Below, one piece after another: positions 1 through 64,000 of a stretch of DNA of 64,000 bases. The position numbers were made by a program, and so were the translations under genes. Location of the stretch: positions 682,001 through 746,000 of the forward strand of contig NZ_QYUM01000004.1 of assembly GCF_003590775.1 (NCBI RefSeq), written 5' to 3'. The notes below the pieces were generated by a model, which was not told where the DNA came from, made no database searches, and worked only from the letters and a program-made list of their open reading frames with translations. Each line of letters begins with the position of its first letter. Within the stretch, counting starts at the first letter, position 1. Source of the stretch: Sphingomonas cavernae (GTDB lineage: Bacteria; Pseudomonadota; Alphaproteobacteria; Sphingomonadales; Sphingomonadaceae).

Positions 1-681
1 CTCGGCCGCAAGCGCCATGGCGAGCGAGGAATCGAACACCGGTCCACGGATCGCCGGCGCGGATGCGCCTGCTGCGGCGAACCACAGCGACCACTCGTCG
101 GCGCGATAGGAGCGCAGGAGCGTCTCGCGCGCCAGATCTGCGGGGGATGCGATCCGTGCGGCAATCGCGGGACTGCACAGCGGCGCGAACGGCGCGTCGA
201 ACAACTTGTCGGCATCGGTGCCGTGCCACGCGCCGTCACCGAAGCGGATCGCGAAGTCGAGCCCCTCACCCGCAAGGTCGACACGATTATTGTTGGTGAG
301 CAGACGCAGATCGATCCCGGGATTGGCGCTGCGGAACGCCGCCAGCCGCGGCATCAGCCAGCCCACCGCAAAGGTGCCCACCACCCCCAGCGTCACCACT
401 TCCTGGAAACGGCCGTCGGCAAAACGCTCCAGCATCTCGCCGATGCGCCCGAAGGACTCGGCGACCGCGGGCAACAATGCCGCGCCCTCGTCGGTCAGCG
501 CCAGACCGCGCGGCAGGCGACGGAACAGCGCCGCGCCGAGCAGTTCCTCGAGCCGCTTCACCTGATGGCTGACCGCCGCCTGCGTCACGCACAATTCGAG
601 CCCCGCGCGCGTGAAGCTCAAATGTCGCGCCGAAGCCTCGAAGGCGCGCAGGGCGTTGAGCGGCAATTGCGGTCTCTCCAT
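1..681 (-). CDS. ampR: LysR-family regulator of AmpR/GcvA type (partial, 3' end beyond window)
   Basis: The reading frame starts at ATG 681 and is open to base 1, giving 227 residues of a protein that is normally about 290-300, so the C-terminus lies outside the window. The N-terminus has the AmpR/GcvA-group pattern (PLNALRAFEASARHLSFTRA) followed by the helix-turn-helix VTQAAVSHQVKRLE and the FRRLPRGLALTDEG wing. An effector domain follows from about residue 90. It is divergent from a class A beta-lactamase with 98 bp between the starts, the classic ampR-bla arrangement, so its likely role is induction of the beta-lactamase in response to cell-wall muropeptides. The regulatory role is inferred from context; the family assignment is firm. 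Confidence 0.88.
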   Translation of the reverse strand, partial: MERPQLPLNALRAFEASARHLSFTRAGLELCVTQAAVSHQVKRLEELLGAALFRRLPRGLALTDEGAALLPAVAESFGRIGEMLERFADGRFQEVVTLGVVGTFAVGWLMPRLAAFRSANPGIDLRLLTNNNRVDLAGEGLDFAIRFGDGAWHGTDADKLFDAPFAPLCSPAIAARIASPADLARETLLRSYRADEWSLWFAAAGASAPAIRGPVFDSSLAMALAAE

Positions 682-779
682 GATAAAACCCAAATTCAGC
701 TAATGGCTCGACCGACATATCATCGTTTGTCCGCAACACACTATGCCGACATGATCGCGCTAGAAAGGGAGACGAAACC
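682..779. promoter_or_regulatory. Divergent ampR-bla promoter region
   Basis: This 98-bp gap separates the divergent regulator and beta-lactamase starts. A CTAAT core (CAGCTAATGG, about 698-707) resembles the core recognised by GcvA/AmpR-type LysR proteins. A weak promoter for bla can be proposed with TTGTCC and CATGAT boxes about 17 bp apart. A good ribosome-binding site (AAAGGGAGACG) precedes the bla ATG. Exact operator limits cannot be fixed by eye. Confidence 0.5.
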
Positions 780-1694
780 ATGATTGAAAGACGGCAGGCA
801 ATGCTGACCCTTGGCAGCGCACTGATCGTGACCACGTTGGCCGGAGTTCCTGGACTGTCGGCAAAGTCCCGAAATAGCGTAAATTTATTTGATGACCCGT
901 TCGCACGCAGGATCGCGGCGCTCGAAGCCGCAAATGGCGGTCGGCTGGGTGTCGCGGTGCTGGACACGAGTTCGGGCGCGCGCTTCTCGCATCGCGGCGA
1001 TGAACGGTTCCCAATGTGCAGCACCTTTAAATTTCTATTGGCGGCAGCGACGCTCGCACGCGTCGATCGCGGCCAGGAGAAGTTCGATCGCCGGATCAGA
1101 TACGCCGCCGACCAGATCGTGACGCACTCGCCCGTCACCAGCGAGCATGTCGGCGCGCCCGGCCTGACGGTGGGCGAGCTCTGCGCGGCGACGATGACGA
1201 CCAGCGACAATACCGCCGCGAACCTGTTGCTCACCGCGCTCGGCGGGCCAACTGCCTTCAACGCCTTCGCGCGAAACCTGGGCGATCGCTACACCCGGAT
1301 CGACCGTATCGAACCCTGGCTCAACGAAGCGATGCCGGGCGATCTGCGCGACACGACGACCCCGGCCGCGATGCTCGGCAACCTCCGCCGCCTGCTGACC
1401 CGCTCCACGCTGACACCGGGCTCGCGCGATATTCTCATCGGCTGGCTTGTGGCCAATCAGACCGGCGGCACGCGCCTGCGCGCGGGCGTGCCAGCCGACT
1501 GGCGCGTGGGCGACAAGACGGGCGCCGGCGAGCGCGGCACCGTCAACGACATCGGCATCCTCTGGCCCGCAGGCCGCGCGCCGATCCTGGTCGCGAGCTA
1601 TCTGACCGCCAGCCCCCTCCCCTTCGAGACCAACAGCGCCGTCCACGCCGACGTCGCCCGCGCGATTGCGCAAGCGGTCAGCGCGGCAGGCTGA
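780..1694 (+). CDS. bla: Class A (serine) beta-lactamase
   Basis: A 304-residue periplasmic enzyme that hydrolyses beta-lactams through an acyl-enzyme. All class A signature elements are present: CSTFK with catalytic Ser81 and Lys84, SDN at 142-144, the omega-loop EPWLN with general base Glu178, and KTG at 246-248. The N-terminus (ERRQAML, then a hydrophobic stretch to about residue 28) is an export signal, possibly Tat-like. Cys80 sits at the Ambler 69 position, as in CTX-M and carbapenemases. The position equivalent to Ambler 238 is Gly, so the 69-238 disulfide of KPC/NMC-type carbapenemases cannot form. Substrate range cannot be told from sequence. It is divergent from an AmpR-type regulator, so it is probably inducible. 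Confidence 0.95.
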   Translation: MIERRQAMLTLGSALIVTTLAGVPGLSAKSRNSVNLFDDPFARRIAALEAANGGRLGVAVLDTSSGARFSHRGDERFPMCSTFKFLLAAATLARVDRGQEKFDRRIRYAADQIVTHSPVTSEHVGAPGLTVGELCAATMTTSDNTAANLLLTALGGPTAFNAFARNLGDRYTRIDRIEPWLNEAMPGDLRDTTTPAAMLGNLRRLLTRSTLTPGSRDILIGWLVANQTGGTRLRAGVPADWRVGDKTGAGERGTVNDIGILWPAGRAPILVASYLTASPLPFETNSAVHADVARAIAQAVSAAG

Positions 1695-1698
1695 CCCG

Positions 1699-2166
1699 TT
1701 AAAGCGGCAATTCGGTGGTCGCCTTGATCTCGGACAACGCGACCACCGAGTTCACCTCCTGCACCCCGGGCACGCGCGACAGTTTCTCGAAGAAGAAGCG
1801 CTCATAGGCATTGATGTCCTCGGCCACGATGCGCAGCAGGAAGTCGACCGGCCCCATCAGCACGAAACATTCGAGCACCTCGGGAAAGCCGCGGATTGCC
1901 GTCGAAAATTCGTCGAGATGCGTGCGGCCGTGCGCGGAGAGCTTCACCTGCGCGAAGATCTGCGCGTTAAGCCCGATCTTCTTGCGGTCGAGCAGCGCGA
2001 CTTCCGCGCGGATATAGCCCGCCTCGCGCAGCCGCTGGATGCGCCGCCAACAGGGCGACTGCGACAGGCCGACGCGCTCGGCGATCTCCGCGGTCGACAG
2101 CGTTGCGTCGCGCTGCAACAGCGCCAGGATCTTGCGATCGAAGGCGTCGAGAACGTCCTGCATCAT
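1699..2166 (-). CDS. Lrp/AsnC-family transcriptional regulator
   Basis: A 155-residue one-domain-plus-sensor regulator. The N-terminal winged helix (DRKILALLQRDATLSTAEIA, then VGLSQSPCWRRIQRL) binds DNA. The C-terminal RAM/ACT-like domain, from about residue 65, carries the GPVDFLLRIV strand and probably binds an amino acid. It is divergent from leucine dehydrogenase, like BkdR-type regulators beside branched-chain amino-acid genes, so leucine-responsive control of that gene is the likely role. Two adjacent ATGs (2166, 2163) follow a GGGAGAAT ribosome-binding site, and either could be the start. Confidence 0.92.
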   Translation of the reverse strand: MMQDVLDAFDRKILALLQRDATLSTAEIAERVGLSQSPCWRRIQRLREAGYIRAEVALLDRKKIGLNAQIFAQVKLSAHGRTHLDEFSTAIRGFPEVLECFVLMGPVDFLLRIVAEDINAYERFFFEKLSRVPGVQEVNSVVALSEIKATTELPL

Positions 2167-2261
2167 TTATTCTCCCACAGCGCCTATGGAGCATATATAA
2201 TCCCCATATGCTCGATTTTGCGCGAAATGAGAAAAATATTCCGTCGCGTGTCGTGATAATC

Positions 2262-2279
2262 CTCCTTTCCACAAAGGAG
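2262..2279 (+). promoter_or_regulatory. Perfect hairpin enclosing the leucine dehydrogenase ribosome-binding site
   Basis: CTCCTTT (2262-2268), a 4-base loop CCAC, and AAAGGAG (2273-2279) form a perfect 7-bp stem. The right arm is itself the Shine-Dalgarno sequence for the gene starting at 2287. Folding in the mRNA would block ribosome access. As DNA it could instead be a regulator site. The repeat is certain; its role is not. Confidence 0.5.
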
Positions 2280-2286
2280 CATGATG

Positions 2287-3363
2287 ATGACGTTACCGCA
2301 TACGATCGGCGACACACCCCCCGAAGAGATCCATCTGATCGAGGATGGCAGAGGTGGGTTCCTCGGCGTCATCGTGCTCCATTCGACCGTTCTCGGTCCT
2401 GCGGCGGGCGGCTGCCGGTTATGGCACTATCCCGACCGAGAGGCGCTGACGATCGACGCGATCCGGCTTGCACGCGGGATGAGCTACAAGAACGCGATGG
2501 CCGGCCTGCCCTTTGGCGGCGGCAAGGCTGTGCTCCAGTGTCCCGAAGGCGATTTCGACCGCGGCGCGCTGTTGGAGCGCTTCGCCGAGGCTGTCGAGCG
2601 GCTTGGCGGTGCTTATGTCACGGCTGAGGACGTGGGGACAGCGGTCGGCGATATGGAACGCGTCCGCACGCGCACCGCGCATGTCGCGGGGCTGCGCGCC
2701 GCAGAGGGCATGGCCGGCGGCGATCCCTCGCCCTGGACCGCGCTCGGCGTCCTCGAGGCGATGCGCGTCGCGGTCCACGCCCGGCTCGGCAAGGACCTCG
2801 CCGATGTCGCGGTCGCGGTGCAGGGCGCGGGCAATGTCGGCGGGCATCTTTGCCGCCTGCTCGCCGCCGAGGGCGCGCGGCTGATCGTGGCCGATGCCGA
2901 CGAGCGCCGGGCCCAAGCGCTCGCCGCTGAAACGGGCGCACGCGTCTTTCCAGCGGCCTCGATCGCCGAGGCCGACGCCGAGGTGTTCGCACCCTGCGCA
3001 CTCGGCGCGGTTCTCGATCGGCACAGCATCCCGCGCCTGCGCGCGGCGGTAGTTGCGGGGGCTGCCAACAATCAGCTCGCGACCGCGGAAGACGGCGCGC
3101 TGCTCCACGCGCGCGACATTCTCTACGCGCCCGACTATGTCGCCAACGCCGGCGGGATCATCAACGTCGCCGCCGAATATCTCGGCGAGACCGCCGGTGA
3201 GGTCGAGGGGCGCGTGCGCGCGATCGGGCCCCGGATGCGCGCGCTCTTCGAACGCGCCATGCGCGAGGGGCTTCCCACCAACATCGTCGCCGACCGGATG
3301 GCGCGGCAGATCATGGCGAATGCGGCGGGCGCGAAACACGCACACCTCGTCCGGGCGGCGTGA
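2287..3363 (+). CDS. ldh: Leucine dehydrogenase (Glu/Leu/Phe/Val dehydrogenase family)
   Basis: NAD-dependent oxidative deamination of L-leucine and other branched-chain amino acids to 2-oxo acids, in the cytoplasm. The start at the third of three tandem ATGs (2281, 2284, 2287) is preferred because AAAGGAG ends 7 bases upstream. That gives 358 residues and places the substrate/catalytic lysines at Lys68 (GMSYKNAMAGLPFGGGK) and Lys80, the numbering of Bacillus leucine dehydrogenase. GPAAGGCR (37-44) and the dinucleotide motif VQGAGNVGGH are also present. It is divergent from an Lrp regulator and probably cotranscribed with the small ACT-like gene starting 1 base after its stop. Its products feed branched-chain acyl-CoA and propionyl-CoA metabolism. 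Confidence 0.92.
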   Translation: MTLPHTIGDTPPEEIHLIEDGRGGFLGVIVLHSTVLGPAAGGCRLWHYPDREALTIDAIRLARGMSYKNAMAGLPFGGGKAVLQCPEGDFDRGALLERFAEAVERLGGAYVTAEDVGTAVGDMERVRTRTAHVAGLRAAEGMAGGDPSPWTALGVLEAMRVAVHARLGKDLADVAVAVQGAGNVGGHLCRLLAAEGARLIVADADERRAQALAAETGARVFPAASIAEADAEVFAPCALGAVLDRHSIPRLRAAVVAGAANNQLATAEDGALLHARDILYAPDYVANAGGIINVAAEYLGETAGEVEGRVRAIGPRMRALFERAMREGLPTNIVADRMARQIMANAAGAKHAHLVRAA

Positions 3364-3364
3364 A

Positions 3365-3613
3365 ATGAGCCCCGCCTCGCGCGCGCATTTCGCGATCCGC
3401 GCTGCCGCCGATCCGCAGACGGTGCCGCGGCTGCTCAACTATTTCGCTCAGCTCGGGCTGGTTCCCGCCGCGATCGCGATGCAGGCGAACGAGGACGGGC
3501 TCGCGGTGGAGATCACGCAGCACCATCTGCCGCTGGCCAATGCGCACATCATCGCGGAAAAGATGCGCGCGTCCTGCCTTGTCGAAACGGTCTCGCTCGC
3601 CTTTTCGGCCTGA
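3365..3613 (+). CDS. Small ACT-like domain protein
   Basis: An 82-residue protein consisting of a single ACT-like fold: a first strand (HFAIRAAADP), a helix (TVPRLLNYFAQLGLVP), a second strand with I/V pattern, and a final helix (ANAHIIAEKMRAS) and strand. This resembles a stand-alone version of the amino-acid-binding ACT module found in acetolactate synthase small subunits. The ATG follows the leucine dehydrogenase stop by one base, so the two are almost certainly cotranslated. A role in sensing or modulating branched-chain amino-acid metabolism is inferred from position only. Confidence 0.7.
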   Translation: MSPASRAHFAIRAAADPQTVPRLLNYFAQLGLVPAAIAMQANEDGLAVEITQHHLPLANAHIIAEKMRASCLVETVSLAFSA

Positions 3614-3621
3614 CCCGGTAG

Positions 3622-3741
3622 AGCCTGATCGTTTGAGGTGGAAGCGCTACGCGCTTCCGCCGAAAGCGTGAATCAGGCTTTATTCAAATGGTTGAGACCT
3701 TGATCGTTTCAGGCTGATCCAGCCTGAAACGATCAAGGTCT
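3622..3741. repeat. Composite palindromic repeat (two nested hairpins)
   Basis: Two adjacent palindromes lie downstream of the ACT gene. The first has outer arms AGCCTGAT (3622-3629) and ATCAGGCT (3672-3679) enclosing a perfect hairpin GGAAGCGC-TAC-GCGCTTCC (3640-3658). The second is a perfect 21-bp inverted repeat (3695-3715 and 3721-3741, loop GATCC). Both share the word CCTGATCGTTT or its near form. It looks like a REP/BIME-type mobile repeat and may also act as a bidirectional terminator. Confidence 0.75.
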
Positions 3742-3822
3742 AGCGCCGCGATCCGAAGGCACACACCATCCGAAACGCTACCCAATATTGCCTTTCATCG
3801 GATTGCCAGCCATGACCGCCCC

Positions 3823-4794
3823 ATGACCGAGATCGTTGCCGTGGACATCGGGGGCACCCACGCCCGTTTTGCGCTCGCCGAGGTTGCGGAAGGCCGCGTC
3901 GTTCATATGGACGAGCCCGCCACGCTCAAGACCGCCGAGCATGCCAGCCTGCAGCTTGCCTGGGAGCATTTCGCCGCGGGGCGGGGCCGGACGCTTCCCG
4001 ACAAGGCGGGTATCGCGGTCGCGAGCCCGGTGGGTGGTGAGGTGATCAAGCTCACCAACAACCCGTGGATCATCCGGCCCTCGCTGATCGGCGAGCGGCT
4101 TGGCGTCGAAAGCTACGTTATCGTCAACGATTTCGGCGCGATCGGCCATGCCGTCGCACAGATGGGAGCGGAGCATTTCCGCCATCTGAGCGGTCCCGAA
4201 GTCGCGCTTCCTGACAACGGTATCATATCAATTGTGGGCCCGGGCACGGGTCTGGGTGTCGCGCATCTCCTTCGCCGCGGGGATCGCTATTTCGTGAACG
4301 AGACCGAAGGCGGCCACATCGATTTCGCGCCTCTCGACCGCATCGAAGATGCGATCCTCGAGCGGCTGCGCAAGCGCTATCGCCGCGTCTCCATCGAGCG
4401 CATCGTTTCGGGACCGGGACTGGTCAACATCTACGAGGCCCTCGCCGATATCGAGGGCCGCGCGGTCCATGTGCAGGACGACAAGGCGCTCTGGACGATG
4501 GCGCTTGAGGGAAGCGACAGCCTCGCGAGCGCCGCGCTCGACCGCTTCTGCCAGTCTCTGGGTGCGGCCGCCGGGGACATCGCGCTCGCGCAAGGTGCGC
4601 AGGGCGTCGTGATCGCCGGCGGGCTCGGCCTGCGCATCGCCGACACCATCCACCGCTCGGGCTTCGCCGAACGCTTCCGCGCCAAAGGCCGTTTCGAAGC
4701 GATGATGGCCGCGATTCCCGTCAAACAGATCACGCATCCGCAGCCGGGCCTCTACGGCGCGGCGGCCGCCTGGGCGGAAAAATATCGGGGTTAA
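3823..4794 (+). CDS. glk: Glucokinase
   Basis: ATP-dependent phosphorylation of glucose to glucose-6-phosphate, feeding the Entner-Doudoroff route. The 323-residue protein matches bacterial glucokinases: N-terminal phosphate-binding AVDIGGTHARFAL, the catalytic Asp in VNDFGAIGHA (about residue 107), GPGTGLGVAHL, the sugar-contact ETEGGHIDFAP, and a C-terminal adenosine motif GVVIAGGLGLRI. The gene for the next step (pgi) is in the window at 20.1 kb but not in the same operon. It is flanked on both sides by palindromic repeats and appears to be transcribed alone. Confidence 0.93.
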   Translation: MTEIVAVDIGGTHARFALAEVAEGRVVHMDEPATLKTAEHASLQLAWEHFAAGRGRTLPDKAGIAVASPVGGEVIKLTNNPWIIRPSLIGERLGVESYVIVNDFGAIGHAVAQMGAEHFRHLSGPEVALPDNGIISIVGPGTGLGVAHLLRRGDRYFVNETEGGHIDFAPLDRIEDAILERLRKRYRRVSIERIVSGPGLVNIYEALADIEGRAVHVQDDKALWTMALEGSDSLASAALDRFCQSLGAAAGDIALAQGAQGVVIAGGLGLRIADTIHRSGFAERFRAKGRFEAMMAAIPVKQITHPQPGLYGAAAAWAEKYRG

Positions 4795-4802
4795 AGAGAG
4801 AC

Positions 4803-4898
4803 GTCACCCTGAACTTGGTTCAGGGTCCATGAACGCAGGCCACCGAGATTATTCTCAAGGGTCGGCGTTCATGGATGCTGAACCAAGTTCAGCATGAC
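4803..4898. repeat. Paired palindromic repeat, GTCACCCTGAAC family
   Basis: Two inverted half-units (from GTCACCCTGAACTTGGTTCA at 4803 and ending TTCAGCATGAC at 4898), each itself palindromic (CCCTGAAC-TTG-GTTCAGGG), face each other across a short spacer. A sister copy of the same family lies at 58933-59025. It sits between convergent glk and pccA and may end transcription from both sides. Confidence 0.8.
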
Positions 4899-4921
4899 GG
4901 ATGGAAAGGCCCGGGAAAGCC

Positions 4922-6904
4922 CTACTCCATCTCGAGGATCACCGCGTCCACCGCGAGGCTGTCGCCCGCCTTGGCGCTGACGCTCTTGACCACGCCCGCC
5001 TTTTCGGCGCGCAGGATGTTCTCCATCTTCATGGCCTCGACCACCGCGAGCGGCTGGCCAGCCTCCACCTTGTCGCCCGCGCCCACGTTGAGTGAGACAA
5101 GCAGGCCGGGCATCGGGCAAAGCAGGAACCTGGAAAGGTCGGGCGGAATCTTCTCGATCATATGCGCGGCATGCCGCGCGATGCGTGCGGGAAGCACGCG
5201 GATATCGTGACTCTTGCCGTGCGTCGTCAGGCGGAAACCCGAACGGATGCCCGAAATCCGTACCGCGAGCGGCTGCCCGTCGACCTCGGCCTCGATGATC
5301 CGGTCGCCGGGCGTGTAGCTCAGGTCGAGATCGAGCAGTTCGCCATCGACGCGCACCTCGTCATAATCGATCGCGACGTCCATCAGCGCGTCGCCGACCT
5401 TGGCCTGCCACAGCGACGGCGGCTGGAGCCGGTCGCCGAGCTGGCCCGAAATGCGCCGTGCGCGATCCGCATGTGCGGTCGCGACGAAGGCCGCGATCGC
5501 CGCAAGGCTGCGCTGAAGCTTCGCGTCCGCGGGAGCGCCGGTAAAACCGTCGGGATACTCCTCGGCAATGAAGCCCGTGGTGATGTTGCCCGAGCGGAAG
5601 CGCTCATGCTGCATCAGCGCCGAGACGAAATCGATATTGTGCCCCGGCCCCTCGATCTCGAAACGGTCGAGCGCGTCGATCTGCTTGTCGATCGCCTCGA
5701 GGCGCGTGGGCGCCCAGGTGATGAGCTTGGCGATCATCGGATCGTAGAACATCGAGACCTCGCCGCCCTCCTGAACGCCGTCGTCGACGCGCACGCCGTC
5801 GCCGGTTTCGGGGGGATTGTAGCGCACGAGGCGACCGGTCGAGGGCAGGAAGCCGCGATAGGGATCTTCGGCGTAGACGCGGTTCTCGATCGACCAGCCG
5901 TTGATCTTCACGTCTTCTTGGCCGAACGCCAGCTTCTCGCCATTGGCGACGCGGATCATCTGCTCGACGAGGTCGAGGCCCGTGATCTCCTCGGTGACGG
6001 GATGCTCCACCTGAAGCCGGGTGTTCATCTCAAGGAAGTAGAAGCCGTCGCCGGTCTTGTCCGCGCCCGAGACGATCAGCTCGACCGTCCCCGCGCTGAA
6101 ATAGCCGACCGCGCGCGCGAGCGCGACGCACTGCTCGCCCATTTTCTTGCGCATTTCAGGGGACACGAAGGGCGACGGCGCTTCCTCGACCACCTTCTGG
6201 TGGCGGCGCTGGATCGAGCATTCGCGCTCGTTCAGGTAGACGATGTTGCCGTGCTGATCGCCGAGCACCTGGATCTCGATATGCCGCGGGCTTTCGATGA
6301 ACTTCTCGATGAAGACGCGATCGTCACCGAAGCTCGCAAGCCCCTCGCGCTTGGTCGCCTCGAAGCCCTCGCGGACATCCTTCTCGCTGTACGCAAGGCG
6401 CATGCCCTTGCCGCCGCCGCCGGCAGAAGCTTTCATCATCACGGGATAGCCGATCTCGTTGGAGATCTTCACCGCATGCTCGGTGTCGTCGATCACGCCG
6501 ACAAAGCCGGGAACGACGTTGACGCCAGCTTCCAGGGCGAGCTTCTTGGACTCGATCTTGTCGCCCATCGCCGCGATCGCATTGGCGGGCGGGCCGACGA
6601 AGATGATGCCTGCTTCGTCCAGCGCCTTGCGAAAGCTCTCGCGCTCCGAAAGAAAACCATAGCCGGGATGCACCGCATCCGCGCCCGTCGCTTTGCACGC
6701 CTCAATGATCTTGTCGGCAATCAGATAGGACTGGGCCGCGGGCGGCGGGCCGATATGCACGGCCTCGTCGGCCATCAGCACATGCGGCGCGCGCGCGTCG
6801 GCGTCCGAATAGACCGCCACGGTCTTGATGCCCATCTTGCGCGCCGTGCGGATGACGCGACACGCAATTTCGCCGCGATTGGCGATCAGGATTTTCGTTA
6901 TCAT
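4922..6904 (-). CDS. pccA: Propionyl-CoA carboxylase alpha subunit (biotin carboxylase plus biotin carrier)
   Basis: A 660-residue subunit that carboxylates its own biotin with ATP and bicarbonate for transfer to propionyl-CoA by PccB. Domains in order: biotin carboxylase N-domain (KILIANRGEIACRVIRTARK), ATP-grasp with GGGGKGMRL and EMNTRLQVEHPVTEE, the BC C-domain (ENRVYAEDP), a BT linker, and a C-terminal carrier with the biotinyl lysine in EAMKMEN. ATG 6904 is chosen because AGGGA lies 6 bases upstream and the family begins MITKILIANRGE. It is the last gene of the propionyl-CoA cluster, separated from bioB by a palindromic repeat. Confidence 0.95.
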   Translation of the reverse strand: MITKILIANRGEIACRVIRTARKMGIKTVAVYSDADARAPHVLMADEAVHIGPPPAAQSYLIADKIIEACKATGADAVHPGYGFLSERESFRKALDEAGIIFVGPPANAIAAMGDKIESKKLALEAGVNVVPGFVGVIDDTEHAVKISNEIGYPVMMKASAGGGGKGMRLAYSEKDVREGFEATKREGLASFGDDRVFIEKFIESPRHIEIQVLGDQHGNIVYLNERECSIQRRHQKVVEEAPSPFVSPEMRKKMGEQCVALARAVGYFSAGTVELIVSGADKTGDGFYFLEMNTRLQVEHPVTEEITGLDLVEQMIRVANGEKLAFGQEDVKINGWSIENRVYAEDPYRGFLPSTGRLVRYNPPETGDGVRVDDGVQEGGEVSMFYDPMIAKLITWAPTRLEAIDKQIDALDRFEIEGPGHNIDFVSALMQHERFRSGNITTGFIAEEYPDGFTGAPADAKLQRSLAAIAAFVATAHADRARRISGQLGDRLQPPSLWQAKVGDALMDVAIDYDEVRVDGELLDLDLSYTPGDRIIEAEVDGQPLAVRISGIRSGFRLTTHGKSHDIRVLPARIARHAAHMIEKIPPDLSRFLLCPMPGLLVSLNVGAGDKVEAGQPLAVVEAMKMENILRAEKAGVVKSVSAKAGDSLAVDAVILEME

Positions 6905-6930
6905 TCCAGTCCCTTCAAAACCACCCAATC

Positions 6931-7023
6931 GTCACCCCGGACTTGATCCGGGGTCCATGAACACCGTCCCGTCAAAACCTGCACCGCCCGCGTTCATGGA
7001 TCCCGGATCAAGTCCGGGATGAC
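6931..7023. repeat. Paired palindromic repeat, GTCACCCCGGACTTG family
   Basis: Inverted half-units (6931 rightward, 7023 leftward) sharing CCCCGGACTTGATCCGGGG-type palindromes and a GTTCATGGAT tail. It lies between bioB and pccA inside the presumed operon, so it is unlikely to be a full terminator. Confidence 0.8.
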
Positions 7024-7034
7024 GGTGTTGTCAC

Positions 7035-8027
7035 CTATTCCGCCGCTTCCAGATGCCCGTGCGGCTGCGCCTGCATTGCACTCATGCCCAGCTTCGCGAG
7101 CAGCGCGGCGTCCTTGTCGTCGCCCGCATTGGCCGCGGTCAGCAGCTTGTCGCCCGTGAAGATGCTGTTCGCGCCCGCCATGAAGCACAAAGCCTGGCAC
7201 GCCTCGCTCATGCTCTCGCGCCCCGCCGACAGGCGCACCATCGAATGCGGCATCGCGATGCGCGCCACAGCCACGGTGCGAACGAACTCGATCTCATCGA
7301 TTTTGGCGAGCGGCGTATCCGCCAGCATGTCGCCCAGCACCGTGCCCTTCACGGGCACCAGCGCATTGATCGGTACGCTCTCAGGGTGCGGCATCGTGGC
7401 GAGCGCATGGATGAAGCCGATGCGGTCGCTGCGCGTCTCGCCCATGCCGACAATCCCGCCGCAGCACACGTTGATCCCCGCCGAACGCACATTCTCCAGC
7501 GTCTCGATCCGGTCCTCGAAGGTCCGCGTCGTGATGACGTTCGCGTAGTTCTCGGGGGAAGTGTCGATATTGTGGTTGTAGTAATCGAGCCCGGCCTCGG
7601 CGAGCTGCCTGGCCTGCCCCTCGGTCAGCATGCCGAGCGTCATGCATGTTTCCATGCCCATCTGGCGCACGCCCTTCACCATCTCGACCAGCTTGGGCAT
7701 GTCGCGATCCTTGGGATTGCGCCACGCCGCGCCCATGCAGAACCGGCCCGATCCATGATCCTTGGCCTGCGCAGCGGCTTGCAGCACGGCCTGCACGTCC
7801 ATCAGCTTGGTCGCCTTCAAGCCGCTCTCGGCCTCGGTCGACTGGCTGCAATAGCCGCAATCCTCGGGGCAACCGCCCGTCTTGATCGAGAGCAGCGTCG
7901 AGAGCTGCACCTCGTTGCGCGGAAAATTGGCGCGGTGGATCGACTGCGCCTCGAACAGCAGGTCGTTAAACGGCAGGTCAAAGAGACCCGCGATTTGCTC
8001 GCGGGTCCAGTCGGTACGCACGGTCAT
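7035..8027 (-). CDS. bioB: Biotin synthase
   Basis: Radical-SAM enzyme that inserts sulfur into dethiobiotin, the last step of biotin synthesis. The 330-residue protein has the CxxxCxxC cluster motif CPEDCGYC at residues 53-60 and, further on, the BioB-typical NHNIDTSPE and [10 protein letters not shown] stretches. No other bio gene is in the window. Its start overlaps the stop of the upstream secreted-protein gene by 4 bases (ATGA), so it is translationally coupled into the methylmalonyl-CoA operon. Placement beside PccA, which needs biotin, makes functional sense. Confidence 0.96.
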
Positions 8028-8590
8028 TCAGTTCCATTCCAGACTTGAAGCGAAAGGGATATTTGATGCGGCTTGAGCGGCGGGCCGTAAATGTAGAGCA
8101 GCCGCACGGGCTGCTTCTTCACCGTCCAGCTCCAGCTATAATAGCCATTGGCGGACGTGCGCGCGGGCCGCGTCCTTGCCTTTGACTCGCGCTCAATCAG
8201 TCTTTCGATCAGTTGCGCGACATATTCGCGATCGACCGCCCCCGGGGCCACGGCATCGAAATTGCACTGAGGAACAGCGGGTTCGGCCTTGCCCGGCGTC
8301 GCGAAGGAATAGTTCACATACACGCTGTCGGTGCGCCACAATTGCCGCTTCTTGGGGTCGGCGGTGGCGACGCGCACATAGGGATCGGGCGAGTTTTTCA
8401 GCGCCGACCGGAAACCGTCGGCATCGGGAAAGCCGGGCAGGCACACCGCCCCGAACTTTTCGATCGCCTGCTGGGGTTCGACTTTCTCGAGCGAAATCGC
8501 CTGATAGGGCGAAGCTTCGTCAGCGGTTGCCGCCGAAGCCGTCGCGGTCAACGAGGCGAGGGCGACAAGTGTAATGGCGTGAGCGTTCAT
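8024..8590 (-). CDS. Secreted protein of unknown function in the propionyl-CoA operon
   Basis: A 188-residue protein with a cleavable signal peptide (hydrophobic core then SAATADE near residue 20-25). The mature part holds two cysteines (in [12 protein letters not shown] and PQCNFDA), compatible with one disulfide, and a basic mid-region. No catalytic motif or family is recognised. Both ends overlap their neighbours by 4 bases (ATGA with the mutase stop, ATGA with the bioB start), so it is cotranslated between mutase and bioB. That is odd for a periplasmic protein with no evident link to the pathway. Confidence 0.75.
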
Positions 8591-10851
8591 TCCGCAGCCT
8601 CCTCCAGCCCCTCGGGGGGCATGTTGTGGCCGAGCAGGCGCAGCACGTCCGCTGCACTGTCGACCACGTTGGAGCCAGGACCATAAATCCCCGCGACGCC
8701 CGCCGCACGCAGAAAGTCATAATCCTGTGCGGGGATCACGCCGCCCGCCACAACCTTGATGTCGCTGCGGCCCGCATCCCTGAGCAGCTTGATGAGTTCG
8801 GGGATCAGCGTCTTGTGCCCTGCGGCGAGGCTCGATGCGCCGACCACGTCGACGTCCTTGTCGAGCGCCAGCGCCAACGCCTCCTGCGGCGTCTGGAAGA
8901 GCGGACCGCTGACGACCTCGAAACCCATGTCGGAATAGGCCGACGCGATCACATTGGCGCCGCGGTCATGCCCGTCCTGCCCCATCTTGGCGACGAGCAT
9001 GCGCGGCTTGCGCCCCTTGCGGCGCGTAACCGCCTCGACGCCGTCGACGACACGCGCCCAGCGATCGTCACCGCCATAGGCGCCACCGTAGACGCCCTTC
9101 ACCGGCGTCGGGACGGTGCCATAGCGCCCGAACACATCCTCCATCGCCGCCGAAATCTCGCCGAGCGTCGCGCGCTGCCGGGCGGCCTCGACCGCGAGTG
9201 CAAGGAGATTGGTCTCCACACCCCGTTCGGGCTGAGCTTGTCGAAGCCCTGCCCCTACTGCTTCCCCAGATGAAGAAAAGGACGGCCCTTCGACAGGCTC
9301 AGGGCGAACGGAAGGGGTGGGAGCCCCGGCGCCAAGTCGCGCCCCTTCGCGCAATGCATCGAGCGCGGCCTGGCACTTCGCGTCGTCACGGCTCGCCTTC
9401 ATCTTGTTGATGCGCGCGATCTGCGATTCACGAACCGCGACGTTGTCGACGTCGAGGATGTCGATCGGCTCTTCTTCCTTGAGCCGGTATTTGTTGACCC
9501 CGACGATCACATCCTCAGCGCGGTCGACGCGTGCCTGACGGGCGGCTGCGGCTTCCTCGATCATCGCCTTGGGCCAGCCCTTCGCCACGGCTTTCGCCAT
9601 GCCGCCCTCGGCCTCGACGCGCTCGATGATCTCCCACGCCTTGTCGTAGAGCTCCTGCGTCAGCGCCTCGACATAATAGCTGCCGCCCAGCGGATCGACG
9701 ACATTGCACATGCCCGTCTCTTCCTGGATGACAATTTGGGTGTTCCGCGCGATCCGCGCCGAGAAGTCGGTGGGCAGCGCGATCGCCTCATCGAGCGCGT
9801 TGGTGTGGAGCGACTGCGTTCCCCCCAGCATCGCCGCCATCGCCTCGATCGTCGTGCGCATCACGTTGTTGTACGGGTCTTGCTCGGTCAGCGACACGCC
9901 CGAGGTCTGGCAGTGCGTCCTGAGCATCTTGGAGCGCTCGTCCTTGGCTCCCAGCTCGGTCATCACGCGGTGCCACAGCTTGCGCGCGGCGCGGAGCTTC
10001 GCCACCTCCATGAAGAAGTTCATGCCGATCGCGAAGAAGAAGCTGAGGCGCCCCGCGAACTTGTCGAGGTCGAGCCCGCTCGCCATCGCGGCGCGCGCAT
10101 ATTCCTTGCCGTCGGCGATCGTGAAGGCGAGCTCCTGAAGCTGCGTCGCCCCCGCTTCCTGCATGTGATAGCCGGAAATCGAAATGCTGTTGAACTTCGG
10201 CATGTGCGCCGACGTGTAGCCGATGATATCCGAGATGATCCGCATGCTCGGCTCGGGCGGGTAGATATAGGTGTTGCGGACCATGAACTCCTTCAGGATG
10301 TCGTTCTGGATCGTGCCGTCCAGCTTCTCCTGCGGAACCCCCTGCTCCTCGCCAGCGACGATGAAGAAGGCGAGGATCGGGATCACAGCGCCGTTCATCG
10401 TCATCGAAACCGACATTTCACCCAAGGGAATGCCGTCGAACAGGATCTTCATGTCCTCGACGCTGTCGATCGCGACGCCCGCCTTGCCGACATCGCCCGT
10501 CACGCGCGGGTGATCGCTGTCATAGCCGCGGTGCGTGGCAAGGTCGAAGGCGACCGAAAGCCCCTTCTGCCCCGCAGCCAGATTGCGGCGGTAAAAGGCG
10601 TTCGATTCCTCGGCGGTCGAAAAGCCTGCATATTGCCGGATCGTCCAGGGGCGCCCCGCATACATCGACGCGCGCACGCCGCGTGTGAAGGGACCGAAGC
10701 CAGGCAAACCGGTCTCGATGCCGTCCACGTCCTCCGCCGTGTAGAGCGGCTTCACCGTGATGCCCTCGGGCGTGTGCCAGTTCAGGTCCTTGCCCTTGAC
10801 CTCCTTGGTGGCAAGGGCTTCCCAATTCTGGAGCGTCGGCTTGTCAGTCAT
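8587..10851 (-). CDS. scpA: Methylmalonyl-CoA mutase, adenosylcobalamin-dependent, with in-frame repeat insertion
   Basis: Converts (R)-methylmalonyl-CoA to succinyl-CoA. The 754-residue chain has the substrate TIM barrel first ([11 protein letters not shown] near residue 30, [43 protein letters not shown]) and the B12-binding domain last, with the base-off motif GQDGHDRG and GASSLAAGH. The linker between them, about residues 507-545, contains extra Pro/Glu/Gly-rich sequence (VRPEPVEG ... LRQAQPERG). It is encoded by a palindromic repeat (9221-9318) and is not expected in this family. The frame stays open and the flanking family motifs are intact, so the enzyme is probably functional. ATGA overlap with the next gene; 2-bp gap to the enoyl-CoA hydratase upstream. 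Confidence 0.95.
9221..9318. repeat. Palindromic repeat inserted inside the mutase coding sequence
   Basis: Left half (from CCCCGTTCGGGCTGAGCTTG at 9221) and right half (CTTCGACAGGCTCAGGGCGA region, to about 9318) are imperfect inverted copies that pair as CCGTTCG..CTGAGC.TGTCGAAG. The whole unit is translated in frame on the minus strand. It adds about 35-40 residues at the linker between the catalytic and cobalamin domains. Confidence 0.8.
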
Positions 10852-10853
10852 CG

Positions 10854-11645
10854 TCAGCGTCCCTTGAATTCCGCCTTGCGCTTCTGGAGGAAGGCAGCCG
10901 TTCCCTCGGCCGCATCCTCGCTGTCGCCCGCCTTGTTCTGCCGCGCCGCTTCAGCAGCCATGGCGGCGGCGTAATCCTGTTCTAACGCATCGGCGATGCC
11001 CTTGCGCATCAGCCCCAGCGCAAAGGTCGGCCCCGCCGCCAGCCGCGCCGCCAGCAACCGCGCCTCTTCCATCAGCACCGCATCCTCGATCGCCTTGTAG
11101 ATCAGCCCCCAGCTCTCGGCCTTCTCCGCCGGGATCCGCTCGCCGAGCATCATCATCTCCATGGCGCGCGCCTTGCCCACCAGCCGCGACAGCATCCAGG
11201 TCGCACCGCCATCAGGGACCAGCCCGATATTGACGAAGGCCTGCAGGAAATAGGCCGACTTGCCCGCGAGCACGAAATCGCCCGCCAGCGCCAGCGAGCA
11301 GCCGATCCCCGCTGCCGGCCCGTTGACCGCGGTTACGATCGGGATCGGCGCCTGCGAAAGCGCAACCATCGTCGGGTTGTAGCTGGCGGTAAGCGCTGCC
11401 TTGGCGCGTGCGCCGCCCGTGATCGGCGACTCTCCGTCACGCCCCTGAAGATCTGCGCCCGAGCAGAAGGCGCGCCCCTCGCCCGTGATCAGCAGCGCGC
11501 GGATGCCTTTTTCCTGAGCACCGTCGAGCACATCGCGGATCTCGTCGAACATCTGCGGCGGCGCGGCATTGAGCCGATCGGGCCGGTTGAGCGTGATCGT
11601 CGCAACGCCGTCGGCGATGTCGAGGCGGATCGTTTCGTAGGTCAA
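10854..11645 (-). CDS. Enoyl-CoA hydratase/isomerase family protein
   Basis: A 263-residue crotonase-fold enzyme, with oxyanion-hole segments [13 protein letters not shown] and [17 protein letters not shown] and the usual [14 protein letters not shown]. It is closest in style to PaaG-type isomerase/hydratases of aromatic or branched acyl-CoA breakdown; the exact substrate is not evident. The TTG at 11645 is chosen as start because GGAAGGA lies 7 bases upstream and family homology begins there. A longer frame upstream only reads through the adjacent repeat. It stops 2 bases before the mutase start, so it is cotranscribed with it. Confidence 0.88.
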
Positions 11646-11664
11646 AAGCGCGTCCTTCCCAATT

Positions 11665-11839
11665 ACCCTCTCCCTTGATGGGAGAGGGTTGCGAAGACTT
11701 GGCAGCTTGCTGCCTAGTCGTAGCTGGGTGAGGGTGACGCCGGGCATCAGCGCCCACGCCAACCATCACCCTCATCCAACTTCGCCTAACCGGCTTTGCC
11801 GGCAAGGCTTCGTATCCTTCTCCCATCAAGGGAGAAGGT
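11665..11839. repeat. Paired palindromic repeat, ACCCTCTCCC family
   Basis: Hairpin ACCCTCTCCC-TTGAT-GGGAGAGGGT at 11665-11689 and its partner ATCCTTCTCCC-ATCAA-GGGAGAAGGT at 11814-11839 flank about 120 bp that also holds small hairpins (GGCAGCTTGCTGCC, CCGGCTTTGCCGG). It lies between the epimerase and enoyl-CoA hydratase genes. Related copies are at 60201-60333 and 61481-61602. Confidence 0.8.
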
Positions 11840-11844
11840 CGGGG

Positions 11845-12267
11845 TCAATGCCCGCCGTCCTTCGGCGTCTCCATCAACTCGACCAGCACCCCGCCCATAT
11901 CCTTGGGATGGACGAAGATCACCGGCGTGCCATGCGCGCCGATGCGCGGCTCACCGAGCACCTTGGCGCCCTTGGCCTCCATCTCGGCCTTGGCGGCATG
12001 GATATCGTGTACTTCGAAGCAGACATGGTGCTGCCCGCCCAGCGGGTTCTTCTCGAGGAACTTCAGGATGGGCGAATTCTCGCCCAGCGGCTCGATCAGC
12101 TCGATCTGGCTGTTGGGCGTATCGACGAAGCACACGCGCACCCCCTGCGGCGGCAGGTCAAAGGGCTCGTGGATCTTGGTCGCGCCCATCAGGTCGCGGT
12201 AGAGCGCGATCGACTTCTCGATCGAGGGCGTCGCAACGCCGACATGGTTGAGGCGGCCGATGGTCAT
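11845..12267 (-). CDS. mce: Methylmalonyl-CoA epimerase
   Basis: Interconverts (S)- and (R)-methylmalonyl-CoA between carboxylase and mutase. The 140-residue protein is a vicinal-oxygen-chelate fold with the metal ligands expected for the family: His in LNHVGVAT (residue 8), His in GQHHVCFEV, and Glu in GVLVELME. It also has IELIEPLGENSPI, typical of the enzyme. It sits between pccB and the hydratase/mutase genes, with palindromic repeats on both sides. Confidence 0.95.
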   Translation of the reverse strand: MTIGRLNHVGVATPSIEKSIALYRDLMGATKIHEPFDLPPQGVRVCFVDTPNSQIELIEPLGENSPILKFLEKNPLGGQHHVCFEVHDIHAAKAEMEAKGAKVLGEPRIGAHGTPVIFVHPKDMGGVLVELMETPKDGGH

Positions 12268-12280
12268 ACTAGTCCTCCGA

Positions 12281-12348
12281 GTACCCCGGCGAAGGCCGGG
12301 GTCCAGTCCTGAGCGAACGGCTCTGGACCCCGGCCTTCGCCGGGGTAC
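12281..12348. repeat. Perfect 26-bp inverted repeat, CCCCGGCGAAGGCCGGGG family
   Basis: Arms 12281-12306 and 12323-12348 are exact inverse copies around a 16-base spacer, and each arm contains its own palindrome. The same family occurs at 46059-46127. It lies between pccB and mce. Confidence 0.88.
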
Positions 12349-12354
12349 TCCGTG

Positions 12355-13881
12355 TTAGAGCGGAATATTGTCATGCTTCTTCCAGGGATTCTCGAGCTGC
12401 TTGTTGCGCAGTTTCCGCAGCCCTAGCGCGATCCGCTTGCGCGTCGAGTGCGGCGCGATCACCTCGTCGATGAAGCCCTTCGAGGCCGCGACGAACGGGT
12501 TGGCGAAGCGCTCTTCATATTCTTTCGTCCGCGCCGCGATCTCTTCCGGCGTCTTGCCGCGGAAGATGATCTCGACCGCGCCCTTGGCGCCCATCACCGC
12601 GATCTCGGCGGTAGGCCACGCGTAGTTGAGGTCGCCGCGCAGATGCTTGGAGGCCATCACGTCATAGGCCCCGCCATAGGCCTTGCGCGTGATTACGGTG
12701 ATCTTGGGCACGGTCGCCTCGGCATAGGCGAAGAGCAGCTTGGCGCCATGCTTGATGATGCCGTTCAGTTCCTGCTGCGTCCCCGGCAGGAAGCCCGGCA
12801 CGTCGACAAAGGTAATGATCGGAATGTCGAACGCGTCGCAGAAGCGCACGAAGCGCCCCGCCTTTTTGGACGAGTTGATGTCGAGGCAGCCTGCGAGCAC
12901 CATCGGCTGGTTGGCGACGATGCCGACGGTGCGCCCCTCGATCCGCCCGAACCCGATGATGATATTGCCGGCATGCGCGGGCTGGAGCTCAAAGAAATCG
13001 CCCTCGTCGACGGTCTTCCGAATGAGCTCGTGCATGTCATAGGGCTGGTTGGCATTTGCCGGGATCAGCGTGTCGAGGCTTTCCTCGAACCTGTCATAGG
13101 GGTCGGCGGTCGGGCGCTCGGGCACGTCCTCGCGGTTGGAGAGCGGCAGATAGTCGATGAAGGTCCGCGCAGCCCACAACGCCTCGATGTCATTCTCGAA
13201 CGCCACGTCGGCGACGCCCGACTTCGTCGTATGCGTCACCGCCCCGCCGAGTTCCTCTTGTGTGACCACCTCGTTGGTGACGGTCTTCACCACGTCGGGG
13301 CCGGTGACGAACATGTAGGACGAGTCCTTCACCATGAAGATGAAGTCGGTCATTGCGGGGCTGTAGACCGCGCCGCCCGCGCACGGCCCCATGATAAGGC
13401 TCAATTGCGGCACGACGCCCGAAGCAAGCACATTGCGCTGGAACACCTCGGCATAGCCGCCAAGCGATGCAACGCCCTCCTGGATGCGCGCGCCGCCCGA
13501 GTCATTCAATCCGATCACGGGCGCGCCGACCTTCAGCGCGGTGTCCATGATCTTGCAGATCTTCTGCGCGTGGCGCTCGGAGAGCGAGCCGCCGAACACC
13601 GTGAAGTCCTGGCTGAACACATAGACGAGGCGACCGTTGATCGTCCCCGAACCCGTCACCACGCCGTCGCCGGGGATCACCTGCTCGGGCATGCCGAAAT
13701 CGACGCAGTTATGCTCGACATACATGTCGAGCTCCTCGAAACTGCCCTCGTCGAGCAGCACGTCGATCCGCTCGCGCGCGGTGAGCTTGCCCTTGGCGTG
13801 CTGCGCATCGATCCGCTTCTGCCCGCCACCGAGCCGCGCCGCAGAGCGCTTTGCTTCGAGCTGTTCGACAATTGCCTGCAT
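12355..13881 (-). CDS. pccB: Propionyl-CoA carboxylase beta subunit (carboxyltransferase)
   Basis: Transfers CO2 from carboxybiotin to propionyl-CoA, giving (S)-methylmalonyl-CoA. The 508-residue length and motifs fit Pcc[21 protein letters not shown] near the N-terminus, the acyl-CoA site [36 protein letters not shown], and the biotin-side [19 protein letters not shown] precedes the ATG. It is the first gene of the minus-strand operon, divergent from the ScfR-type regulator, with two direct-repeat operator candidates 60-100 bp upstream. Confidence 0.96.
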
Positions 13882-13942
13882 GAGTTCCTCGATCCTTGAC
13901 GAACCCGCCCTTTTTCAGGCTTTGGCTCGCGACGCAAATGTG

Positions 13943-13977
13943 AATTTGCGAAGTTGCGAATGGGCAATTTGCAAAGT
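13943..13977. promoter_or_regulatory. Candidate ScfR/PccR operator: two AATTTGCRAAGT direct repeats
   Basis: AATTTGCGAAGT (13943-13954) and AATTTGCAAAGT (13966-13977) are spaced 23 bp apart, about two helical turns, 62-96 bp upstream of pccB. A third partial copy, GTTGCGAA (13953-13960), lies between, and CGCAAAT at 13933 forms an inverted repeat with the first. The TTTGCAAA core is that described for PccR of Rhodobacter sphaeroides upstream of pccB, and for RamB-type regulators. The sites are seen directly; binding is inferred. Confidence 0.7.
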
Positions 13978-13995
13978 AGGTTCCTTGAACCCCTT

Positions 13996-14060
13996 CGTGT
14001 CGAGCGAAGTCGAGACACGCTGGCACGATTCCCCAACGTCCCTCGACTTCGCTCGGGACT
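13996..14060. repeat. Paired palindromic repeat, TCGAGCGAAGTCGAG family
   Basis: CGTGTCGAGCGAAGTCGAGA (from 13996) and the inverted CGTCCCTCGACTTCGCTCGG (to about 14060) form an imperfect pair. The right half ends just upstream of the ribosome-binding site of the regulator at 14075. The perfect form of this family is at 47446-47521. Confidence 0.75.
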
Positions 14061-14074
14061 AACGGAGGCTGTAA

Positions 14075-15469
14075 GTGAAGCGCAGACTCTTCGCCGGCGA
14101 ACGCCTCCGCGCACTCCGCCAACGCGCCGGACTCGGCCAGTCCGCGATGGCTGCGCGGCTCGGCATTTCGGTCAGTTATCTCAGCCAGCTCGAGAATGAC
14201 GACCGGCCCATGACCTCGGCGGTGCTCGCAGCGCTTGGCCGCCACTATCCACTCGATCTCGACGCATTCGAATCCGACGAACCCGCCCGCCGCTTCGCGG
14301 CCTTGCGCACCGCGCTCGATGAGCCGCTCTTTGCCGAGATGCCGCTGGCGCCCGACCTGCTCGAAAAGCTGGTCGAGCAGCAGCCGCATTTCGCCGACCG
14401 CTTCATTGCGCTCCACGCCGCCTATCGCCATGCCGAGGAACGCCTCCAGATGGTCGAAGAAACGATGTCGAGCGGCGTCTCCGACGGCAGCCGCTTGCCC
14501 TGGGAGGAAATTCGCGACTGGTTCCACGAGGCGGGCAATTATGTCGATCTGCTCGACCGCCGCGCCGAAGCGCTTGCCGCCGATATCGGCCCCGGTGAGC
14601 CCGCGCTGATCGGCCGGCTGCGGACGGCGCATGGCGTGGGGCTGGATACCGGCGGCGACGCCATGGATGCGCCACTCCATGCGCTGGATCGCACGACGCG
14701 ACGGCTGCGCCTCTCCCCTGCGCTGCCCCCCGAGAGCCGCCGCTTCTTTCTTGCCCACCAGCTCGTCGCGCTCGACATGGAGGACGAAATCCGCGCGATC
14801 GCGGACAATGCCGCACTCGGCACTGCCGAGGCGCGCCGACTCCTCGCGGTCGGTCTCGCCAACTATGCCGCCGGCGCGCTGCTCATGCCCTATGAACGCT
14901 TCCGCAACACCGCGCGCACGCTGCGCCACGATATCGACCGGCTGTGCCAGCGTTTCTCGGTCAGCTTCGAACAGGCATGCCACCGCCTCTCGACGCTCCA
15001 GCGCCCCGGCGCGCGCGGCATCCCCTTCTTCTTCTGCCGCGTCGACATGGCGGGCAACATCACCAAGCGCCATTCCGCCACGCGCCTCCAGTTCGCGCGC
15101 TTCGGCGGCGCCTGCCCCTTGTGGATCGTGCACGAGGCCGTCGCGATCCCCGACCGCATCCTCGTCCAGCTCGCCGAGACCCCCGATGGCGTCCGCTATG
15201 TCCAGATGGCCAAGGGGCTGGTGAAGCCCTCGGGCAGCTACGCCCGCACCCCGCGCCGTTACGCGGTGGCCTTGGGCTGCGAGGTCGAGCACGCCCGCGA
15301 CTTCATTTACGCCGATGGTCTTGACCTGGCGGGCGCCGCCACCCCCATCGGCATCTCCTGCCGGCTCTGCCCGCGCCCCGACTGCGACCAGCGCGCCTTC
15401 CCCCCCGCCGACCGCGCGATCCGCATCGATCCTGACCGGCGCGACGTGGTTCCGTACCGGGTGGCGTGA
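14075..15469 (+). CDS. pccR: Short-chain fatty acyl-CoA regulator (XRE/ScfR family)
   Basis: A 464-residue regulator with an N-terminal XRE helix-turn-helix ([20 protein letters not shown], then [15 protein letters not shown]). A long effector region with an ImmA/IrrE-like stretch ([18 protein letters not shown]) follows, then a C-terminal domain rich in conserved cysteines ([18 protein letters not shown]) typical of ScfR/RamB/PccR proteins. The start is GTG 14075, with GGAGG 6 bases upstream. It is divergent from pccB. By analogy with R. sphaeroides PccR it should sense a short-chain acyl-CoA and control propionyl-CoA carboxylase. The symbol is by family and context, not proven orthology. 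Confidence 0.9.
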
Positions 15470-15501
15470 AGCGACAATGTCGGGAGTGGCACGATGGACG
15501 T

Positions 15502-15897
15502 TCAGCGGCTTCTTCTCCCCTCCCTGGAAGGGAGGGGTTGGGGGTGGGTTCCGCCGAGGCACTCGGCGGCCTTCAGGAGTATAGCTTCGATCACGCCTTC
15601 GGGATTTTCCAGCACCGTACCGTTCCAGAAGCGCATCACCGTCCATCCTTGCGTTGCCAGCCACGCGGAACGGCGTGCGTCTCTATCCGCGTCGTCGAGA
15701 TGCTGCCTCCCCTCCAACTCGATCGCGAGCTTCGCCGATCGGCATGCGATGTCGAGAATATAGGGGCCAACGACGAACTGGCGGGTGAAGCGCGGCCGAT
15801 AGCAGGAAAGGTGCCGCCAGAGCAGTCTTTCCGCCGGCGTGGCATCGTTGCGCAGTGCACGAGCGTTGCTGGTCATATGGTCGGGAACGCGGCGCAT
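15502..15897 (-). CDS. DUF559 endonuclease-domain protein whose C-terminus is encoded by a repeat
   Basis: A 131-residue protein of the DUF559 family, a Vsr/PD-(D/E)XK-related nuclease fold. Visible motifs are [19 protein letters not shown], the catalytic-type strand pair [20 protein letters not shown] with an Asp and a Glu followed by GRQH, and [18 protein letters not shown]. The last 15 or so residues ([15 protein letters not shown]) are translated from a palindromic repeat half. Matching inverted repeat halves lie on both sides of the gene. The start is uncertain (15897 or the ATG at 15876), with no clear ribosome-binding site. Activity and role are unknown. Confidence 0.8.
15514..15550. 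repeat. Left half of repeat pair flanking the DUF559 gene
   Basis: CTCCCCTCCCT-GG-AAGGGAGGGG followed by TTGGGGGTGGGT. It forms an inverted pair with 15933-15968, and its sequence encodes the C-terminus of the DUF559 protein. The same family is at 48419-48542. Confidence 0.75.
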
Positions 15898-15932
15898 GGG
15901 CCGAACAATAATGAGGCGCGCCTCGCGCGCCT

Positions 15933-15968
15933 ACCCACCCCCAGCCCCTCCCTTTCAGGGAGGGGGGT
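15933..15968. repeat. Right half of repeat pair flanking the DUF559 gene
   Basis: ACCCACCCCCAGCCCCTCCC then a hairpin-forming TTTCAGGGAGGGG. It is inverted relative to the copy at 15514-15550, with the DUF559 gene between them. Confidence 0.75.
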
Positions 15969-16257
15969 TGTCCGACATCGGTCGAAACCCGCCGAAAAAA
16001 CCGTTGTCCTACAGGCCCGGCGCCTGACATGCTGCCCAAACCATGCGCACCGGCCTGCCTTGATCGAACCGTTCGATCAATATTGCGCAACTGATCGAGC
16101 GGATTATCTCCACGCGGCTGACTTCGTGACCTTCGGCGCTGACCGCCTCGATCGGGCCGCGCGCTTCCGCTTCCAAATCGAAAAAATAGCGCCGATCGCC
16201 ACTTGCCCTTGCCCCGGCCCTTCCTTCAAACAGCGGCCACAATCAGTGGAGAGTCGG
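15969..16257. other. Non-coding stretch upstream of acetyl-CoA synthetase
   Basis: About 290 bp with no convincing gene. A 77-codon minus-strand frame (16009-16242) has no ribosome-binding site or recognisable family. A palindrome-like TTGATCGAACCGTTCGATCA lies near 16060-16079 (perfect core TGATCGAACGGTTCGATCA-like symmetry around AACCGTT). This region probably contains the acs promoter; GGAGAG at 16248-16253 is the acs ribosome-binding site. Confidence 0.5.
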
Positions 16258-18194
<1,937 letters not shown>

Positions 18195-18198
<4 letters not shown>

Positions 18199-18542
18199 CG
18201 CGCTGGCTCGCCCCGCTGCTGCTCGCGCTCGCGCCCGCTGCGCTCGCGGCAGCCGAGCCCGCCAAAGGCATCGTCATGGTGGGCGAGATGATCGCGCACC
18301 CCGGCAAGGGCGACGCGCTCTACGCGCGGATGCAGAGGGAAATCCCGCCCATCCCTCAGACCAAGGGCCGGCGCGCCTATGAAGTGGTGCGCGACGGCAA
18401 GAACCCCGACCGCGTCGTGATCGTCGAGATCTGGGATTCGGCCGAGGATCACGCTGCCTCGGTCAAGCAGATCGACCCGCAAGCGATCCGCGAGGTCAAG
18501 GCGCTGATGGCGAGCATGAAGGGCGAAACCTTCAAGCGCTGA
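18195..18542 (+). CDS. Small secreted protein with ABM-like (dimeric alpha/beta barrel) domain
   Basis: 115 residues: a signal peptide ([18 protein letters not shown]) and then one domain with the pattern of an antibiotic-biosynthesis-monooxygenase-like barrel ([19 protein letters not shown] ... [21 protein letters not shown] ... [10 protein letters not shown]). The start overlaps the acs stop by 4 bases, so it is translationally coupled. An enzymatic role is not established; such domains often act in heme or quinone chemistry or simply in binding. Confidence 0.72.
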
Positions 18543-18551
18543 GCAACCGGC

Positions 18552-19898
18552 TCAGCGCAGAAGCACCAGTTCCTCGGCCATGCTGGGGTGGAGCGCCACG
18601 GTGTCGTCCCAGGCCTGCTTGGTGAGCCCCGCCTTCACCGCTATCGCGGCCGCCTGCAGGATCTCGGGAGCGTCGGGGCCGATCATGTGGAGGCCCACGA
18701 CCACATCGGTCTCGGCATTGCAGATCATCTTGTAGAGCGCGCGTTCGTTGCGGCCCGCGAGCACATTCTTCATCGGCCGGAAGTCCGACTGATAGACCTT
18801 GATCGAACCGAGCTTGTTGCGCGCCTGGCCCTCGGTCATGCCCACGCCCGCAATCGGCGGATGGCTGAACACCGCCGAGGGGATGCAGCCATAGTCGACC
18901 CGCGTCGGCTTGCCGCCGAAGATCGTGTCGGCAAAGGCCTGCCCCTCGCGGATCGCAACGGGGGTGAGCTGGACGCGGTTGGTGACGTCGCCCACCGCAT
19001 AGATGCTGTCGCAGCTCGACTTGTTGTCGGCATCGACCACGATCGCGCCGTTGGCGTCGATCTCCACGCCCGCATTCTCGAGCCCCAGCCCTTCGGTATG
19101 GGGTCGACGCCCCGTCGCGAACAGCACCGCATCGGCCTCGATCGGATCGCAGCCCTTGAGGAAGATCTTGAGCGTGCCGTCCTGCTGCTTCTCAACCTTT
19201 TCGAAGGGCGCGTTGAACTTGAACTCGATGCCTTTCATCATCGAAATCTGAAGCAGCCGGTCGCGCACCGACTCGTCATAGCCACGCAGGATCGTGTCCG
19301 AACGGTTGACCAGCGTCACATGGCTGCGGAACTCGTGGAAGATTCCAGCGAACTCGTTGGCGATATAGCCGCCGCCCGCGATGACGATGCGCTTCGGTAG
19401 CGCATCAAGGTGGAAGACCTCGTTCGATGTGATGCCAAGCTCTGCCCCCGGTACGTCGGGGATGATCGGCCATGCGCCTGTCGCGATCAGGATCTTGCCC
19501 GCGGTCACGGTCTTGCCCGAGGCGAGCTTGACCGCGTTCGGACCTTCGACCGTCGCGCGTTCGAGGATGATCTCGACCTTGTTGTTATTGAGCGTGTCGG
19601 TGTACGCGCGGTTGAGGCGGTCGACATCGGCAAGGACATTATCGCGCAGGGTCGGCCAGTCGAACCTGCAATCGGGGACGTCCCAGCCAAAGCGCTTGGC
19701 GTCCTGCAGATCCTCCGCGAAATGCGCGCCATAGACGAGCAGCTTCTTGGGAACGCAGCCGCGGATCACGCAAGTGCCGCCGACCCGATACTCCTCGCAG
19801 ATCGCGACCTTCGCGCCATGCGCCGCCGCGACGCGCGACGCGCGCACACCGCCCGAGCCCGCGCCGATCACAAAAAGATCATAGTCGTAGGCGGGCAT
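18552..19898 (-). CDS. gor: Glutathione-disulfide reductase
   Basis: NADPH-dependent reduction of glutathione disulfide. 448 residues with the FAD motif LFVIGAGSGGVRASR, the redox disulfide GGTCVIRGCVPKK (Cys43/Cys48), the NADP-binding VIAGGGYIANEFAGIF, and the C-terminal catalytic His in VALHPSMAEEL. The ATG at 19898 follows AAGGGAAG. A longer open frame upstream only translates the adjacent palindromic repeat. It is convergent with the ABM-like gene, 9 bp apart. Confidence 0.95.
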   Translation of the reverse strand: MPAYDYDLFVIGAGSGGVRASRVAAAHGAKVAICEEYRVGGTCVIRGCVPKKLLVYGAHFAEDLQDAKRFGWDVPDCRFDWPTLRDNVLADVDRLNRAYTDTLNNNKVEIILERATVEGPNAVKLASGKTVTAGKILIATGAWPIIPDVPGAELGITSNEVFHLDALPKRIVIAGGGYIANEFAGIFHEFRSHVTLVNRSDTILRGYDESVRDRLLQISMMKGIEFKFNAPFEKVEKQQDGTLKIFLKGCDPIEADAVLFATGRRPHTEGLGLENAGVEIDANGAIVVDADNKSSCDSIYAVGDVTNRVQLTPVAIREGQAFADTIFGGKPTRVDYGCIPSAVFSHPPIAGVGMTEGQARNKLGSIKVYQSDFRPMKNVLAGRNERALYKMICNAETDVVVGLHMIGPDAPEILQAAAIAVKAGLTKQAWDDTVALHPSMAEELVLLR

Positions 19899-19920
19899 CG
19901 CTCTTCCCTTTAAGCTGGTG

Positions 19921-20009
19921 TCATTCCCGCGAAAGCGGGAATCCAGACGATGCTTGAGACATGCAGGGTAGCATCGGCACCGGCTGGATTCCCGCTTTCG
20001 CGGGAATGA
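19921..20009. repeat. Perfect 26-bp inverted repeat, TTCCCGCGAAAGCGGGAA family
   Basis: Arms 19921-19946 and 19984-20009 are exact inverse copies around a 37-base spacer. It lies between pgi and gor, both on the minus strand. Confidence 0.88.
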
Positions 20010-20083
20010 CAATGAAAGTCACGGCCCATCTAGGAAGCGCCGGTCAAACACACAAATCGCTTTTGCGCGTCAGACTGATCGCC

Positions 20084-21583
20084 TCAGCCAAAGGCACGCG
20101 CGATCAGCGCGCGGGTCGAGGCATCGAAGCGGTCGGTGCCTTCGCTGTCGATCGACTTCGCGATCTCCTTGCCGAGCTCGACCCCGAACTGGTCGAAGGG
20201 ATTGATGCCGAGCAGCACCGCGTTCACGAACACGCGGTGTTCATAGAAGGCGATGAGCGCACCGAGCGTGCGCGGATCGACCTGATCGAGCAGGATCGTC
20301 GTCGAGGGCCGGTCGCCAGGATAGGCGCGTGCAAGATCATCGCTTTCGCGCCCCGCCATCAACGCCGCGCCCTGCGCGAAGCAGTTCACAAGCAACTGCC
20401 GGTGATGCGCCTCATCGAGCGGGTGGCCCGGCTCGATCGCGGCGACGAACTCGACGGGGACCAGATGCGTGCCCTGGTGGAGCAGTTGGAACACCGCGTG
20501 CTGCGCGTCGGTTCCGACGCCGCCCCAGGTAATCGGGGCACTGGATCGGGTCAGCGCCGCGCCCGAGGCCGTTACCCGCTTGCCGTTCGATTCCATCTCG
20601 AGCTGCTGGAGATAGCTGGGCAGCAACCGCAGCCGCTCGTCATAGGCGAACACCGCGCGCGTCTCGCAGCCGCGCAATTGCGCATAATAGAGATCGGCAA
20701 AGGCGGCGAGCACCGGTGCATTCTTTTCGATCGGCGCGAGACGGAAATGCCGGTCCATCGCAGCCGCACCCTCAAGCAACTCCTCGAACGCATCCCAGCC
20801 TAGGGCGAGCGCGGCGGGAAAGCCGATCGAGGACCAGAGCGAATAGCGCCCACCGACACTCTCCGCGAAGGGCAGCACGCGTGTTTCGTCGACACCCCAT
20901 TCGATCGCGCGTTCGGGCGCGGCGGTGAGCGCGATGACCCGGCCATAGGGATCCTCGACGCCCGCCTCGGTCATCCATTCGAGCGCGCTCTGCGCGTTGA
21001 GCATCGTCTCGGTGGTGGTGAAGGTCTTGGACGCGACCGCCAACAGCGTCGCCGACGGATCGAAGCGGTTGAACACCTCCTCCAGCGCAGCGCCGTCGAC
21101 GTTGGAGACGATCGCCACGTCATAGCGCCCCGAATCGCGGCCAAGCGCATCGACCAGAAGATTGGGACCCAGCGCAGAACCACCGATGCCGACATGCAAT
21201 ATGTGACGCACCGGCCCAAGCGCCTCGGCCTCGATCGCATCGATCAGCGCGCGCATCCGCGCATGAAACATCCGCGCGCGCGCCACGCTGTCAGCATTGC
21301 CCTCGCCGCGTTCGGCGGTGTGTTCGGCGGCGCGCGCCTCGGTCACGTTGACCGTCTTGCCCGCGAACAGCGCTTCACGCGCGCCCCCCAGATCCATTTC
21401 CTGCGCCAAGGCTGCAAAGTCCGAGACGAGCCTGGGGGTCAGGTGCGTCTTGGACCAATCGAAGCGGATTCCCACCTCTTCCAGCGTGAACTGAGACAGG
21501 CGATCGGGCGTCGATGCAAATAACTCTGACAGCGTTGACCTATCAGCACTTTTGAGGCGGTCCCAGGCGGTGGCTTCGGTCAT
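20084..21583 (-). CDS. pgi: Glucose-6-phosphate isomerase
   Basis: Interconverts glucose-6-phosphate and fructose-6-phosphate. 499 residues with both family signatures: ESVGGRYSLWSSIG and the C-terminal GINPFDQFGVELGKEIAK. The phosphate-binding GIGGSALGP and SKTFTTTETM segments are also present. ATG 21583 is chosen over an upstream in-frame ATG because GGGAGAAG lies just before it. It is divergent from the MarR regulator with about 110 bp between, but no functional link is evident. Confidence 0.95.
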   Translation of the reverse strand: MTEATAWDRLKSADRSTLSELFASTPDRLSQFTLEEVGIRFDWSKTHLTPRLVSDFAALAQEMDLGGAREALFAGKTVNVTEARAAEHTAERGEGNADSVARARMFHARMRALIDAIEAEALGPVRHILHVGIGGSALGPNLLVDALGRDSGRYDVAIVSNVDGAALEEVFNRFDPSATLLAVASKTFTTTETMLNAQSALEWMTEAGVEDPYGRVIALTAAPERAIEWGVDETRVLPFAESVGGRYSLWSSIGFPAALALGWDAFEELLEGAAAMDRHFRLAPIEKNAPVLAAFADLYYAQLRGCETRAVFAYDERLRLLPSYLQQLEMESNGKRVTASGAALTRSSAPITWGGVGTDAQHAVFQLLHQGTHLVPVEFVAAIEPGHPLDEAHHRQLLVNCFAQGAALMAGRESDDLARAYPGDRPSTTILLDQVDPRTLGALIAFYEHRVFVNAVLLGINPFDQFGVELGKEIAKSIDSEGTDRFDASTRALIARAFG

Positions 21584-21693
21584 CAACGCTTCTCCCAATC
21601 GTCGTCGCTTTCTGTAGCAAGATCGGCGGACCTTTCCAGCCAAAGCGACCCGGTGATTGACCTGTTCGTCTTACGTGTATATGCACCCAAATC

Positions 21694-22107
21694 ATGCTGT
21701 CCACCGCCTGCGTCTGTACCAAGCTCCGCCGTTCGGCGCGCGCTGTTACCGCGCTTTACGATGACGCGCTCGCGCCGATAGGAATGAGCACGCCGCAATT
21801 CGCATTGCTCCGAACGCTGCAGCGTATCGGCGCCTCGCCGCTGTCGACGCTTGCGGCCGCCAGCGGGCTCGACCGCACGACGCTCAACCGGACGCTTCAG
21901 CCGCTTGAAACCAGCAAGCTGATTTGCTCGCGGCCGGGCGCCGACCAGCGCGTGCGAATCATCGAACTGACCGGCGCGGGCATGTCGAAGCTGGCGCTTG
22001 GAACGCCGCTTTGGGAGCAGGCGCAGCGCCGCATGGTGGACACGCTCGGCGCGGATCGCGACCAGCTTTTCACCATTCTTGATCGTATTGAGGAAATCCG
22101 CGCGTGA
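21694..22107 (+). CDS. MarR-family transcriptional regulator
   Basis: A 137-residue winged-helix regulator: helix TPQFALLRTLQ, recognition region LAAASGLDRTTLNRTLQPLE, and the wing KLICSRPGADQRVRIIELTG. It contains several cysteines near the N-terminus (CVC at 6-8), which could make it redox-sensitive as in some MarR proteins; this is speculative. Its stop overlaps the GTG start of the MFS gene (GTGA), so it probably controls that transporter in an autoregulated operon. Confidence 0.9.
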   Translation: MLSTACVCTKLRRSARAVTALYDDALAPIGMSTPQFALLRTLQRIGASPLSTLAAASGLDRTTLNRTLQPLETSKLICSRPGADQRVRIIELTGAGMSKLALGTPLWEQAQRRMVDTLGADRDQLFTILDRIEEIRA

Positions 22108-23318
22108 ACGCCTCCCCCGTCTCGACCATGAAAAGTCCATGGACCGTGATCCTCTGCGCGGCGGTCATCGTCACGCTGGCGATGGGTGTGCGTCAGTCCT
22201 TTGGACTGTTCCTGCCGCAGATGAGCATGGCGCTCGATATCGGGCGATCGAGCTTCGGGCTGGCACTGGCGATCCAGAATCTCGTTTTCGGTCTCGTCCA
22301 GCCCTTTGTCGGTGCGCTCGCCGACAAGCATGGCGCGGGGCGCGTCACGCTTGTCGGCGCCTTGCTCTATGCAGCGGGGCTCATCGCCGCCTCCGCCGCG
22401 ACCGATGCTGTCGGTATTCATCTGTCGCTCGGGCTGATGGTCGGGCTCGCAATGGCGGGATGCACCTTCACCGTCACGATGGGCGCGGTTGGCCGCGTCG
22501 TTCCCGCCGAAAAGCGCAGCATGGCGTTCGGGATCGTCACCGCGGGCGGATCGGTCGGCCAGTTCCTCGTTGTTCCGGGTGCGCAGGCGCTGCTTGCCGA
22601 GTTCGGCTATCGCATGGCTTTCGTCGTGCTCGCCGGCCTGATCGCCACCATTGCCGCTTTCGCTATGGGCGTTGCCGGCCGGCCCGGTGGCCATGCCGGC
22701 ACGGAGCCGCATCAGACCGTACGCCAGGCGCTTGCGGAAGCCAGCGGCCAACGCAGTTTCTGGCTGCTCAACGCCGGCTATTTCGTCTGCGGTTTCCACG
22801 TCGCCTTCATCGCGACGCATTTCCCGGCCTATCTCAACGACAAGGGTCTCGGCATCGGCATTGGCGCCACCGCGCTCGCGCTGATCGGGCTGTTCAACAT
22901 CCTCGGCTCCTACGTCTTCGGTGTCGCGGGCGATCGGTTGCGCAAACATCACGTGCTCGCGGGTCTCTACACCGCGCGCTCGGTGCTGATCGCACTGTTC
23001 CTGATCCTGCCGCTCAGCCCTGCAACCGCGCTCGGCTTCGCCGCGATCATGGGTTTCCTGTGGCTCGGCACCGTCCCGCTTACCAACGGGCTGGTCAGCC
23101 AGATCTTCGGTGTCCGGCACCTGTCGATGCTCGGCGGCATCGTCTTCATGAGCCATCAGATCGGCAGCTTCTTCGGTGCCTGGGCATCGGGCTATATGTA
23201 TGACCTGAGCGGTTCCTACGACTTCGCATGGGGCGTATCGATCGCGCTTGGCCTGTTCGCGGCACTCATCCACTTGCCGATCCGCGATGCACCGATGGCA
23301 AGACTTCAGCCCGCATGA
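22104..23318 (+). CDS. Major facilitator superfamily transporter
   Basis: A 404-residue inner-membrane protein with 12 predicted hydrophobic helices. The family loop motif ADKHGAGRV lies after helix 2 and a matching one (GDRLRKHHVLAG) in the second half. The GTG at 22104 overlaps the marR stop; the ATG at 22128 (MKSPWTVIL) is an alternative start. Substrate is unknown. The sequence style resembles the oxalate/formate-antiporter-like or monocarboxylate MFS groups. It is coupled by an ATGA overlap to a 41-residue membrane peptide. Confidence 0.88.
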   Translation: MNASPVSTMKSPWTVILCAAVIVTLAMGVRQSFGLFLPQMSMALDIGRSSFGLALAIQNLVFGLVQPFVGALADKHGAGRVTLVGALLYAAGLIAASAATDAVGIHLSLGLMVGLAMAGCTFTVTMGAVGRVVPAEKRSMAFGIVTAGGSVGQFLVVPGAQALLAEFGYRMAFVVLAGLIATIAAFAMGVAGRPGGHAGTEPHQTVRQALAEASGQRSFWLLNAGYFVCGFHVAFIATHFPAYLNDKGLGIGIGATALALIGLFNILGSYVFGVAGDRLRKHHVLAGLYTARSVLIALFLILPLSPATALGFAAIMGFLWLGTVPLTNGLVSQIFGVRHLSMLGGIVFMSHQIGSFFGAWASGYMYDLSGSYDFAWGVSIALGLFAALIHLPIRDAPMARLQPA

Positions 23319-23440
23319 AAGGGCCTCATCCTCTTGCCGTCGTTGCGATCCTGCTGCCGCTTCTCGTCCTCGGCTGGCTGCTCTGGCGCGATCAGGGCGC
23401 GATGGTGTGGCTGTCGGGTTTCATCGCCTATTGCTTCTGA
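23315..23440 (+). CDS. 41-residue single-span membrane protein
   Basis: ATG 23315 overlaps the MFS stop by 4 bases (ATGA). The peptide has one hydrophobic segment (LAVVAILLPLLVLGWLLW, about residues 7-24) and a second, weaker one at the end (MVWLSGFIAYCF). It may be a small partner or stabiliser of the MFS transporter. No family is recognised; support is the overlap and strong membrane character. Confidence 0.6.
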   Translation: MKGPHPLAVVAILLPLLVLGWLLWRDQGAMVWLSGFIAYCF

Positions 23441-23488
23441 ATCGGGGCCAAGCTTGATTTTACCCCCTTTCCACAGCAAAGCGCGGAC

Positions 23489-24322
23489 ATGACCGATATC
23501 ACACCGGCCGAAGCCCTTCCCGAAGTTCCACAGAAGAAGAAGTCGGAAACACTTGATTTCCTTGGCTTCCTTCTCAAGCTCGGGATCATAGTCTTCATCA
23601 TCCGCAGCTTCTTCGCGGCGCCGTTCAACATCCCGTCCGAATCAATGATGCCGCGGCTGCTGGTCGGCGACTATCTGCTCGTCTCGAAGTGGAACTATGG
23701 CTATTCGAAATACAGCCTGCCCTTCAGCCTGCCACTGATCCCCGGACGCATCATGGCGAGCACGCCCGAACGCGGCGACGTCGTCGTCTTCAAGGCCCCG
23801 CCCAGTCAGCGTCAGGATTATATCAAGCGCGTGATCGGCGTGCCCGGCGACATGATTCAGGTGAAGGCCGGACAGATCATCCTCAACGGGACGCCCGTAC
23901 CCCGCCAGCGCATCGCCGATGCCGCGCTGCCCGAAACACCGACGAGCCACTGCCTGACCACGGCGGCGGCAGAGCGCGCTGCCGATGGCGCCATCACTTG
24001 CCGCTACACGCGCTACCGTGAGACGTTGCCGGGCGGCAAGAGCTATGAAGTGCTCGACACCGCCCAGGGCACCGTCGGAGATGACACGCAGGTCTATGTC
24101 GTCCCTCAGGGCATGCTCTTCCTGATGGGAGACAATCGCGACCACAGCGCGGATAGCCGCTTCCCCGCCGTCGACAATGGTGCAATCGGGTTGGTGCCCG
24201 AGGCCAATCTGGTCGGCAAGGCATGGGTCAGCGTGTTTTCGACCGACGGCAATGCGAAGTGGCTGCTGCCATGGACCTGGCTCACCGCCGCGCGGTGGAG
24301 CCGCATCGGGGAAGGCTTCTGA
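23489..24322 (+). CDS. lepB: Signal peptidase I
   Basis: Inner-membrane protease that removes Sec/Tat signal peptides. 277 residues: one N-terminal membrane span (about 23-44), catalytic Ser52 in SESMMPRL, general base Lys113 in DYIKRVIGVPGD, and the downstream box MGDNRDHSADSR. It is followed by rnc and then era, the usual bacterial order. The rnc coding region begins inside or right at the end of this gene. Confidence 0.95.
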   Translation: MTDITPAEALPEVPQKKKSETLDFLGFLLKLGIIVFIIRSFFAAPFNIPSESMMPRLLVGDYLLVSKWNYGYSKYSLPFSLPLIPGRIMASTPERGDVVVFKAPPSQRQDYIKRVIGVPGDMIQVKAGQIILNGTPVPRQRIADAALPETPTSHCLTTAAAERAADGAITCRYTRYRETLPGGKSYEVLDTAQGTVGDDTQVYVVPQGMLFLMGDNRDHSADSRFPAVDNGAIGLVPEANLVGKAWVSVFSTDGNAKWLLPWTWLTAARWSRIGEGF

Positions 24323-24990
24323 GCACGCCCGATCTTGGCACGTGGATTGAGCAAGCGCTGGGTCATGCCCCCAAGGACCTCGCGCTCTTCACGCGCGCGC
24401 TGACGCATGGCAGCCATGCCGGCGACAATTACGAACGGCTCGAATTTCTCGGCGATCGCGTGCTGGCCCTGGTCATCGCGGAATGGCTCTACGCCGAATT
24501 TCCCGACGAACCCGAAGGCAAACTCTCGCGCCGCCTCAACGCGCTCGTCACGCGCGAGAGTTGCGCGAAGGTCGGTCGCGAGATCGGCGTCGTGCCGTAT
24601 CTGCGGCTCGGCAAGCAGGCGCGCGACGACGGCGCCGCGCACAGCGACAATGTCGTGGGCGACGTGGTCGAGGCGCTGATCGGCGCGGTTTATCTCGAAG
24701 GCGGGCAGGACGCCGCGCGCACCTTCATCCGGCGCGCCTGGGCGATGGTGGTAGAGACGCAGGACGCGGCGCCCAAGCATCCCAAGTCGGAACTTCAGGA
24801 ATGGGCGGCTTCGCACAACCGCAAGCCTCCGGTCTATGAGATCACCGATCGATCGGGGCCGCACCATTCACCCAGGTTCACGGTCACGGTGACGGTCGGC
24901 AAGCTCGCCGAGGCAAGCGCGACGGGTTCTTCCAAGCAGGAAGCCGAAACCGCCGCCGCGCGTGCTCTCCTCGAAAAGCTGTTGCGCTGA
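24271..24990 (+). CDS. rnc: Ribonuclease III
   Basis: Cleaves double-stranded RNA in rRNA and mRNA processing. The catalytic signature ERLEFLGDRVL, the second acidic cluster GDVVEALIGAVYLEGG and a C-terminal double-stranded-RNA-binding domain (PKSELQEWAASHN ... ASATGSSKQEAETAAARALLEK) are all present. The start is uncertain. ATG 24271 (used here) overlaps lepB by 52 bases and lacks a good ribosome-binding site. Family alignment begins near 24319, where only a CTG, overlapping the lepB stop and preceded by GGGGAAGG, is available. Confidence 0.92.
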   Translation: MDLAHRRAVEPHRGRLLSTPDLGTWIEQALGHAPKDLALFTRALTHGSHAGDNYERLEFLGDRVLALVIAEWLYAEFPDEPEGKLSRRLNALVTRESCAKVGREIGVVPYLRLGKQARDDGAAHSDNVVGDVVEALIGAVYLEGGQDAARTFIRRAWAMVVETQDAAPKHPKSELQEWAASHNRKPPVYEITDRSGPHHSPRFTVTVTVGKLAEASATGSSKQEAETAAARALLEKLLR

Positions 24991-24991
24991 T

Positions 24992-25396
24992 TCAAAAGCG
25001 CAGCATCGGTTCCAGATGCCGGCCTTCCATCAGCGCGCGTTGCGGCGCCGTATCCGAATAGACGATTTCCTCCATGATCTTGCCGTCGCGCAGCGTGAAC
25101 TTGTCGACGCCGCGCCATTGGACGCGTTTTCCGCCCGCCATGTTGGTAAGTTGCCATTCGACGATCACGACGTCGCCGCGCCATGTCCAGTCGAGCAATT
25201 GCCAAACCAGATCGGGGGTCTGCTCGTTGTGCGCGGCGTTCCGGCGGCCGATCTCCGCCCCGGCGACCGGGCGATCGACATAAGGATAATGCAGCACGCC
25301 GTCGGGATGCCACAGCGCCTCAAAAGCGGAGGGTTCCCGCGCGGCCCAGGCGGCCGCGAAGGCGACAACGAAATTGGAAACCTCGGCTTCTGTCAT
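24992..25396 (-). CDS. SnoaL/NTF2-like domain protein
   Basis: A 134-residue protein of the cone-shaped NTF2/SnoaL fold: an N-terminal helix (EVSNFVVAFAAAWAAREP), FEALWHPDGVLHYPYVDRP, GAEIGRRNA, then strands ending in VDKFTLRDGKIMEEIVY. Members include isomerases, dehydratases and binding proteins, and no catalytic pair is assigned. It lies on the opposite strand between rnc and era, ending 1 base after the rnc stop, and interrupts the usual rnc-era pair. Confidence 0.8.
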   Translation of the reverse strand: MTEAEVSNFVVAFAAAWAAREPSAFEALWHPDGVLHYPYVDRPVAGAEIGRRNAAHNEQTPDLVWQLLDWTWRGDVVIVEWQLTNMAGGKRVQWRGVDKFTLRDGKIMEEIVYSDTAPQRALMEGRHLEPMLRF

Positions 25397-25494
25397 AAGT
25401 ATCTCCCGGATAGTGCGCCCCCTTCCTCCCGGGATTTATCGCACCGGGCGTCCCGCTTCTTGCGTTCAACACGGTTTCGCGCGAAGGGCAGAGG

Positions 25495-26403
25495 GTGAAC
25501 ACTCTCCCCAATCAAAGATGCGGCCTCGTCGCGATCGTCGGCGCGCCCAATGCGGGCAAGTCGACACTGGTCAATGCGCTCGTCGGCCAGAAGGTCGCGA
25601 TCGTCAGCCCCAAGGCGCAGACCACGCGTACCCGCCTGATGGGCATCGCGATCGACGGCGCGAACCAGATCATGCTTGTCGACACCCCCGGAATCTTCGA
25701 ACCGCGCCGCCGGCTGGACCGCGCGATGGTGGCGGCGGCGTGGGACGGCGCGCGCGACGCGGATCTGATCGCGCTCGTGGTGGACTCGAAGGCCGGGCTC
25801 GGCCCGAAGGTGCAAGGCATCATCGAAGCGCTGAAGGATCGGCGCGAGCCCAAGATCCTGATCCTCAACAAGGTCGACGTGGCGGATAAAGGCAAGCTGC
25901 TCGTCCACGCCGAGCGGCTCAACGAGCGGATCGCTTTCGATCACATCTTCATGGTCAGCGCCACGACGGGCGACGGCCTTCCCGAACTCAAGGCAGCGCT
26001 TGGCGCGGCGATGCCCGAGGGGCCCTGGCACTTTCCTGAGGATCAGGTCTCCGACGCCACCGATCGCATGCTCGCGGCCGAGGTGACGCGCGAGCAGCTC
26101 TATCTCCAGCTCCATGCCGAACTGCCCTATGCGAGCGCTGTCGAAACAGAGAAATATTCGGAGCGCGAAGATGGATCGGTCGAGATCCACCAGCAGATCC
26201 TCGTCGCACGGCCGACGCAGCGCGCGATCATTCTAGGCAAGGGCGGCCAGCGGCTGAAGGAAATCGGCAGCCGCGCGCGCGCGCAGCTCTCCGAACTACT
26301 CGGCGGCGTGCGCGTCCATCTCTATCTGCATGTGAAGGTGAAGCCCGACTGGGAGGAGGATCGCGGCCTCTACCGTGATATCGGCCTCGATTGGGTGGAA
26401 TGA
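25495..26403 (+). CDS. era: GTPase Era
   Basis: Essential GTPase of 30S ribosome maturation. 302 residues: G1 GAPNAGKST, G2 region TTRTRLMGI, G3 DTPG, G4 NKVD, and a C-terminal KH RNA-binding domain with IILGKGGQRLKEIGSRAR. The start is GTG 25495 behind GAAGGGCAGAGG. It has its own 98-bp upstream gap because the NTF2-like gene separates it from rnc. ATGA overlap with a small DNA-binding-like protein. Confidence 0.95.
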   Translation: MNTLPNQRCGLVAIVGAPNAGKSTLVNALVGQKVAIVSPKAQTTRTRLMGIAIDGANQIMLVDTPGIFEPRRRLDRAMVAAAWDGARDADLIALVVDSKAGLGPKVQGIIEALKDRREPKILILNKVDVADKGKLLVHAERLNERIAFDHIFMVSATTGDGLPELKAALGAAMPEGPWHFPEDQVSDATDRMLAAEVTREQLYLQLHAELPYASAVETEKYSEREDGSVEIHQQILVARPTQRAIILGKGGQRLKEIGSRARAQLSELLGGVRVHLYLHVKVKPDWEEDRGLYRDIGLDWVE

Positions 26404-26585
26404 CGATGGGCGAGCGATTCGAAAGACACCGCCAGCCCTGGACCTCGGACGAGATCCAGAAGCTTCACCGTCTTGCGGCCAAGGGGATGTCGCTGAAAGC
26501 CATCGCAAAAGCGCTGACACGCAGCGAAGAGTCGGTTCAGACCCGCGCAAAGCAGGATGGATTGAAAGTCAGCAAGCTCCGCTGA
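26400..26585 (+). CDS. Small SANT/Myb-like helix-turn-helix protein
   Basis: 61 residues, starting at the ATG that overlaps the era stop (ATGA). The core PWTSDEIQKLHRLAAKGMSL followed by KAIAKALTRSEESVQTRAK is a three-helix SANT/Myb-like or GcrA-type DNA-binding pattern. Coupling with era suggests constitutive expression. Function unknown. Confidence 0.72.
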   Translation: MTMGERFERHRQPWTSDEIQKLHRLAAKGMSLKAIAKALTRSEESVQTRAKQDGLKVSKLR

Positions 26586-26646
26586 GCCTTTCCCGGCAAG
26601 GCGGAATCGCCTTGCTGGACAAGAAAGGCTCGCAATTCAATATTTT

Positions 26647-26695
26647 GAGCACTTCCTGACCGAAAAACCGGTTGCCACTTTTTCGGGAAGTGCTC
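26647..26695. repeat. Inverted repeat, GAGCACTTCC family
   Basis: Outer arms GAGCACTTCC (26647-26656) and GGAAGTGCTC (26686-26695) enclose a partly self-complementary core (CCGAAAAA and TTTTTCGG). This repeat unit, which ends the era transcript, differs from the paired types elsewhere in the window and may act as a terminator. Confidence 0.7.
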
Positions 26696-26729
26696 TAGCG
26701 GCGGTGCGCGATGCGCGATGCGCGCGGGC

Positions 26730-26837
26730 TCAGAACTTTGCGTAGAGGATCGCGATCAGCGCGACCCAGATCGATATCGCGAACGATATCATCAGGATAC
26801 AGTCGTACTTCGACTTAAGCATCTTTAGTGCGCGCAT
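26730..26837 (-). CDS. 35-residue single-span membrane protein
   Basis: A short gene read from ATG 26837 to TGA 26730. It has a basic N-terminus (MRALKMLKSKYDC), one hydrophobic helix (about residues 14-32, rich in Ile/Ala/Leu) and a short KF tail. GTGAGAG precedes the ATG and a TATAAAAT-like -10 box lies at about 26855-26865. No family is recognised. Support is the promoter-like upstream sequence and membrane character in otherwise gene-free DNA. Confidence 0.5.
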   Translation of the reverse strand: MRALKMLKSKYDCILMISFAISIWVALIAILYAKF

Positions 26838-26940
26838 CACTCTCACCCAGATTTTATATTATCATGCGCATAGTTCCGCGTTTCGGGCAGGAATGCAAGC
26901 GTCAAGCGCCCAAAAATGAGCGACTGTGATTTTTTTCCAA

Positions 26941-27642
26941 TCAGGCCTGAAGAATTTCATCAACCCATCGGGGCACAAGCACGCTCGCTGCACCCATACG
27001 ACTCTCGCCGAACCAGAAGCTGCCGGCGGACGGTTCAAGGTTGAGTTCGAGGGTTTCGGCGCCATGGTGACGCGCCGTCTGAACAAACCCCGCCGCAGGA
27101 TAGACCGCGCCGGATGTGCCGACGGAAACGAACAGGTCCGCGCGTGAAAGCGCTCGGTCTATCCGCTCCATCTCATAGGGCATCTCGCCGAAGAACACGA
27201 TGTCGGGCCGAAGCGCGCGCGCGCCGCAGCCCGGACATTCGGGTCCATGCCCCATCGGCCCGCTCCAGCGGGTCGCCATGCCACAGTCGGTACACAGCGC
27301 CGATTGCAGCTCGCCGTGCATGTGGAGCAATCGCGCAGCCCCCGCCCGCTCATGCAGATCGTCGACATTCTGCGTAACGATAAGCAGTTCCCCCGCCCAT
27401 GCGGCGTCGAGTCGCGCGAGCGCATCGTGCGCCGCATTGGGCGCAACATTTTCAAGCGCAGCGCGGCGCGCGTCATAGAAGCGGTGGACCAGCACGGGAT
27501 CGCGCGCTAGCGCTGCTGGCGTGCAGACATCCTCGACGCGGTGCCCTTCCCACAGTCCGTCGGGCCCGCGAAAGGTCGCCAGCCCGCTCTCCGCCGAAAT
27601 GCCTGCGCCGGTGAGGATCACGATGTTGCGGATGTCGGACAT
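26941..27642 (-). CDS. cobB: Sirtuin NAD-dependent protein deacylase, CobB type
   Basis: Removes acyl groups from lysines using NAD. 233 residues: GAGISAESGLATFRGPDGLW, TQNVDDLHERAG, catalytic His in HMHGEL, zinc cysteines CTDC and CPGC, and VSVGTSGAVYPAAGF. The FYDARR segment supplies the Tyr/Arg pair that marks class III sirtuins with desuccinylase/demalonylase ability. The start at 27642 gives the normal family N-terminus. The acetyl-CoA synthetase of this window is a plausible substrate. Confidence 0.93.
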   Translation of the reverse strand: MSDIRNIVILTGAGISAESGLATFRGPDGLWEGHRVEDVCTPAALARDPVLVHRFYDARRAALENVAPNAAHDALARLDAAWAGELLIVTQNVDDLHERAGAARLLHMHGELQSALCTDCGMATRWSGPMGHGPECPGCGARALRPDIVFFGEMPYEMERIDRALSRADLFVSVGTSGAVYPAAGFVQTARHHGAETLELNLEPSAGSFWFGESRMGAASVLVPRWVDEILQA

Positions 27643-27652
27643 AACTGCGCGC

Positions 27653-27886
27653 TTATGCCGTCGGCGGATAGGCGTCCTTGCCATAGGTCCATTGGGTCGC
27701 GAAGCGTCCGTCGGCGCCCTGGACGAGCACCTGCGCCTCAAAGCCATCCTCTCCCGCCTTGTGCGCAGTATCGACCGCATCGCGAAGCGCCGCGCTCTGC
27801 GTGACGTAAGGGCCGTAATTCTTGCCGTCGATGTTGATCATCCACTGATCGCCATGCGGGATGATGGCGTAGCGGGCATGTGGCAT
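27653..27886 (-). CDS. Small DUF2188-like protein
   Basis: 77 residues with a beta-strand-rich start (YAIIPHGDQWMINIDGKNYG), a helix (QSAALRDAVDTAHKAGEDG) and a closing strand with VLVQGADGRFATQWTYGKD. The order of the strand, helix and GxDGR turn resembles DUF2188. It lies 10 bp upstream of cobB in the same direction, probably in one transcript. Role unknown. Confidence 0.7.
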   Translation of the reverse strand: MPHARYAIIPHGDQWMINIDGKNYGPYVTQSAALRDAVDTAHKAGEDGFEAQVLVQGADGRFATQWTYGKDAYPPTA

Positions 27887-27947
27887 AATTGATCCTTTCG
27901 CGTCGAGCGGCGGACGCTAACCTCTGGTCCTGTTATTGGCCACCCCT

Positions 27948-29528
27948 TCAGCGTCCCGCGAACTGCTCCGTCTGAGCCGCATCCCGCTCGTACGCATCCT
28001 CGCGAAATGCGATGCCGGTGTCGGTCGGCGCGGCGGTCATATAGGTTATGTAGACCGGGACGGGCTGGGGCAGATAGACCTGCTGTTCGGGTGCCTCGGA
28101 AGGCGCGTCGAGCGGCTTTCCGAACAGCCAGAGCGCGAGTCGCTGTGCATCCTCGACGCGGACGCAGCCGGAGCTGAAGCGCCGCCCTTCTTGCTTGAAC
28201 AGCGCCTTTTCGGGCGTGTCGTGAAGGTAGATGCCAAGGTCGTTGGGGAACATGAACTTCATCTTGCCCATGGAATTGGTCTTGCCCGGCAACTGGCGCA
28301 CGCGCAGTTCCTGGCTGCCCGCCGCCACCGCGGTCCAATCGATTTCGGACTGATCAAGGATGCGCGCGTCATGCGTCCAGTCCGACAGCGCCTCATAGCC
28401 CATCGCGTTGAGCGACTCGCCATTCTCGACCACGCGCGGCACGATCCGCTTGCGGACAAGATCGGGCGGCACGTTCCAGTAAGGATTGACCACCGCGTAA
28501 CGCATCATGCCGGCGAGCATCGGCGTCGGCTCTGTGGGCTTGCCCACGATCACCTTCATCGTGTCCACGACCGCGCCGTCCTCGTACAGCCACAACCGCG
28601 CGGCGGCGGCGTCGACCACGACATAGCGTTTGCGCGTGCCCGGCAGCACGCGCGCGCGCTCAAGGTTGAGCCGGAGCAGATGCTCGTACCAGGCCGAACC
28701 CCGGTTGAGCGCTGCCAACGTCTTCGCGCCCGCAACTGCGTCGGCGGGCAAACCATGCGCTGCCTGAAAGGCCTTCAGCTTCGCCGCGAGCGGCTTGTCG
28801 AAACCGGCGCCGGGCGCGAGCCCCAGCCGCTCGCGCAGCAATGCCACGCGTTCGCCCTTCATGCCCGAACGCAACGTCGGCCCGGGCGGCAGCACGATCT
28901 CAGGAAGGCCGGACCAGTTCTCGTGATAATCCACCAATCGCGCACGGAGCTGCGCATAGATCGGATTCATCCAGCCCATCGTGTCGACATAGGCGGCCAT
29001 CGAGGTCTCGACGCCCGCGGCGCGCAGCACCTCGATCTCGGTGGGCTGTTCGGGCACCAGTTCCTGGTCGAGATAGACCATCTTGACCGTGGGAGCGCGT
29101 CGCAGCGCGCGGACATAGGCGGCAAAGGCACGCGACAGGCGGACCTCGGCGCGGGCGAGCGCCTCGGGCGATCCGCTACGCGCGACCTCGACGACATCGC
29201 GAAGATCTTCGGGATCAAAATCGGCAGGATCCAGACCATCGAGGTCCGAGCTTTCGATGAGTGCGATCAGCCGATCCGCTTCGGGGCCGAGCGTATCGCC
29301 CTGAATCCAGAGCGGCCACCAGGCACGCGCCCTGTAGAAAGCCTTGAGCTTGCCCCCCATGGCCGAACGGAGTTCGGCGGACACGGCGGCGGTCGGCCTT
29401 GCTTGTCCAAGGGCCGGGGATGCGGAAATCGATAGCACCAGAAGCGGTGCGAGGCAGGTCAGTGACAGACGTCGCCACGCCGGCGCGCGCAGGCAGCCGG
29501 CGTGGGAACTCAACATGGAACTACGCAT
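27948..29528 (-). CDS. L,D-transpeptidase (YkuD/YcbB type)
   Basis: A 526-residue periplasmic peptidoglycan enzyme that makes 3-3 crosslinks or attaches proteins to the wall. Order: a signal peptide (to about residue 42), a scaffold domain, a peptidoglycan-binding repeat (GPTLRSGMKGERVALLRERL, about 225-285), and a YkuD domain with His in YLHDTPEK and the nucleophile Cys in RRFSSGCVRVEDAQRLALWL. Length and order match YcbB/LdtD. It starts 8 bp after a small lipoprotein gene, in the same operon. Confidence 0.93.
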   Translation of the reverse strand: MRSSMLSSHAGCLRAPAWRRLSLTCLAPLLVLSISASPALGQARPTAAVSAELRSAMGGKLKAFYRARAWWPLWIQGDTLGPEADRLIALIESSDLDGLDPADFDPEDLRDVVEVARSGSPEALARAEVRLSRAFAAYVRALRRAPTVKMVYLDQELVPEQPTEIEVLRAAGVETSMAAYVDTMGWMNPIYAQLRARLVDYHENWSGLPEIVLPPGPTLRSGMKGERVALLRERLGLAPGAGFDKPLAAKLKAFQAAHGLPADAVAGAKTLAALNRGSAWYEHLLRLNLERARVLPGTRKRYVVVDAAAARLWLYEDGAVVDTMKVIVGKPTEPTPMLAGMMRYAVVNPYWNVPPDLVRKRIVPRVVENGESLNAMGYEALSDWTHDARILDQSEIDWTAVAAGSQELRVRQLPGKTNSMGKMKFMFPNDLGIYLHDTPEKALFKQEGRRFSSGCVRVEDAQRLALWLFGKPLDAPSEAPEQQVYLPQPVPVYITYMTAAPTDTGIAFREDAYERDAAQTEQFAGR

Positions 29529-29536
29529 GGATTCGA

Positions 29537-29803
29537 TCAGTGTCCTCGCTCACCGGACGGGCTGGGCGGGGGCGGTGGTGGCGGCGGCGGCGGGCACGGC
29601 GGGCCCTGAACCGCGTGATACACGCCGTCCGAAGTGTAATAGCCGTCAACAACACCGTCGCCGTCCCGGTCGGCCGCGACTGTGCCTGCTATTGCGCCAA
29701 CGCCTACGGGCGGCGGCGGCGCGGGAGGTGCCTCCTCAGGGGTGGTGCAGGCGCCAAGCGCCATAGTGCCAACCAACAGAACTGCCAGATATTTGCTTTT
29801 CAT
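29537..29803 (-). CDS. Small lipoprotein with EF-hand-like loop and polyproline tail
   Basis: 88 residues. The lipobox MALGAC puts the lipidated cysteine at residue 19. A proline-rich spacer precedes a calcium-loop-like DRDGDGVVDGYY, and the tail is mostly proline (ten in a row) ending SPSGERGH. The acidic D-x-D-x-D spacing suits Ca2+ binding. ATG 29803 has GGGAGAGACAGAC upstream. Being directly upstream of the L,D-transpeptidase suggests an envelope role such as a wall-spanning or enzyme-tethering protein; this is inferred. Confidence 0.75.
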   Translation of the reverse strand: MKSKYLAVLLVGTMALGACTTPEEAPPAPPPPVGVGAIAGTVAADRDGDGVVDGYYTSDGVYHAVQGPPCPPPPPPPPPPSPSGERGH

Positions 29804-29936
29804 GTCTGTCTCTCCCAGAGATGGCGGCGGGGCTCCGGCAGCCCACGCTTCCGCAACTGAGCAAACGATGATGTGCGAGAATCGTTCCACGCGAGTAACA
29901 GCGGGATCGTAAAGGGGCTGCGCGCGCTCGGCGCGC

Positions 29937-31076
29937 CTATTCGCGCAGACTTTGCACAATGGGTTCACCCCGCGCCTCGCGCCAGGCGGATTTCGCGATC
30001 GGCTCGATCCAATAGCTCCTGAACCAGGCCAGCAGCCATGGATCGGCGCCGGCGAAGGGTGTCGGATCGATGCCCTGGACAACGGCGTCTGTCGCCTGCT
30101 CGGGCGTACCTCCGCGACTGGCGACCGCGGCGACGCGCGTACGAACCTGTTTCAACATCTGGATGAGCTGGCGCAGATAGCTGTGATCGTGCTGTACCGC
30201 GCCGTGCCCCGGCACCAGCGTCACAAAGCGATAGCGATCGAGCCGTTCCAGCGCGGCGACCCATTCTTTCGGATAACCGCCAAAGCCGAACGGAATCGGG
30301 GCTACGACCAGGTCGCCGGTGATCAGCACGCGTTGCCGGGGCAGCCAGATCACCGCATCGCCATCGGTGTTCGCCCGGCCGGGGAAAAGCGCCTCGACCG
30401 GTGTTTCACGGTCGGCGAGCACGAGACGCTCGTCAAAACCTTCCGCGACGCTCAGCGTGACGGCGCCGTCGGAATCGCGGATATACTGGTTGAGCATCCG
30501 CTGGGTCCGAGCCCAGCTCGAGCGTGTCGCGTCGTCGCCGGCTGACTTCAGCTTCTTCGCCGTATAGCCTCGAAATCCCTCTATCCTTGCGAGATAGTCG
30601 CCATTGGCCTTTGCATCGGGCGTAGCGCTCGTGTTCATCGTGGCCGGATTGCGCAGATGCGCGCGTGTCATCGTAGTGGCTATTGTCCGCGCGTTCGGCC
30701 AGGCCTTCACAATTTCTGAAAGGCCGAGCGGATGATCGCCATGCCAGTGCGTGATGATCACAGCCTTGACCGGCTTGGGACTGAGCGCCTTCACTTGATC
30801 AACGATGCGCCGTCCGTTGCCGGGCGATCCGCCGGCATCCACGAGGACGAGGCCGTCAGCCTGCTCTATAATCGTGACGTTGCCGATCGGTTGAAGGTGG
30901 AACCCGGTCTGAACAAGCGCCCACACACCTTTCGTCACCGGGACGAGTTGCTGATAATATCCGTCTTCGGGCGTCGGCAGCGCACCGGATGACATATCTG
31001 CCGCAACAGCCGCTCCCGGGATTGCGGCAAGGGCAAGGACGGCAAGAATCGTCGACAATGATCTGCGATGGCCCAC
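29937..31076 (-). CDS. Metallo-beta-lactamase-fold hydrolase, exported
   Basis: 379 residues from GTG 31076 (GAGAGGA 6 bases upstream), opening with a signal peptide (STILAVLALAAIPGAAVAAD). The MBL zinc motif ITHWHGDHPLG, the later Asp in LITGDLVVAP and His in VPGHGAVQ make a two-metal site. Substrate is unknown: the family includes secreted lactonases, beta-lactamase-like enzymes and quinoprotein-relay-type hydrolases. It lies downstream of the CoA-transferase on the same strand. Confidence 0.87.
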   Translation of the reverse strand: MGHRRSLSTILAVLALAAIPGAAVAADMSSGALPTPEDGYYQQLVPVTKGVWALVQTGFHLQPIGNVTIIEQADGLVLVDAGGSPGNGRRIVDQVKALSPKPVKAVIITHWHGDHPLGLSEIVKAWPNARTIATTMTRAHLRNPATMNTSATPDAKANGDYLARIEGFRGYTAKKLKSAGDDATRSSWARTQRMLNQYIRDSDGAVTLSVAEGFDERLVLADRETPVEALFPGRANTDGDAVIWLPRQRVLITGDLVVAPIPFGFGGYPKEWVAALERLDRYRFVTLVPGHGAVQHDHSYLRQLIQMLKQVRTRVAAVASRGGTPEQATDAVVQGIDPTPFAGADPWLLAWFRSYWIEPIAKSAWREARGEPIVQSLRE

Positions 31077-31162
31077 CTGCTGTCCTCTCGGCTGCAGGCG
31101 AGCGATGGCGTCAACTGCAGGGTGATGGAATGCGCTTTCGATCAACAGGCGACGCGCGCCGA

Positions 31163-32377
31163 TCAACGTGCGCCAATCACCCCGGTCGCCAAAAGCGCAT
31201 CGATCTCGCTGCCGTTCAGCCCGAGCAGTTCCGCAAGCACTTCGGCGTTGTTCTCACCCACCATTGGCGGCGCGGCAGGTTCGACCGCAGGGCTTGCCGA
31301 CAGGCGATGCGGACTACGCACACCGGGGACAGCGCCATGTGCGCTTGGCATCGAGAGGCTTAGCCCGCGATGTTGCGCCTGCGGGTCGGCAAAGGCCGCG
31401 TCCAGGCTGTTGATCGGCCCGCACGGCACGGCATGCTGCGAGAGCAATGCCATCCACTCCTCGGTCGTTCTTGCGGCCAGCAGTTCGGTAATGATCGGCA
31501 CCAGCGCGGGACGGTTGGCAGTCCGCAGCGCGTTGGTGGTGAAGCGTGGATCATCCGCGAGCTCGGGTCGTCCCGCCTGTCGCACGAAGCGCGAGAACTG
31601 CCCATCATTGCCGATCGCGAGGATGATGTGCCCGTCCCTTGTCGGAAAGGCCTGATACGGCGTGATGCTGGGATGCTCATTGCCGATCCGCCCCGGTGCC
31701 TCGCCTGAAGCCAGATAGCCCAGCGCCTGATTGGCCATCGACGCGACCGCGACGTCGAACAGCGCCATGTCGATCTGCTGCCCCTCGCCCGTCGCCTCTG
31801 CGTGGCGCAGGGCAGCAAGGATCGCAATCGTCGCGTTGAGACCCGTGAGCACATCGGCAAGCGCAACGCCGACGCGATACGGTTCACCGCCAATCGGGCC
31901 GGTGACGCTCATCAGCCCTGACATGCCCTGAATCATGAAGTCGTAGCCGGCTTCATGCGCGCGCGGGCCATCCTGTCCAAAGCCGGTGATCGAGCAATAT
32001 ACGAGCTTTGGATTGACCGCCTTCAGCGAGTCCCAGTCGAGCCCATAGGCCTTGAGCCCGCCCTGCTTGAAATTCTCGACGACGATGTCGGACTTTGCCG
32101 CGAGCGCGCGAACGATCTCCTGCCCCCGTTCGGAGGCGAGATCGATCGCAAGCGACTTCTTGTTGCGATTGGCCGAGAGATAATAGCTGCTGGTCAGCCG
32201 TTCCCCCGCCTCGTTGTAAAACCAGGGCGGCCCCCAGGCGCGGGTATCATCCCCCGCACCGGGGCGCTCGACCTTGATGACCTCGGCGCCCAGATCGGCG
32301 AGCTGCATCGTCGCCCATGGCCCCGCGAGCACGCGCGAAAGATCGAGGACGCGTACGCCCGCGAGCGGCGCCACCAT
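31163..32377 (-). CDS. CaiB/BaiF-family CoA-transferase, probably succinyl-CoA:glutarate
   Basis: 404 residues of a class III CoA-transferase: LAGVRVLDLSRVLAGPWATM, VIKVERPGAGDDTRAWGPPW, catalytic Asp in the YDFMIQGMSGLMSVTG segment, and YQAFPTRDGHIILAIGND. It overlaps the glutaryl-CoA dehydrogenase stop by one base (TGATG), so it should activate the substrate of that enzyme. A succinyl-CoA:glutarate transferase (SUGCT-like) is the natural reading of the pair, though specificity within this family cannot be read from motifs. Confidence 0.88.
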   Translation of the reverse strand: MVAPLAGVRVLDLSRVLAGPWATMQLADLGAEVIKVERPGAGDDTRAWGPPWFYNEAGERLTSSYYLSANRNKKSLAIDLASERGQEIVRALAAKSDIVVENFKQGGLKAYGLDWDSLKAVNPKLVYCSITGFGQDGPRAHEAGYDFMIQGMSGLMSVTGPIGGEPYRVGVALADVLTGLNATIAILAALRHAEATGEGQQIDMALFDVAVASMANQALGYLASGEAPGRIGNEHPSITPYQAFPTRDGHIILAIGNDGQFSRFVRQAGRPELADDPRFTTNALRTANRPALVPIITELLAARTTEEWMALLSQHAVPCGPINSLDAAFADPQAQHRGLSLSMPSAHGAVPGVRSPHRLSASPAVEPAAPPMVGENNAEVLAELLGLNGSEIDALLATGVIGAR

Positions 32378-33552
32378 CAGCTAAAAGCCTGAATGCCCGT
32401 GATCGCGCGGCCGAGGATCAGCGCGTGGATGTCGTGCGTGCCTTCATAGGTGTTCACCGTCTCGAGGTTCACGACATGGCGGATGACGTGGAATTCATCA
32501 GCAATGCCGTTGCCGCCGTGCATGTCGCGCGCGACACGCGCGATATCGAGCGCCTTGCCGCAATTGTTGCGCTTGATCAGGCTCACCATCTCGGGCGCCC
32601 AGGTGCCCGCATCGATGTTGCGGCCGACCGTCAGCGCGGCGTTGAGGCCGAGCGCGATCTCGGTCTCCATGTTGGCAAGCTTCAACTGCGGGATCTGGTT
32701 GGCCGCCAGGGGCCGCCCGAACTGCTGGCGGTCGAGCACATATTGCCGTGCGCGGTGAAAACAGTCTTCCGCCGCGCCCATCGAGCCCCATGCAATGCCG
32801 TAGCGCGCCTTGTTGAGACAGCCGAACGGTCCGCCAAGGCCGTGCGCATTGGGGAGCAGATTATCCTCGGGAACGAAGACGTCGTCCATCACGATCTCGC
32901 CCGTGATCGAGGCGCGGAGCGACATCTTGCCCTCGATCTTGGGGAAGCTCAGCCCCTCCATTCCTTTTTCGAGGATGAAGCCACGGATCACGCCGTCGAG
33001 CTTGGCCCAGACCACCGCGATATCGGCGATCGGCGAATTGGTGATCCACATCTTCGAGCCCGTCAGGCGGTATCCGCCATCTGCAGCGACGGCGCGGGTC
33101 TTCATGCCGCCGGGATCCGACCCTGCGTCGGGTTCGGTCAGCCCGAAGCAGCCGACAATCTCGCCACTTGCGAGCCGCGGTAGATATTTCTGGCGCTGCT
33201 CCTCGGTGCCATAGGCGTGGATCGGGTGCATGACGAGCGACGACTGAACGCTCATCGCCGAGCGATAGCCCGAGTCCACGCGTTCGACCGCGCGCGCGAC
33301 GAGGCCATAGGCGACATGGCTCACGCCCGCGCAGCCATAACCGTCGATCGTCGCACCCAGCAGCCCGAGTTCGCCCAGCTCATTCATGATCTCGCGGTCG
33401 AAGCGCTCCTCGCGCGTCGCGGTCAGCACGCGCGGCAGCAGCTTGCTTTGCGCATAGTTCTCCGCGGTATCGCGAATCATCCGCTCGTCGTCGGTAAGCT
33501 GTGCGTCGAGAAGAAAGGGATCATCCCATTTGAAAGGCGTGAAAGCGGCCAT
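32377..33552 (-). CDS. gcdH: Glutaryl-CoA dehydrogenase
   Basis: FAD enzyme that oxidises and decarboxylates glutaryl-CoA to crotonyl-CoA in lysine/tryptophan and dicarboxylate breakdown. 391 residues with the FAD motif [14 protein letters not shown] and [10 protein letters not shown]. The C-terminal [20 protein letters not shown] is diagnostic for this dehydrogenase, with catalytic Glu in YEGT. Start ATG 33552 follows AGGACAGG. It is transcribed ahead of the CoA-transferase. Confidence 0.95.
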
Positions 33553-33795
33553 CGATCATCCTGTCCTGAAGAGATTTGTTGCGGCTGCCTATGCCGCAGC
33601 CCGAGCGCGCAGCCAACCCCCGCCCGCTGCGCGCAACGGGCCGGGCAGCGTCGTCACATCGGACGCCAGCCGTGGCCTGGCTTCGCTTAACTTCGCAAAC
33701 TTCTCACAAACGCGCATCTTGATTCGTCCCTCCACGGCGCGGGCCGGACGGCCTCTTGCGGACCATGCCAGTATCGCGCGGTGTAGGACAGATGC

Positions 33796-34800
33796 TCAGC
33801 CGTTCACCACCTGCTCGATCACCCCGAAAATCGGGTGGTGTTGCTCGTCCTCCATCCAGATGCGGACGGTATCGCCCGATTTCATGAAGGGAGTCGTGGG
33901 GCTGCCCGACTGGATCGTCTCGATCATGCGGATCTCGGCGATGCAGCTATAGCCGAGCCCGCCTTCGGCAATCGGCTTGCCCGGGCCGCCGCCCGCGTCG
34001 CGGTTGGAGACGGTGCCCGATCCAATGATAGTGCCTGCGACAAGCGCGCGCGTCTTCGCCGCATGCGCGACCAGCGTCCCGAAATCGAAGGTCATATCCT
34101 CGCCCGCATCGGCGCGGCCAAAAGGCTGGCCGTTATAATCGACATGGAGCGCGCCCGAGAGCTTGCCGTCCTTCCAGCGATCGCCCAGCGCATCGGGGGT
34201 GACGAACACCGGCGACATCGCGCTTGCGGGCTTGGACTGAAAGAAGCCGAAACCCTTGGCGAGCTCGCCGGGAATGAGGTTGCGAAGTGACACGTCATTG
34301 GTAAGGCCGACAAGGCGGATCGCTGCGAGCGCCTGCTCGCGCGTCGCGCCCTGCGGCACATCGCCTGTCACGACGACGACCTCGGCTTCCATGTCACAGC
34401 CCCAGCTTTCATCGGCGAGCGGGATTGGATCGCGCGGCGCAAGGAAGCCGTCGGAGCCGCCCTGATACATCAGCGGATCGTGCCAGAAGCTGTCGGGCAG
34501 CTCGGCGCCGCGCGCCTGCCGGACGAGCGCAACATGGTTCACATAGGCCGAGCCGTCCGCCCATTGATAGGCGCGCGGCAGCGGTGACGCGGCCTCGCGC
34601 TCGTGGAAGCGCTCCTTGGGGATGGCATCATGCCCGAGGTCGGTGGCGAGGTTGCGGAGATCGCGCTCGACGCGGTCCCAATCGTCGAGTGCGGACTGGA
34701 GCGTCGGCGCGATGTGGCTGGCGTCCGCGTACCAGGCGAGGTCGTTCGACACCACGACGAGTTTTCCGTCGCGTCCCGCCTTCAGGCTTGCCAGCTTCAT
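33796..34800 (-). CDS. Fumarylacetoacetate hydrolase family protein
   Basis: 334 residues. The metal site of the FAH fold shows as SWGCDMEAEVVVVTGDVP and GLTNDVSLR. A closing region carries GTIIGSGTVSNRDAGGGPGK and GDTVRIWMEDE. The N-terminal third is the extra domain of true fumarylacetoacetases rather than the short 2-keto-4-pentenoate hydratases, but no other tyrosine or homogentisate gene is adjacent. ATG 34800 has GGGAGA about 7 bases upstream. It is divergent from the acyl-CoA dehydrogenase at 35014. Confidence 0.87.
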   Translation of the reverse strand: MKLASLKAGRDGKLVVVSNDLAWYADASHIAPTLQSALDDWDRVERDLRNLATDLGHDAIPKERFHEREAASPLPRAYQWADGSAYVNHVALVRQARGAELPDSFWHDPLMYQGGSDGFLAPRDPIPLADESWGCDMEAEVVVVTGDVPQGATREQALAAIRLVGLTNDVSLRNLIPGELAKGFGFFQSKPASAMSPVFVTPDALGDRWKDGKLSGALHVDYNGQPFGRADAGEDMTFDFGTLVAHAAKTRALVAGTIIGSGTVSNRDAGGGPGKPIAEGGLGYSCIAEIRMIETIQSGSPTTPFMKSGDTVRIWMEDEQHHPIFGVIEQVVNG

Positions 34801-34940
34801 ACGCATTCTCCCGGTTCTGGTTTTGCCAACCTGTTTCGCACGCCGACGGTCAAGCCCCAAGCGCCGAATCGCGCGACTGGTATCAATTGCAACTACACCT
34901 GTCCATTTCCCCTACGGAACTGACGCGAACGGAAAGCCAC

Positions 34941-34956
34941 TTGACGAAAACGTCAG
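34941..34956. promoter_or_regulatory. Palindromic operator candidate TTGACG-AAAA-CGTCAG
   Basis: A 5-bp perfect inverted repeat (TGACG/CGTCA) around AAAA, 58 bp upstream of the acyl-CoA dehydrogenase ATG. It matches 15 of 16 bases of the site at 62807-62822, which is also upstream of an acyl-CoA dehydrogenase. It is probably a binding site for a TetR- or MerR-type regulator of acyl-CoA catabolism. Confidence 0.65.
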
Positions 34957-35013
34957 GTGCGGCTCCCTTTGGAGGAGAGTACCAATAACAGAAACACCGG
35001 AGAGGAAGCCCCC

Positions 35014-36168
35014 ATGTCACTCGATCAGCTCGCGCGCACCGCCTATTCGGAGGATCACGAAGCCTTCCGCCAGACCGTCCGCCGCTTCATGCAGGAAGAG
35101 GTCGCGCCCAATGCCGCAAAATGGGAGGACGCGGGAATCGTCGACAAGGCGGTTTGGCCCAAGGCGGGCGAGCTGGGCCTGCTCTGCCCCACCGTGCCCG
35201 AGGAATATGGCGGGCTCGGCCTCGACTTCGGCTATAACGCGATCGTCGACGAGGAAGCCGCCTATCATGGCGGCGTCGCGCTGGGCTTCTCGCTCCAGTC
35301 CGACATCGTCGTGAACTACATCGTTTCTTATGGTTCCGAAGAGCAGAAGAAGCAGTGGCTCCCCAAGCTCGTCTCGGGCGAGGTGGTGACCGCAATCGCG
35401 ATGACCGAGCCCGGTGTCGGCTCCGACCTTCAGGGCATCCGGACCACCGCGAAGAAGGATGGCAACCATTATGTCATCAATGGCTCCAAGACCTACATCA
35501 CCAACGGCCAGAATGCCGATCTGATCCTCGTCTGCGCCAAGACCGACACCGAGGTGCAGCCGGCGTGGAAGGGCGTGTCGATCATCCTCGTCGAGGCTGA
35601 TCGTCAAGGCTTCGAGCGCGGGCGCAACCTCGACAAGATCGGGCAGGATGCGGCCGACACATCGGAGCTGTTCTTCAACGACGTTCGTGTGCCGATGACC
35701 AACTGCCTCGGCGAAGAGGGCAAAGGCTTCATCTATCTGATGAGCGAGTTGCCGCAGGAGCGCCTTTCGATCGCGGTCTCGGCGCAGTCTTCGGCGCAAA
35801 AGGCCTATGACGATACCGTCGAATTCGTGCGCGAGCGCAAGGCGTTCGGCAAGCCCGTAATCGACTTCCAGAACACGCGCTTCACGCTCGCTGATCTCAA
35901 GTCGAAGCTCCAGGTCGGTTGGGCGCATCTCGACTGGGCGCTTGCCAGGCACATGAAAAAGGAGCTCACGCCCGAGGAAGGCGCTGCCGCCAAGCTGTGG
36001 CACACCGAGCTGCAATGGGAGGTGATGGACAAGTGCCTCCAGCTCCACGGCGGCGCTGGCTATATGAACGAATATCCGATCGCCCGCGCCTGGCGCGGCG
36101 CGCGCGTCACGCGGATCTTCGGCGGCACCAACGAGATCATGAAGGAACTGATCGGGCGGAAGCTGTAA
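35014..36168 (+). CDS. Acyl-CoA dehydrogenase, long-chain (ACADL) type
   Basis: 384 residues of an FAD flavoprotein oxidising acyl-CoA to enoyl-CoA. FAD motifs AMTEPGVGSDLQGI and YITNGQNADLI are present. The usual C-terminal catalytic Glu is replaced by Gly (FGGTNEIMKELIG), the LCAD/isovaleryl-type pattern. In those enzymes the base sits in the earlier helix, here the Glu of LPQERL (about residue 249). It probably acts on long or branched acyl chains. ATG 35014 follows GAGAGGAAG. The operator-like palindrome at 34941 lies just upstream. Confidence 0.92.
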   Translation: MSLDQLARTAYSEDHEAFRQTVRRFMQEEVAPNAAKWEDAGIVDKAVWPKAGELGLLCPTVPEEYGGLGLDFGYNAIVDEEAAYHGGVALGFSLQSDIVVNYIVSYGSEEQKKQWLPKLVSGEVVTAIAMTEPGVGSDLQGIRTTAKKDGNHYVINGSKTYITNGQNADLILVCAKTDTEVQPAWKGVSIILVEADRQGFERGRNLDKIGQDAADTSELFFNDVRVPMTNCLGEEGKGFIYLMSELPQERLSIAVSAQSSAQKAYDDTVEFVRERKAFGKPVIDFQNTRFTLADLKSKLQVGWAHLDWALARHMKKELTPEEGAAAKLWHTELQWEVMDKCLQLHGGAGYMNEYPIARAWRGARVTRIFGGTNEIMKELIGRKL

Positions 36169-36180
36169 ATGACGCGAAAG

Positions 36181-36210
36181 GGGGCCGGATAAGCATCGCT
36201 GTCCGGCCCC
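36181..36210. terminator. Bidirectional terminator-like hairpin
   Basis: GGGGCCGGA (36181-36189) and TCCGGCCCC (36202-36210) form a perfect 9-bp GC-rich stem with a 12-base loop, in the gap between convergent genes. No U-run follows in either direction, as is common in high-GC genomes. Confidence 0.6.
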
Positions 36211-36228
36211 AAGGACGCCGAGGAAGAC

Positions 36229-38712
36229 TCAGCGTGATCCGAGCGCGACGCGCAGGTTTATGCCGAATTCACGGGGCGCGAGCGTGCTGATCCCGTAATA
36301 GTCCGACACGTAGTTCAGAGAGCCCGTGAAAGTCCGGATCGACGCGGAAAGCGGCGCGCCGCCACGGCTCAGGATGCGCTGGGTGTTGAACACGTTTTTC
36401 GCGAAGAGCGACACTTCCCAGCTTCCATCGGGATCGCGCGCGCCTGTGTAGAGATTGAGGAGCGCATAGCCCTTCACGTCATCCAGCGAATTATTGGGGT
36501 CGTTTGCGTTGTCGGGCGTGTAGTTGAGCAACCCGCGGACAAAGCCGTCGGACCAGTCGGCAAGCGTGAAACCCGCCTCCGATTGCAGATTGGCGTTCCA
36601 TTTCGGCGCAAAGGTGGCGCGGCCACTGAATTCGCACTGCGAAACATTCTCTCCAGCGCCCACGGCCGCTTGCAGTTGCGCCAATGTGGGCAGCGGCGCG
36701 TTGACGTCTGGAACCCCGTCGCCATTGAGGTCGGTGCAGGCGACAAGGCCATTGCGGATCCTGCCATCCGCATAGCTGAAGTTCGCGGCCACGCTCCAGC
36801 GTGGCATGATCTGGAACGAAGCCTCGGCTTCCACGCCCTCGACGCGCGCGGGAACGCCCGCGACGAAGTTGAACGAGGCAACCGCCGGCCGCACCACGCC
36901 ACCTTGCAGCGCATAGTTGACATAATAGACCGACGGGCCGCGATAGACGTAGTCGTCGAAATCCTGACGATACAGGCTCAGGTTGAAGCGACCGCGCTTG
37001 TCGAAAAACGACGCCTTCAGACCGATCTCGTAGGATGTCGACGTTTCGGGCGGCAGATCGAAGAAGGATTGTTCGCGCGGCGTCGGGCGAAGATTGAAAT
37101 CGCCGACCGCAAATGCGCCCGGCCGCCATGAACTGCCAACCGTGGCATAGACCATAAAATCGTCGTTGAACCGATATTTGGCCGATGCCGTATAGATCGT
37201 GGCATCGAATTTCTCGGTCTGATCCGGGATGGGACGCGTGCCGCCCGTCACGATCGACGAGAAGCTCTTATACTCGATATAGCGCAGCCCTCCGGACAGT
37301 TCGAGACTGTCGCCCACATGCGCCGTCACGTTCGCGAAGCCCGATTTCTCGGTCGAGTTGCCATCGCGTACGATGGGGGTGAGATTGATGAGCCCCACCC
37401 GCGTCGGGGTCGCGAGAATCGGCGTTTCCTGCGTCAGTCTGCTTGGTGTCTTGTTGCGATCGTAAAGGCCGCCGATCACATAGTCGAAAATTCCCGCAAG
37501 CCGTTCCTCGGATGCCAGCCGGATTTCGTGGGACTCGCGCATTGCGCGTCCGTGCGTGCACTGGAAATAGACCTGGTTCGTGGGGATAGTGCCCGTACGC
37601 ACGCCCTGCTCCGCACAGACGGCCTCATTGCCTGCGGGATCGCGAAACTGGCGCTGCACCAAAGGAAATCGCGGCGGCGCGAAATAGTCCGCGCCATCCT
37701 GAGCGCCCATCGACGCGAAATCCTGGCTGTTGTAGGACCCGACATAGCTGAAGACCTGGCCGACAAAGCGAAGGTCGGCGTTCCAAGTGTAGATCTCCTG
37801 GTTCTGCGCGCCGACGGTGCCTGCATCCTCTATCGCCAGTCGGTCGAAAGCGCCGATGGCGGGCGGTGCCACGGATGGCGCCCCCGTCACGAAGCTTGCC
37901 GATTGGACCTGCCCATATTGCAGGTTCTGCTGCTCCAGCGTCTGGTACATGAAGTTGGCCGAAAGCCAGTCGGTCGGCTCGAACCGGGCGGTCGCCCGGA
38001 TCGCCTTCGTCTCGCGGAACGGCGCACGGCTGAATTGGCCGTCTTCCTTGATCGAATGCACGCGATTGCCGTCATTATCGTCGTACACGCCGGCAATTCG
38101 CACGCCGAGCATGTCCCGGATGATAGGCAGGTTCAAGGCAAAGTCGCCCTTATAGGCGTCGCTGTCGGTGGCGGTCAGATTCGCGACCATCCCCACCTCG
38201 CCCAGATCGGGCCGGCGCGTGGTGACCGTGATCGACCCCGAGGGCGAGGCGCGGCCACGCAGCGTGCCCTGCGGTCCCCGCAGCAGTTCGAGCTGCCCGA
38301 CATCGAACATCGACTGGAACAGGAAGTTCGACGAAATGGGCGCATCGTTCAGATAGAATTCGACGGTCGCGTTGTTCCCGCTGGCCTCGGGATTGAAGGC
38401 GACGCCGCGCACGGTGGCCGATGTCGAAAAGCTGCCGGTGCCACTAAGCGTCAGACCGGGAACCACAGCCTGAATGTCTCTGAAATTGCGGATATTGAGC
38501 TTGTCGATCTGGTCTGCGGTGACGACGTTGACAGTTTGCGGCACGTCCTGGAGCGATTCCTCCCTGCGTCGTGCGGTCACCACGATATCGCCGGTGAGCT
38601 CCGCATTGCCGGCCTCCGTACCTTGCGTCTCGACAAGTCCCTGCGCAACTGCCGGTGAGGTCAGCGATACAAGTCCGGCGCTGGCCAGCATCAGTGATTT
38701 TGATATTTTCAT
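36229..38712 (-). CDS. TonB-dependent outer-membrane receptor
   Basis: 827 residues: signal peptide (to about residue 23, PAVAQG), TonB-box-like region GDIVVTARRREESLQDVP (about 43-60), plug domain with VVPGLTLSGTGS and RGPQGTLRGRASPSG, then a 22-strand-type barrel. It resembles the large FecA-unlike receptor group expanded in sphingomonads for hydrophobic or plant-derived substrates. The C-terminus ends RVALGSR rather than in the usual terminal Phe of outer-membrane barrels. Strong GGGGGAGG ribosome-binding site. No linked TonB or ExbBD. Substrate unknown. Confidence 0.93.
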   Translation of the reverse strand: MKISKSLMLASAGLVSLTSPAVAQGLVETQGTEAGNAELTGDIVVTARRREESLQDVPQTVNVVTADQIDKLNIRNFRDIQAVVPGLTLSGTGSFSTSATVRGVAFNPEASGNNATVEFYLNDAPISSNFLFQSMFDVGQLELLRGPQGTLRGRASPSGSITVTTRRPDLGEVGMVANLTATDSDAYKGDFALNLPIIRDMLGVRIAGVYDDNDGNRVHSIKEDGQFSRAPFRETKAIRATARFEPTDWLSANFMYQTLEQQNLQYGQVQSASFVTGAPSVAPPAIGAFDRLAIEDAGTVGAQNQEIYTWNADLRFVGQVFSYVGSYNSQDFASMGAQDGADYFAPPRFPLVQRQFRDPAGNEAVCAEQGVRTGTIPTNQVYFQCTHGRAMRESHEIRLASEERLAGIFDYVIGGLYDRNKTPSRLTQETPILATPTRVGLINLTPIVRDGNSTEKSGFANVTAHVGDSLELSGGLRYIEYKSFSSIVTGGTRPIPDQTEKFDATIYTASAKYRFNDDFMVYATVGSSWRPGAFAVGDFNLRPTPREQSFFDLPPETSTSYEIGLKASFFDKRGRFNLSLYRQDFDDYVYRGPSVYYVNYALQGGVVRPAVASFNFVAGVPARVEGVEAEASFQIMPRWSVAANFSYADGRIRNGLVACTDLNGDGVPDVNAPLPTLAQLQAAVGAGENVSQCEFSGRATFAPKWNANLQSEAGFTLADWSDGFVRGLLNYTPDNANDPNNSLDDVKGYALLNLYTGARDPDGSWEVSLFAKNVFNTQRILSRGGAPLSASIRTFTGSLNYVSDYYGISTLAPREFGINLRVALGSR

Positions 38713-39561
38713 TAAACCTCCCCCATGATTTATTTTATACCAATTCTCACATATCCAATCTTTTCTTTAAAGAGACAGAGATCAATTCTTCTATTTTGGA
38801 AGATTTATTTATGTGAAACGTTGTAGCTGTGCGTGACAAACTTCAGGTGAGCATCCCCAATCTTCTGGCGCGATCTCATGAACCGCCCACGTTCGTCGCG
38901 CGCCCATGTCGTGCAGCTCTGGCTCTTCAGACGGTCATGAGGTGCCCGGAGTCTCCGCTTGCGCTTGAGTTCGCAGACCCGGCCTTGCCGCTATGGCCGT
39001 GACAAACCTGCCTGTTGGGCACGTGTTTCTCGAGAATTGCGGAAGTTGCAGCATTGGCGGCGAAGTCGCTGACCGATGTATCCGCCGACGGGTATCGTGC
39101 AGCTTGGCGCTCGTATTGCGCCTCGGCAGCCAATCGCAGGCAACGATGAGAGGGCCGCAGTCAAAGATGCTTTCAGCGCATATCGCCTCCCAATGAGTTG
39201 GCCAGGCCGAGCACGAGCGACATCATCGCTACGCCGCCTAATCTTTTTATTGATCTTGATGAATGACCTAGCAGCCAAGTTTCGGATTTGTTTGTCTGAA
39301 CAGACAAGAACCAATCAACTTGGTGGGAATTCCACGAAGCCCAGCAATCGTCGCAAAAAGGCGAAGTTCTTCTATTGAAATTGGGCGCCGATGTGACGGC
39401 GGCAGCGGGCCGATTGTGTCAGCATTGACAAAGACGGACAAACAGAGCTGATCAGAACCAATTTGGCCCTGCTCCCATTTTCCGTCACCGCCATCGCGTC
39501 GGGCGATAGGAAACTCTCCCCGCCCCTCCGCTTGCTGCAACAGGGGATCACAGGGCCTTCC
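38713..39561. other. 849-bp gene-free, lower-GC stretch
   Basis: The first about 150 bp are AT-rich and hold the receptor promoter. The rest has no frame with a ribosome-binding site or recognisable protein. A perfect inverted repeat TTGTCT-GAAC-AGACAA (39292-39307) looks like a TetR-type operator, but no gene starts next to it on either strand. The stretch could be remnant DNA from a lost gene. Confidence 0.5.
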
Positions 39562-40065
39562 CTATCGCGACTTGTCGACGGTGCTCGGTTGCGCGGTGTT
39601 CCGGGCCGGTCCGCGCCTGAGGATGTGCCCGCGCGCGGGAAAATCGTCGAAGCATTGCAGGTTGCCGTCCCGCGTTTCGACGATCTCGAACCCTTCCGAA
39701 CGATAGAGCGCCAGCGCGGGATCGTTGCCTACCAATACCGAAACGCGCATCTCGCCCTCCCAAAGAGCGATCGCATGACGCAGCAACCGGCGAGCGATCC
39801 CTCGGCGGTAAAGGTCGGGGTCGGTGTAGAGCCACGCAATCTCTCCCGCGTCGGTCGCGATGAAACCGCTGACGACACCATCGAGGACGGCAACGCATAA
39901 CGTCCCATCGAACAGCCCCTCGTCATGCGCTATCTCGGCGAGCGGACGAAAGGCATCGACGCCGACGGTGAGCCAGAGTTCATCCAGCCGGGCACGGTCA
40001 TGGACATGGGCGATCACATCCCAGTCGCCGGAAACATAGTCGCGTATCAAAAACGTGCCGGGCAT
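39562..40065 (-). CDS. GNAT-family N-acetyltransferase
   Basis: 167 residues with the GNAT core: a strand ending IAWLYTDPDLYRRGIARRLL (the acetyl-CoA pyrophosphate loop, R/Q-x-x-G-x-A type) and VLVGNDPALALYRSEGFEIV. The substrate could be an amine, peptide or antibiotic; nothing narrows it. ATG 40065 is preceded by AAGGACT. It is transcribed in the same direction as, and downstream of, the ABC exporter, 66 bp apart. Confidence 0.88.
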   Translation of the reverse strand: MPGTFLIRDYVSGDWDVIAHVHDRARLDELWLTVGVDAFRPLAEIAHDEGLFDGTLCVAVLDGVVSGFIATDAGEIAWLYTDPDLYRRGIARRLLRHAIALWEGEMRVSVLVGNDPALALYRSEGFEIVETRDGNLQCFDDFPARGHILRRGPARNTAQPSTVDKSR

Positions 40066-40131
40066 CGGCAGTCCTTCCCTTGAATGAAGATGCGTGACCG
40101 GCTCGCCCGTGCCCACGGGCGAGCCGGTGCC

Positions 40132-41928
40132 TTACGCGTCTATGAAGACGGGCTCGTCATCGATGGCGCCCGATTGCCGGTCGAACAGCCGGCGATAGGT
40201 GCCGCGGGAATCCGCGAGCAGCGCTTCGTGATCGCCATCCTCGACGATCCGGCCCTGTTCGAAGACGAGGATCCGGTCGAGCGTGCGCACCGTCGACAGG
40301 CGGTGCGCGATGACGATCGCGGTCCTGCCCGTCATCAGCCGGTCCATCGCCTGCTGGATCAGCGCCTCGCTTTCCGAGTCAAGGCTCGAGGTTGCCTCAT
40401 CGAGGATCAGGATCGGCGCATCGGCGAGGAAGGCGCGCGCAAGCGCCACGCGCTGACGTTCGCCGCCCGACAGCTTCACCCCGCGCTCGCCCACCAGCGT
40501 GGCATAGCCGCGTGGCAAGCGCGCGATGAAATCATGCGCATTGGCGAGCTTCGCCGCGCGCTCGATTTCCGCCTGCGATGCCGATGGCCGGGCATAGGCG
40601 ATATTGTCGGCAAGGCTCCTGTGAAACAGGATCGGCTCCTGCTGCACGATCGCGATCTGCTGTCGCAGCGATTGCTGCGTCGCGTGCGACACGTCCTGCC
40701 CATCGATGAGCACGCGGCCTTCGGACACGTCGTAAAGCCGCTGGATGAGCTTGACGAAGCTCGTCTTGCCCGAGCCCGAATGGCCGACAAGCCCGACACG
40801 CTCGCCGCCGCGAATGACGACCGAGAGATCGTCATAGAGCGGCGTGTCATGCCCGCCATAGCGGAAGGTGACATGGTCGAAACGCACCTCGCCCGCCGTG
40901 ATGCGGATGGGCTTCGCATCGGCGCGATCCTCGATGCCCAGCGGCTGCTCGTGGATCTCGACCAGTTCCTCCATCTCGTTCACCGAACGCTGGAGGTGAT
41001 GGACGTGATAGCCGATATCGACGAGATAGCCGTGGACGACGAAATAGCTCGTCAGCACATAGGTGACATCGCCGGGGGTCGCGTGCCCCCGCCACCACAG
41101 CCACAGCGCTGTCCCCGTGATCGCGGTGCGCACGACCCAGAGCACCGCCACCTGCGCGGTGCCCGACCAGGTGTAGCGCATCCATGTCCGCCGCGTACGC
41201 TTGCGCCATTTGGCCGTAAGCCAGCCGAGCCGCTGCTCCTCTCTCTCCTCGGCGCCGAATGCCTTGACCACCGCGTTCGAACCGATCGCATCGGAAAGCA
41301 GCCCGCCCATCCTGGTGTCCCAGGCATTGGACAGCGACGATGCCGGCGCGGCCCAGAGCGTCGCGACCAGCACCGTCATCGCGATATAGGCGACAGCGCC
41401 CGCCGCCATCACGATGCCGAGCACGGGCCACTGCGCGCCGAGCAGCAGCATCGTGCCGAGCAGCACGACGAGCGAGGGCAGAAGCTGGAGCAGCAGCACA
41501 TCGTTCAATGTGTCGAACGCCCACATGCCGCGCGTGATCTTCCGGACGACCGAGCCCGCGAAGCTGTTGGCGTGCCAGTCGGTCGAGAAGCGCTGGACGC
41601 GGTGGAAGGTGTCCTGCGTCACGTCGCCCATGATGCGCAGCGTGAAGGGCACGACGCCCGCCCATGCGAAATGGCGCAACGCCACCGTCGCAAGACCAAG
41701 CGCGGCCATCGCCGCGAACAGTGTCAGCGCGTGATCACGCGCGTCCGCGGTCAGCGCGTCGACAAGGCGTCCAGCGAACAGCGGCACGAAGATTTCGGCG
41801 GCGGTCGCGGCCGAAATCGTCAGCGCGATCGCCACGGCGCGCGTTTTCTGGTGCGCCCAGTGGCGGAAAGTGAAGGCGAGAACGGCACGGACTACGCCCG
41901 TGCGGCCTTTGGCCGATATATTGGTCAT
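40132..41928 (-). CDS. ABC exporter, fused membrane and ATPase domains
   Basis: A 598-residue half-transporter: six hydrophobic helices in the first about 320 residues, then the ATPase with Walker A GHSGSGKTSF, signature LSGGERQRVALARAF, Walker B ILILDEATSSLD, and the His switch IAHRLSTVRTLDR. Such exporters move lipids, drugs or peptides and work as dimers. A 22-codon leader peptide and a GC-rich hairpin precede the gene. A perfect palindrome CGGCGCGATCGCGCCG (41938-41953) lies immediately before the ATG, so translation may be regulated. Confidence 0.93.
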   Translation of the reverse strand: MTNISAKGRTGVVRAVLAFTFRHWAHQKTRAVAIALTISAATAAEIFVPLFAGRLVDALTADARDHALTLFAAMAALGLATVALRHFAWAGVVPFTLRIMGDVTQDTFHRVQRFSTDWHANSFAGSVVRKITRGMWAFDTLNDVLLLQLLPSLVVLLGTMLLLGAQWPVLGIVMAAGAVAYIAMTVLVATLWAAPASSLSNAWDTRMGGLLSDAIGSNAVVKAFGAEEREEQRLGWLTAKWRKRTRRTWMRYTWSGTAQVAVLWVVRTAITGTALWLWWRGHATPGDVTYVLTSYFVVHGYLVDIGYHVHHLQRSVNEMEELVEIHEQPLGIEDRADAKPIRITAGEVRFDHVTFRYGGHDTPLYDDLSVVIRGGERVGLVGHSGSGKTSFVKLIQRLYDVSEGRVLIDGQDVSHATQQSLRQQIAIVQQEPILFHRSLADNIAYARPSASQAEIERAAKLANAHDFIARLPRGYATLVGERGVKLSGGERQRVALARAFLADAPILILDEATSSLDSESEALIQQAMDRLMTGRTAIVIAHRLSTVRTLDRILVFEQGRIVEDGDHEALLADSRGTYRRLFDRQSGAIDDEPVFIDA

Positions 41929-41979
41929 GTCGTGAACCGGCGCGATCGCGCCGTCTCCAATAACGATGTCAGGAAATGC

Positions 41980-42002
41980 GATGCGGGGGAAAGGCCCGCA
42001 TC
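41980..42002 (-). promoter_or_regulatory. Hairpin between leader peptide and ABC exporter gene
   Basis: GATGCGGG and CCCGCATC (41980-41987, 41995-42002) form a perfect 8-bp stem with a 7-base loop. It lies 17 bases after the leader-peptide stop and about 50 bases before the exporter ATG. It could be an attenuator or antiterminator stem; no U-run follows. Confidence 0.5.
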
Positions 42003-42018
42003 AGGGTGGCTTCAGAAC

Positions 42019-42087
42019 CTAGTGGCGGAGAACGCCGCTATTGCATCTGAACCTGCCGAGGGCGTGGGATGCGGTGGATGCTGTCAT
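42019..42087 (-). CDS. 22-residue leader peptide upstream of ABC exporter
   Basis: ATG 42087 is preceded by a very strong ribosome-binding site (GAAGGAGGG, 42093-42101). The peptide is short, basic at the end (GRFRCNSGVLRH) and resembles no protein, as expected of a translated leader. The exporter gene follows with a hairpin between. Control by ribosome stalling or translation arrest, for example by an exported antibiotic, is the working idea; no experimental or family support. Confidence 0.5.
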   Translation of the reverse strand: MTASTASHALGRFRCNSGVLRH

Positions 42088-42205
42088 CTTGGCCCTCCTT
42101 CTGTCTTCGCGTGGAACAAATGGCTCTGTATCATCGGTTCGCGCTTTGCGCAAGCCGTTGGCAAGGCTTGGGAAATGACACAGGTTCTCATCAAGGAGCA
42201 GATCG

Positions 42206-42763
42206 TTGGCAAATCGCTGCAAATGGGCCGAAGGCGACGCGTTGATGAGCGCCTATCACGATGCCGAATGGGGCGTGCCGGTGCGCGATTCGCGCATGTT
42301 GTGGGAGATGCTCCAGCTCGAGGGCTTTCAGGCGGGGCTGTCGTGGCGGACGATCCTCTACAGACGCGAAGGATTTCGGACGGCCTTCGCGGGCTTCGAT
42401 CCGGAAAAGTTCGCGCGCTTCACGCCCGCGGACGTCGAGCGGCTGATGGGCGATCCCGGCATCATCCGTGCGCGCGCCAAGATCGAGGCCACGATCGGCA
42501 ATGCCCGCGCCTATCTTACGATGCGTGACGCTGGCGAGGATTTTGCAGATTTCGCGTGGGATTTCGTCAACGGCAAATCCATCCGCGGCAACGGGATTGA
42601 CGTTCCAGCCAGCACCCCGCTCTCGGTCGACATCTCGAAAGCGCTCAAGAAGCGCGGCTACAAGTTCGTCGGCCCGGTGATCGTCTATGCATGGATGCAG
42701 GCGGTGGGGCTGGTCAACGACCATGCCCCCGATTGCCTTCGCCGCGACGCAACCAGCGTCTGA
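42206..42763 (+). CDS. tag: DNA-3-methyladenine glycosylase I
   Basis: Excises 3-methyladenine from alkylated DNA. 185 residues from a TTG start with AAGGAG 7 bases upstream. The zinc ligands Cys5 and His18 in CKWAEGDALMSAYHDAEWGVP-type N-terminus and His/Cys in the C-terminal HAPDC match Tag. GFQAGLSWRTILYRREGF and FVGPVIVYAWMQAVGLVNDH are the substrate-pocket segments. Repair genes of this kind often stand alone; here it is followed by the unrelated hydrolase. Confidence 0.94.
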   Translation: MANRCKWAEGDALMSAYHDAEWGVPVRDSRMLWEMLQLEGFQAGLSWRTILYRREGFRTAFAGFDPEKFARFTPADVERLMGDPGIIRARAKIEATIGNARAYLTMRDAGEDFADFAWDFVNGKSIRGNGIDVPASTPLSVDISKALKKRGYKFVGPVIVYAWMQAVGLVNDHAPDCLRRDATSV

Positions 42764-42814
42764 ATTCCCTCTTGCACAATAGCGGATCAAGACTGAACTG
42801 AAAGGAACCTTGTC

Positions 42815-43642
42815 ATGAGCACGATCACCACCAGCGACGGCACCGAGATCTTCTACAAGGACTGGGGCAGCAAGGACGCGCAGCCGATCGTCTTCTCGCA
42901 TGGCTGGCCGCTCAGCGCCGATGCCTGGGATCCCCAGCTCGTCTTCTTCGCCGGTGCCGGATACCGCGTCATTGCGCATGACCGCCGCAGCCATGGCCGC
43001 TCCGCACAGGTCTGGGACAATAATACCATGGACCAGTATGGAGACGACCTCGGCGAGCTGATCGAGCAGCTCGACCTCAAGAACGTCATCCTGATCGGCC
43101 ACTCGACGGGCGGCGGCGAGGTCACTCGCTATCTCGGCCGGCATGGCACGGGCCGTGTGACGAAAGTCGTGCTGGTCGGCGCGGTCCCCCCGCTGATGCT
43201 CAAGACCGAAGCCAATCCCGGCGGCCTTCCCCTCGATGTGTTCGACGGTATTCGCAAGGGCACCTATGACAATCGCTCGCAGTTCTTCTACGACCTCACG
43301 ATACCCTTCTATGGCTATAACCGCGAAGGCGCGAAGATTTCCGAAGGCGTGCGCCAGGAATTCTGGCGCGAGGGTATGATGGGCGGCCTCAAGGGCCAGC
43401 TCGACTCTATCAAGGCCTTCTCGGAAAGCGACTTCACCGACGACCTCAAAAAGATCGATGTGCCGACGCTCGTCCTCCACGGCGACGACGACCAGATCGT
43501 ACCGATCGGCGCCTCAGCGCTGATGACCTCCGGGCTGGTCAAGGGCTCAACCCTTAAAGTCTACGAAGGCAGCAGCCACGGCCTCGCCCAGATCGAGGCG
43601 GACCGTTTCAACGCCGACGTCCTCGCCTTTCTGAAGGGCTGA
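42815..43642 (+). CDS. Alpha/beta hydrolase (non-heme chloroperoxidase-like esterase)
   Basis: 275 residues with the catalytic triad in the expected order: Ser in the nucleophile elbow GHSTGGGE (about residue 97-98), Asp in [10 protein letters not shown], His in GSSHGL. The oxyanion [10 protein letters not shown] and [12 protein letters not shown] segments are those of bacterial cofactor-free haloperoxidases, which are esterases in vivo. No signal peptide. Physiological substrate unknown. Confidence 0.93.
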
Positions 43643-43751
43643 CACGCCGTAGTTGCGGACGGGGCAATGCGCCGGTGCGGCGGGTTGTCCCTTTCGCGTC
43701 TTCACAGCGCATCGCTCACACCCTAAACCCGCCGGCGGAGGTCGTCGTCGA

Positions 43752-44108
43752 ATGAAGCGCATTGCAATAGTGGTGCTGGTCGCGGGACTGGCCGCGTGCG
43801 GAACGTCGAAAGACGCTTCCGAGGCCAATACCGCGGATGCGGTCCTTGCATCGGGTGATGGCGAGGCCGCGGGCGAGAGCCCGTCCGATATCACCGCGAT
43901 CGACGCTGCGGTCGGCTATGCGGGCGGCATGTCCGCCGAGACTCCGACCTCTTCGCTGCCCCGTCCGGAAACCGCGCAAGCCAAACCGGAGCGCAAAACC
44001 AAAAGCGATGAAGCGGCCGAACCCGCCTCTCAAGCCGTGGCCAACGTGTCGATCCCAAGCCAGCCCCTGCCCTCCAATGTGACCGTGCCCAGCCAGCCGC
44101 CCCAATAG
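43752..44108 (+). CDS. Small lipoprotein, low-complexity
   Basis: 118 residues with a lipobox (LVAGLAAC, lipidated Cys16) and a Ser/Ala/Glu/Pro-rich, probably unstructured remainder containing repeated PSQP and SIPSQPLPSN motifs. ATG 43752 follows GGAGG. No fold or family. It stands between the hydrolase and the convergent nitroreductase. Confidence 0.65.
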   Translation: MKRIAIVVLVAGLAACGTSKDASEANTADAVLASGDGEAAGESPSDITAIDAAVGYAGGMSAETPTSSLPRPETAQAKPERKTKSDEAAEPASQAVANVSIPSQPLPSNVTVPSQPPQ

Positions 44109-44110
44109 CT

Positions 44111-44776
44111 TCAATCGTGAAAGGCTGCCCATTCGTCGATGGAGGCGCGCTCGGCGCGGAGCCGGTTGGCGGGTTCTGACATGTCCTCATGTCCGATCGC
44201 CATACCACAGAACAGCATCCGTTCGGGCGGTATGCCGAGAAATTCTGTGATCGTCTCGGGATAGATCGCCCAGCATTCCTGCGGGCAGGTTGCAAGCCCC
44301 GCCTCGATCGAGAGCAGCATCACATTCTGCAGGAACATGCCAAGGTCCGACCATTGCGGCGGTCCCATCTGGCGGTCGACCGTGCAGAAGATCGCGGCGG
44401 GCGCGCCGAAAAACTGGAAGTTGCGCGCAAACCACATCCTGCGCGCCACCTTGTCCTCGCGCGGGATGCCGATATGGCCATACATCGCCTCGCCGATGGC
44501 GAAGCGGCGGTCGCGATAGGGTGTGGTCAGGTTGGGCGGATAGATGTCATAGGCGTGGCGCTCGGCTGCGCCTGCCGCGAGCCGTTCCAGCATCAACGTT
44601 TTCAGTTGGGACATGGCATGGCCCGTCACCACGTCGATATGCCAGGGCTGAAGATTACCGCCGCTCGGCGCGCGCGCTGCTTTCTCGAGGATCGCGCGGA
44701 TCTGCGAGGGCTCGACCGGCGTATCCAGAAAGCCGCGGACCGAACGCCTCGTCGCGATTGCCTCACTCACAGTCAT
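44111..44776 (-). CDS. Nitroreductase-family flavoprotein
   Basis: 221 residues with FMN-binding signatures at both ends: RRSVRGFLDTPVEPSQIRAI and APSGGNLQPWH, then QNVMLLSIEAGLATCPQE and FCGMAIGHED. It probably reduces nitro- or quinone-type compounds with NAD(P)H. ATG 44776, with AGGAG upstream, is preferred to a longer frame. It ends 2 bp from the lipoprotein gene (convergent) and is divergent from the thiolase, sharing the palindromic site at 44807. Confidence 0.9.
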   Translation of the reverse strand: MTVSEAIATRRSVRGFLDTPVEPSQIRAILEKAARAPSGGNLQPWHIDVVTGHAMSQLKTLMLERLAAGAAERHAYDIYPPNLTTPYRDRRFAIGEAMYGHIGIPREDKVARRMWFARNFQFFGAPAAIFCTVDRQMGPPQWSDLGMFLQNVMLLSIEAGLATCPQECWAIYPETITEFLGIPPERMLFCGMAIGHEDMSEPANRLRAERASIDEWAAFHD

Positions 44777-44806
44777 CCTGACACTCCTATCAATTGCATT
44801 CCCACC

Positions 44807-44833
44807 CTTGCCAACGTTAACGTAAACGGCAAG
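44807..44833. promoter_or_regulatory. Extended palindrome with ACGTTAACGT core upstream of thiolase
   Basis: CTTGCC (44807-44812) and GGCAAG (44828-44833) bracket AACGTTAACGTAAAC, whose ACGTTAACGT (44814-44823) is itself perfect. The shape resembles sites of MerR-type LiuR regulators of branched-chain amino-acid catabolism (known from other Proteobacteria). It lies between nitroreductase and thiolase starts and could serve both. Confidence 0.6.
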
Positions 44834-44876
44834 AGCAGTTTTCGAACCCGACATATCCGAAATACAGGAGATAGCG

Positions 44877-46046
44877 ATGCCCACAGCCTATATCGTTGAA
44901 GCCGTTCGCACCGCGGGCGGCAAGCGCGGTGGCCGTCTCGCCGGCTGGCATCCCGCCGACATGGCGGGGCAGGTCCTGAACGCGGTCGCCGACCGCACGG
45001 GAATCGATCCGCGCGCGATCGACGACGTCATCATGGGCTGTGTCAGCCAGGGCGGCCAGCAGACCGGCCAGATCGGGCGCAGCGCGGTGCTCGCGTCGCG
45101 CTTCCCCGAAAGCGTGCCTGCGGTCACGATCGACCGGCAATGCGGATCCTCGCAGCAAGCGATGCAATTCGCCGCACAGGCGGTGATGTCGGGCACGCAG
45201 GATGTCGTGATCGCCGCCGGCGTGGAGAGCATGACGCGCGTGCCGATGGGCTCGACCGCGATGCTTTACGCGCAGGCGGGCCTCGGCGGCCCCAAGAGCC
45301 CGGGCCAGGAGGCGCGCTATCCCGGCATCGAGTTCAGCCAGTTCATGGGCGCCGAGATGATCGCGCGCAAGCACGGCTTCTCGAAGGAACAGCTTGACCG
45401 CTATGCGCTGGAAAGCCACCGGCGCGCCGCAGCCGCGACGCAGGCGGGCGCATTCGAGAACGAGATCGTGGCGCTGACCGTCGAGACTCCCGAGGGCGAA
45501 CAGAGCCACCGAGTCGATGAGGGTATCCGGCATGACGCGACGCTCGAAGGCATCGCCTCGGTCAAGCTGCTCTCCGAAGGCGGCGTGATCACCGCGGCCA
45601 ACGCCAGTCAGATCTGCGACGGCGCAAGCGCGGTGATGATCGTGTCCGAACAGGCGCTGAAGGATCACGGTCTGACCCCGATCGCGCGGATCCACAATAT
45701 CACCGTGACCGGCGGCGATCCGGTGATCATGCTCGAGGAACCGCTGTTCGCAACCGACAAGGCGCTGAAGCGCGCGGGGCTCAGCATCAACGACATTGAT
45801 CTTTACGAGGTCAACGAGGCGTTCGCGCCCGTGCCGCTGGCGTGGCTCAAGCATACGGGCGCCGATCCCGAAAAGATCAACGTCCATGGCGGTGCGATCG
45901 CGCTCGGCCATCCGCTCGGCGCTTCGGGCACCAAGCTGATGGCAACGCTGGTCAATGCGCTGAAGCGCCACGGCGGCAAGTACGGTCTGCAGACGATGTG
46001 CGAAGGCGGCGGGCTCGCCAACGTCACGATCATCGAACGGCTGTAA
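44877..46046 (+). CDS. Acetyl-CoA acetyltransferase (thiolase)
   Basis: Thiolytic cleavage or condensation of acyl-CoA. 389 residues: nucleophile Cys89 in DRQCGSSQQA, EVNEAFAPV, catalytic His in GGAIALGHPLGASG, and Cys in MCEGGGLAN. This is the degradative-type arrangement. First gene of an apparent catabolic operon with the SDR and thioesterase (46137, 46919), interrupted by one repeat. The LiuR-like palindrome is 44 bp upstream of its ATG. Confidence 0.94.
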   Translation: MPTAYIVEAVRTAGGKRGGRLAGWHPADMAGQVLNAVADRTGIDPRAIDDVIMGCVSQGGQQTGQIGRSAVLASRFPESVPAVTIDRQCGSSQQAMQFAAQAVMSGTQDVVIAAGVESMTRVPMGSTAMLYAQAGLGGPKSPGQEARYPGIEFSQFMGAEMIARKHGFSKEQLDRYALESHRRAAAATQAGAFENEIVALTVETPEGEQSHRVDEGIRHDATLEGIASVKLLSEGGVITAANASQICDGASAVMIVSEQALKDHGLTPIARIHNITVTGGDPVIMLEEPLFATDKALKRAGLSINDIDLYEVNEAFAPVPLAWLKHTGADPEKINVHGGAIALGHPLGASGTKLMATLVNALKRHGGKYGLQTMCEGGGLANVTIIERL

Positions 46047-46058
46047 GGCCAATTAGCG

Positions 46059-46127
46059 GAGTGCCCCGGCGAAGGCCGGGGCCCAGAGTCATCGAAGGCT
46101 GGATCCCGGCCTTCGCCGGGATACTAG
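46059..46127. repeat. Paired palindromic repeat, CCCCGGCGAAGGCCGGGG family
   Basis: GAGTGCCCCGGCGAAGGCCG (46059 on) and the inverted CCCGGCCTTCGCCGGGATAC (to 46127) form a near-perfect pair between thiolase and SDR, similar to 12281-12348. Confidence 0.8.
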
Positions 46128-46136
46128 GAGAAACAC

Positions 46137-46922
46137 ATGAAACTTGATTCAACGGTAGCCGCCGTAGTCACCGGCGGGGCATCGGGCCTCGGTGAAGCCA
46201 CCGCGCGCGCGCTGGCGGCCAAGGGCGTCAAGGTCGCGATCTTCGACCTTCAGGCCGAAAAGGGCGAGAAGGTCGCGGCCGAGATCGGCGGCGTGTTCTG
46301 CGAAGTGAACGTCACTTTGGACGAGAGCGTCGACGCGGGCTTCGCAAAGGCGCGCGCCGCGCACGGGCAGGAACGCGTGCTCGTCAATTGCGCGGGCACC
46401 GCAAACGGCATCAAGACCGCGAGCCGCGACAAGAACACCGGCGAGATCAAGCATTTCCCGCTCGACGCCTTCAACTGGGTGATCCAGATCAACCTGATCG
46501 GCACGTTCCGCTGCATCGCCAAGTCGGCCGCGGGCATGATGACGCTCGATCCGGTCGGCGAGTTCGGCGAGCGCGGCGCGATGGTCAACACCGCGAGCGT
46601 GGCGGCCGAGGATGGCCAGATCGGCCAGGCGGCCTATTCGGCGTCGAAGGGCGGCGTCGTCGGCATGACGCTTCCCATCGCGCGTGACCTGATGAGCGAG
46701 GGTATTCGCGTCAACACGATCCTGCCCGGCATCTTCGAGACGCCGTTGCTCGCGGGCCTTCCCGACAATGTGCGCGATGCGCTTTCGGCGTCGGTGCCCT
46801 TCCCCAAGCGTCTCGGCCAGCCCAATGAATATGCCGCGCTCGCGCTCACGATGATCGAGACGGGCTATTTCAACGGCGAGGATGTCCGCCTCGACGGCGC
46901 CATCCGCATGGCGCCGCGGTGA
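46137..46922 (+). CDS. SDR oxidoreductase, 3-hydroxyacyl-CoA dehydrogenase (HSD10-like)
   Basis: 261 residues: NAD motif TGGASGLGEATARALA, NTASVAAEDGQIGQAAYSAS with catalytic Ser and Tyr-x-x-x-Lys in YSASK. The tail PFPKRLGQPNEYAALALTMIET is typical of the type 10 hydroxyacyl-CoA dehydrogenase group acting on short branched or steroid-like acyl-CoAs. It fits beside the thiolase as the preceding beta-oxidation step. The GTGA overlap with the thioesterase gene shows translational coupling. Confidence 0.9.
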   Translation: MKLDSTVAAVVTGGASGLGEATARALAAKGVKVAIFDLQAEKGEKVAAEIGGVFCEVNVTLDESVDAGFAKARAAHGQERVLVNCAGTANGIKTASRDKNTGEIKHFPLDAFNWVIQINLIGTFRCIAKSAAGMMTLDPVGEFGERGAMVNTASVAAEDGQIGQAAYSASKGGVVGMTLPIARDLMSEGIRVNTILPGIFETPLLAGLPDNVRDALSASVPFPKRLGQPNEYAALALTMIETGYFNGEDVRLDGAIRMAPR

Positions 46923-47359
46923 ACGGAAAGCCGGAAGGGTGGCGGCTCGAAAGGGCCGCCTACCCTTATATCCACGCCGCGGAAACGCGGTTTCAGGATC
47001 TCGACCCGCTGGGCCATATCAACAATGTCGCGATGGCGGCATTGTTCGAGAGCGGCCGCGTGCGCTTCAATCATTCGCTCGGGCTCGGGCGGCGCCAGAA
47101 GGGCATTCGCTGGCTGATCGCCAAGGTCGAGATCAACTATGTCGCCGAGGCCCATTTTCCAGACGATGTCGAGATCGCGAGCGGCATCGGGACGATCGGC
47201 AGCCGATCCTGGACCATCCTTGCGGCCGCCTTCCAGAACGGCCAATGCGTCGCCACGTGCGACACGGTGATCGTCTTCACCGATACCACGGGCGCGATTG
47301 CGCTACCCGCCGAGATGCGCGCTCTGCTTGAGGCTAACCGGGTCCGGCAGGCGGGCTGA
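46919..47359 (+). CDS. Hot-dog acyl-CoA thioesterase
   Basis: 146 residues with the 4HBT-type catalytic segment RFQDLDPLGHINNVAMAALF, where the Asp is the expected general base, then VEINYVAEAHFPDDVEI. The start is GTG 46919, overlapping the SDR stop. It would release free acids from acyl-CoA intermediates or recycle CoA. Substrate chain length is unknown. Confidence 0.87.
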   Translation: MNGKPEGWRLERAAYPYIHAAETRFQDLDPLGHINNVAMAALFESGRVRFNHSLGLGRRQKGIRWLIAKVEINYVAEAHFPDDVEIASGIGTIGSRSWTILAAAFQNGQCVATCDTVIVFTDTTGAIALPAEMRALLEANRVRQAG

Positions 47360-47445
47360 GCGGTTGGCCCCAAGTACCCCGGCGCAGGCCGGGTTCTACA
47401 GTGGCTGCTTTTTCCAGAATGTGTTCTGTTGTGATTGACTGACAT

Positions 47446-47521
47446 CCGTTCGTCCCGAGCGAAGTCGAGGGACGTTTAGCACCGACGCAAGACGTCCCTC
47501 GACTTCGCTCGGGACGAACGG
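47446..47521. repeat. Perfect 30-bp inverted repeat, CGTCCCGAGCGAAGTCGAGG family
   Basis: Arms 47446-47475 and 47492-47521 are exact inverse copies around a 16-base spacer. It lies after the thioesterase gene, convergent with the ArsR gene. A degenerate copy lies at 13996-14060. Confidence 0.9.
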
Positions 47522-47542
47522 ATCAAGTTGATCGGAATGGAC

Positions 47543-47866
47543 CTAACGCTCCAGATCGACCTTCAACCGGTTGAGCACGCCCACCGCCGCCGCGGCGTGC
47601 GGACCGATCCAGCGTTCATGAATCGCGTGGATCGGCAGCGGATTCAGATGATTCCATCGCTCGCGCCCGCGGCGCTCGACGATGATCAGGTCGGCCGCCT
47701 CCAGAACCTTCAGATGCTGCATCACCGTGCAGCGATCCAGATCCGCGAAATGCTCGCAGAGCGCGCCCGTGGTGAGCGGCTGATCGCGCAGATCGTCGAG
47801 GATCTGCCGTCGGACCGGCGCGGCCAGCGCCTTGAAAACCTTGTCATATGCGTCACCGATTGACAT
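47543..47866 (-). CDS. ArsR-family winged-helix regulator
   Basis: 107 residues with the ArsR core: VFKALAAPVRRQILDDLRDQ, LCEHFADLDRCTVMQHLKVLE as recognition helix, and the wing ADLIIVERRGRERWNHL. The metal-binding CxC motif of metal-sensing ArsR proteins is absent. It belongs to the group paired with AHSA1/SRPBCC genes, here divergent and 47 bp away. It probably represses both genes through the palindrome at 47865-47884. Confidence 0.92.
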   Translation of the reverse strand: MSIGDAYDKVFKALAAPVRRQILDDLRDQPLTTGALCEHFADLDRCTVMQHLKVLEAADLIIVERRGRERWNHLNPLPIHAIHERWIGPHAAAAVGVLNRLKVDLER

Positions 47867-47884
47867 GTTATGTTTTTATAACAT
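47865..47884. promoter_or_regulatory. ArsR operator candidate overlapping the arsR start codon
   Basis: ATGTTAT (47865-47871), GTTTTT, and ATAACAT (47878-47884) form a perfect 7-bp inverted repeat in an AT-rich island. Its left arm overlaps the arsR ATG (47866-47864). It is the only palindrome in the divergent gap, so it is the likely binding site for the regulator. Confidence 0.65.
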
Positions 47885-47913
47885 AATTGGAGCACGACTC
47901 AAGGAGAGAATCC

Positions 47914-48399
47914 ATGGACCTCAAGTTCAAGGTGTCCGCGCACATCTCGCGCACGGTGCATGAGGTGTTCGAGGCGGTGGCCGATCCCGCCAAGCTGTCC
48001 AACTATTTCACCACGGGCGGCGCGCAGGGACGGCTCGAGACGGGTGCTACGGTGACATGGGATTTCCACGATTTCCCCGGCGCCTTCCCCGTCCAGGTGA
48101 TCGAGGTCGTCCCCGACGAGCGTATCGTGCTCGAATGGGAGGCGCATGAAGGCACGTTCGACATGCCGAGCGGCAAGCCCCCCTCGGTCCCCGGCTATTC
48201 GACGCGCGTCACCATGACCTTCGCGCCCGTCGACGAAGGCAAGCGCACGCTCGTCTCGATCACCGAACAGGGCTGGCGCGAGACGCAGGAAGGTCTGCTC
48301 GGCTCCTATGACAATTGCATGGGCTGGTCCCAGATGCTGTGCGCGATGAAGATATGGATCGAACACGGCATCAACCTGCGCGAGGGGATGTATAAGTAG
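47914..48399 (+). CDS. AHSA1/SRPBCC-domain protein
   Basis: 161 residues of a START-like fold: FKVSAHISRTVHEVFEAVAD, KLSNYFTTGGAQGRLETGA, then strands with VIEVVPDERIVLEWE and a terminal helix (NCMGWSQMLCAMKIWIEHG). It probably binds a hydrophobic ligand. ATG 47914 is behind AAGGAGAGA. The adjacent ArsR regulator is the usual partner of such genes in Actinobacteria and Proteobacteria; ligand unknown. Confidence 0.88.
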   Translation: MDLKFKVSAHISRTVHEVFEAVADPAKLSNYFTTGGAQGRLETGATVTWDFHDFPGAFPVQVIEVVPDERIVLEWEAHEGTFDMPSGKPPSVPGYSTRVTMTFAPVDEGKRTLVSITEQGWRETQEGLLGSYDNCMGWSQMLCAMKIWIEHGINLREGMYK

Positions 48400-48418
48400 C
48401 GGGCCGCGATCGGACTTT

Positions 48419-48542
48419 TACCCCTCCCTTCCAAGGGAGGGGTTAGGGGTGGGTGTCGCCGTCAGGCGATCATAACTCTAGCTTCGAAAAGCTCGCTCCG
48501 CTCGCTGCCCACCCCCGTCCCCTCCCTTGGAAGGGAGGGGTG
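48419..48542. repeat. Paired palindromic repeat, CCCCTCCCTT family
   Basis: TACCCCTCCCTTCCAAGGGA with GGGTGGGT tail at the left and its inverted CACCCCCGTCCCCTCCCTT counterpart ending at 48542. About 70 bp lies between them. Same family as the repeats flanking the DUF559 gene, but without a gene inside. Confidence 0.78.
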
Positions 48543-48589
48543 AAGAGTAGCTTCCCCAATTGCACCGTCAGGCTTGCGCCCGATGCGTC

Positions 48590-49378
48590 TTAATCCCCAA
48601 ATTTCGGCGCGCGCTTCTGCATGTTCGCCATCACCGCCTCGATCTGGTTGGGAGTGCGGATAACCAGCGCCTGCTCGACGCTTTCGGCATCGAGCACCGC
48701 GGCGGCGTCGCCATCGGCGGCGAGGTTGTAGAGGCGCTTGGCTCCGCGGATCGCGTGCGGATTGCGGCTGGCGATCTCGTGCGCGAGCGCCATCGCCTCG
48801 GCATGCGGATTGTCCGACAGCCGCGTCGCGAAGCCGAGCCGCGCGGCCTCCTCGCCTGTGAATTCGCGATTGGTGTAGGTCAGTTCGCGCAGAACATCGT
48901 CGCGGACCAGCGTTCGCCACAGCGCGATCCCTGCCATGTCGGGCACGAGCCCCCATTTCATTTCCATGATCGACATGCGCGTGCCCGGATGGACTATGCG
49001 GATATCGGCGCCCGACATGATCTGGAAGCCGCCGCCGAACGCGACACCGTGCACCGCCGCGATCACGGGCACCGCAAGTTCGCGCCAGCCCCACGCGACT
49101 TGCTGGAAAATATTGGCCAGCCCGTGCGTGCGCGCATGAATGTCGAGATCCTTGCTCGCCCCGCCAGACGCCATGCTCGCCATGTCGAGCCCGGCGCAGA
49201 ATGCGCGCCCCTCGCCCGACAGCACCACCGCGCGCAGCCCGTGCATCGCGCCGAGCTCGGCGATCGTCGCTGCTATGCCCTCGAACATCGCGGGGTCGAG
49301 CGCGTTCATCTTGTCGGCGCGGTTGAGGCGGACATCGGCGACACCCTTGTCGAAGGCGATCGAAACGCGGTCGTTCAT
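48590..49378 (-). CDS. Enoyl-CoA hydratase/isomerase family protein
   Basis: 262 residues of crotonase fold: oxyanion segments GEGRAFCAGLDMASM and AAVHGVAFGGGFQIMSGADIRI, then MKWGLVPDMAGIALW. The usual Gly-Ala-Gly after Pro in the second hydratase region is replaced by DMAG, and the catalytic Glu residues of standard hydratase are not evident, so it may be an isomerase- or hydrolase-type member. Start at the second ATG (49378), 7 bases after GGAG. Same strand as the acyl-CoA ligase, with a repeat between. Confidence 0.87.
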   Translation of the reverse strand: MNDRVSIAFDKGVADVRLNRADKMNALDPAMFEGIAATIAELGAMHGLRAVVLSGEGRAFCAGLDMASMASGGASKDLDIHARTHGLANIFQQVAWGWRELAVPVIAAVHGVAFGGGFQIMSGADIRIVHPGTRMSIMEMKWGLVPDMAGIALWRTLVRDDVLRELTYTNREFTGEEAARLGFATRLSDNPHAEAMALAHEIASRNPHAIRGAKRLYNLAADGDAAAVLDAESVEQALVIRTPNQIEAVMANMQKRAPKFGD

Positions 49379-49397
49379 CATTGCACTCCAACTTGTG

Positions 49398-49466
49398 CGT
49401 CATGCCAGCGAAGGCTGGCATCTCATTGTCCTTGCCCGCAAGATGCCAGCCTTCGCTGGCATGACG
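49398..49466. repeat. Perfect 26-bp inverted repeat, CATGCCAGCGAAGGCTGGCA family
   Basis: Arms 49398-49423 and 49441-49466 are exact inverse copies around a 17-base spacer, between the acyl-CoA ligase and the hydratase genes. Confidence 0.88.
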
Positions 49467-49471
49467 GATGG

Positions 49472-51031
49472 TTACACAATCCGCCCCTCACCCTTGCCCC
49501 AATATTTGTCGCGTAGCAGCCGCTTGTAGAGCTTTCCTGTCGGATGACGCGGCAATTCTGCGAGGAAGTCGATCTGGCGCGGTGTCTTCACGCCTGACAG
49601 GCTTTCGCGGCAGAAGGCGATCAACTCGAAGGCAAGCGCCTCTCCCGCTTCCTCCATGTCGACCGGCTGGACCACCGCCACCACGCGCTCGCCCATGTCG
49701 GCGCACGGGGCCCCGATCACGGCCGCGTCGATCACCTTGGGGTGCGTGACAAGGTGGTTCTCGATCTCCTGCGGATAGATGTTCACCCCGCCCGAGATGA
49801 TCATGAAGCTCTTGCGGTCGGTGAGGTAGAGATAGCCCTCCTCGTCGAGCCAGCCGATATCGCCGATCGTGCGCCAGCCATGACGGTTGCTCGCCTCAGC
49901 GGTCTTTTGCGGATCATTGTGATACTCGAATTCGCTGCCGCCCTCGAAATAGACGAGCCCCTCGGTCCGCGGCGGCAGCTCGTTGCCGTCCTCGTCGCAG
50001 ATATGCGCGATGCCGTGCATCGAGCGGCCGACCGAGCCCTTGTGCGTCAGCCATTCGGCCGAACGGATCGAGGTCAGCCCGATCCCCTCGGAACCCGCAT
50101 AATATTCGTCGATCACCGGCCCCCACCAGTCGATCATGGCTTCCTTCACGGGAATCGGACATGGCGCCGCCGCATGCACAGCGGACTTGAGTGAAGAGAC
50201 GTCGTGGCGCCTGCGCACCGCTTCGGGCAGCTTGAGCAGCCGCACGAAATGCGTGGGCACCCACTGGCTGACATTGATCCGATAGCGCTCGATCAGCTTC
50301 AGCGCCTCTTCCGCGTCGAAATGATCCATCAGCACGATGGTGCCGCCCAGCCGATGCACCACCATGCTCCAGCGCAGCGGCGCGGCGTGATAGAGCGGAG
50401 CGGGGCAGAGATAGATGCTGTCCTTGCCGAACCCGTAAAGCGCCTGCGCGAGCTGGACGAGCACGCTCGGTGCGTCGATTGCCTGATCTTCAGGAAGCGC
50501 AACGCGAACGCCCTTGGGCCGCCCGGTCGTGCCCGAGGAATAGAGCATATCGACCCCCGCACTCTCGTCTGCGATCGGGGTTTCGGGCTGCGCCGACGCT
50601 TCGGCAATCCAGTCGCGATAGCCCGGGCGAGCCTTGCCGATCAGGAAACGCGGCGAATCTCCGAAAAGCGCGGGCAGTTCGTCAATCACCGGCCCCACGC
50701 CTTCCGACACAATGAGCGCATTCGCGCCACTGTCGCGCACGATATACGCGATCTCGGGCGCTGTGAGCCGGCTGGGGATGCAGACAAAGAACAGCCCCGC
50801 GCGCTGCGCCGCCCAGGCCAGCTCGAAGAAGCGGATATGATTGTCGAAGAGGAAGGCCACCGCCTCTCCGCGCTCAAGCCCGATCGCACGGAACAGGTGC
50901 GCGCCCTGGTTGGATCGTGCGTCGAGCGTGCGGTAGTCGAGCACCTCGCCGTTAGGGGCGAAGATAACCGCGGGCTTGTCCGGGGTGCTTCGTGCGTGGT
51001 GGCAGGGATGGCTCAAGGCAAGGCTCTCCAT
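49472..51031 (-). CDS. Acyl-CoA synthetase (AMP-forming, medium-chain/bile-acid-ligase type)
   Basis: 519 residues: P-loop LYSSGTTGRPKGVRV, the adenylate-site YYAGSEGIGLT, hinge TIGDIGWLDEEGYLYLTDR and C-terminal KSFMIISGGVNIYPQEIE with the family Lys in the final LPRHPTGKLYKR. It would activate a carboxylic acid for the nearby beta-oxidation genes. Substrate unknown; the tail and linker resemble ligases for cyclic or side-chain acids of steroids and terpenoids. Its start lies 19 bp from the end of the regulator gene, so it may be cotranscribed with that operon. Confidence 0.9.
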   Translation of the reverse strand: MESLALSHPCHHARSTPDKPAVIFAPNGEVLDYRTLDARSNQGAHLFRAIGLERGEAVAFLFDNHIRFFELAWAAQRAGLFFVCIPSRLTAPEIAYIVRDSGANALIVSEGVGPVIDELPALFGDSPRFLIGKARPGYRDWIAEASAQPETPIADESAGVDMLYSSGTTGRPKGVRVALPEDQAIDAPSVLVQLAQALYGFGKDSIYLCPAPLYHAAPLRWSMVVHRLGGTIVLMDHFDAEEALKLIERYRINVSQWVPTHFVRLLKLPEAVRRRHDVSSLKSAVHAAAPCPIPVKEAMIDWWGPVIDEYYAGSEGIGLTSIRSAEWLTHKGSVGRSMHGIAHICDEDGNELPPRTEGLVYFEGGSEFEYHNDPQKTAEASNRHGWRTIGDIGWLDEEGYLYLTDRKSFMIISGGVNIYPQEIENHLVTHPKVIDAAVIGAPCADMGERVVAVVQPVDMEEAGEALAFELIAFCRESLSGVKTPRQIDFLAELPRHPTGKLYKRLLRDKYWGKGEGRIV

Positions 51032-51050
51032 TTGCGCGACGGGCGGGTCG

Positions 51051-51809
51051 TCACGCGCCTGCCCTTTCCGTAAACGTCATCGTACACGCGCCAGCCGCGC
51101 TGTCACCAGTCCCGATGTTGTTTTCGGAAAAACAGGCGCGTTTTTGGAGCGCGTGTGCGAAACGGTATCCCGCGCCCTTCACCGTTTCGATGAGCGGCTG
51201 ACCGAAACCGCGGTCGATCTTTGCGCGCAAACGGGACATGTGAACCTCCACCACATTCGTGCCCGGATCGAAGGAGAGGCGCCACACCGTCGCCAGCAGC
51301 GCACGCCGATCGAGGATCGCGCCCGGATGTCGCGCAAGGCACATCAGCAACTGGAACTCTCGCGGCAACAGGTGGATCTCACGATCGTCGCGCCAGACGC
51401 GGCGCTCGATCCTGTCGATCACCAGCCCGCCCGCTTCAGGCCGGTGCCCGCACGGAGCAGTCCGACGTGTCAGCCGGGTCGCGCGGAGCAACAGTTCTTC
51501 GGCAAGGCACCGGTGATCGACGACGTCGTCGGCGCCCGCACGCAACGCGCGCACGCGCGCTTCGGGAGTGGCGGCCGTGGTCACGACGATAACGGGCAGG
51601 TTCGCGCCAATGGCGCGAAGCTGATCCAGTCGGTCGACAAAATCCGAATCGTCCAGCCCCAGCACCAGATCGAAACGCGTTCGAACGATATCGCGCAGCC
51701 ATTGCGGAGGTGGTGAGAACTGGACGGTGAAGCCGGGCGCCGAAGCAAGACCCTGGCCGATCATCGCCGCGCGGCCCTCGTCATTGCTGGCAACCAGAAT
51801 CTTGACCAT
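51051..51809 (-). CDS. OmpR-type winged-helix regulator with degenerate receiver
   Basis: 252 residues. An N-terminal receiver-like domain (VKILVASNDEGRAAMIGQGL ... FDLVLGLDDSD ... LPVIVVTTAA) is followed by a C-terminal OmpR/PhoB winged helix (IHLLPREFQLLMCLARHPGA ... VVEVHMSRLRAKIDRGFG ... IETVKGAGYRF). The receiver lacks the usual acidic pair (here ND) and the conserved Lys after GADDVVDH, so phosphorylation is doubtful. No histidine kinase is adjacent. It follows the HEAT/cupin-like operon by 84 bp and probably regulates it. Start at 51809 by domain fit. Confidence 0.85.
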   Translation of the reverse strand: MVKILVASNDEGRAAMIGQGLASAPGFTVQFSPPPQWLRDIVRTRFDLVLGLDDSDFVDRLDQLRAIGANLPVIVVTTAATPEARVRALRAGADDVVDHRCLAEELLLRATRLTRRTAPCGHRPEAGGLVIDRIERRVWRDDREIHLLPREFQLLMCLARHPGAILDRRALLATVWRLSFDPGTNVVEVHMSRLRAKIDRGFGQPLIETVKGAGYRFAHALQKRACFSENNIGTGDSAAGACTMTFTERAGA

Positions 51810-51893
51810 TTTGACTGCAACCGCGCGCGCCTCCTGGGCCGTATGGCGCCCTTCATCGCACATGCGGGGGCATAGCGAGCGCAAGCGACTCCG

Positions 51894-52832
51894 TTATGGA
51901 TGCAAAAGCGCGCGATCGTTCGGCGGCCGGCCGGCGTGATCCATGTCGCGTAAGGCTCTGGCGCAGGCGCGACTGACGAACCGATTGCCGTTCGAGAGAC
52001 CGCGCGCATAGCATGCCGCGCGCGCAGTCGCGTCGGCTTCGGCGGAGGCCAGCGCTCGCCAGGCACTGAAGCGCACGCGGTCGCTCGGGTGATGCCCGGC
52101 AAAATGCGTCGCGATATCGAGCGCGTTGCCGTCACCGTAATGAACGCTGAGCGCGAGCAGCGCCTCGGTGGGCGCGCTGCTCAATATGCCGGCGATCTCG
52201 CCCTTGCCGACATTGAAGCGGTACTGGTCGAGCCAGATCTGTTCTGGCAGCGCCTGCACAATGTTGATCGACACCGACATCTCGTCGGCGGGAAGCTGGA
52301 GGTGTACGTCGCGGTGTGCCCGGTAGAGCATCGTCCGGCCCGGCGCGAGCCGCGACCGCTCGACGAAGCGCAGGTCGACTAGTTCACCGACGAAGCCGGT
52401 TACAGCGTCATGATCATATTCGTAATATTCGCTCCAGTAGCCGGGTCCCAGATAGCCGACGGTCAGAAACGAGAAATTATGATCGTGCGGCACCCCGTAG
52501 AAGAAAGGCGCAGTCCCGCTGGCGCGCGACACGCTGTCGTGACTGGCGGGCCAAAAATTGGCGCGGATGAAATATTTGGCCGACGCCCTGTGCAGCATGA
52601 TCACCTGCGCGCCATAACGGTTGCTCGCCAACTGGTTCCGGCAGCGCGTCTTGAGCTCGCCGATCGCGATGTCGGTCAGAAAATGACGATTGTTCGCGAG
52701 CTTGCGCAGCGACGCCGCGGCGGCGGTGAAGCTCTCCTCATCGCGCGGATCGAAACCGTCTTCGTCCAGACAGGTGATCAGCTCCCCCAGGTCGATCGCG
52801 TCGTCGGTGTCGACTTCGATCAGGCGCGGCAT
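51894..52832 (-). CDS. Cupin-like plus HEAT-repeat protein, function unknown
   Basis: 312 residues. The central region (about 75-190) looks like a small beta-sandwich with possible metal ligands His116 and His118 (PHDHNFSFLTVGYLGPGYW), an acidic/aromatic follow-up (WSEYYEYD), and His173/His177 after APGR (LYRAHRDVHLQLP), the order of cupin sites. The last 90 residues form two or three HEAT-like helix pairs (VRFSAWRALASAEADATARA, FVSRACARALRDMDH). It overlaps the preceding gene by 13 bases. Some database entries for such proteins may be named transposase without basis. No enzyme activity is assigned. Confidence 0.7.
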   Translation of the reverse strand: MPRLIEVDTDDAIDLGELITCLDEDGFDPRDEESFTAAAASLRKLANNRHFLTDIAIGELKTRCRNQLASNRYGAQVIMLHRASAKYFIRANFWPASHDSVSRASGTAPFFYGVPHDHNFSFLTVGYLGPGYWSEYYEYDHDAVTGFVGELVDLRFVERSRLAPGRTMLYRAHRDVHLQLPADEMSVSINIVQALPEQIWLDQYRFNVGKGEIAGILSSAPTEALLALSVHYGDGNALDIATHFAGHHPSDRVRFSAWRALASAEADATARAACYARGLSNGNRFVSRACARALRDMDHAGRPPNDRALLHP

Positions 52833-53782
52833 CGCGACTTCGGCTGGTTGTCCGAATTGCGCGCCGCGAAGGTTTCGAGCGTCGCGTGCGCCGCAAGCCG
52901 CACCTCATCATGCGGATCATGCGTCGCCATCCGTCGCAGCAGCGGCAGCGCGGCGGCCGGCGCCAACGCAAGATACTCGCGCATCGCATGCCAGCGCAGG
53001 AAATGGGTTTCGCTGGCTATGGCATCATGGAAGCAGTCTGCCGCATCCTGCCGCCCGGCGATACGCAGCAAGGTCAGCAGCATCTGGCTGCGTGAAGCTG
53101 CTTCGTCATTGGATGCGACACCCACAAGTGCGCCGGACGCTGCGTCATATTCGCGCCGCATCGCCGCTTGCCCGCGCTTCAGTGTAACGCGCAGCATGAC
53201 GATATCGGATTCGCAGGATTCGATCACAAAGCCACGGCTGCGCCCGTCAACGATCAGCACGTCATCGTCGCGGCACGCCTGCGGTGCGCCCGATGCAGAA
53301 CATGTCGCGCCCTCGCAATGCCAGAAACGCAGCCTTGCTCCCCCCGCCCGGTGAAATCGGATCACAGACACCGCGCCTGAAGTGCCCACCGAACCCGCGC
53401 CATGGCCCAGCGCCTTGCGCGCCGCGATCCTGTCCGCCGAGGCTACGCTCAGCGTGACGATGGCTACCGGGTGATCGAGGATCACGATGCCCCGGTGAAC
53501 CTCGTCATCGATCGTCGCGCAGGGCGGATCGAAGAACGGCTCCTGCTCCAGCATGGCGCCGAGATCGGCCATCAGCCCGGCAACCGGATCGCCCTTGGCC
53601 AAGTGCGTGACGATCGTTCCCGCCATGACTTCGACATCGGCCACAGCACATTCATCGAGCAAGTGTCTCAGCGCCTCCCGCGCCGGATGATCTCGCCACA
53701 TCATCGCGGCGCGGTGGCGGGCGGCGGTCAGTGCGACCCGGTCCTTCGCCAGCCTGGCGAGCAGTTCGCTGCGGTTGCGCAC
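52820..53782 (-). CDS. HEAT-repeat protein with N-terminal beta domain, function unknown
   Basis: 320 residues. A helical start (ELLARLAKDRVALTAARHRA), a middle beta-rich region (VHRGIVILDHPVAIVTLSV ... RLRFWHCEGATCSASG ... VIESCESDIVMLRVTL) and a C-terminal HEAT-like helix array from about 225 (RSQMLLTLLRIAGRQDAADC, LRWHAMREYLALAPAAALPL, DEVRLAAHATLETFAARN). The layout matches that of the next gene, so the two may be distant paralogues. Starts with GTG 53782, 7 bases after the stop of the 50-residue peptide, without its own ribosome-binding site, implying coupled translation. Confidence 0.68.
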   Translation of the reverse strand: MRNRSELLARLAKDRVALTAARHRAAMMWRDHPAREALRHLLDECAVADVEVMAGTIVTHLAKGDPVAGLMADLGAMLEQEPFFDPPCATIDDEVHRGIVILDHPVAIVTLSVASADRIAARKALGHGAGSVGTSGAVSVIRFHRAGGARLRFWHCEGATCSASGAPQACRDDDVLIVDGRSRGFVIESCESDIVMLRVTLKRGQAAMRREYDAASGALVGVASNDEAASRSQMLLTLLRIAGRQDAADCFHDAIASETHFLRWHAMREYLALAPAAALPLLRRMATHDPHDEVRLAAHATLETFAARNSDNQPKSRCRA

Positions 53783-53789
53783 GTTCGTA

Positions 53790-53942
53790 TCAGCCGGTGG
53801 GCGCCGGCTCTGACAGCACGATGCCGATCACTATGCTGAAGACCATGTCGCCGGCGACCTCGACCTGATGCATCGCGCCATACAATCCCACCGGTGTCGA
53901 AAGCTCGGCCATGTCTCGAATATCAAAGATCGGCTGCTGCAT
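53790..53942 (-). CDS. 50-residue peptide at the head of the HEAT/cupin operon
   Basis: ATG 53942 is preceded by a strong AAGGGGGA ribosome-binding site, 6 bases away. The N-terminal half is acidic (MQQPIFDIRDMAELSTP), the C-terminal half hydrophobic (VFSIVIGIVLSEPAPTG) and the peptide has no cysteine. Size, position as first gene and tight coupling to two unknown proteins suggest a precursor or secreted/structural peptide, but no leader motif of a known modified-peptide class is visible. Confidence 0.62.
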   Translation of the reverse strand: MQQPIFDIRDMAELSTPVGLYGAMHQVEVAGDMVFSIVIGIVLSEPAPTG

Positions 53943-54088
53943 TTCATATCCCCCTTGCCCGCTCGCGGATGCCGCAAAGAGCTAAGACGTCGTCGGCGCG
54001 GTGGGAAATTAAATGCGTGTAATGTTGCGTTGCGACCTCGGCCGGGGCGAGCTAGGGCGGGACGTGGATAGGTTTCAGGTGACAACGG

Positions 54089-54517
54089 ATGAGCAGCATG
54101 GCCACCGAATTCGACCCCGGGCTCTTCGTAAGCACTTTGGGACAGCACGGGCACAATGGCCGGCTAGGCATCCGCTATCTCGAGCACGGCGCCGACTCGT
54201 GCACGCTTGTCCTGCCCTATGACTCCGGCCTTGCGGGCGATCCGGAAACGGGCATTCTCGCGTCAGGTCCGATCGTGACGCTGATGGACATGGCGACCAG
54301 CATTTCGATCTGGGTGCGCTCCGGCATGGTCCGGCCGCAGGCGACGCTCGATCTGCGCGTCGACTATCTCCGTCCCGCGACGCCTGGAAAGGCGGTGGTC
54401 GGTCGCGGCGAATGCTATCGGATCACGCGCAATGTCGCGTTCGTTCGTGGCCAGGCGCATGACGGCGATCCCGATCATCCGATCGCGCATGCGGCCGGCA
54501 CCTATATGTTCCTGTGA
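54089..54517 (+). CDS. PaaI/hot-dog thioesterase
   Basis: 142 residues of the hot-dog fold. Visible are the N-terminal HNGRLGIRYLEHGADSCTLV, GPIVTLMDMATSISIWV as the central helix with the family-type Asp, and VDYLRPATPGKAVVGRGECY. It probably hydrolyses acyl-CoA esters. Divergent from the peptide operon; followed after 10 bases by a second thioesterase-type gene on the same strand, so the pair is one unit. Confidence 0.85.
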   Translation: MSSMATEFDPGLFVSTLGQHGHNGRLGIRYLEHGADSCTLVLPYDSGLAGDPETGILASGPIVTLMDMATSISIWVRSGMVRPQATLDLRVDYLRPATPGKAVVGRGECYRITRNVAFVRGQAHDGDPDHPIAHAAGTYMFL

Positions 54518-54527
54518 GATTCCGGAA

Positions 54528-54914
54528 ATGAAGACGCTTCCGCCCTATGCGCAGACCCTCGGGCTTTCGATCGCCGATACCGAAGGCGGTGTGCCCGTGC
54601 TCGCCATGGCCTTCTCCGACGATGTGCTGGGCCGGCCCGGCTTCATTCACGGCGGGGCGCTTGGCGGTATGCTCGAAATGGCGGCGATCATGGCGCTGCA
54701 CTGCGAGTTCGCCGAAGATGAAAAACCGCGCTTCAAGCCGATCAACATCACGGTCGACTTTATGCGCGGTGGCCGCGACAAGGAGACGCGCGCGATCGGA
54801 GCCGTCACGCGCGTCGGTACACGGATCGCCAATGTCGAGGCGATCGCCTGGCAGGACGATCGCGAAAAGCCGATCGCCGCTGCCCGGATGAACATCCTGA
54901 TCGAGCGCGGGTGA
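54528..54914 (+). CDS. PaaI-family hot-dog thioesterase
   Basis: 128 residues with PGFIHGGALGGMLEMAAIMA, the family segment in which the catalytic acidic residue follows HGG, and INITVDFMRGGRDKETRAIG. Second member of a tandem pair of hot-dog genes, which could form a heteromeric thioesterase or a two-step scavenger. Start at 54528 by family N-terminus; only a weak GGA precedes it. Convergent with the TonB receptor. Confidence 0.85.
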   Translation: MKTLPPYAQTLGLSIADTEGGVPVLAMAFSDDVLGRPGFIHGGALGGMLEMAAIMALHCEFAEDEKPRFKPINITVDFMRGGRDKETRAIGAVTRVGTRIANVEAIAWQDDREKPIAAARMNILIERG

Positions 54915-54957
54915 CGCGAGCAGAGGCCACGCGCCACCCACGAACGCGGTCGCTGGA

Positions 54958-57879
54958 TCAGAAGTTGAGCTTGGTTCCGACGAAATAGGACCTCCCGAAC
55001 ACGTCGTAGAAACCCGCAATCGTTGTCTGCGCCTGCGATCCCGTCGAGTTGTCGGGAAAGATCGGCGGTTTGCGGTCAAACAGGTTGTTTACGCCGAAAT
55101 AGAGCTGCGCCTGGTCAGTCACGTCGTAGCTCAGGCGGATATTGTGGTACGCCGCATCGCTGATCTTGGGAAACTGATCGCTGATGAACGGGCTCGCCTT
55201 GGTCTTGGGGATGTACCGCAGCGTATAATTCATCCCGAAGCCGTTTGACCGGAACATGACGTTGCCCGTCGCCTGCCAGCGCAGGAACCCTTGGGTCGTG
55301 GTGTCACCGCCCGCATAACCGTCGAGCTTTGTCACCTCGCCCGTCGGCTCGGTCTGCTCGGCCTTGTCGTAAATCGTTGAGAGCAGTTGGACCGTGAGCT
55401 GGCTGGGATCGGGCCCGAGCGATATGCCCGGATCGAAGCTGTAGCTCGCCTCGACGTCGATCCCCTTCACCACGAAGGTGTTCACGTTGAGCAACTGGTC
55501 GTTGATCGCGGTGAGCGCGAAATTGCCGTTCACCTCGGGCCTGAAGCCGCGAACGATGTCGTTGCAGAACTGGCGGTCGGTTGTGTCGTAGCATAGGTTG
55601 ACCTTGTTCTGACGGCCGACGGTGTTGATAAAGCCGTCGATTTCGATCTCGAAGCGGTCGACCGTGAGCGAGAAGCCGGGCAGGAAGGTGGGCGTGAAGA
55701 CCAGGCCATAGGTCCAGGTCTTCGCTTCTTCGGGCTCCAGATCCGGGTTGCCGCCGATCGTGCCGCCAACACCCTGAAGGACAAGGAGCGGCGGGTTATA
55801 GTCGGCGGGCACGCCATCGGTCAGGCAGTTCGCCGCACGCGTTGCGTTCGCGTTGCGGTTGATGATGGTGCAGGGATCCTGGACGTTGCCGAAGGTCTGA
55901 CCGATGCCGCCAAGCTCACCCGGCGTCGGCGCACGGACCGCCTTCGCCCGGATCGCGCGGAAGCGCAGCCCCTCGACCGGTTCCCAGGTACCGCCGAGCT
56001 TCCAGGTTTCGTAACTGCTCCCCCGACCCGGATCGGAAAGACGGAACGCGCCCTCAAGCGAGAGATCATGGGCAAAGGGCGCATCGCGCAGCACCGGCAC
56101 GATCAGTTCGGCATAGGCCTCCCTGGTCTTGCTCTTGACGAACTCGGTGTCGCCGATCTGGTTGCTCGTGGTCAGGCCGAGCGAGATAACCTCGTCCACA
56201 TCCTGGAAGCCCGAGAAGGTCCGATATTCGACGCCCGCTGCAAGGCTGACGGCGCCCGCCGGCAGATCGAAAAGCGTGCCCGACACATAGGCGCTGAAAT
56301 CATGCAGCGTGCTGATGCCGTTCTGCCCGGCCTTGAGAGTGAGATAGTCGATCTGCGCCTGGGTATAGGGCGCGAAGGGATTGACGGGAACGCAGCCCTG
56401 GGCGCGCGCGCCTGCATCGATGCAGCGGAATTGGCCCGGACGGGCGGGATCCGCCTCGACGCGCAAGCCGTGATAGAGCCGGTCGGTGCCGACAAGCCCG
56501 TCGGTGATGCTTTCCAGCTCGGTGCGGCCGTAAACATAGGACGCTTCCCAGTTCCAGTTGCGCGAGCCAAGCTCGAAATCGCCCTTGAGCCCGACCAGAG
56601 CGCGGACCGTGTTGCGTTCATTGGTCGCGCCGCGCCTGCCGAATTCGGAGAAGCGTTGGCTCCAGTTGATCCCGTTCGCGATCTGCGTGGGAGTGAGCAG
56701 CGCACGCTGTGCCGGCGTCGTCGCAGCCAGAAAGAATGGATTGTTTACGGGAATCGTGATCGGCAGCCCGGGCACACCCGGCCCGCCACCGACGACATTG
56801 GAAGTCGTCTGGAAAGCTATCGCCTCGATCGGCGCGTTGGTCGACGAGCGCCCATAGTTGAATTCGGCGAAGGCATCGATCGAGTCGCTGATCGGATATT
56901 CGACCTCGGCCGCGAAGGTCAGGCGCTTGGTCGGAATGGCGAGCGTGCGCTCGGGATTGCGGTTGAAACCGTCTCTCGCGATGTCGAAGCGGCGCAGCGC
57001 GCCGGTCTGCAGATCGCGCGTGAAATTGGTGGTTCCAAGGAAGAAATTGCCCCCCAGGCCAACGCCTGAAAGCGGCGGCGCGCCGGTGATGCCGGTACCG
57101 GGCGCGCGCACCGGCCCTTCGGCCGGATTGTTGTAGCGGATGTCGGTGTTGCAGACATAGGCGTCGGCGCAGCTCACCAGACCTTCATAGGTATATTGGG
57201 TGGTGAACAGGAAATGCCCGCCATCGCCCATGTCGCCGCCAAACATGACATAAGCGGAGGGATTCTTGTTGTACGTTTCTTCCGCGATGCCGTAGCTGAC
57301 GCCGACCTCGAGCCCGCGAAAATTGCTCTTGGTGATGATGTTGACGACGCCCGCCACGGCGTCAGCGCCATAGATCGCGGATGCACCGCCCGTGATGACC
57401 TCAAGCCGTTCGATATTCGCGGTCGGGAGCGTGTTGAAATCGACCGATGTGCTAAGCGGCGTTCCGCCGGGAACGCGGCGTCCGTTTATCAGCACCACAC
57501 TGCGAAGCGCGCTCAGGTTGCGGAGGTTGGTCAAGTTAAGCCCCGAAGCTGCGGAGCCCGAAAAGGACGAGCTGGCGCGCCCGTTGCCGAACGAGGGCGC
57601 GAACTGCGGCAACGAGTTGGCGATGTCCGCGATATTCTCGAAACCCTGCTGTTCCAGCCGATCCGCGCCCACGACGAGCGTGGGCACGCTATTGTCCAGG
57701 TTCGAGCGCGCGATGCGAGAGCCGGTGACAATGATCGCCTCATCGGCCGATGCATCCGCCGCCTCCCCGGCAGGAACTGCCGCTGCGTCTTGAGCGGCCG
57801 CCGGAACGGCGGACATAAGGCCGAGCGCGAGCGGCGCAACGCCTGCATAGAATCGAGCATATTTGGTGAACCTGGCCAC
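54958..57879 (-). CDS. TonB-dependent outer-membrane receptor (large)
   Basis: 973 residues from GTG 57879: signal peptide ending around residue 30 (VPAAAQD), TonB-box/plug region EAIIVTGSRIARSNLDNSVP, plug domain with VVLINGRRVPGGTP and TGGASAIYGADAVAGVVNII, then a long barrel ending in the canonical aromatic residue (YFVGTKLNF). The VTGSRI/GADAVAGV style is that of the sphingomonad/xanthomonad receptors for complex organic substrates. A strong stem-loop occupies the leader just upstream of the GGGGGG ribosome-binding site. Probably imports the substrate of the adjacent acyl-CoA genes; inferred. Confidence 0.93.
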   Translation of the reverse strand: MARFTKYARFYAGVAPLALGLMSAVPAAAQDAAAVPAGEAADASADEAIIVTGSRIARSNLDNSVPTLVVGADRLEQQGFENIADIANSLPQFAPSFGNGRASSSFSGSAASGLNLTNLRNLSALRSVVLINGRRVPGGTPLSTSVDFNTLPTANIERLEVITGGASAIYGADAVAGVVNIITKSNFRGLEVGVSYGIAEETYNKNPSAYVMFGGDMGDGGHFLFTTQYTYEGLVSCADAYVCNTDIRYNNPAEGPVRAPGTGITGAPPLSGVGLGGNFFLGTTNFTRDLQTGALRRFDIARDGFNRNPERTLAIPTKRLTFAAEVEYPISDSIDAFAEFNYGRSSTNAPIEAIAFQTTSNVVGGGPGVPGLPITIPVNNPFFLAATTPAQRALLTPTQIANGINWSQRFSEFGRRGATNERNTVRALVGLKGDFELGSRNWNWEASYVYGRTELESITDGLVGTDRLYHGLRVEADPARPGQFRCIDAGARAQGCVPVNPFAPYTQAQIDYLTLKAGQNGISTLHDFSAYVSGTLFDLPAGAVSLAAGVEYRTFSGFQDVDEVISLGLTTSNQIGDTEFVKSKTREAYAELIVPVLRDAPFAHDLSLEGAFRLSDPGRGSSYETWKLGGTWEPVEGLRFRAIRAKAVRAPTPGELGGIGQTFGNVQDPCTIINRNANATRAANCLTDGVPADYNPPLLVLQGVGGTIGGNPDLEPEEAKTWTYGLVFTPTFLPGFSLTVDRFEIEIDGFINTVGRQNKVNLCYDTTDRQFCNDIVRGFRPEVNGNFALTAINDQLLNVNTFVVKGIDVEASYSFDPGISLGPDPSQLTVQLLSTIYDKAEQTEPTGEVTKLDGYAGGDTTTQGFLRWQATGNVMFRSNGFGMNYTLRYIPKTKASPFISDQFPKISDAAYHNIRLSYDVTDQAQLYFGVNNLFDRKPPIFPDNSTGSQAQTTIAGFYDVFGRSYFVGTKLNF

Positions 57880-57897
57880 AAAACCCCCCTGAAAAAT

Positions 57898-57961
57898 GGC
57901 GATTGATCGCTTCTGCCGGTCGACCGCGTTCGCGCGGGCGCCGGGCGGCAGGTCAATCGCC
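57898..57961 (-). promoter_or_regulatory. Structured 5' leader of the TonB receptor gene
   Basis: GGCGATTGA (57898-57906) pairs perfectly with TCAATCGCC (57953-57961), and CTGCCG (57913-57918) with CGGCAG (57946-57951) inside it. This makes a long extended hairpin that ends 8 bases before the ribosome-binding site at 57884-57889. It is not a cobalamin-type riboswitch by eye. A translational switch or protein site is possible. Confidence 0.55.
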
Positions 57962-58124
57962 GGGGGGAATGGTGTTCAAGGGTGGCGCCGACCAACGCCG
58001 ATTCTATGCGACGAGCGCGCGCGCCGTCCGTCCAACGCCACGCGCAGGCCGTCGAACGTCGATATCCAATCTTGCCGATGCGCCCGCGGAGCGCGGCGGC
58101 GACGATTCGTTCGCAGCCGCGAGA

Positions 58125-58913
58125 TCAGGCGTCGATGCTGCCGCCCAGATGCGCGTTGACCATGCCGCCATCGACCGCGATCGTTTCGCCGACGACATAA
58201 TCGCCCGCGCGGCTCGCCAGATAAATCGCCGCGGCGGCCATGTCCTCCTCGGCGCCGATCCGGCCCGACGGGATGCGCTTCGCCACGGCATCGCCATGAT
58301 CACGCGCGGCGCGGTTCATCTCGGATGCAAAGGCTCCCGGCGCGATCGAGGTGACGTTGATATGATCGGAGACCAGCCGCGCGGCGAGCCGCTTGGTCAA
58401 ATAGATCAGCCCTGATTTGGACGCGTGATAGCTGTAGGTTTCCCACGGATTGAGCCGCTGGCCGTCGATCGAGGTGATGTTGATCACCTTGGCCGGACGT
58501 TGAGCGCTTGCCGCCGCCTTGAGCGCGCCGTGAAGCGCCTGGGTCAGGAAGAAGGGCGATTTGAGGTTGAGGTCCATGACCTTGTCCCAGCCCTGCTCGG
58601 GAAATTGCTCGAAGGGCTCGCCCCACGCCGCGCCCGCATTGTTGACAAGGATGTCGAGCTTGTCCTCCTGCTCGGCGAATTGCGCGGCGAGCGCCTTGCA
58701 GCCCGCGACCGTCGAGACGTCCTGCGGCAGCGCCGTGCAATTGGGCCCAAGTTCCTTCGCCGCCTCGAAACAGGCATCGGCCTTGCGCGAGGAGATGTAG
58801 ACTTTGGCGCCCTGCGCGATGAAGCCTTCCGCGATCCACTTGCCGATATTGCGCGAGCCACCCGTGACGAGCGCGACGCGGCCTTCGAGGCTGAAGAGTT
58901 TGCTGGTGTCCAT
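58125..58913 (-). CDS. SDR-family oxidoreductase (FabG-like)
   Basis: 262 residues: NAD(P) motif TGGSRNIGKWIAEGF, NNAGAAWGEPF, catalytic YSYHASKSG with Tyr-x-x-x-Lys. ATG 58913 has GGGAGAT upstream, so a longer frame is not needed. It is the last gene of a minus-strand series of three acyl-CoA dehydrogenases and could act on a hydroxyacyl or steroid-like intermediate. Separated from them by one repeat. Confidence 0.9.
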   Translation of the reverse strand: MDTSKLFSLEGRVALVTGGSRNIGKWIAEGFIAQGAKVYISSRKADACFEAAKELGPNCTALPQDVSTVAGCKALAAQFAEQEDKLDILVNNAGAAWGEPFEQFPEQGWDKVMDLNLKSPFFLTQALHGALKAAASAQRPAKVINITSIDGQRLNPWETYSYHASKSGLIYLTKRLAARLVSDHINVTSIAPGAFASEMNRAARDHGDAVAKRIPSGRIGAEEDMAAAAIYLASRAGDYVVGETIAVDGGMVNAHLGGSIDA

Positions 58914-58932
58914 GTTCGTATCTCCCAATTTC

Positions 58933-59025
58933 GTCATGCTGAACTTGTTTCAGCATCCATGAACACGATCCCGGTTCATTCTGACGCTGCGGTGTTCATG
59001 GACCCTGAAGCAAGTTCAGGGTGAC
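58933..59025. repeat. Paired palindromic repeat, GTCATGCTGAACTTG family
   Basis: Inverted half-units (58933 rightward, 59025 leftward) of the same type as 4803-4898, with GTTTCAGCATCCATGAACAC and its mirrored GTTCATGGACCCTGAAGC. It sits between SDR and acyl-CoA dehydrogenase genes. Confidence 0.8.
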
Positions 59026-59039
59026 GGTTGTGTTTTTAG

Positions 59040-60182
59040 TCACCCGCCCCTTTTGATCGTCTCGCGCGCGATGACGATCTGCTGGATCTGGCTCGTGCCC
59101 TCATAAATGCGGAACAGGCGCACGTCGCGGTAGAGCCGCTCGATGCCGTAATCCGCGATATAGCCCGCGCCGCCGAAGATCTGCACCGCGCGGTCAGCGA
59201 CGCGACCAACCATTTCGGAAGCGAAATATTTAGCCGCGGCCGCTTCCATCGTCGTGTTCTCGCCTGCGTCTTTCTTCACCGCCACGTCGAGCACCAGCGC
59301 CCTTGCCGCCAGTGCCTCTGTCTTGCTGTCGGCGATCATCGCCTGAATAAGCTGGTGCTCGGCGATGGGCTTGCCGAATTGCTTGCGCTCGCTGGCATAG
59401 GCGACGCTGTCGGCGATCAGCCGTTCGGCGACGCCGACGCAGACACCCGCGATATGCAGCCGCCCCCGATCGAGCACACGCATAGCCACCTTGAAGCCAT
59501 CGCCTTCGGCGCCGAGCAGGTTCGCGGCGGGCACGGGCGTTTCGTCGAAATGGACGTCGCACACATGCGCGCCCTGCTGTCCCATCTTCTTCTCAGGCGT
59601 GCCGATGCGCAGCCCGGGCAGATCGGCAGGGACCAGAAAAGCCGAGACGCCATGCGCGCCCTCACCGCCCGTACGCGCCATCACCGTGAACAACGAAGCC
59701 TTGTCGGCATTGGTGATGAAGCGCTTCGTACCGCTCAGCTTGTAGACGTCGCCGTCTTTCACCGCGCGCGTCTTCACCGCGGCGCTGTCCGACCCGACAT
59801 CGGGCTCGGTGAGCGCGAAGCTGGTGATGATCTCGCCCGACGCGATACGGGGCAGCCACTCAGCCTTTTGCGCCTCGCTGCCCGACATGACGAGCCCCTG
59901 GCTGCCGATGCCGACATTGGTGCCAAAGGTCGATCGCATTGCAGGGCTTGTCCGCCCGAACTCGAAGGCGACCTTCAACTCCTCGGTCATACTGAGGCCG
60001 AGACCGCCATATTCCTCGGGGATCGACATGCCGAACAGGCCGAGTTGCTTCATCTCGGCGATGAGGTCGTCGGGGATCTCGTCGTTCTCCGCCACCTCAG
60101 CCTCGCGCGGGCGAAGTCGTTCGGCGACGAAGCGGCGGATGGTGTCGATCAGGGCTTCGAAGATTTCGGGGTCGAGTGACAT
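59040..60182 (-). CDS. Acyl-CoA dehydrogenase
   Basis: 380 residues: FAD segments ALTEPDVGSDSAAVKTRA and FITNADKASLFTV, and the catalytic Glu in LFRIYEGTSQIQQIVI near the C-terminus, so this is a canonical homotetramer-type enzyme. GAAGGGAGAAACG precedes the ATG. It is third in a tandem of three acyl-CoA dehydrogenase genes on this strand. Confidence 0.94.
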   Translation of the reverse strand: MSLDPEIFEALIDTIRRFVAERLRPREAEVAENDEIPDDLIAEMKQLGLFGMSIPEEYGGLGLSMTEELKVAFEFGRTSPAMRSTFGTNVGIGSQGLVMSGSEAQKAEWLPRIASGEIITSFALTEPDVGSDSAAVKTRAVKDGDVYKLSGTKRFITNADKASLFTVMARTGGEGAHGVSAFLVPADLPGLRIGTPEKKMGQQGAHVCDVHFDETPVPAANLLGAEGDGFKVAMRVLDRGRLHIAGVCVGVAERLIADSVAYASERKQFGKPIAEHQLIQAMIADSKTEALAARALVLDVAVKKDAGENTTMEAAAAKYFASEMVGRVADRAVQIFGGAGYIADYGIERLYRDVRLFRIYEGTSQIQQIVIARETIKRGG

Positions 60183-60200
60183 TCGTTTCTCCCTTCAAGC

Positions 60201-60333
60201 CCTCTCCCGCCTTCGCGGGAGAGGGTTGGGTGAGGGTCTTCTTCTTGCAAACTCGAGATTGGAGGGAGAGCCCGATCTCAGCCTCGCTTCGCTCGGCCCC
60301 TCACCCCACCCCTCTCCCGCTTGCGGGAGAGGG
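60201..60333. repeat. Paired palindromic repeat, CCCTCTCCC family
   Basis: Hairpin CCTCTCCCGC-CTTC-GCGGGAGAGG at the left and its partner CCTCTCCCGCTTGCGGGAGAGG at the right. About 85 bp in between holds a CTCGCTTCGCTCGG-type core. Between two dehydrogenase genes. Confidence 0.8.
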
Positions 60334-60335
60334 AG

Positions 60336-61472
60336 TCAGTACCCGTGCATCCTTGCCACACGATCCGCGTGGAAGTTGGCGTCGCCGAAGAACTCGGCGA
60401 GCGCGCGGTCGCGCTTCATGTAGAGGCCGATGTCATATTCGTCGGTCATGCCGATGCCGCCGTGCATCTGCACGCCTTCCTTGACCGCGAGGCTCGTCGC
60501 CTGCCCGGCCTTGGCCTTGGCGACCGCGACCATGAGTTCGGCCTTCTCGCTGCCTTCATCCATCATATGCTGCGCCTTGAGCACCGCCGCGCGCGCGACC
60601 TCCATTTCCGAATAGAGATGCGCGGCACGGTGCTGGAGCGCCTGGAACTCGCCGATCAGGCGGCCGAACTGCTTGCGCTGCTTCAGATACTCGACGGTCA
60701 TGTCCATCGCCCCCGCACCAACGCCGACCAGCTCGGCCGCAGCGCCCGCACGGCCCGCATCGAGCAGTCTGGTCAGCACCGCCCAGCCATTGTCGACCTC
60801 GCCGATCACCGCGCCGCCATCGACCTCAACACCGTCGAAACCGACATGCGCAGCCATGGAGCTGTCGACCAGCCGCGCTGCCTCCATCGACATTTTTGCG
60901 GAGTCCTTGTCGACCGCGAAAAGCGTCAGCCCCTGCGTCTCGCCCGCCGAACCACCCGTGCGCGCGGCGACGATGAGCATGTCGGCCGAAGCGCCCTGGA
61001 CGACAAACTGCTTCTTGCCGGTGAGCTTGAAGCCGTTGCCCGAACGCTCCGCCTTCATAGCGATCGCCTGCGTCCGGTGCTTGGCGCCCTCATCGATCGC
61101 CAGGCCGAGCACGGTATCGCCCGAAACAATGCCGGGGAACCAGCGATCGCGTAAGCCTTTGTCGGCAGCCTTGAGCGCGGAGACTCCGGCGACCGAGGTG
61201 CTGAGGAAGGGCGACGGCGAAAGGTTGCGCCCGATCTCCTCGAGCACGATTCCCGCCTCGACATTGCCAAGGCCCAGCCCGCCTTCCTCCTCGGGAATGA
61301 GAATTCCGGTGAAGCCCATCTCGGCAAACTGCTTCCACAGGTCGTGGCTGAAGCCGTCCTTGCAGTCCATGTCGCGGAACTTGCGGAAATGCGCGGTCGG
61401 CGCCTCGGCCTTCATGAACTGAACGGCGGTGTCCTTGAGCATCGCCTGATCTTCGGTGTGGTAGAGTGGCAT
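60336..61472 (-). CDS. Acyl-CoA dehydrogenase, atypical subunit without the C-terminal catalytic Glu
   Basis: 378 residues of acyl-CoA dehydrogenase fold (FTGILIPEEEGGLGLGNVEA, VVQGASADMLIVAARTGG, QFGRLIGEFQALQHRAAHL). At the usual catalytic site the tail reads RALAEFFGDANFHADRVA, with no Glu in the YEGT/IEGG position. It is adjacent to 61610-62767, which has that residue. This is the pattern of two-gene alpha/beta heterotetramers known for steroid side-chain and CoA-ring dehydrogenases in Actinobacteria, so this is probably the non-catalytic partner. Confidence 0.9.
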   Translation of the reverse strand: MPLYHTEDQAMLKDTAVQFMKAEAPTAHFRKFRDMDCKDGFSHDLWKQFAEMGFTGILIPEEEGGLGLGNVEAGIVLEEIGRNLSPSPFLSTSVAGVSALKAADKGLRDRWFPGIVSGDTVLGLAIDEGAKHRTQAIAMKAERSGNGFKLTGKKQFVVQGASADMLIVAARTGGSAGETQGLTLFAVDKDSAKMSMEAARLVDSSMAAHVGFDGVEVDGGAVIGEVDNGWAVLTRLLDAGRAGAAAELVGVGAGAMDMTVEYLKQRKQFGRLIGEFQALQHRAAHLYSEMEVARAAVLKAQHMMDEGSEKAELMVAVAKAKAGQATSLAVKEGVQMHGGIGMTDEYDIGLYMKRDRALAEFFGDANFHADRVARMHGY

Positions 61473-61480
61473 TTCTTGCT

Positions 61481-61602
61481 CCCTCTCCCCTTGGGGGAGA
61501 GGGCTGGGGAGAGGGGAAGTCCGTCACCCAGCCCTGATTGTCATGATTTCGTGAGAGGCCCGAACTGCCCCTCTCCCAACCCTCTCCCCCGAGGGGAGAG
61601 GG
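61481..61602. repeat. Paired palindromic repeat, CCCTCTCCCC family
   Basis: Left CCCTCTCCCCTTGGGGGAGA and right CCTCTCCCCCGAGGGGAGAG hairpins (61481-61503, 61580-61602) around about 75 bp, between the two partner dehydrogenase genes. Confidence 0.8.
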
Positions 61603-61609
61603 CTAATGG

Positions 61610-62767
61610 CTACGCCCCCGGCAGATCGAGGATGCGCTTGGCGACGACGTTGAGCATCACCTCGCTCGTCCCGCCCTCGATCGAATTGGCCTTGGTGCGG
61701 AGCCATGCGCGTGGCCGCGCACCGCCCTTGGAGGCTTCGCTTTCCCATTCGAGCGCGTCCGATCCGCCCGCCGCCATCACCAGCTCATGACGACGCTTGT
61801 TCAGCTCGGTGCCGAAATATTTCATCATGTTGGGCTGCGCCGGATGCCCCTTGCCCGCCTTCATCTCGTCGATGAATTTCTCGCCCATCGCCCTGAATGC
61901 CAGCGTGTCGACATCGAGCTTCGCCATATCGGCGCGAAGCAGCGGGTCCTCAGCCATCAAATCCTTGTACATAGCGCCGACCGATCCCACAGGCGCATTG
62001 CCCGCGCCCGAGATCATCTCGCGCTCATGGCCGAGCAGGTACTTGGCGACGTCCCAGCCGCGGTTGAGCTCGCCGACGATCTGGTCCTTCGGTACCGTCA
62101 CATTGTCGAAAAAGGTCTCGCAGAAGGGCGAATTGCCAGAGATCAGCAGGATCGGTTTGGTCGAGACGCCCTCGGAGGCCATGTCGAACAGCAGGAAGCT
62201 GATGCCCTTATATTTGTCGTTCTTGTCGGTGCGGACGAGGCAGAAGATCCAGTCGGCCTTGTCGGCGTAGCTGGTCCAGATCTTCTGGCCATTGACGACC
62301 CAATGGTCGCCCTTGTCTTCACCGAAGGTCTGGAGCGACACAAGGTCCGATCCCGAGCCGGGCTCCGAATAGCCCTGGCACCAGCGGATCTCGCCTTTCG
62401 CGATCTGGTTCAGATAATGAACCTTCTGCTCCTCGGTGCCGAACTTGAGCAACGCAGGGCCGAGCATCCAGATGCCGAAGGAGGACAGCGGGCTGCGGCA
62501 GCCGAGCTTCGCCATCTCCTCGCGCAGGATCTTGGACTCGGCGGGGCTCAGGCCCGCACCACCATAGGCTTTGGGCCAGTCGGGCACCGTCCAGCCCTTT
62601 TCGGCCATCCGGTCCATCCAGACCTTCTGTGCCTCGCTTTTGAAGGTCGGATTGCGGCCGCCCCAGCATGCGTCGGACTCGTCCTTGAGTGGCTCGCGCA
62701 TTTCGGGCGGGCAGTTTGCCTCCAGCCAGGCGCGCGTTTCGGCGCGGAAATTTTCCAGATCGGACAT
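61610..62767 (-). CDS. Acyl-CoA dehydrogenase, catalytic partner
   Basis: 385 residues: long N-terminus (FRAETRAWLEANCPPEMREP) typical of the IBD/steroid-type subfamily, then GYSEPGSGSDLVSLQTFG and IWTSYADKADWIFCLVRTD. The C-terminal KANSIEGGTSEVMLNVVAKR carries the catalytic Glu of IEGG. It forms a probable heterotetramer with the neighbouring subunit. GGGAGAGACTG precedes the ATG. A palindromic operator candidate lies 40 bp upstream, shared with the divergent MFS gene. Confidence 0.93.
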   Translation of the reverse strand: MSDLENFRAETRAWLEANCPPEMREPLKDESDACWGGRNPTFKSEAQKVWMDRMAEKGWTVPDWPKAYGGAGLSPAESKILREEMAKLGCRSPLSSFGIWMLGPALLKFGTEEQKVHYLNQIAKGEIRWCQGYSEPGSGSDLVSLQTFGEDKGDHWVVNGQKIWTSYADKADWIFCLVRTDKNDKYKGISFLLFDMASEGVSTKPILLISGNSPFCETFFDNVTVPKDQIVGELNRGWDVAKYLLGHEREMISGAGNAPVGSVGAMYKDLMAEDPLLRADMAKLDVDTLAFRAMGEKFIDEMKAGKGHPAQPNMMKYFGTELNKRRHELVMAAGGSDALEWESEASKGGARPRAWLRTKANSIEGGTSEVMLNVVAKRILDLPGA

Positions 62768-62806
62768 CAGTCTCTCCCGATTCCCTTTTTCGAATTTCCA
62801 GTATGC

Positions 62807-62822
62807 TTGACGAAAACGTCAA
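62807..62822. promoter_or_regulatory. Palindromic operator TTGACG-AAAA-CGTCAA
   Basis: A perfect 6-bp inverted repeat around AAAA, between the divergent acyl-CoA dehydrogenase (ATG 62767) and MFS (ATG 62888) genes. A near-identical site (15 of 16 bases) lies at 34941-34956. Two independent catabolic promoters sharing one palindrome argue for a common regulator, not in this window. Confidence 0.7.
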
Positions 62823-62887
62823 CAAAGTCCAGCCTCATCGAATGCTGGCATCGCCGGCCAACGACAAAAACGGTCGAGAGGAGCGTA

Positions 62888-64000
62888 ATGGCGGGTATAG
62901 CAGATGCTGCGCCCACGGGGCAGCAGATCGCGGATGAAAGAGCGATCCGACGTAGGGGAATCACGCTCTTCCTGCTCACCCTGACCTATTTCTTCTCCTA
63001 CATGGACCGCCAGATTCTCGCGATCCTGCTCGAACTCATCAAGGCCGACCTGAAGGTATCCGACACCCAGCTCGGGCTGCTCACCGGGCTGGCCTTCGCG
63101 ATATTCTACGCAGGACTAGGCATTCCCGTCGCGCGACTCGCCGATCGCAGCAATCGCCGCAACATCATCACCTGGTCGCTCGCGATATGGAGCGCGATGA
63201 CCGCCATGTGCGGACTGGCGCAGAACTTCGCACAACTCCTCATCGCACGCATCGGCGTCGGCATTGGCGAGGCGGGGTCGAGCCCGCCCAGCCATTCGAT
63301 CATCGCCGACCTCTATCCCGCAGAAAAGCGCGCCGGGGCCATGGGCATCTATGCGCTCGGCGTCGTCCTCGGCAGCGGCTTCGGCACGATGATCGGCGGC
63401 TGGCTTGCGCATCTCTACGGCTGGCGGATCGCGATCATCGCGGTCGGCATTCCGGGGCTTTTGCTCGCGGTCGTCGTGCGCCTCTTCGTCGTCGAGCCGC
63501 GCCGCGGGCTGAGCGAGACGAAACCCGTCAGCGATGAGGCTCGTCCGTCGCTGACGCAGGGATTTGCAAGCCTCTGGTCCAATCACGCCGCGCGTCATCT
63601 CGTCATCGCGGTCACGCTCACCTCGCTCATCGGCTATGCGCTCACCGCCTGGGCGCCGAGCTATTACCAGCGCAGCTTCGGCCTCACCCTGCCGCAGATT
63701 GCGCTGATTCTGGCGCCGATCCTGGCGATCGTGGGATCGATCTCTGGCGTGGTCGGTGGCAAGCTCGCCGACCGCTACGGCAAGCGCCACGGCATCCACG
63801 CGCAGAGCTGGCTGGTCGCGATCCTGAAGACGATCGCCTTTCCCTTCGCGCTGGCGCTCTACATCGTGCCCAACGTCCATGTCGCGCTGATCTGCTACGG
63901 CATCGCGCTGCTCTTTCAGAACAGCTATCTCGGGCCGACCTTCGCGCTCATTCAGGGGCTTGCGCCCTTGAAGTTGCGCGCGCTCTGGGCGGCGATCACA
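62888..64000 (+). CDS. MFS transporter (partial, 3' end beyond window)
   Basis: The ATG at 62888 has GAGAGGAG just upstream, and the frame is open for 371 codons to the right edge. Motifs: LTYFFSYMDRQILAILLELI at helix 1, GLGIPVARLADRSNRRNII (the loop 2-3 motif), GIGEAGSSPPSHSIIADLYP (helix 4-5) and ADRYGKRHG in the second half. This is the spinster-like MFS group common in sphingomonads next to aromatic, steroid or acyl-CoA catabolic genes. Substrate unknown; probably taken up for the dehydrogenase cluster it diverges from. Confidence 0.9.
   Translation, partial: MAGIADAAPTGQQIADERAIRRRGITLFLLTLTYFFSYMDRQILAILLELIKADLKVSDTQLGLLTGLAFAIFYAGLGIPVARLADRSNRRNIITWSLAIWSAMTAMCGLAQNFAQLLIARIGVGIGEAGSSPPSHSIIADLYPAEKRAGAMGIYALGVVLGSGFGTMIGGWLAHLYGWRIAIIAVGIPGLLLAVVVRLFVVEPRRGLSETKPVSDEARPSLTQGFASLWSNHAARHLVIAVTLTSLIGYALTAWAPSYYQRSFGLTLPQIALILAPILAIVGSISGVVGGKLADRYGKRHGIHAQSWLVAILKTIAFPFALALYIVPNVHVALICYGIALLFQNSYLGPTFALIQGLAPLKLRALWAAIT

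Follow-up and report, generated by a model that had tools for sequence, protein, structure and literature searches.

What might a compact operon headed by a gene for a 50-residue peptide produce, when the pair of larger proteins encoded beside it is unnamed by Pfam and NCBIfam? The locus lies in a window of 64,000 nucleotides from Sphingomonas cavernae (the window being the whole stretch of DNA analysed) and comprises, in order and all on the minus strand, genes for the peptide (PEP), for the proteins HEATA and HEATB and for a regulator (REG), the last beginning 9 bases past HEATB (Table 1). An earlier sequence-only reading had claimed this layout, with its 7-base gap, GTG start, 13-base overlap and following regulator, and the coordinates were confirmed. 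For REG itself the ATG is likely to be the true start in preference to the TTG. The interpretation favoured here, with moderate confidence, is an operon of the RiPP type in which PEP undergoes oxidation by HEATB with HEATA assisting; the modification, its product and its role are inferred.

Table 1. Positions of the unit and its features within the window
Feature	Position	Strand	Remarks
Unit limits	51051..54088	.	Flanking thioesterase and FadD adjoin in 3 same-genus genomes
PEP, 50-aa peptide gene	53790..53942	-	ATG start; preceded by AAGGGGGATATGAA
Putative PEP leader, residues 1-23	53874..53942	-	Conserved Pro/Gly columns; double-glycine-like leader in a relative; inferred, no cleavage shown
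Putative PEP core, residues 24-50	53793..53873	-	EVAGDMVFSIVIGIV fits EVGGxxCxG type of relatives
HEATA, 320 aa	52820..53782	-	GTG start; begins 7 bases past PEP stop
HEATB, 312 aa	51894..52832	-	13-base overlap with HEATA
His116-Asp117-His118 codons, first two metal ligands (binding inferred)	52479..52487	-	Aligns with HDH of 3-mercaptopropionate dioxygenase
His177 codon, third metal ligand (binding inferred)	52302..52304	-	Aligns with DVH of 3-mercaptopropionate dioxygenase
REG, OmpR-type winged-helix regulator, degenerate receiver	51051..51884	-	TTG start at 51884; ATG alternative at 51809

The limits of the unit are shown by its sister species. In three of them (G001, G002 and G004) the thioesterase and FadD genes are adjacent with no match to the unit between them, while a fourth (G003) has a decayed copy which keeps pieces of PEP, HEATA and REG and has no HEATB match. 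These three empty sites and the decayed copy support PEP-HEATA-HEATB-REG as the unit. FadD, enoyl-CoA hydratase and two thioesterases were considered as further parts and rejected, since the thioesterase and FadD adjoin without the unit in the three sister genomes. A search for a regulator-binding repeat upstream of PEP gave only short repeats, possibly due to chance.

About one in three of the genomes sampled from the sphingomonad family have the unit. Of 397 same-family genomes, 137 gave a match for HEATB, 131 for PEP and 126 for both, an arrangement far beyond chance (Fisher p about 5e-83 over the 397 genomes), albeit by a statistic which ignores shared ancestry. The 137 include fragments (at least G192, G292 and G396), and the 11 which lack PEP at E<=0.01 mostly have a weak or by-eye peptide. 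Of the five genomes with PEP only, three (G041, G207 and G235) have weak matches which are not convincing as real members of the family. At the level of loci, 142 were compared, L173 and L174 having been left out of an initial 144 as no HEATB was found there; one duplicate pair (L035 = L045) remains. PEP was detected in 136 of the 142 at a permissive cut-off and in 125 at E<=1e-3, using a seed profile of 21 peptides taken from the same loci; 11 of the 136 matches lie above E 1e-3. Among the profile's misses, L084 and L076 have a fitting small ORF by eye, and L150 and L167 stop at a contig edge. Relatives also occur elsewhere in the phylum, the group being spread over Alpha- and Gammaproteobacteria, and a plasmid search returned one record for HEATB and two for the L249 relative, one of these being the HEATB record.

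PEP is under purifying selection. Pooled over 43 pairs, dN/dS is 0.24 for PEP (0.21 for its first half and 0.27 for its second) and 0.19 for HEATB, values which are rough, the synonymous differences approaching saturation (pS about 0.54). A chance small ORF is rejected on this constraint and on the family's presence in so many loci and genomes. The sequence-only reading had proposed a peptide-centred system, and this is supported; the two outcomes which it had named as refuting, a peptide frame without synonymous-biased conservation and HEAT genes always without the peptide, did not occur.

The first half of PEP is conserved across the peptides, with a motif of the ID..xLPxLxT..G..GS type (FDIRDMAELSTPVGLYGA in the window) and two columns, one of Pro and one of Gly, which each persist in 128 of 135 peptides; at the Pro position the window peptide carries Ala. 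The second half is hydrophobic and lineage-specific. A rough pattern sort of the 135 gave 84 cores of DD-type, 28 VGG-type pattern matches and 23 others, some visibly DD-type peptides falling into the VGG-type and other groups. The motif D-D...Y-x-Y-[ED] is common to many cores. The window core (EVAGDMVFSIVIGIV) has no Tyr, and has Val where most relatives of its type have Cys. Indeed 102 of the 135 peptides, that of the window included, are Cys-free; the residue occurs in only 33, which rules out ordinary oxidation of thiols as the general reaction. The average net charge is -4.6. Peptide starts were chosen by script; the peptides of L193-L195, L253 and 15 more distant loci were picked by eye, as were two features described below, the L249/L250 leader and the L242 repeat; the aligned sets were thinned by hand (A1, 97 of 128 HEATB; A2, 91 of 135 HEATA; A3, 66 of 135 peptides).

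HEATB keeps a three-histidine metal site. Its AlphaFold2 model (pLDDT 94.6) shows a thiol-dioxygenase-type cupin (residues about 10-219) followed by HEAT-like helices, and aligns with 3-mercaptopropionate dioxygenase (3MDO; 4tlf) over 162 residues (VIA-align Z 13.6, rmsd 3.4; Foldseek E 3.8e-7). Among 97 aligned relatives H116, H118 and D175 are invariant and H177 is kept in 96. The sequence-only reading had pointed to four histidines, 116, 118, 173 and 177, and this held in part: His173 is found in only 77 of the 97 and does not belong to the metal set. The residues are shown whereas metal binding is inferred, and the ligand alignment to 3MDO rests on a profile match which is weak (prob 13, E 0.002). 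An outer-sphere Ser-His-Tyr triad typifies thiol dioxygenases. This triad is replaced in HEATB; S188-N190-V192 align to SIHVY of 3MDO, the family pattern is Ser-Asn-(Met/Val/Leu), and N190 is kept in 96 of 97. No CDO profile appears among the Pfam matches of the 97 members at E<=0.01, window HEATB has no NCBIfam match at E<=1, and profile A1 finds no convincing solved relative (best E 0.039). JmjC-type oxygenases (1vrb, 7zcc and 2xdv; Foldseek E about 1e-4) were set aside, with TM 0.2-0.3 and rmsd 14-17. HEATB is predicted, on a modelled fold and with iron and chemistry inferred, to be an Fe(II) oxygenase.

HEATA appears to be its pseudoenzyme partner. The AlphaFold2 model (pLDDT 93.6) has a helical N-part, a thiol-dioxygenase-type cupin and HEAT-like helices, and aligns with YubC (4qm9) over 146 residues (VIA-align Z 11.6, rmsd 3.0). 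The two proteins are paralogous (hhalign prob 95, E 3.3e-8), and in aligned HEATA relatives no conserved His occupies the metal-ligand places. The paralogy, and the retention of metal-site residues in one protein and their loss in the other, are shown; activity is inferred. VIA-align covers the cupin parts only, the HEAT part of both proteins resting on model helices and weak Pfam HEAT matches, the only ones Pfam gives for either; NCBIfam offers nothing convincing. A beta-rich domain followed by a HEAT array had been claimed earlier for both proteins, with cupin-order histidines in HEATB. The layout held, with the correction that the two domains share one cupin fold.

REG is an OmpR-type winged-helix protein (Pfam Trans_reg_C PF00486, E 1.1e-22). 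A DLxLLD-type strand is the usual phosphorylation motif of receivers; in its place REG has FDLVLGLDD, and an alignment judged by eye shows no Asp at the phosphorylation place. A homologue lies behind HEATB in 22 of the 142 loci, the window included, and 7 of the homologues lack the length for a receiver. The earlier suggestion of a non-phosphorylated regulator holds in some 20 distinct loci of the 142.

Some relatives have further traits which, by analogy, are hallmarks of RiPP clusters. At L240, L253 and L198 (second copy) HEATA is preceded by two tandem, non-identical peptide ORFs; a double-glycine-like leader, ELTLEDAEFVSGG, occurs in the L249/L250 peptide only; and that of L242 repeats a segment (STLFIFAAR/STAFIFAAQ). 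A Thalassotalea locus (L036) contains ABC-2 and HlyD/MacB transporter genes, and an Alteromonas plasmid (L253) has Yip1, HlyD and MacB-type genes, two peptides, HEATA, HEATB and ABC-2. Secretion, one option of the sequence-only reading, draws its support mainly from these two gammaproteobacterial clusters. Among the 45 longer loci, no transporter, protease or consumer enzyme is consistently linked (housekeeping and secretion-like labels for neighbours were given by eye unless Pfam-based). C39-type export as a general step is rejected, as 42 of 65 carrier genomes searched have no match to a C39 peptidase; the 65 were hand-chosen from the 137, and a control search was positive in 8 of 14 named genomes. 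The window's own genome has two C39 matches, on another contig, in gene groups which look secretion-like by eye.

In the favoured model, PEP would be a precursor whose conserved N-terminal half serves recognition and whose hydrophobic C-terminal part is the core. HEATB, as a three-His, mononuclear Fe(II) oxygenase with the thiol-dioxygenase fold, would use O2 to oxidise that core. HEATA, its catalytically dead paralogue, would pair with it and assist in peptide binding, for which the HEAT-like helices are the probable means. Phosphorylation would play no part in the control of the operon by REG, which may respond to the product. Neither the HEATA-HEATB complex nor PEP as its substrate is more than inferred. 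Of the roles proposed earlier, modification is the best supported, given that the three-His, oxygenase-type site of HEATB is intact. The Thalassotalea and Alteromonas forms resemble exported killing or signalling peptides, export being inferred. The sphingomonad form is conserved without a consistently linked exporter and bears more resemblance to a signal, or to a modified peptide kept inside the cell, a role likewise inferred.

Several observations count against this model. A modified peptide has never been seen, the HEATB triad is replaced, few peptides have Cys, most of the carriers searched give no C39 match and no transporter is consistently linked in the 45 longer loci. The second half of PEP, unlike many RiPP cores, is barely more variable than the first. 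One genome (G232) has an intact-looking PEP with the HEAT genes absent within 12 kb, and in three (G022, G192 and G292) PEP survives, whole or damaged, where HEATB is gone or reduced to remnants. Among the 15 more distant loci, four show no peptide candidate (L241, L243, L246 and L251) and three no HEATA match (L244, L245 and L248).

The rival which survives best, and remains possible, gives PEP a permanent place in a HEATA-HEATB oxygenase, as its small subunit or its inhibitor; the enzyme would act on a different substrate, either a protein or a small thiol, and PEP itself would never be modified. PEP is almost as constrained as HEATB, second half included, and the lack of a consistently linked exporter or protease in the 45 longer loci, like the absence of C39 from most carriers searched, suits this view. 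The tandem non-identical peptides, the double-glycine-like leader and the repeat however suit a precursor better, and the peptide of G232 has no HEAT gene nearby. It is unlikely that PEP acts, without modification, as an antimicrobial or killing peptide, with HEATA and HEATB as immunity or chaperone factors and an incidental metal site. In its favour, the Thalassotalea and Alteromonas genes sit among ABC-2 and MacAB-type transporters, recalling YknWXYZ, the SDP-toxin efflux pump of Bacillus (PMC4887032). Against it, the three histidines are all but invariant, so that the site is not incidental, the purifying selection and negative charge of PEP are unlike those of typical antimicrobial peptides, and no transporter is consistently linked in the 45 longer loci. 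That PEP supplies a small diffusible cofactor or metallophore, as PQQ or mycofactocin precursors do, is very unlikely: a short conserved peptide, an oxygenase and wide retention recall the logic of PqqA, itself a short conserved peptide serving as cofactor source, and many cores share D-D...Y-x-Y-[ED], but core type varies by lineage in the rough sort, the window core lacks Tyr, and neither protease nor consumer enzyme is consistently linked in the longer loci.

Returning to the RiPP-type operon, a bolder reading, which could as readily prove wrong as right, is that the locus represents a new RiPP class of Alpha- and Gammaproteobacteria, defined by an oxygenase of thiol-dioxygenase fold with HEAT-like helices, a pseudoenzyme partner and, as precursor, a short peptide with a hydrophobic tail. 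If so, a fold of small-thiol oxidation would have been turned to peptides, Cys-free ones in most loci, and would join those known among peptide-modifying oxygenases, with a clean enzyme/pseudoenzyme pair for study. A common, long-retained sphingomonad operon would then make an unknown modified peptide.

The open-access literature searched holds no description of such a system and no report of a RiPP with HEAT-repeat cupins, and to our knowledge the locus encodes no enzyme of an established RiPP class. A cluster with a Nif11 domain, a cupin and a putative epimerase (PMC10783134) is a different system. The SHP peptides of streptococci, whose sequences end in an acidic-then-hydrophobic stretch, resemble PEP in this ending and in having a regulator gene close by; their regulators are however Rgg proteins whereas REG is OmpR-type, and there is no evidence that PEP is secreted or re-imported. 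With RiPP clusters the locus shares a short precursor-like gene in first place and tightly spaced or overlapping genes for putative modifying enzymes behind it; certain relatives add tandem precursors, a double-glycine-like leader or transporter genes. PbsQ, from a biphenomycin-like pathway, is a cupin-like hydroxylase which acts on a ribosomal precursor peptide, and in being cupin-like resembles HEATB. It is described as related to a JmjC-domain protein and works with an MNIO and an arginase (PMC12257519), whereas HEATB has a thiol-dioxygenase-type cupin bearing three His, and a pseudoenzyme partner. The closest likeness in fold is to the thiol dioxygenases themselves (cysteine dioxygenase, 3-mercaptopropionate dioxygenase, 4tlf/3uss, and YubC, 4qm9), with which HEATB shares the cupin and the HDH and DVH ligand motifs. 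It departs from them in its Ser-Asn-(Met/Val/Leu) pattern in place of Ser-His-Tyr and in the want of a CDO Pfam match, and it adds C-terminal HEAT-like helices, a pseudoenzyme partner and a linked peptide gene.

The 50-residue peptide encoded by PEP is the product of a real, constrained gene. Pooled over 43 non-overlapping pairs of relatives, dN/dS was 0.24 for PEP (0.21 in the first half, 0.27 in the second) and 0.19 for HEATB, these values being rough because synonymous sites are near saturation. The first half holds one proline and one glycine column, each conserved in 128 of 135 peptides, and the second half is hydrophobic, with types that differ by lineage; the mean net charge is -4.6. 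An EVGGxxC-like core is found in many peptides of the Sphingomonadaceae, in Alteromonas plasmid peptides and in one genome from another family of the phylum (G1140). Cysteine is present in just 33 of the 135 peptides, and in the window's PEP the Cys of this core is replaced by Val. Cysteine is excluded as the residue that would be modified in most peptides, the window's among them, and the target residue cannot be deduced.

The spacing claimed in the sequence-only reading held exactly: PEP and HEATA are separated by 7 bases, and HEATA and HEATB overlap by 13. This overlap is the most frequent spacing (70/138 loci) and is also present on an Alteromonas plasmid. In the window, HEATA and HEATB gave weak HEAT matches and no other Pfam match, and PEP had no Pfam match at all. 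Neither PEP nor HEATB had an NCBIfam match at E<=1, and the sole such match of HEATA was at chance level.

Genes of the peptide unit in the window
Feature	Positions	Strand	Remark
PEP	53942-53790	minus	
HEATA	53782-52820	minus	GTG start
HEATB	52832-51894	minus	
REG	51884 or 51809 (start) to 51051	minus	OmpR-type winged-helix protein (Pfam)

HEATB and HEATA are predicted, by model and sequence, to be an enzyme and its pseudoenzyme, catalysis and metal binding being inferred. Profile comparison showed the two families to be paralogues (prob 95, E 3.3e-8). AlphaFold2 models built from 97 and 91 aligned relatives reached mean pLDDT values of 94.6 for HEATB and 93.6 for HEATA, and thiol dioxygenases were the top match in the PDB for both (HEATB against 4tlf: Z 13.6, rmsd 3.4, 162 aligned; HEATA against 4qm9: Z 11.6, rmsd 3.0, 146 aligned; rows less than 1 Z unit apart counted as tied). 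In HEATB, H116, H118 and D175 are conserved in 97/97 sequences and H177 in 96/97, and a weak profile comparison (prob 13, E 0.002) aligns its HDH and DVH motifs to those of 3-mercaptopropionate dioxygenase. HEATA has no conserved histidine at the places aligned to the HEATB ligands. Despite resembling thiol dioxygenases in fold and metal-site residues, HEATB differs in the rest of the active site and is not classed as one of them, since their Ser-His-Tyr is Ser-Asn-(Met/Val/Leu) in HEATB. Nor is the HEAT part universal, as certain relatives beyond the class encode a shorter HEATB, with a match that stops ahead of that part.

HEATB was found in one of five Sphingomonas genomes searched and in 137 of 397 Sphingomonadaceae genomes (46/96 genera; a few fragments included). 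Profile searches found it in 5/385 genomes of the class, four of them from the same family, and in 16/398 of the phylum, 13 from the same family and, among the remaining three, one match that was weak and partial. A further two families of that phylum yielded 6/149 and 6/147. A PEP profile was positive in 131 of the same 397 family genomes at E<=0.01. Both genes occurred in 126 genomes, HEATB alone in 11, PEP alone in 5 and neither in 255, with shared ancestry not corrected for. At a permissive cut-off, a profile seeded with 21 of the peptides themselves matches a small ORF near HEATB in 136/142 loci (E<=1e-3: 125), and in 128 of these 136 the ORF ends 0.86-1.11 kb ahead of the HEATB start.

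PEP, HEATA, HEATB and REG were probably gained or lost jointly, with the flanking FadD and thioesterase genes mere neighbours, as sites in four other genomes of the genus show. In G001, G002 and G004, which lack HEATB, the thioesterase pair adjoins the FadD gene, and both were rejected as members on this ground; in G003 (locus L222) pieces of PEP, HEATA and REG are left between them, with no HEATB match between the flanking genes. The G003 locus is a decaying copy in a sister species, with PEP in two shifted pieces and HEATA and REG as fragments. The two hotdog thioesterase genes (window 54089-54914, plus strand) are divergent beside the unit and also occur without it; both lie near it in 17/45 longer loci, and the link may be only positional. 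Upstream of the locus lies a TonB-dependent receptor gene (54958-57879, minus strand), which did not recur consistently as a neighbour when loci were compared at a strict cut-off. A REG homologue follows HEATB in 22/142 loci (window and one duplicate counted). One, in L038, has an intact-looking receiver with a kinase-like gene behind it and is possibly unrelated; seven are too short to hold a receiver, and in the remainder inspection by eye showed no Asp that could be phosphorylated at the usual position. In other lineages an ECF-type sigma factor gene lies upstream (gene cluster C17, 7/45 longer loci; Pfam-checked in L032), or a LuxR-type gene instead (L036).

By analogy, features of relatives favour PEP as a precursor, probably of a RiPP (a ribosomally made, then modified peptide). 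Tandem pairs of differing peptide ORFs precede HEATA in the second copy at L198 (same family), in L240 and on the Alteromonas plasmid (L253). In two other families of the phylum, which include L240, the L249/L250 peptide has a double-glycine-like leader, ELTLEDAEFVSGG, and that of L242 a repeated segment (STLFIFAAR/STAFIFAAQ). Of 15 more distant loci, 11 showed a peptide candidate and 12 matched HEATA. Two loci, that of Thalassotalea (L036) and that of the Alteromonas plasmid, group peptide, HEATA and HEATB with genes of ABC-2 transporter, HlyD and MacB type; the plasmid adds a Yip1-domain gene. Secretion-type outer-membrane, ABC and HlyD-like genes were seen by eye about 1.4-2.5 kb downstream in two Sphingomonadaceae loci (L034, L037). 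On Vibrio plasmid p1-ED002 (L254, 19264-20820), the HEATA- and HEATB-like genes are short and leave no room for a HEAT part; a 59-aa ORF comes after them, and transposase and restriction-modification genes lie alongside. In L244 and L245, where HEATA had no match, a HEATB relative consisting of the cupin only is preceded by a 43-aa ORF (558-689) with a repeated MPPQ/LPPQ motif; this ORF is possibly another precursor type.

In the proposed mechanism, HEATB would bind iron via three histidines and use O2, HEATA, lacking the site, would shape or present the peptide, and PEP would be oxidised within its hydrophobic half; iron, activity, substrate role and chemistry are all inferred. Against this model, the product has never been observed, and constraint on the core half is almost as strong as on the leader half. 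Furthermore, G232 has an intact-looking PEP (L210, 6053-6307, minus strand) with no HEATA or HEATB within the surrounding 12-kb stretch, and in G022, G192 and G292, where HEATB is lost or reduced to remnants, PEP persists, in two of them partly altered. No C39 peptidase match was found in 42 of 65 carrier genomes selected by the author; the window's own genome has two elsewhere. A stand-alone C39 peptidase lies in this genome at L205 (C2, about 8700-12000), among genes that appear to resemble those of a functional-amyloid operon.

No report of a PEP-HEATA-HEATB system was found in the open-access literature searched, subscription papers and preprints being outside its scope. The unit probably represents peptide modification of the RiPP sort, the modification itself being inferred, by an enzyme pair not found described in such a role. 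In its subunit families, the transporter set of L036 and L253 resembles YknWXYZ of Bacillus, which is described as pumping the SDP toxin out of the cell (PMC4887032). The nearest published chemistry found is that of PbsQ, which acts as a cupin-like hydroxylase in the making of a RiPP (PMC12257519), albeit of a different kind from HEATB.
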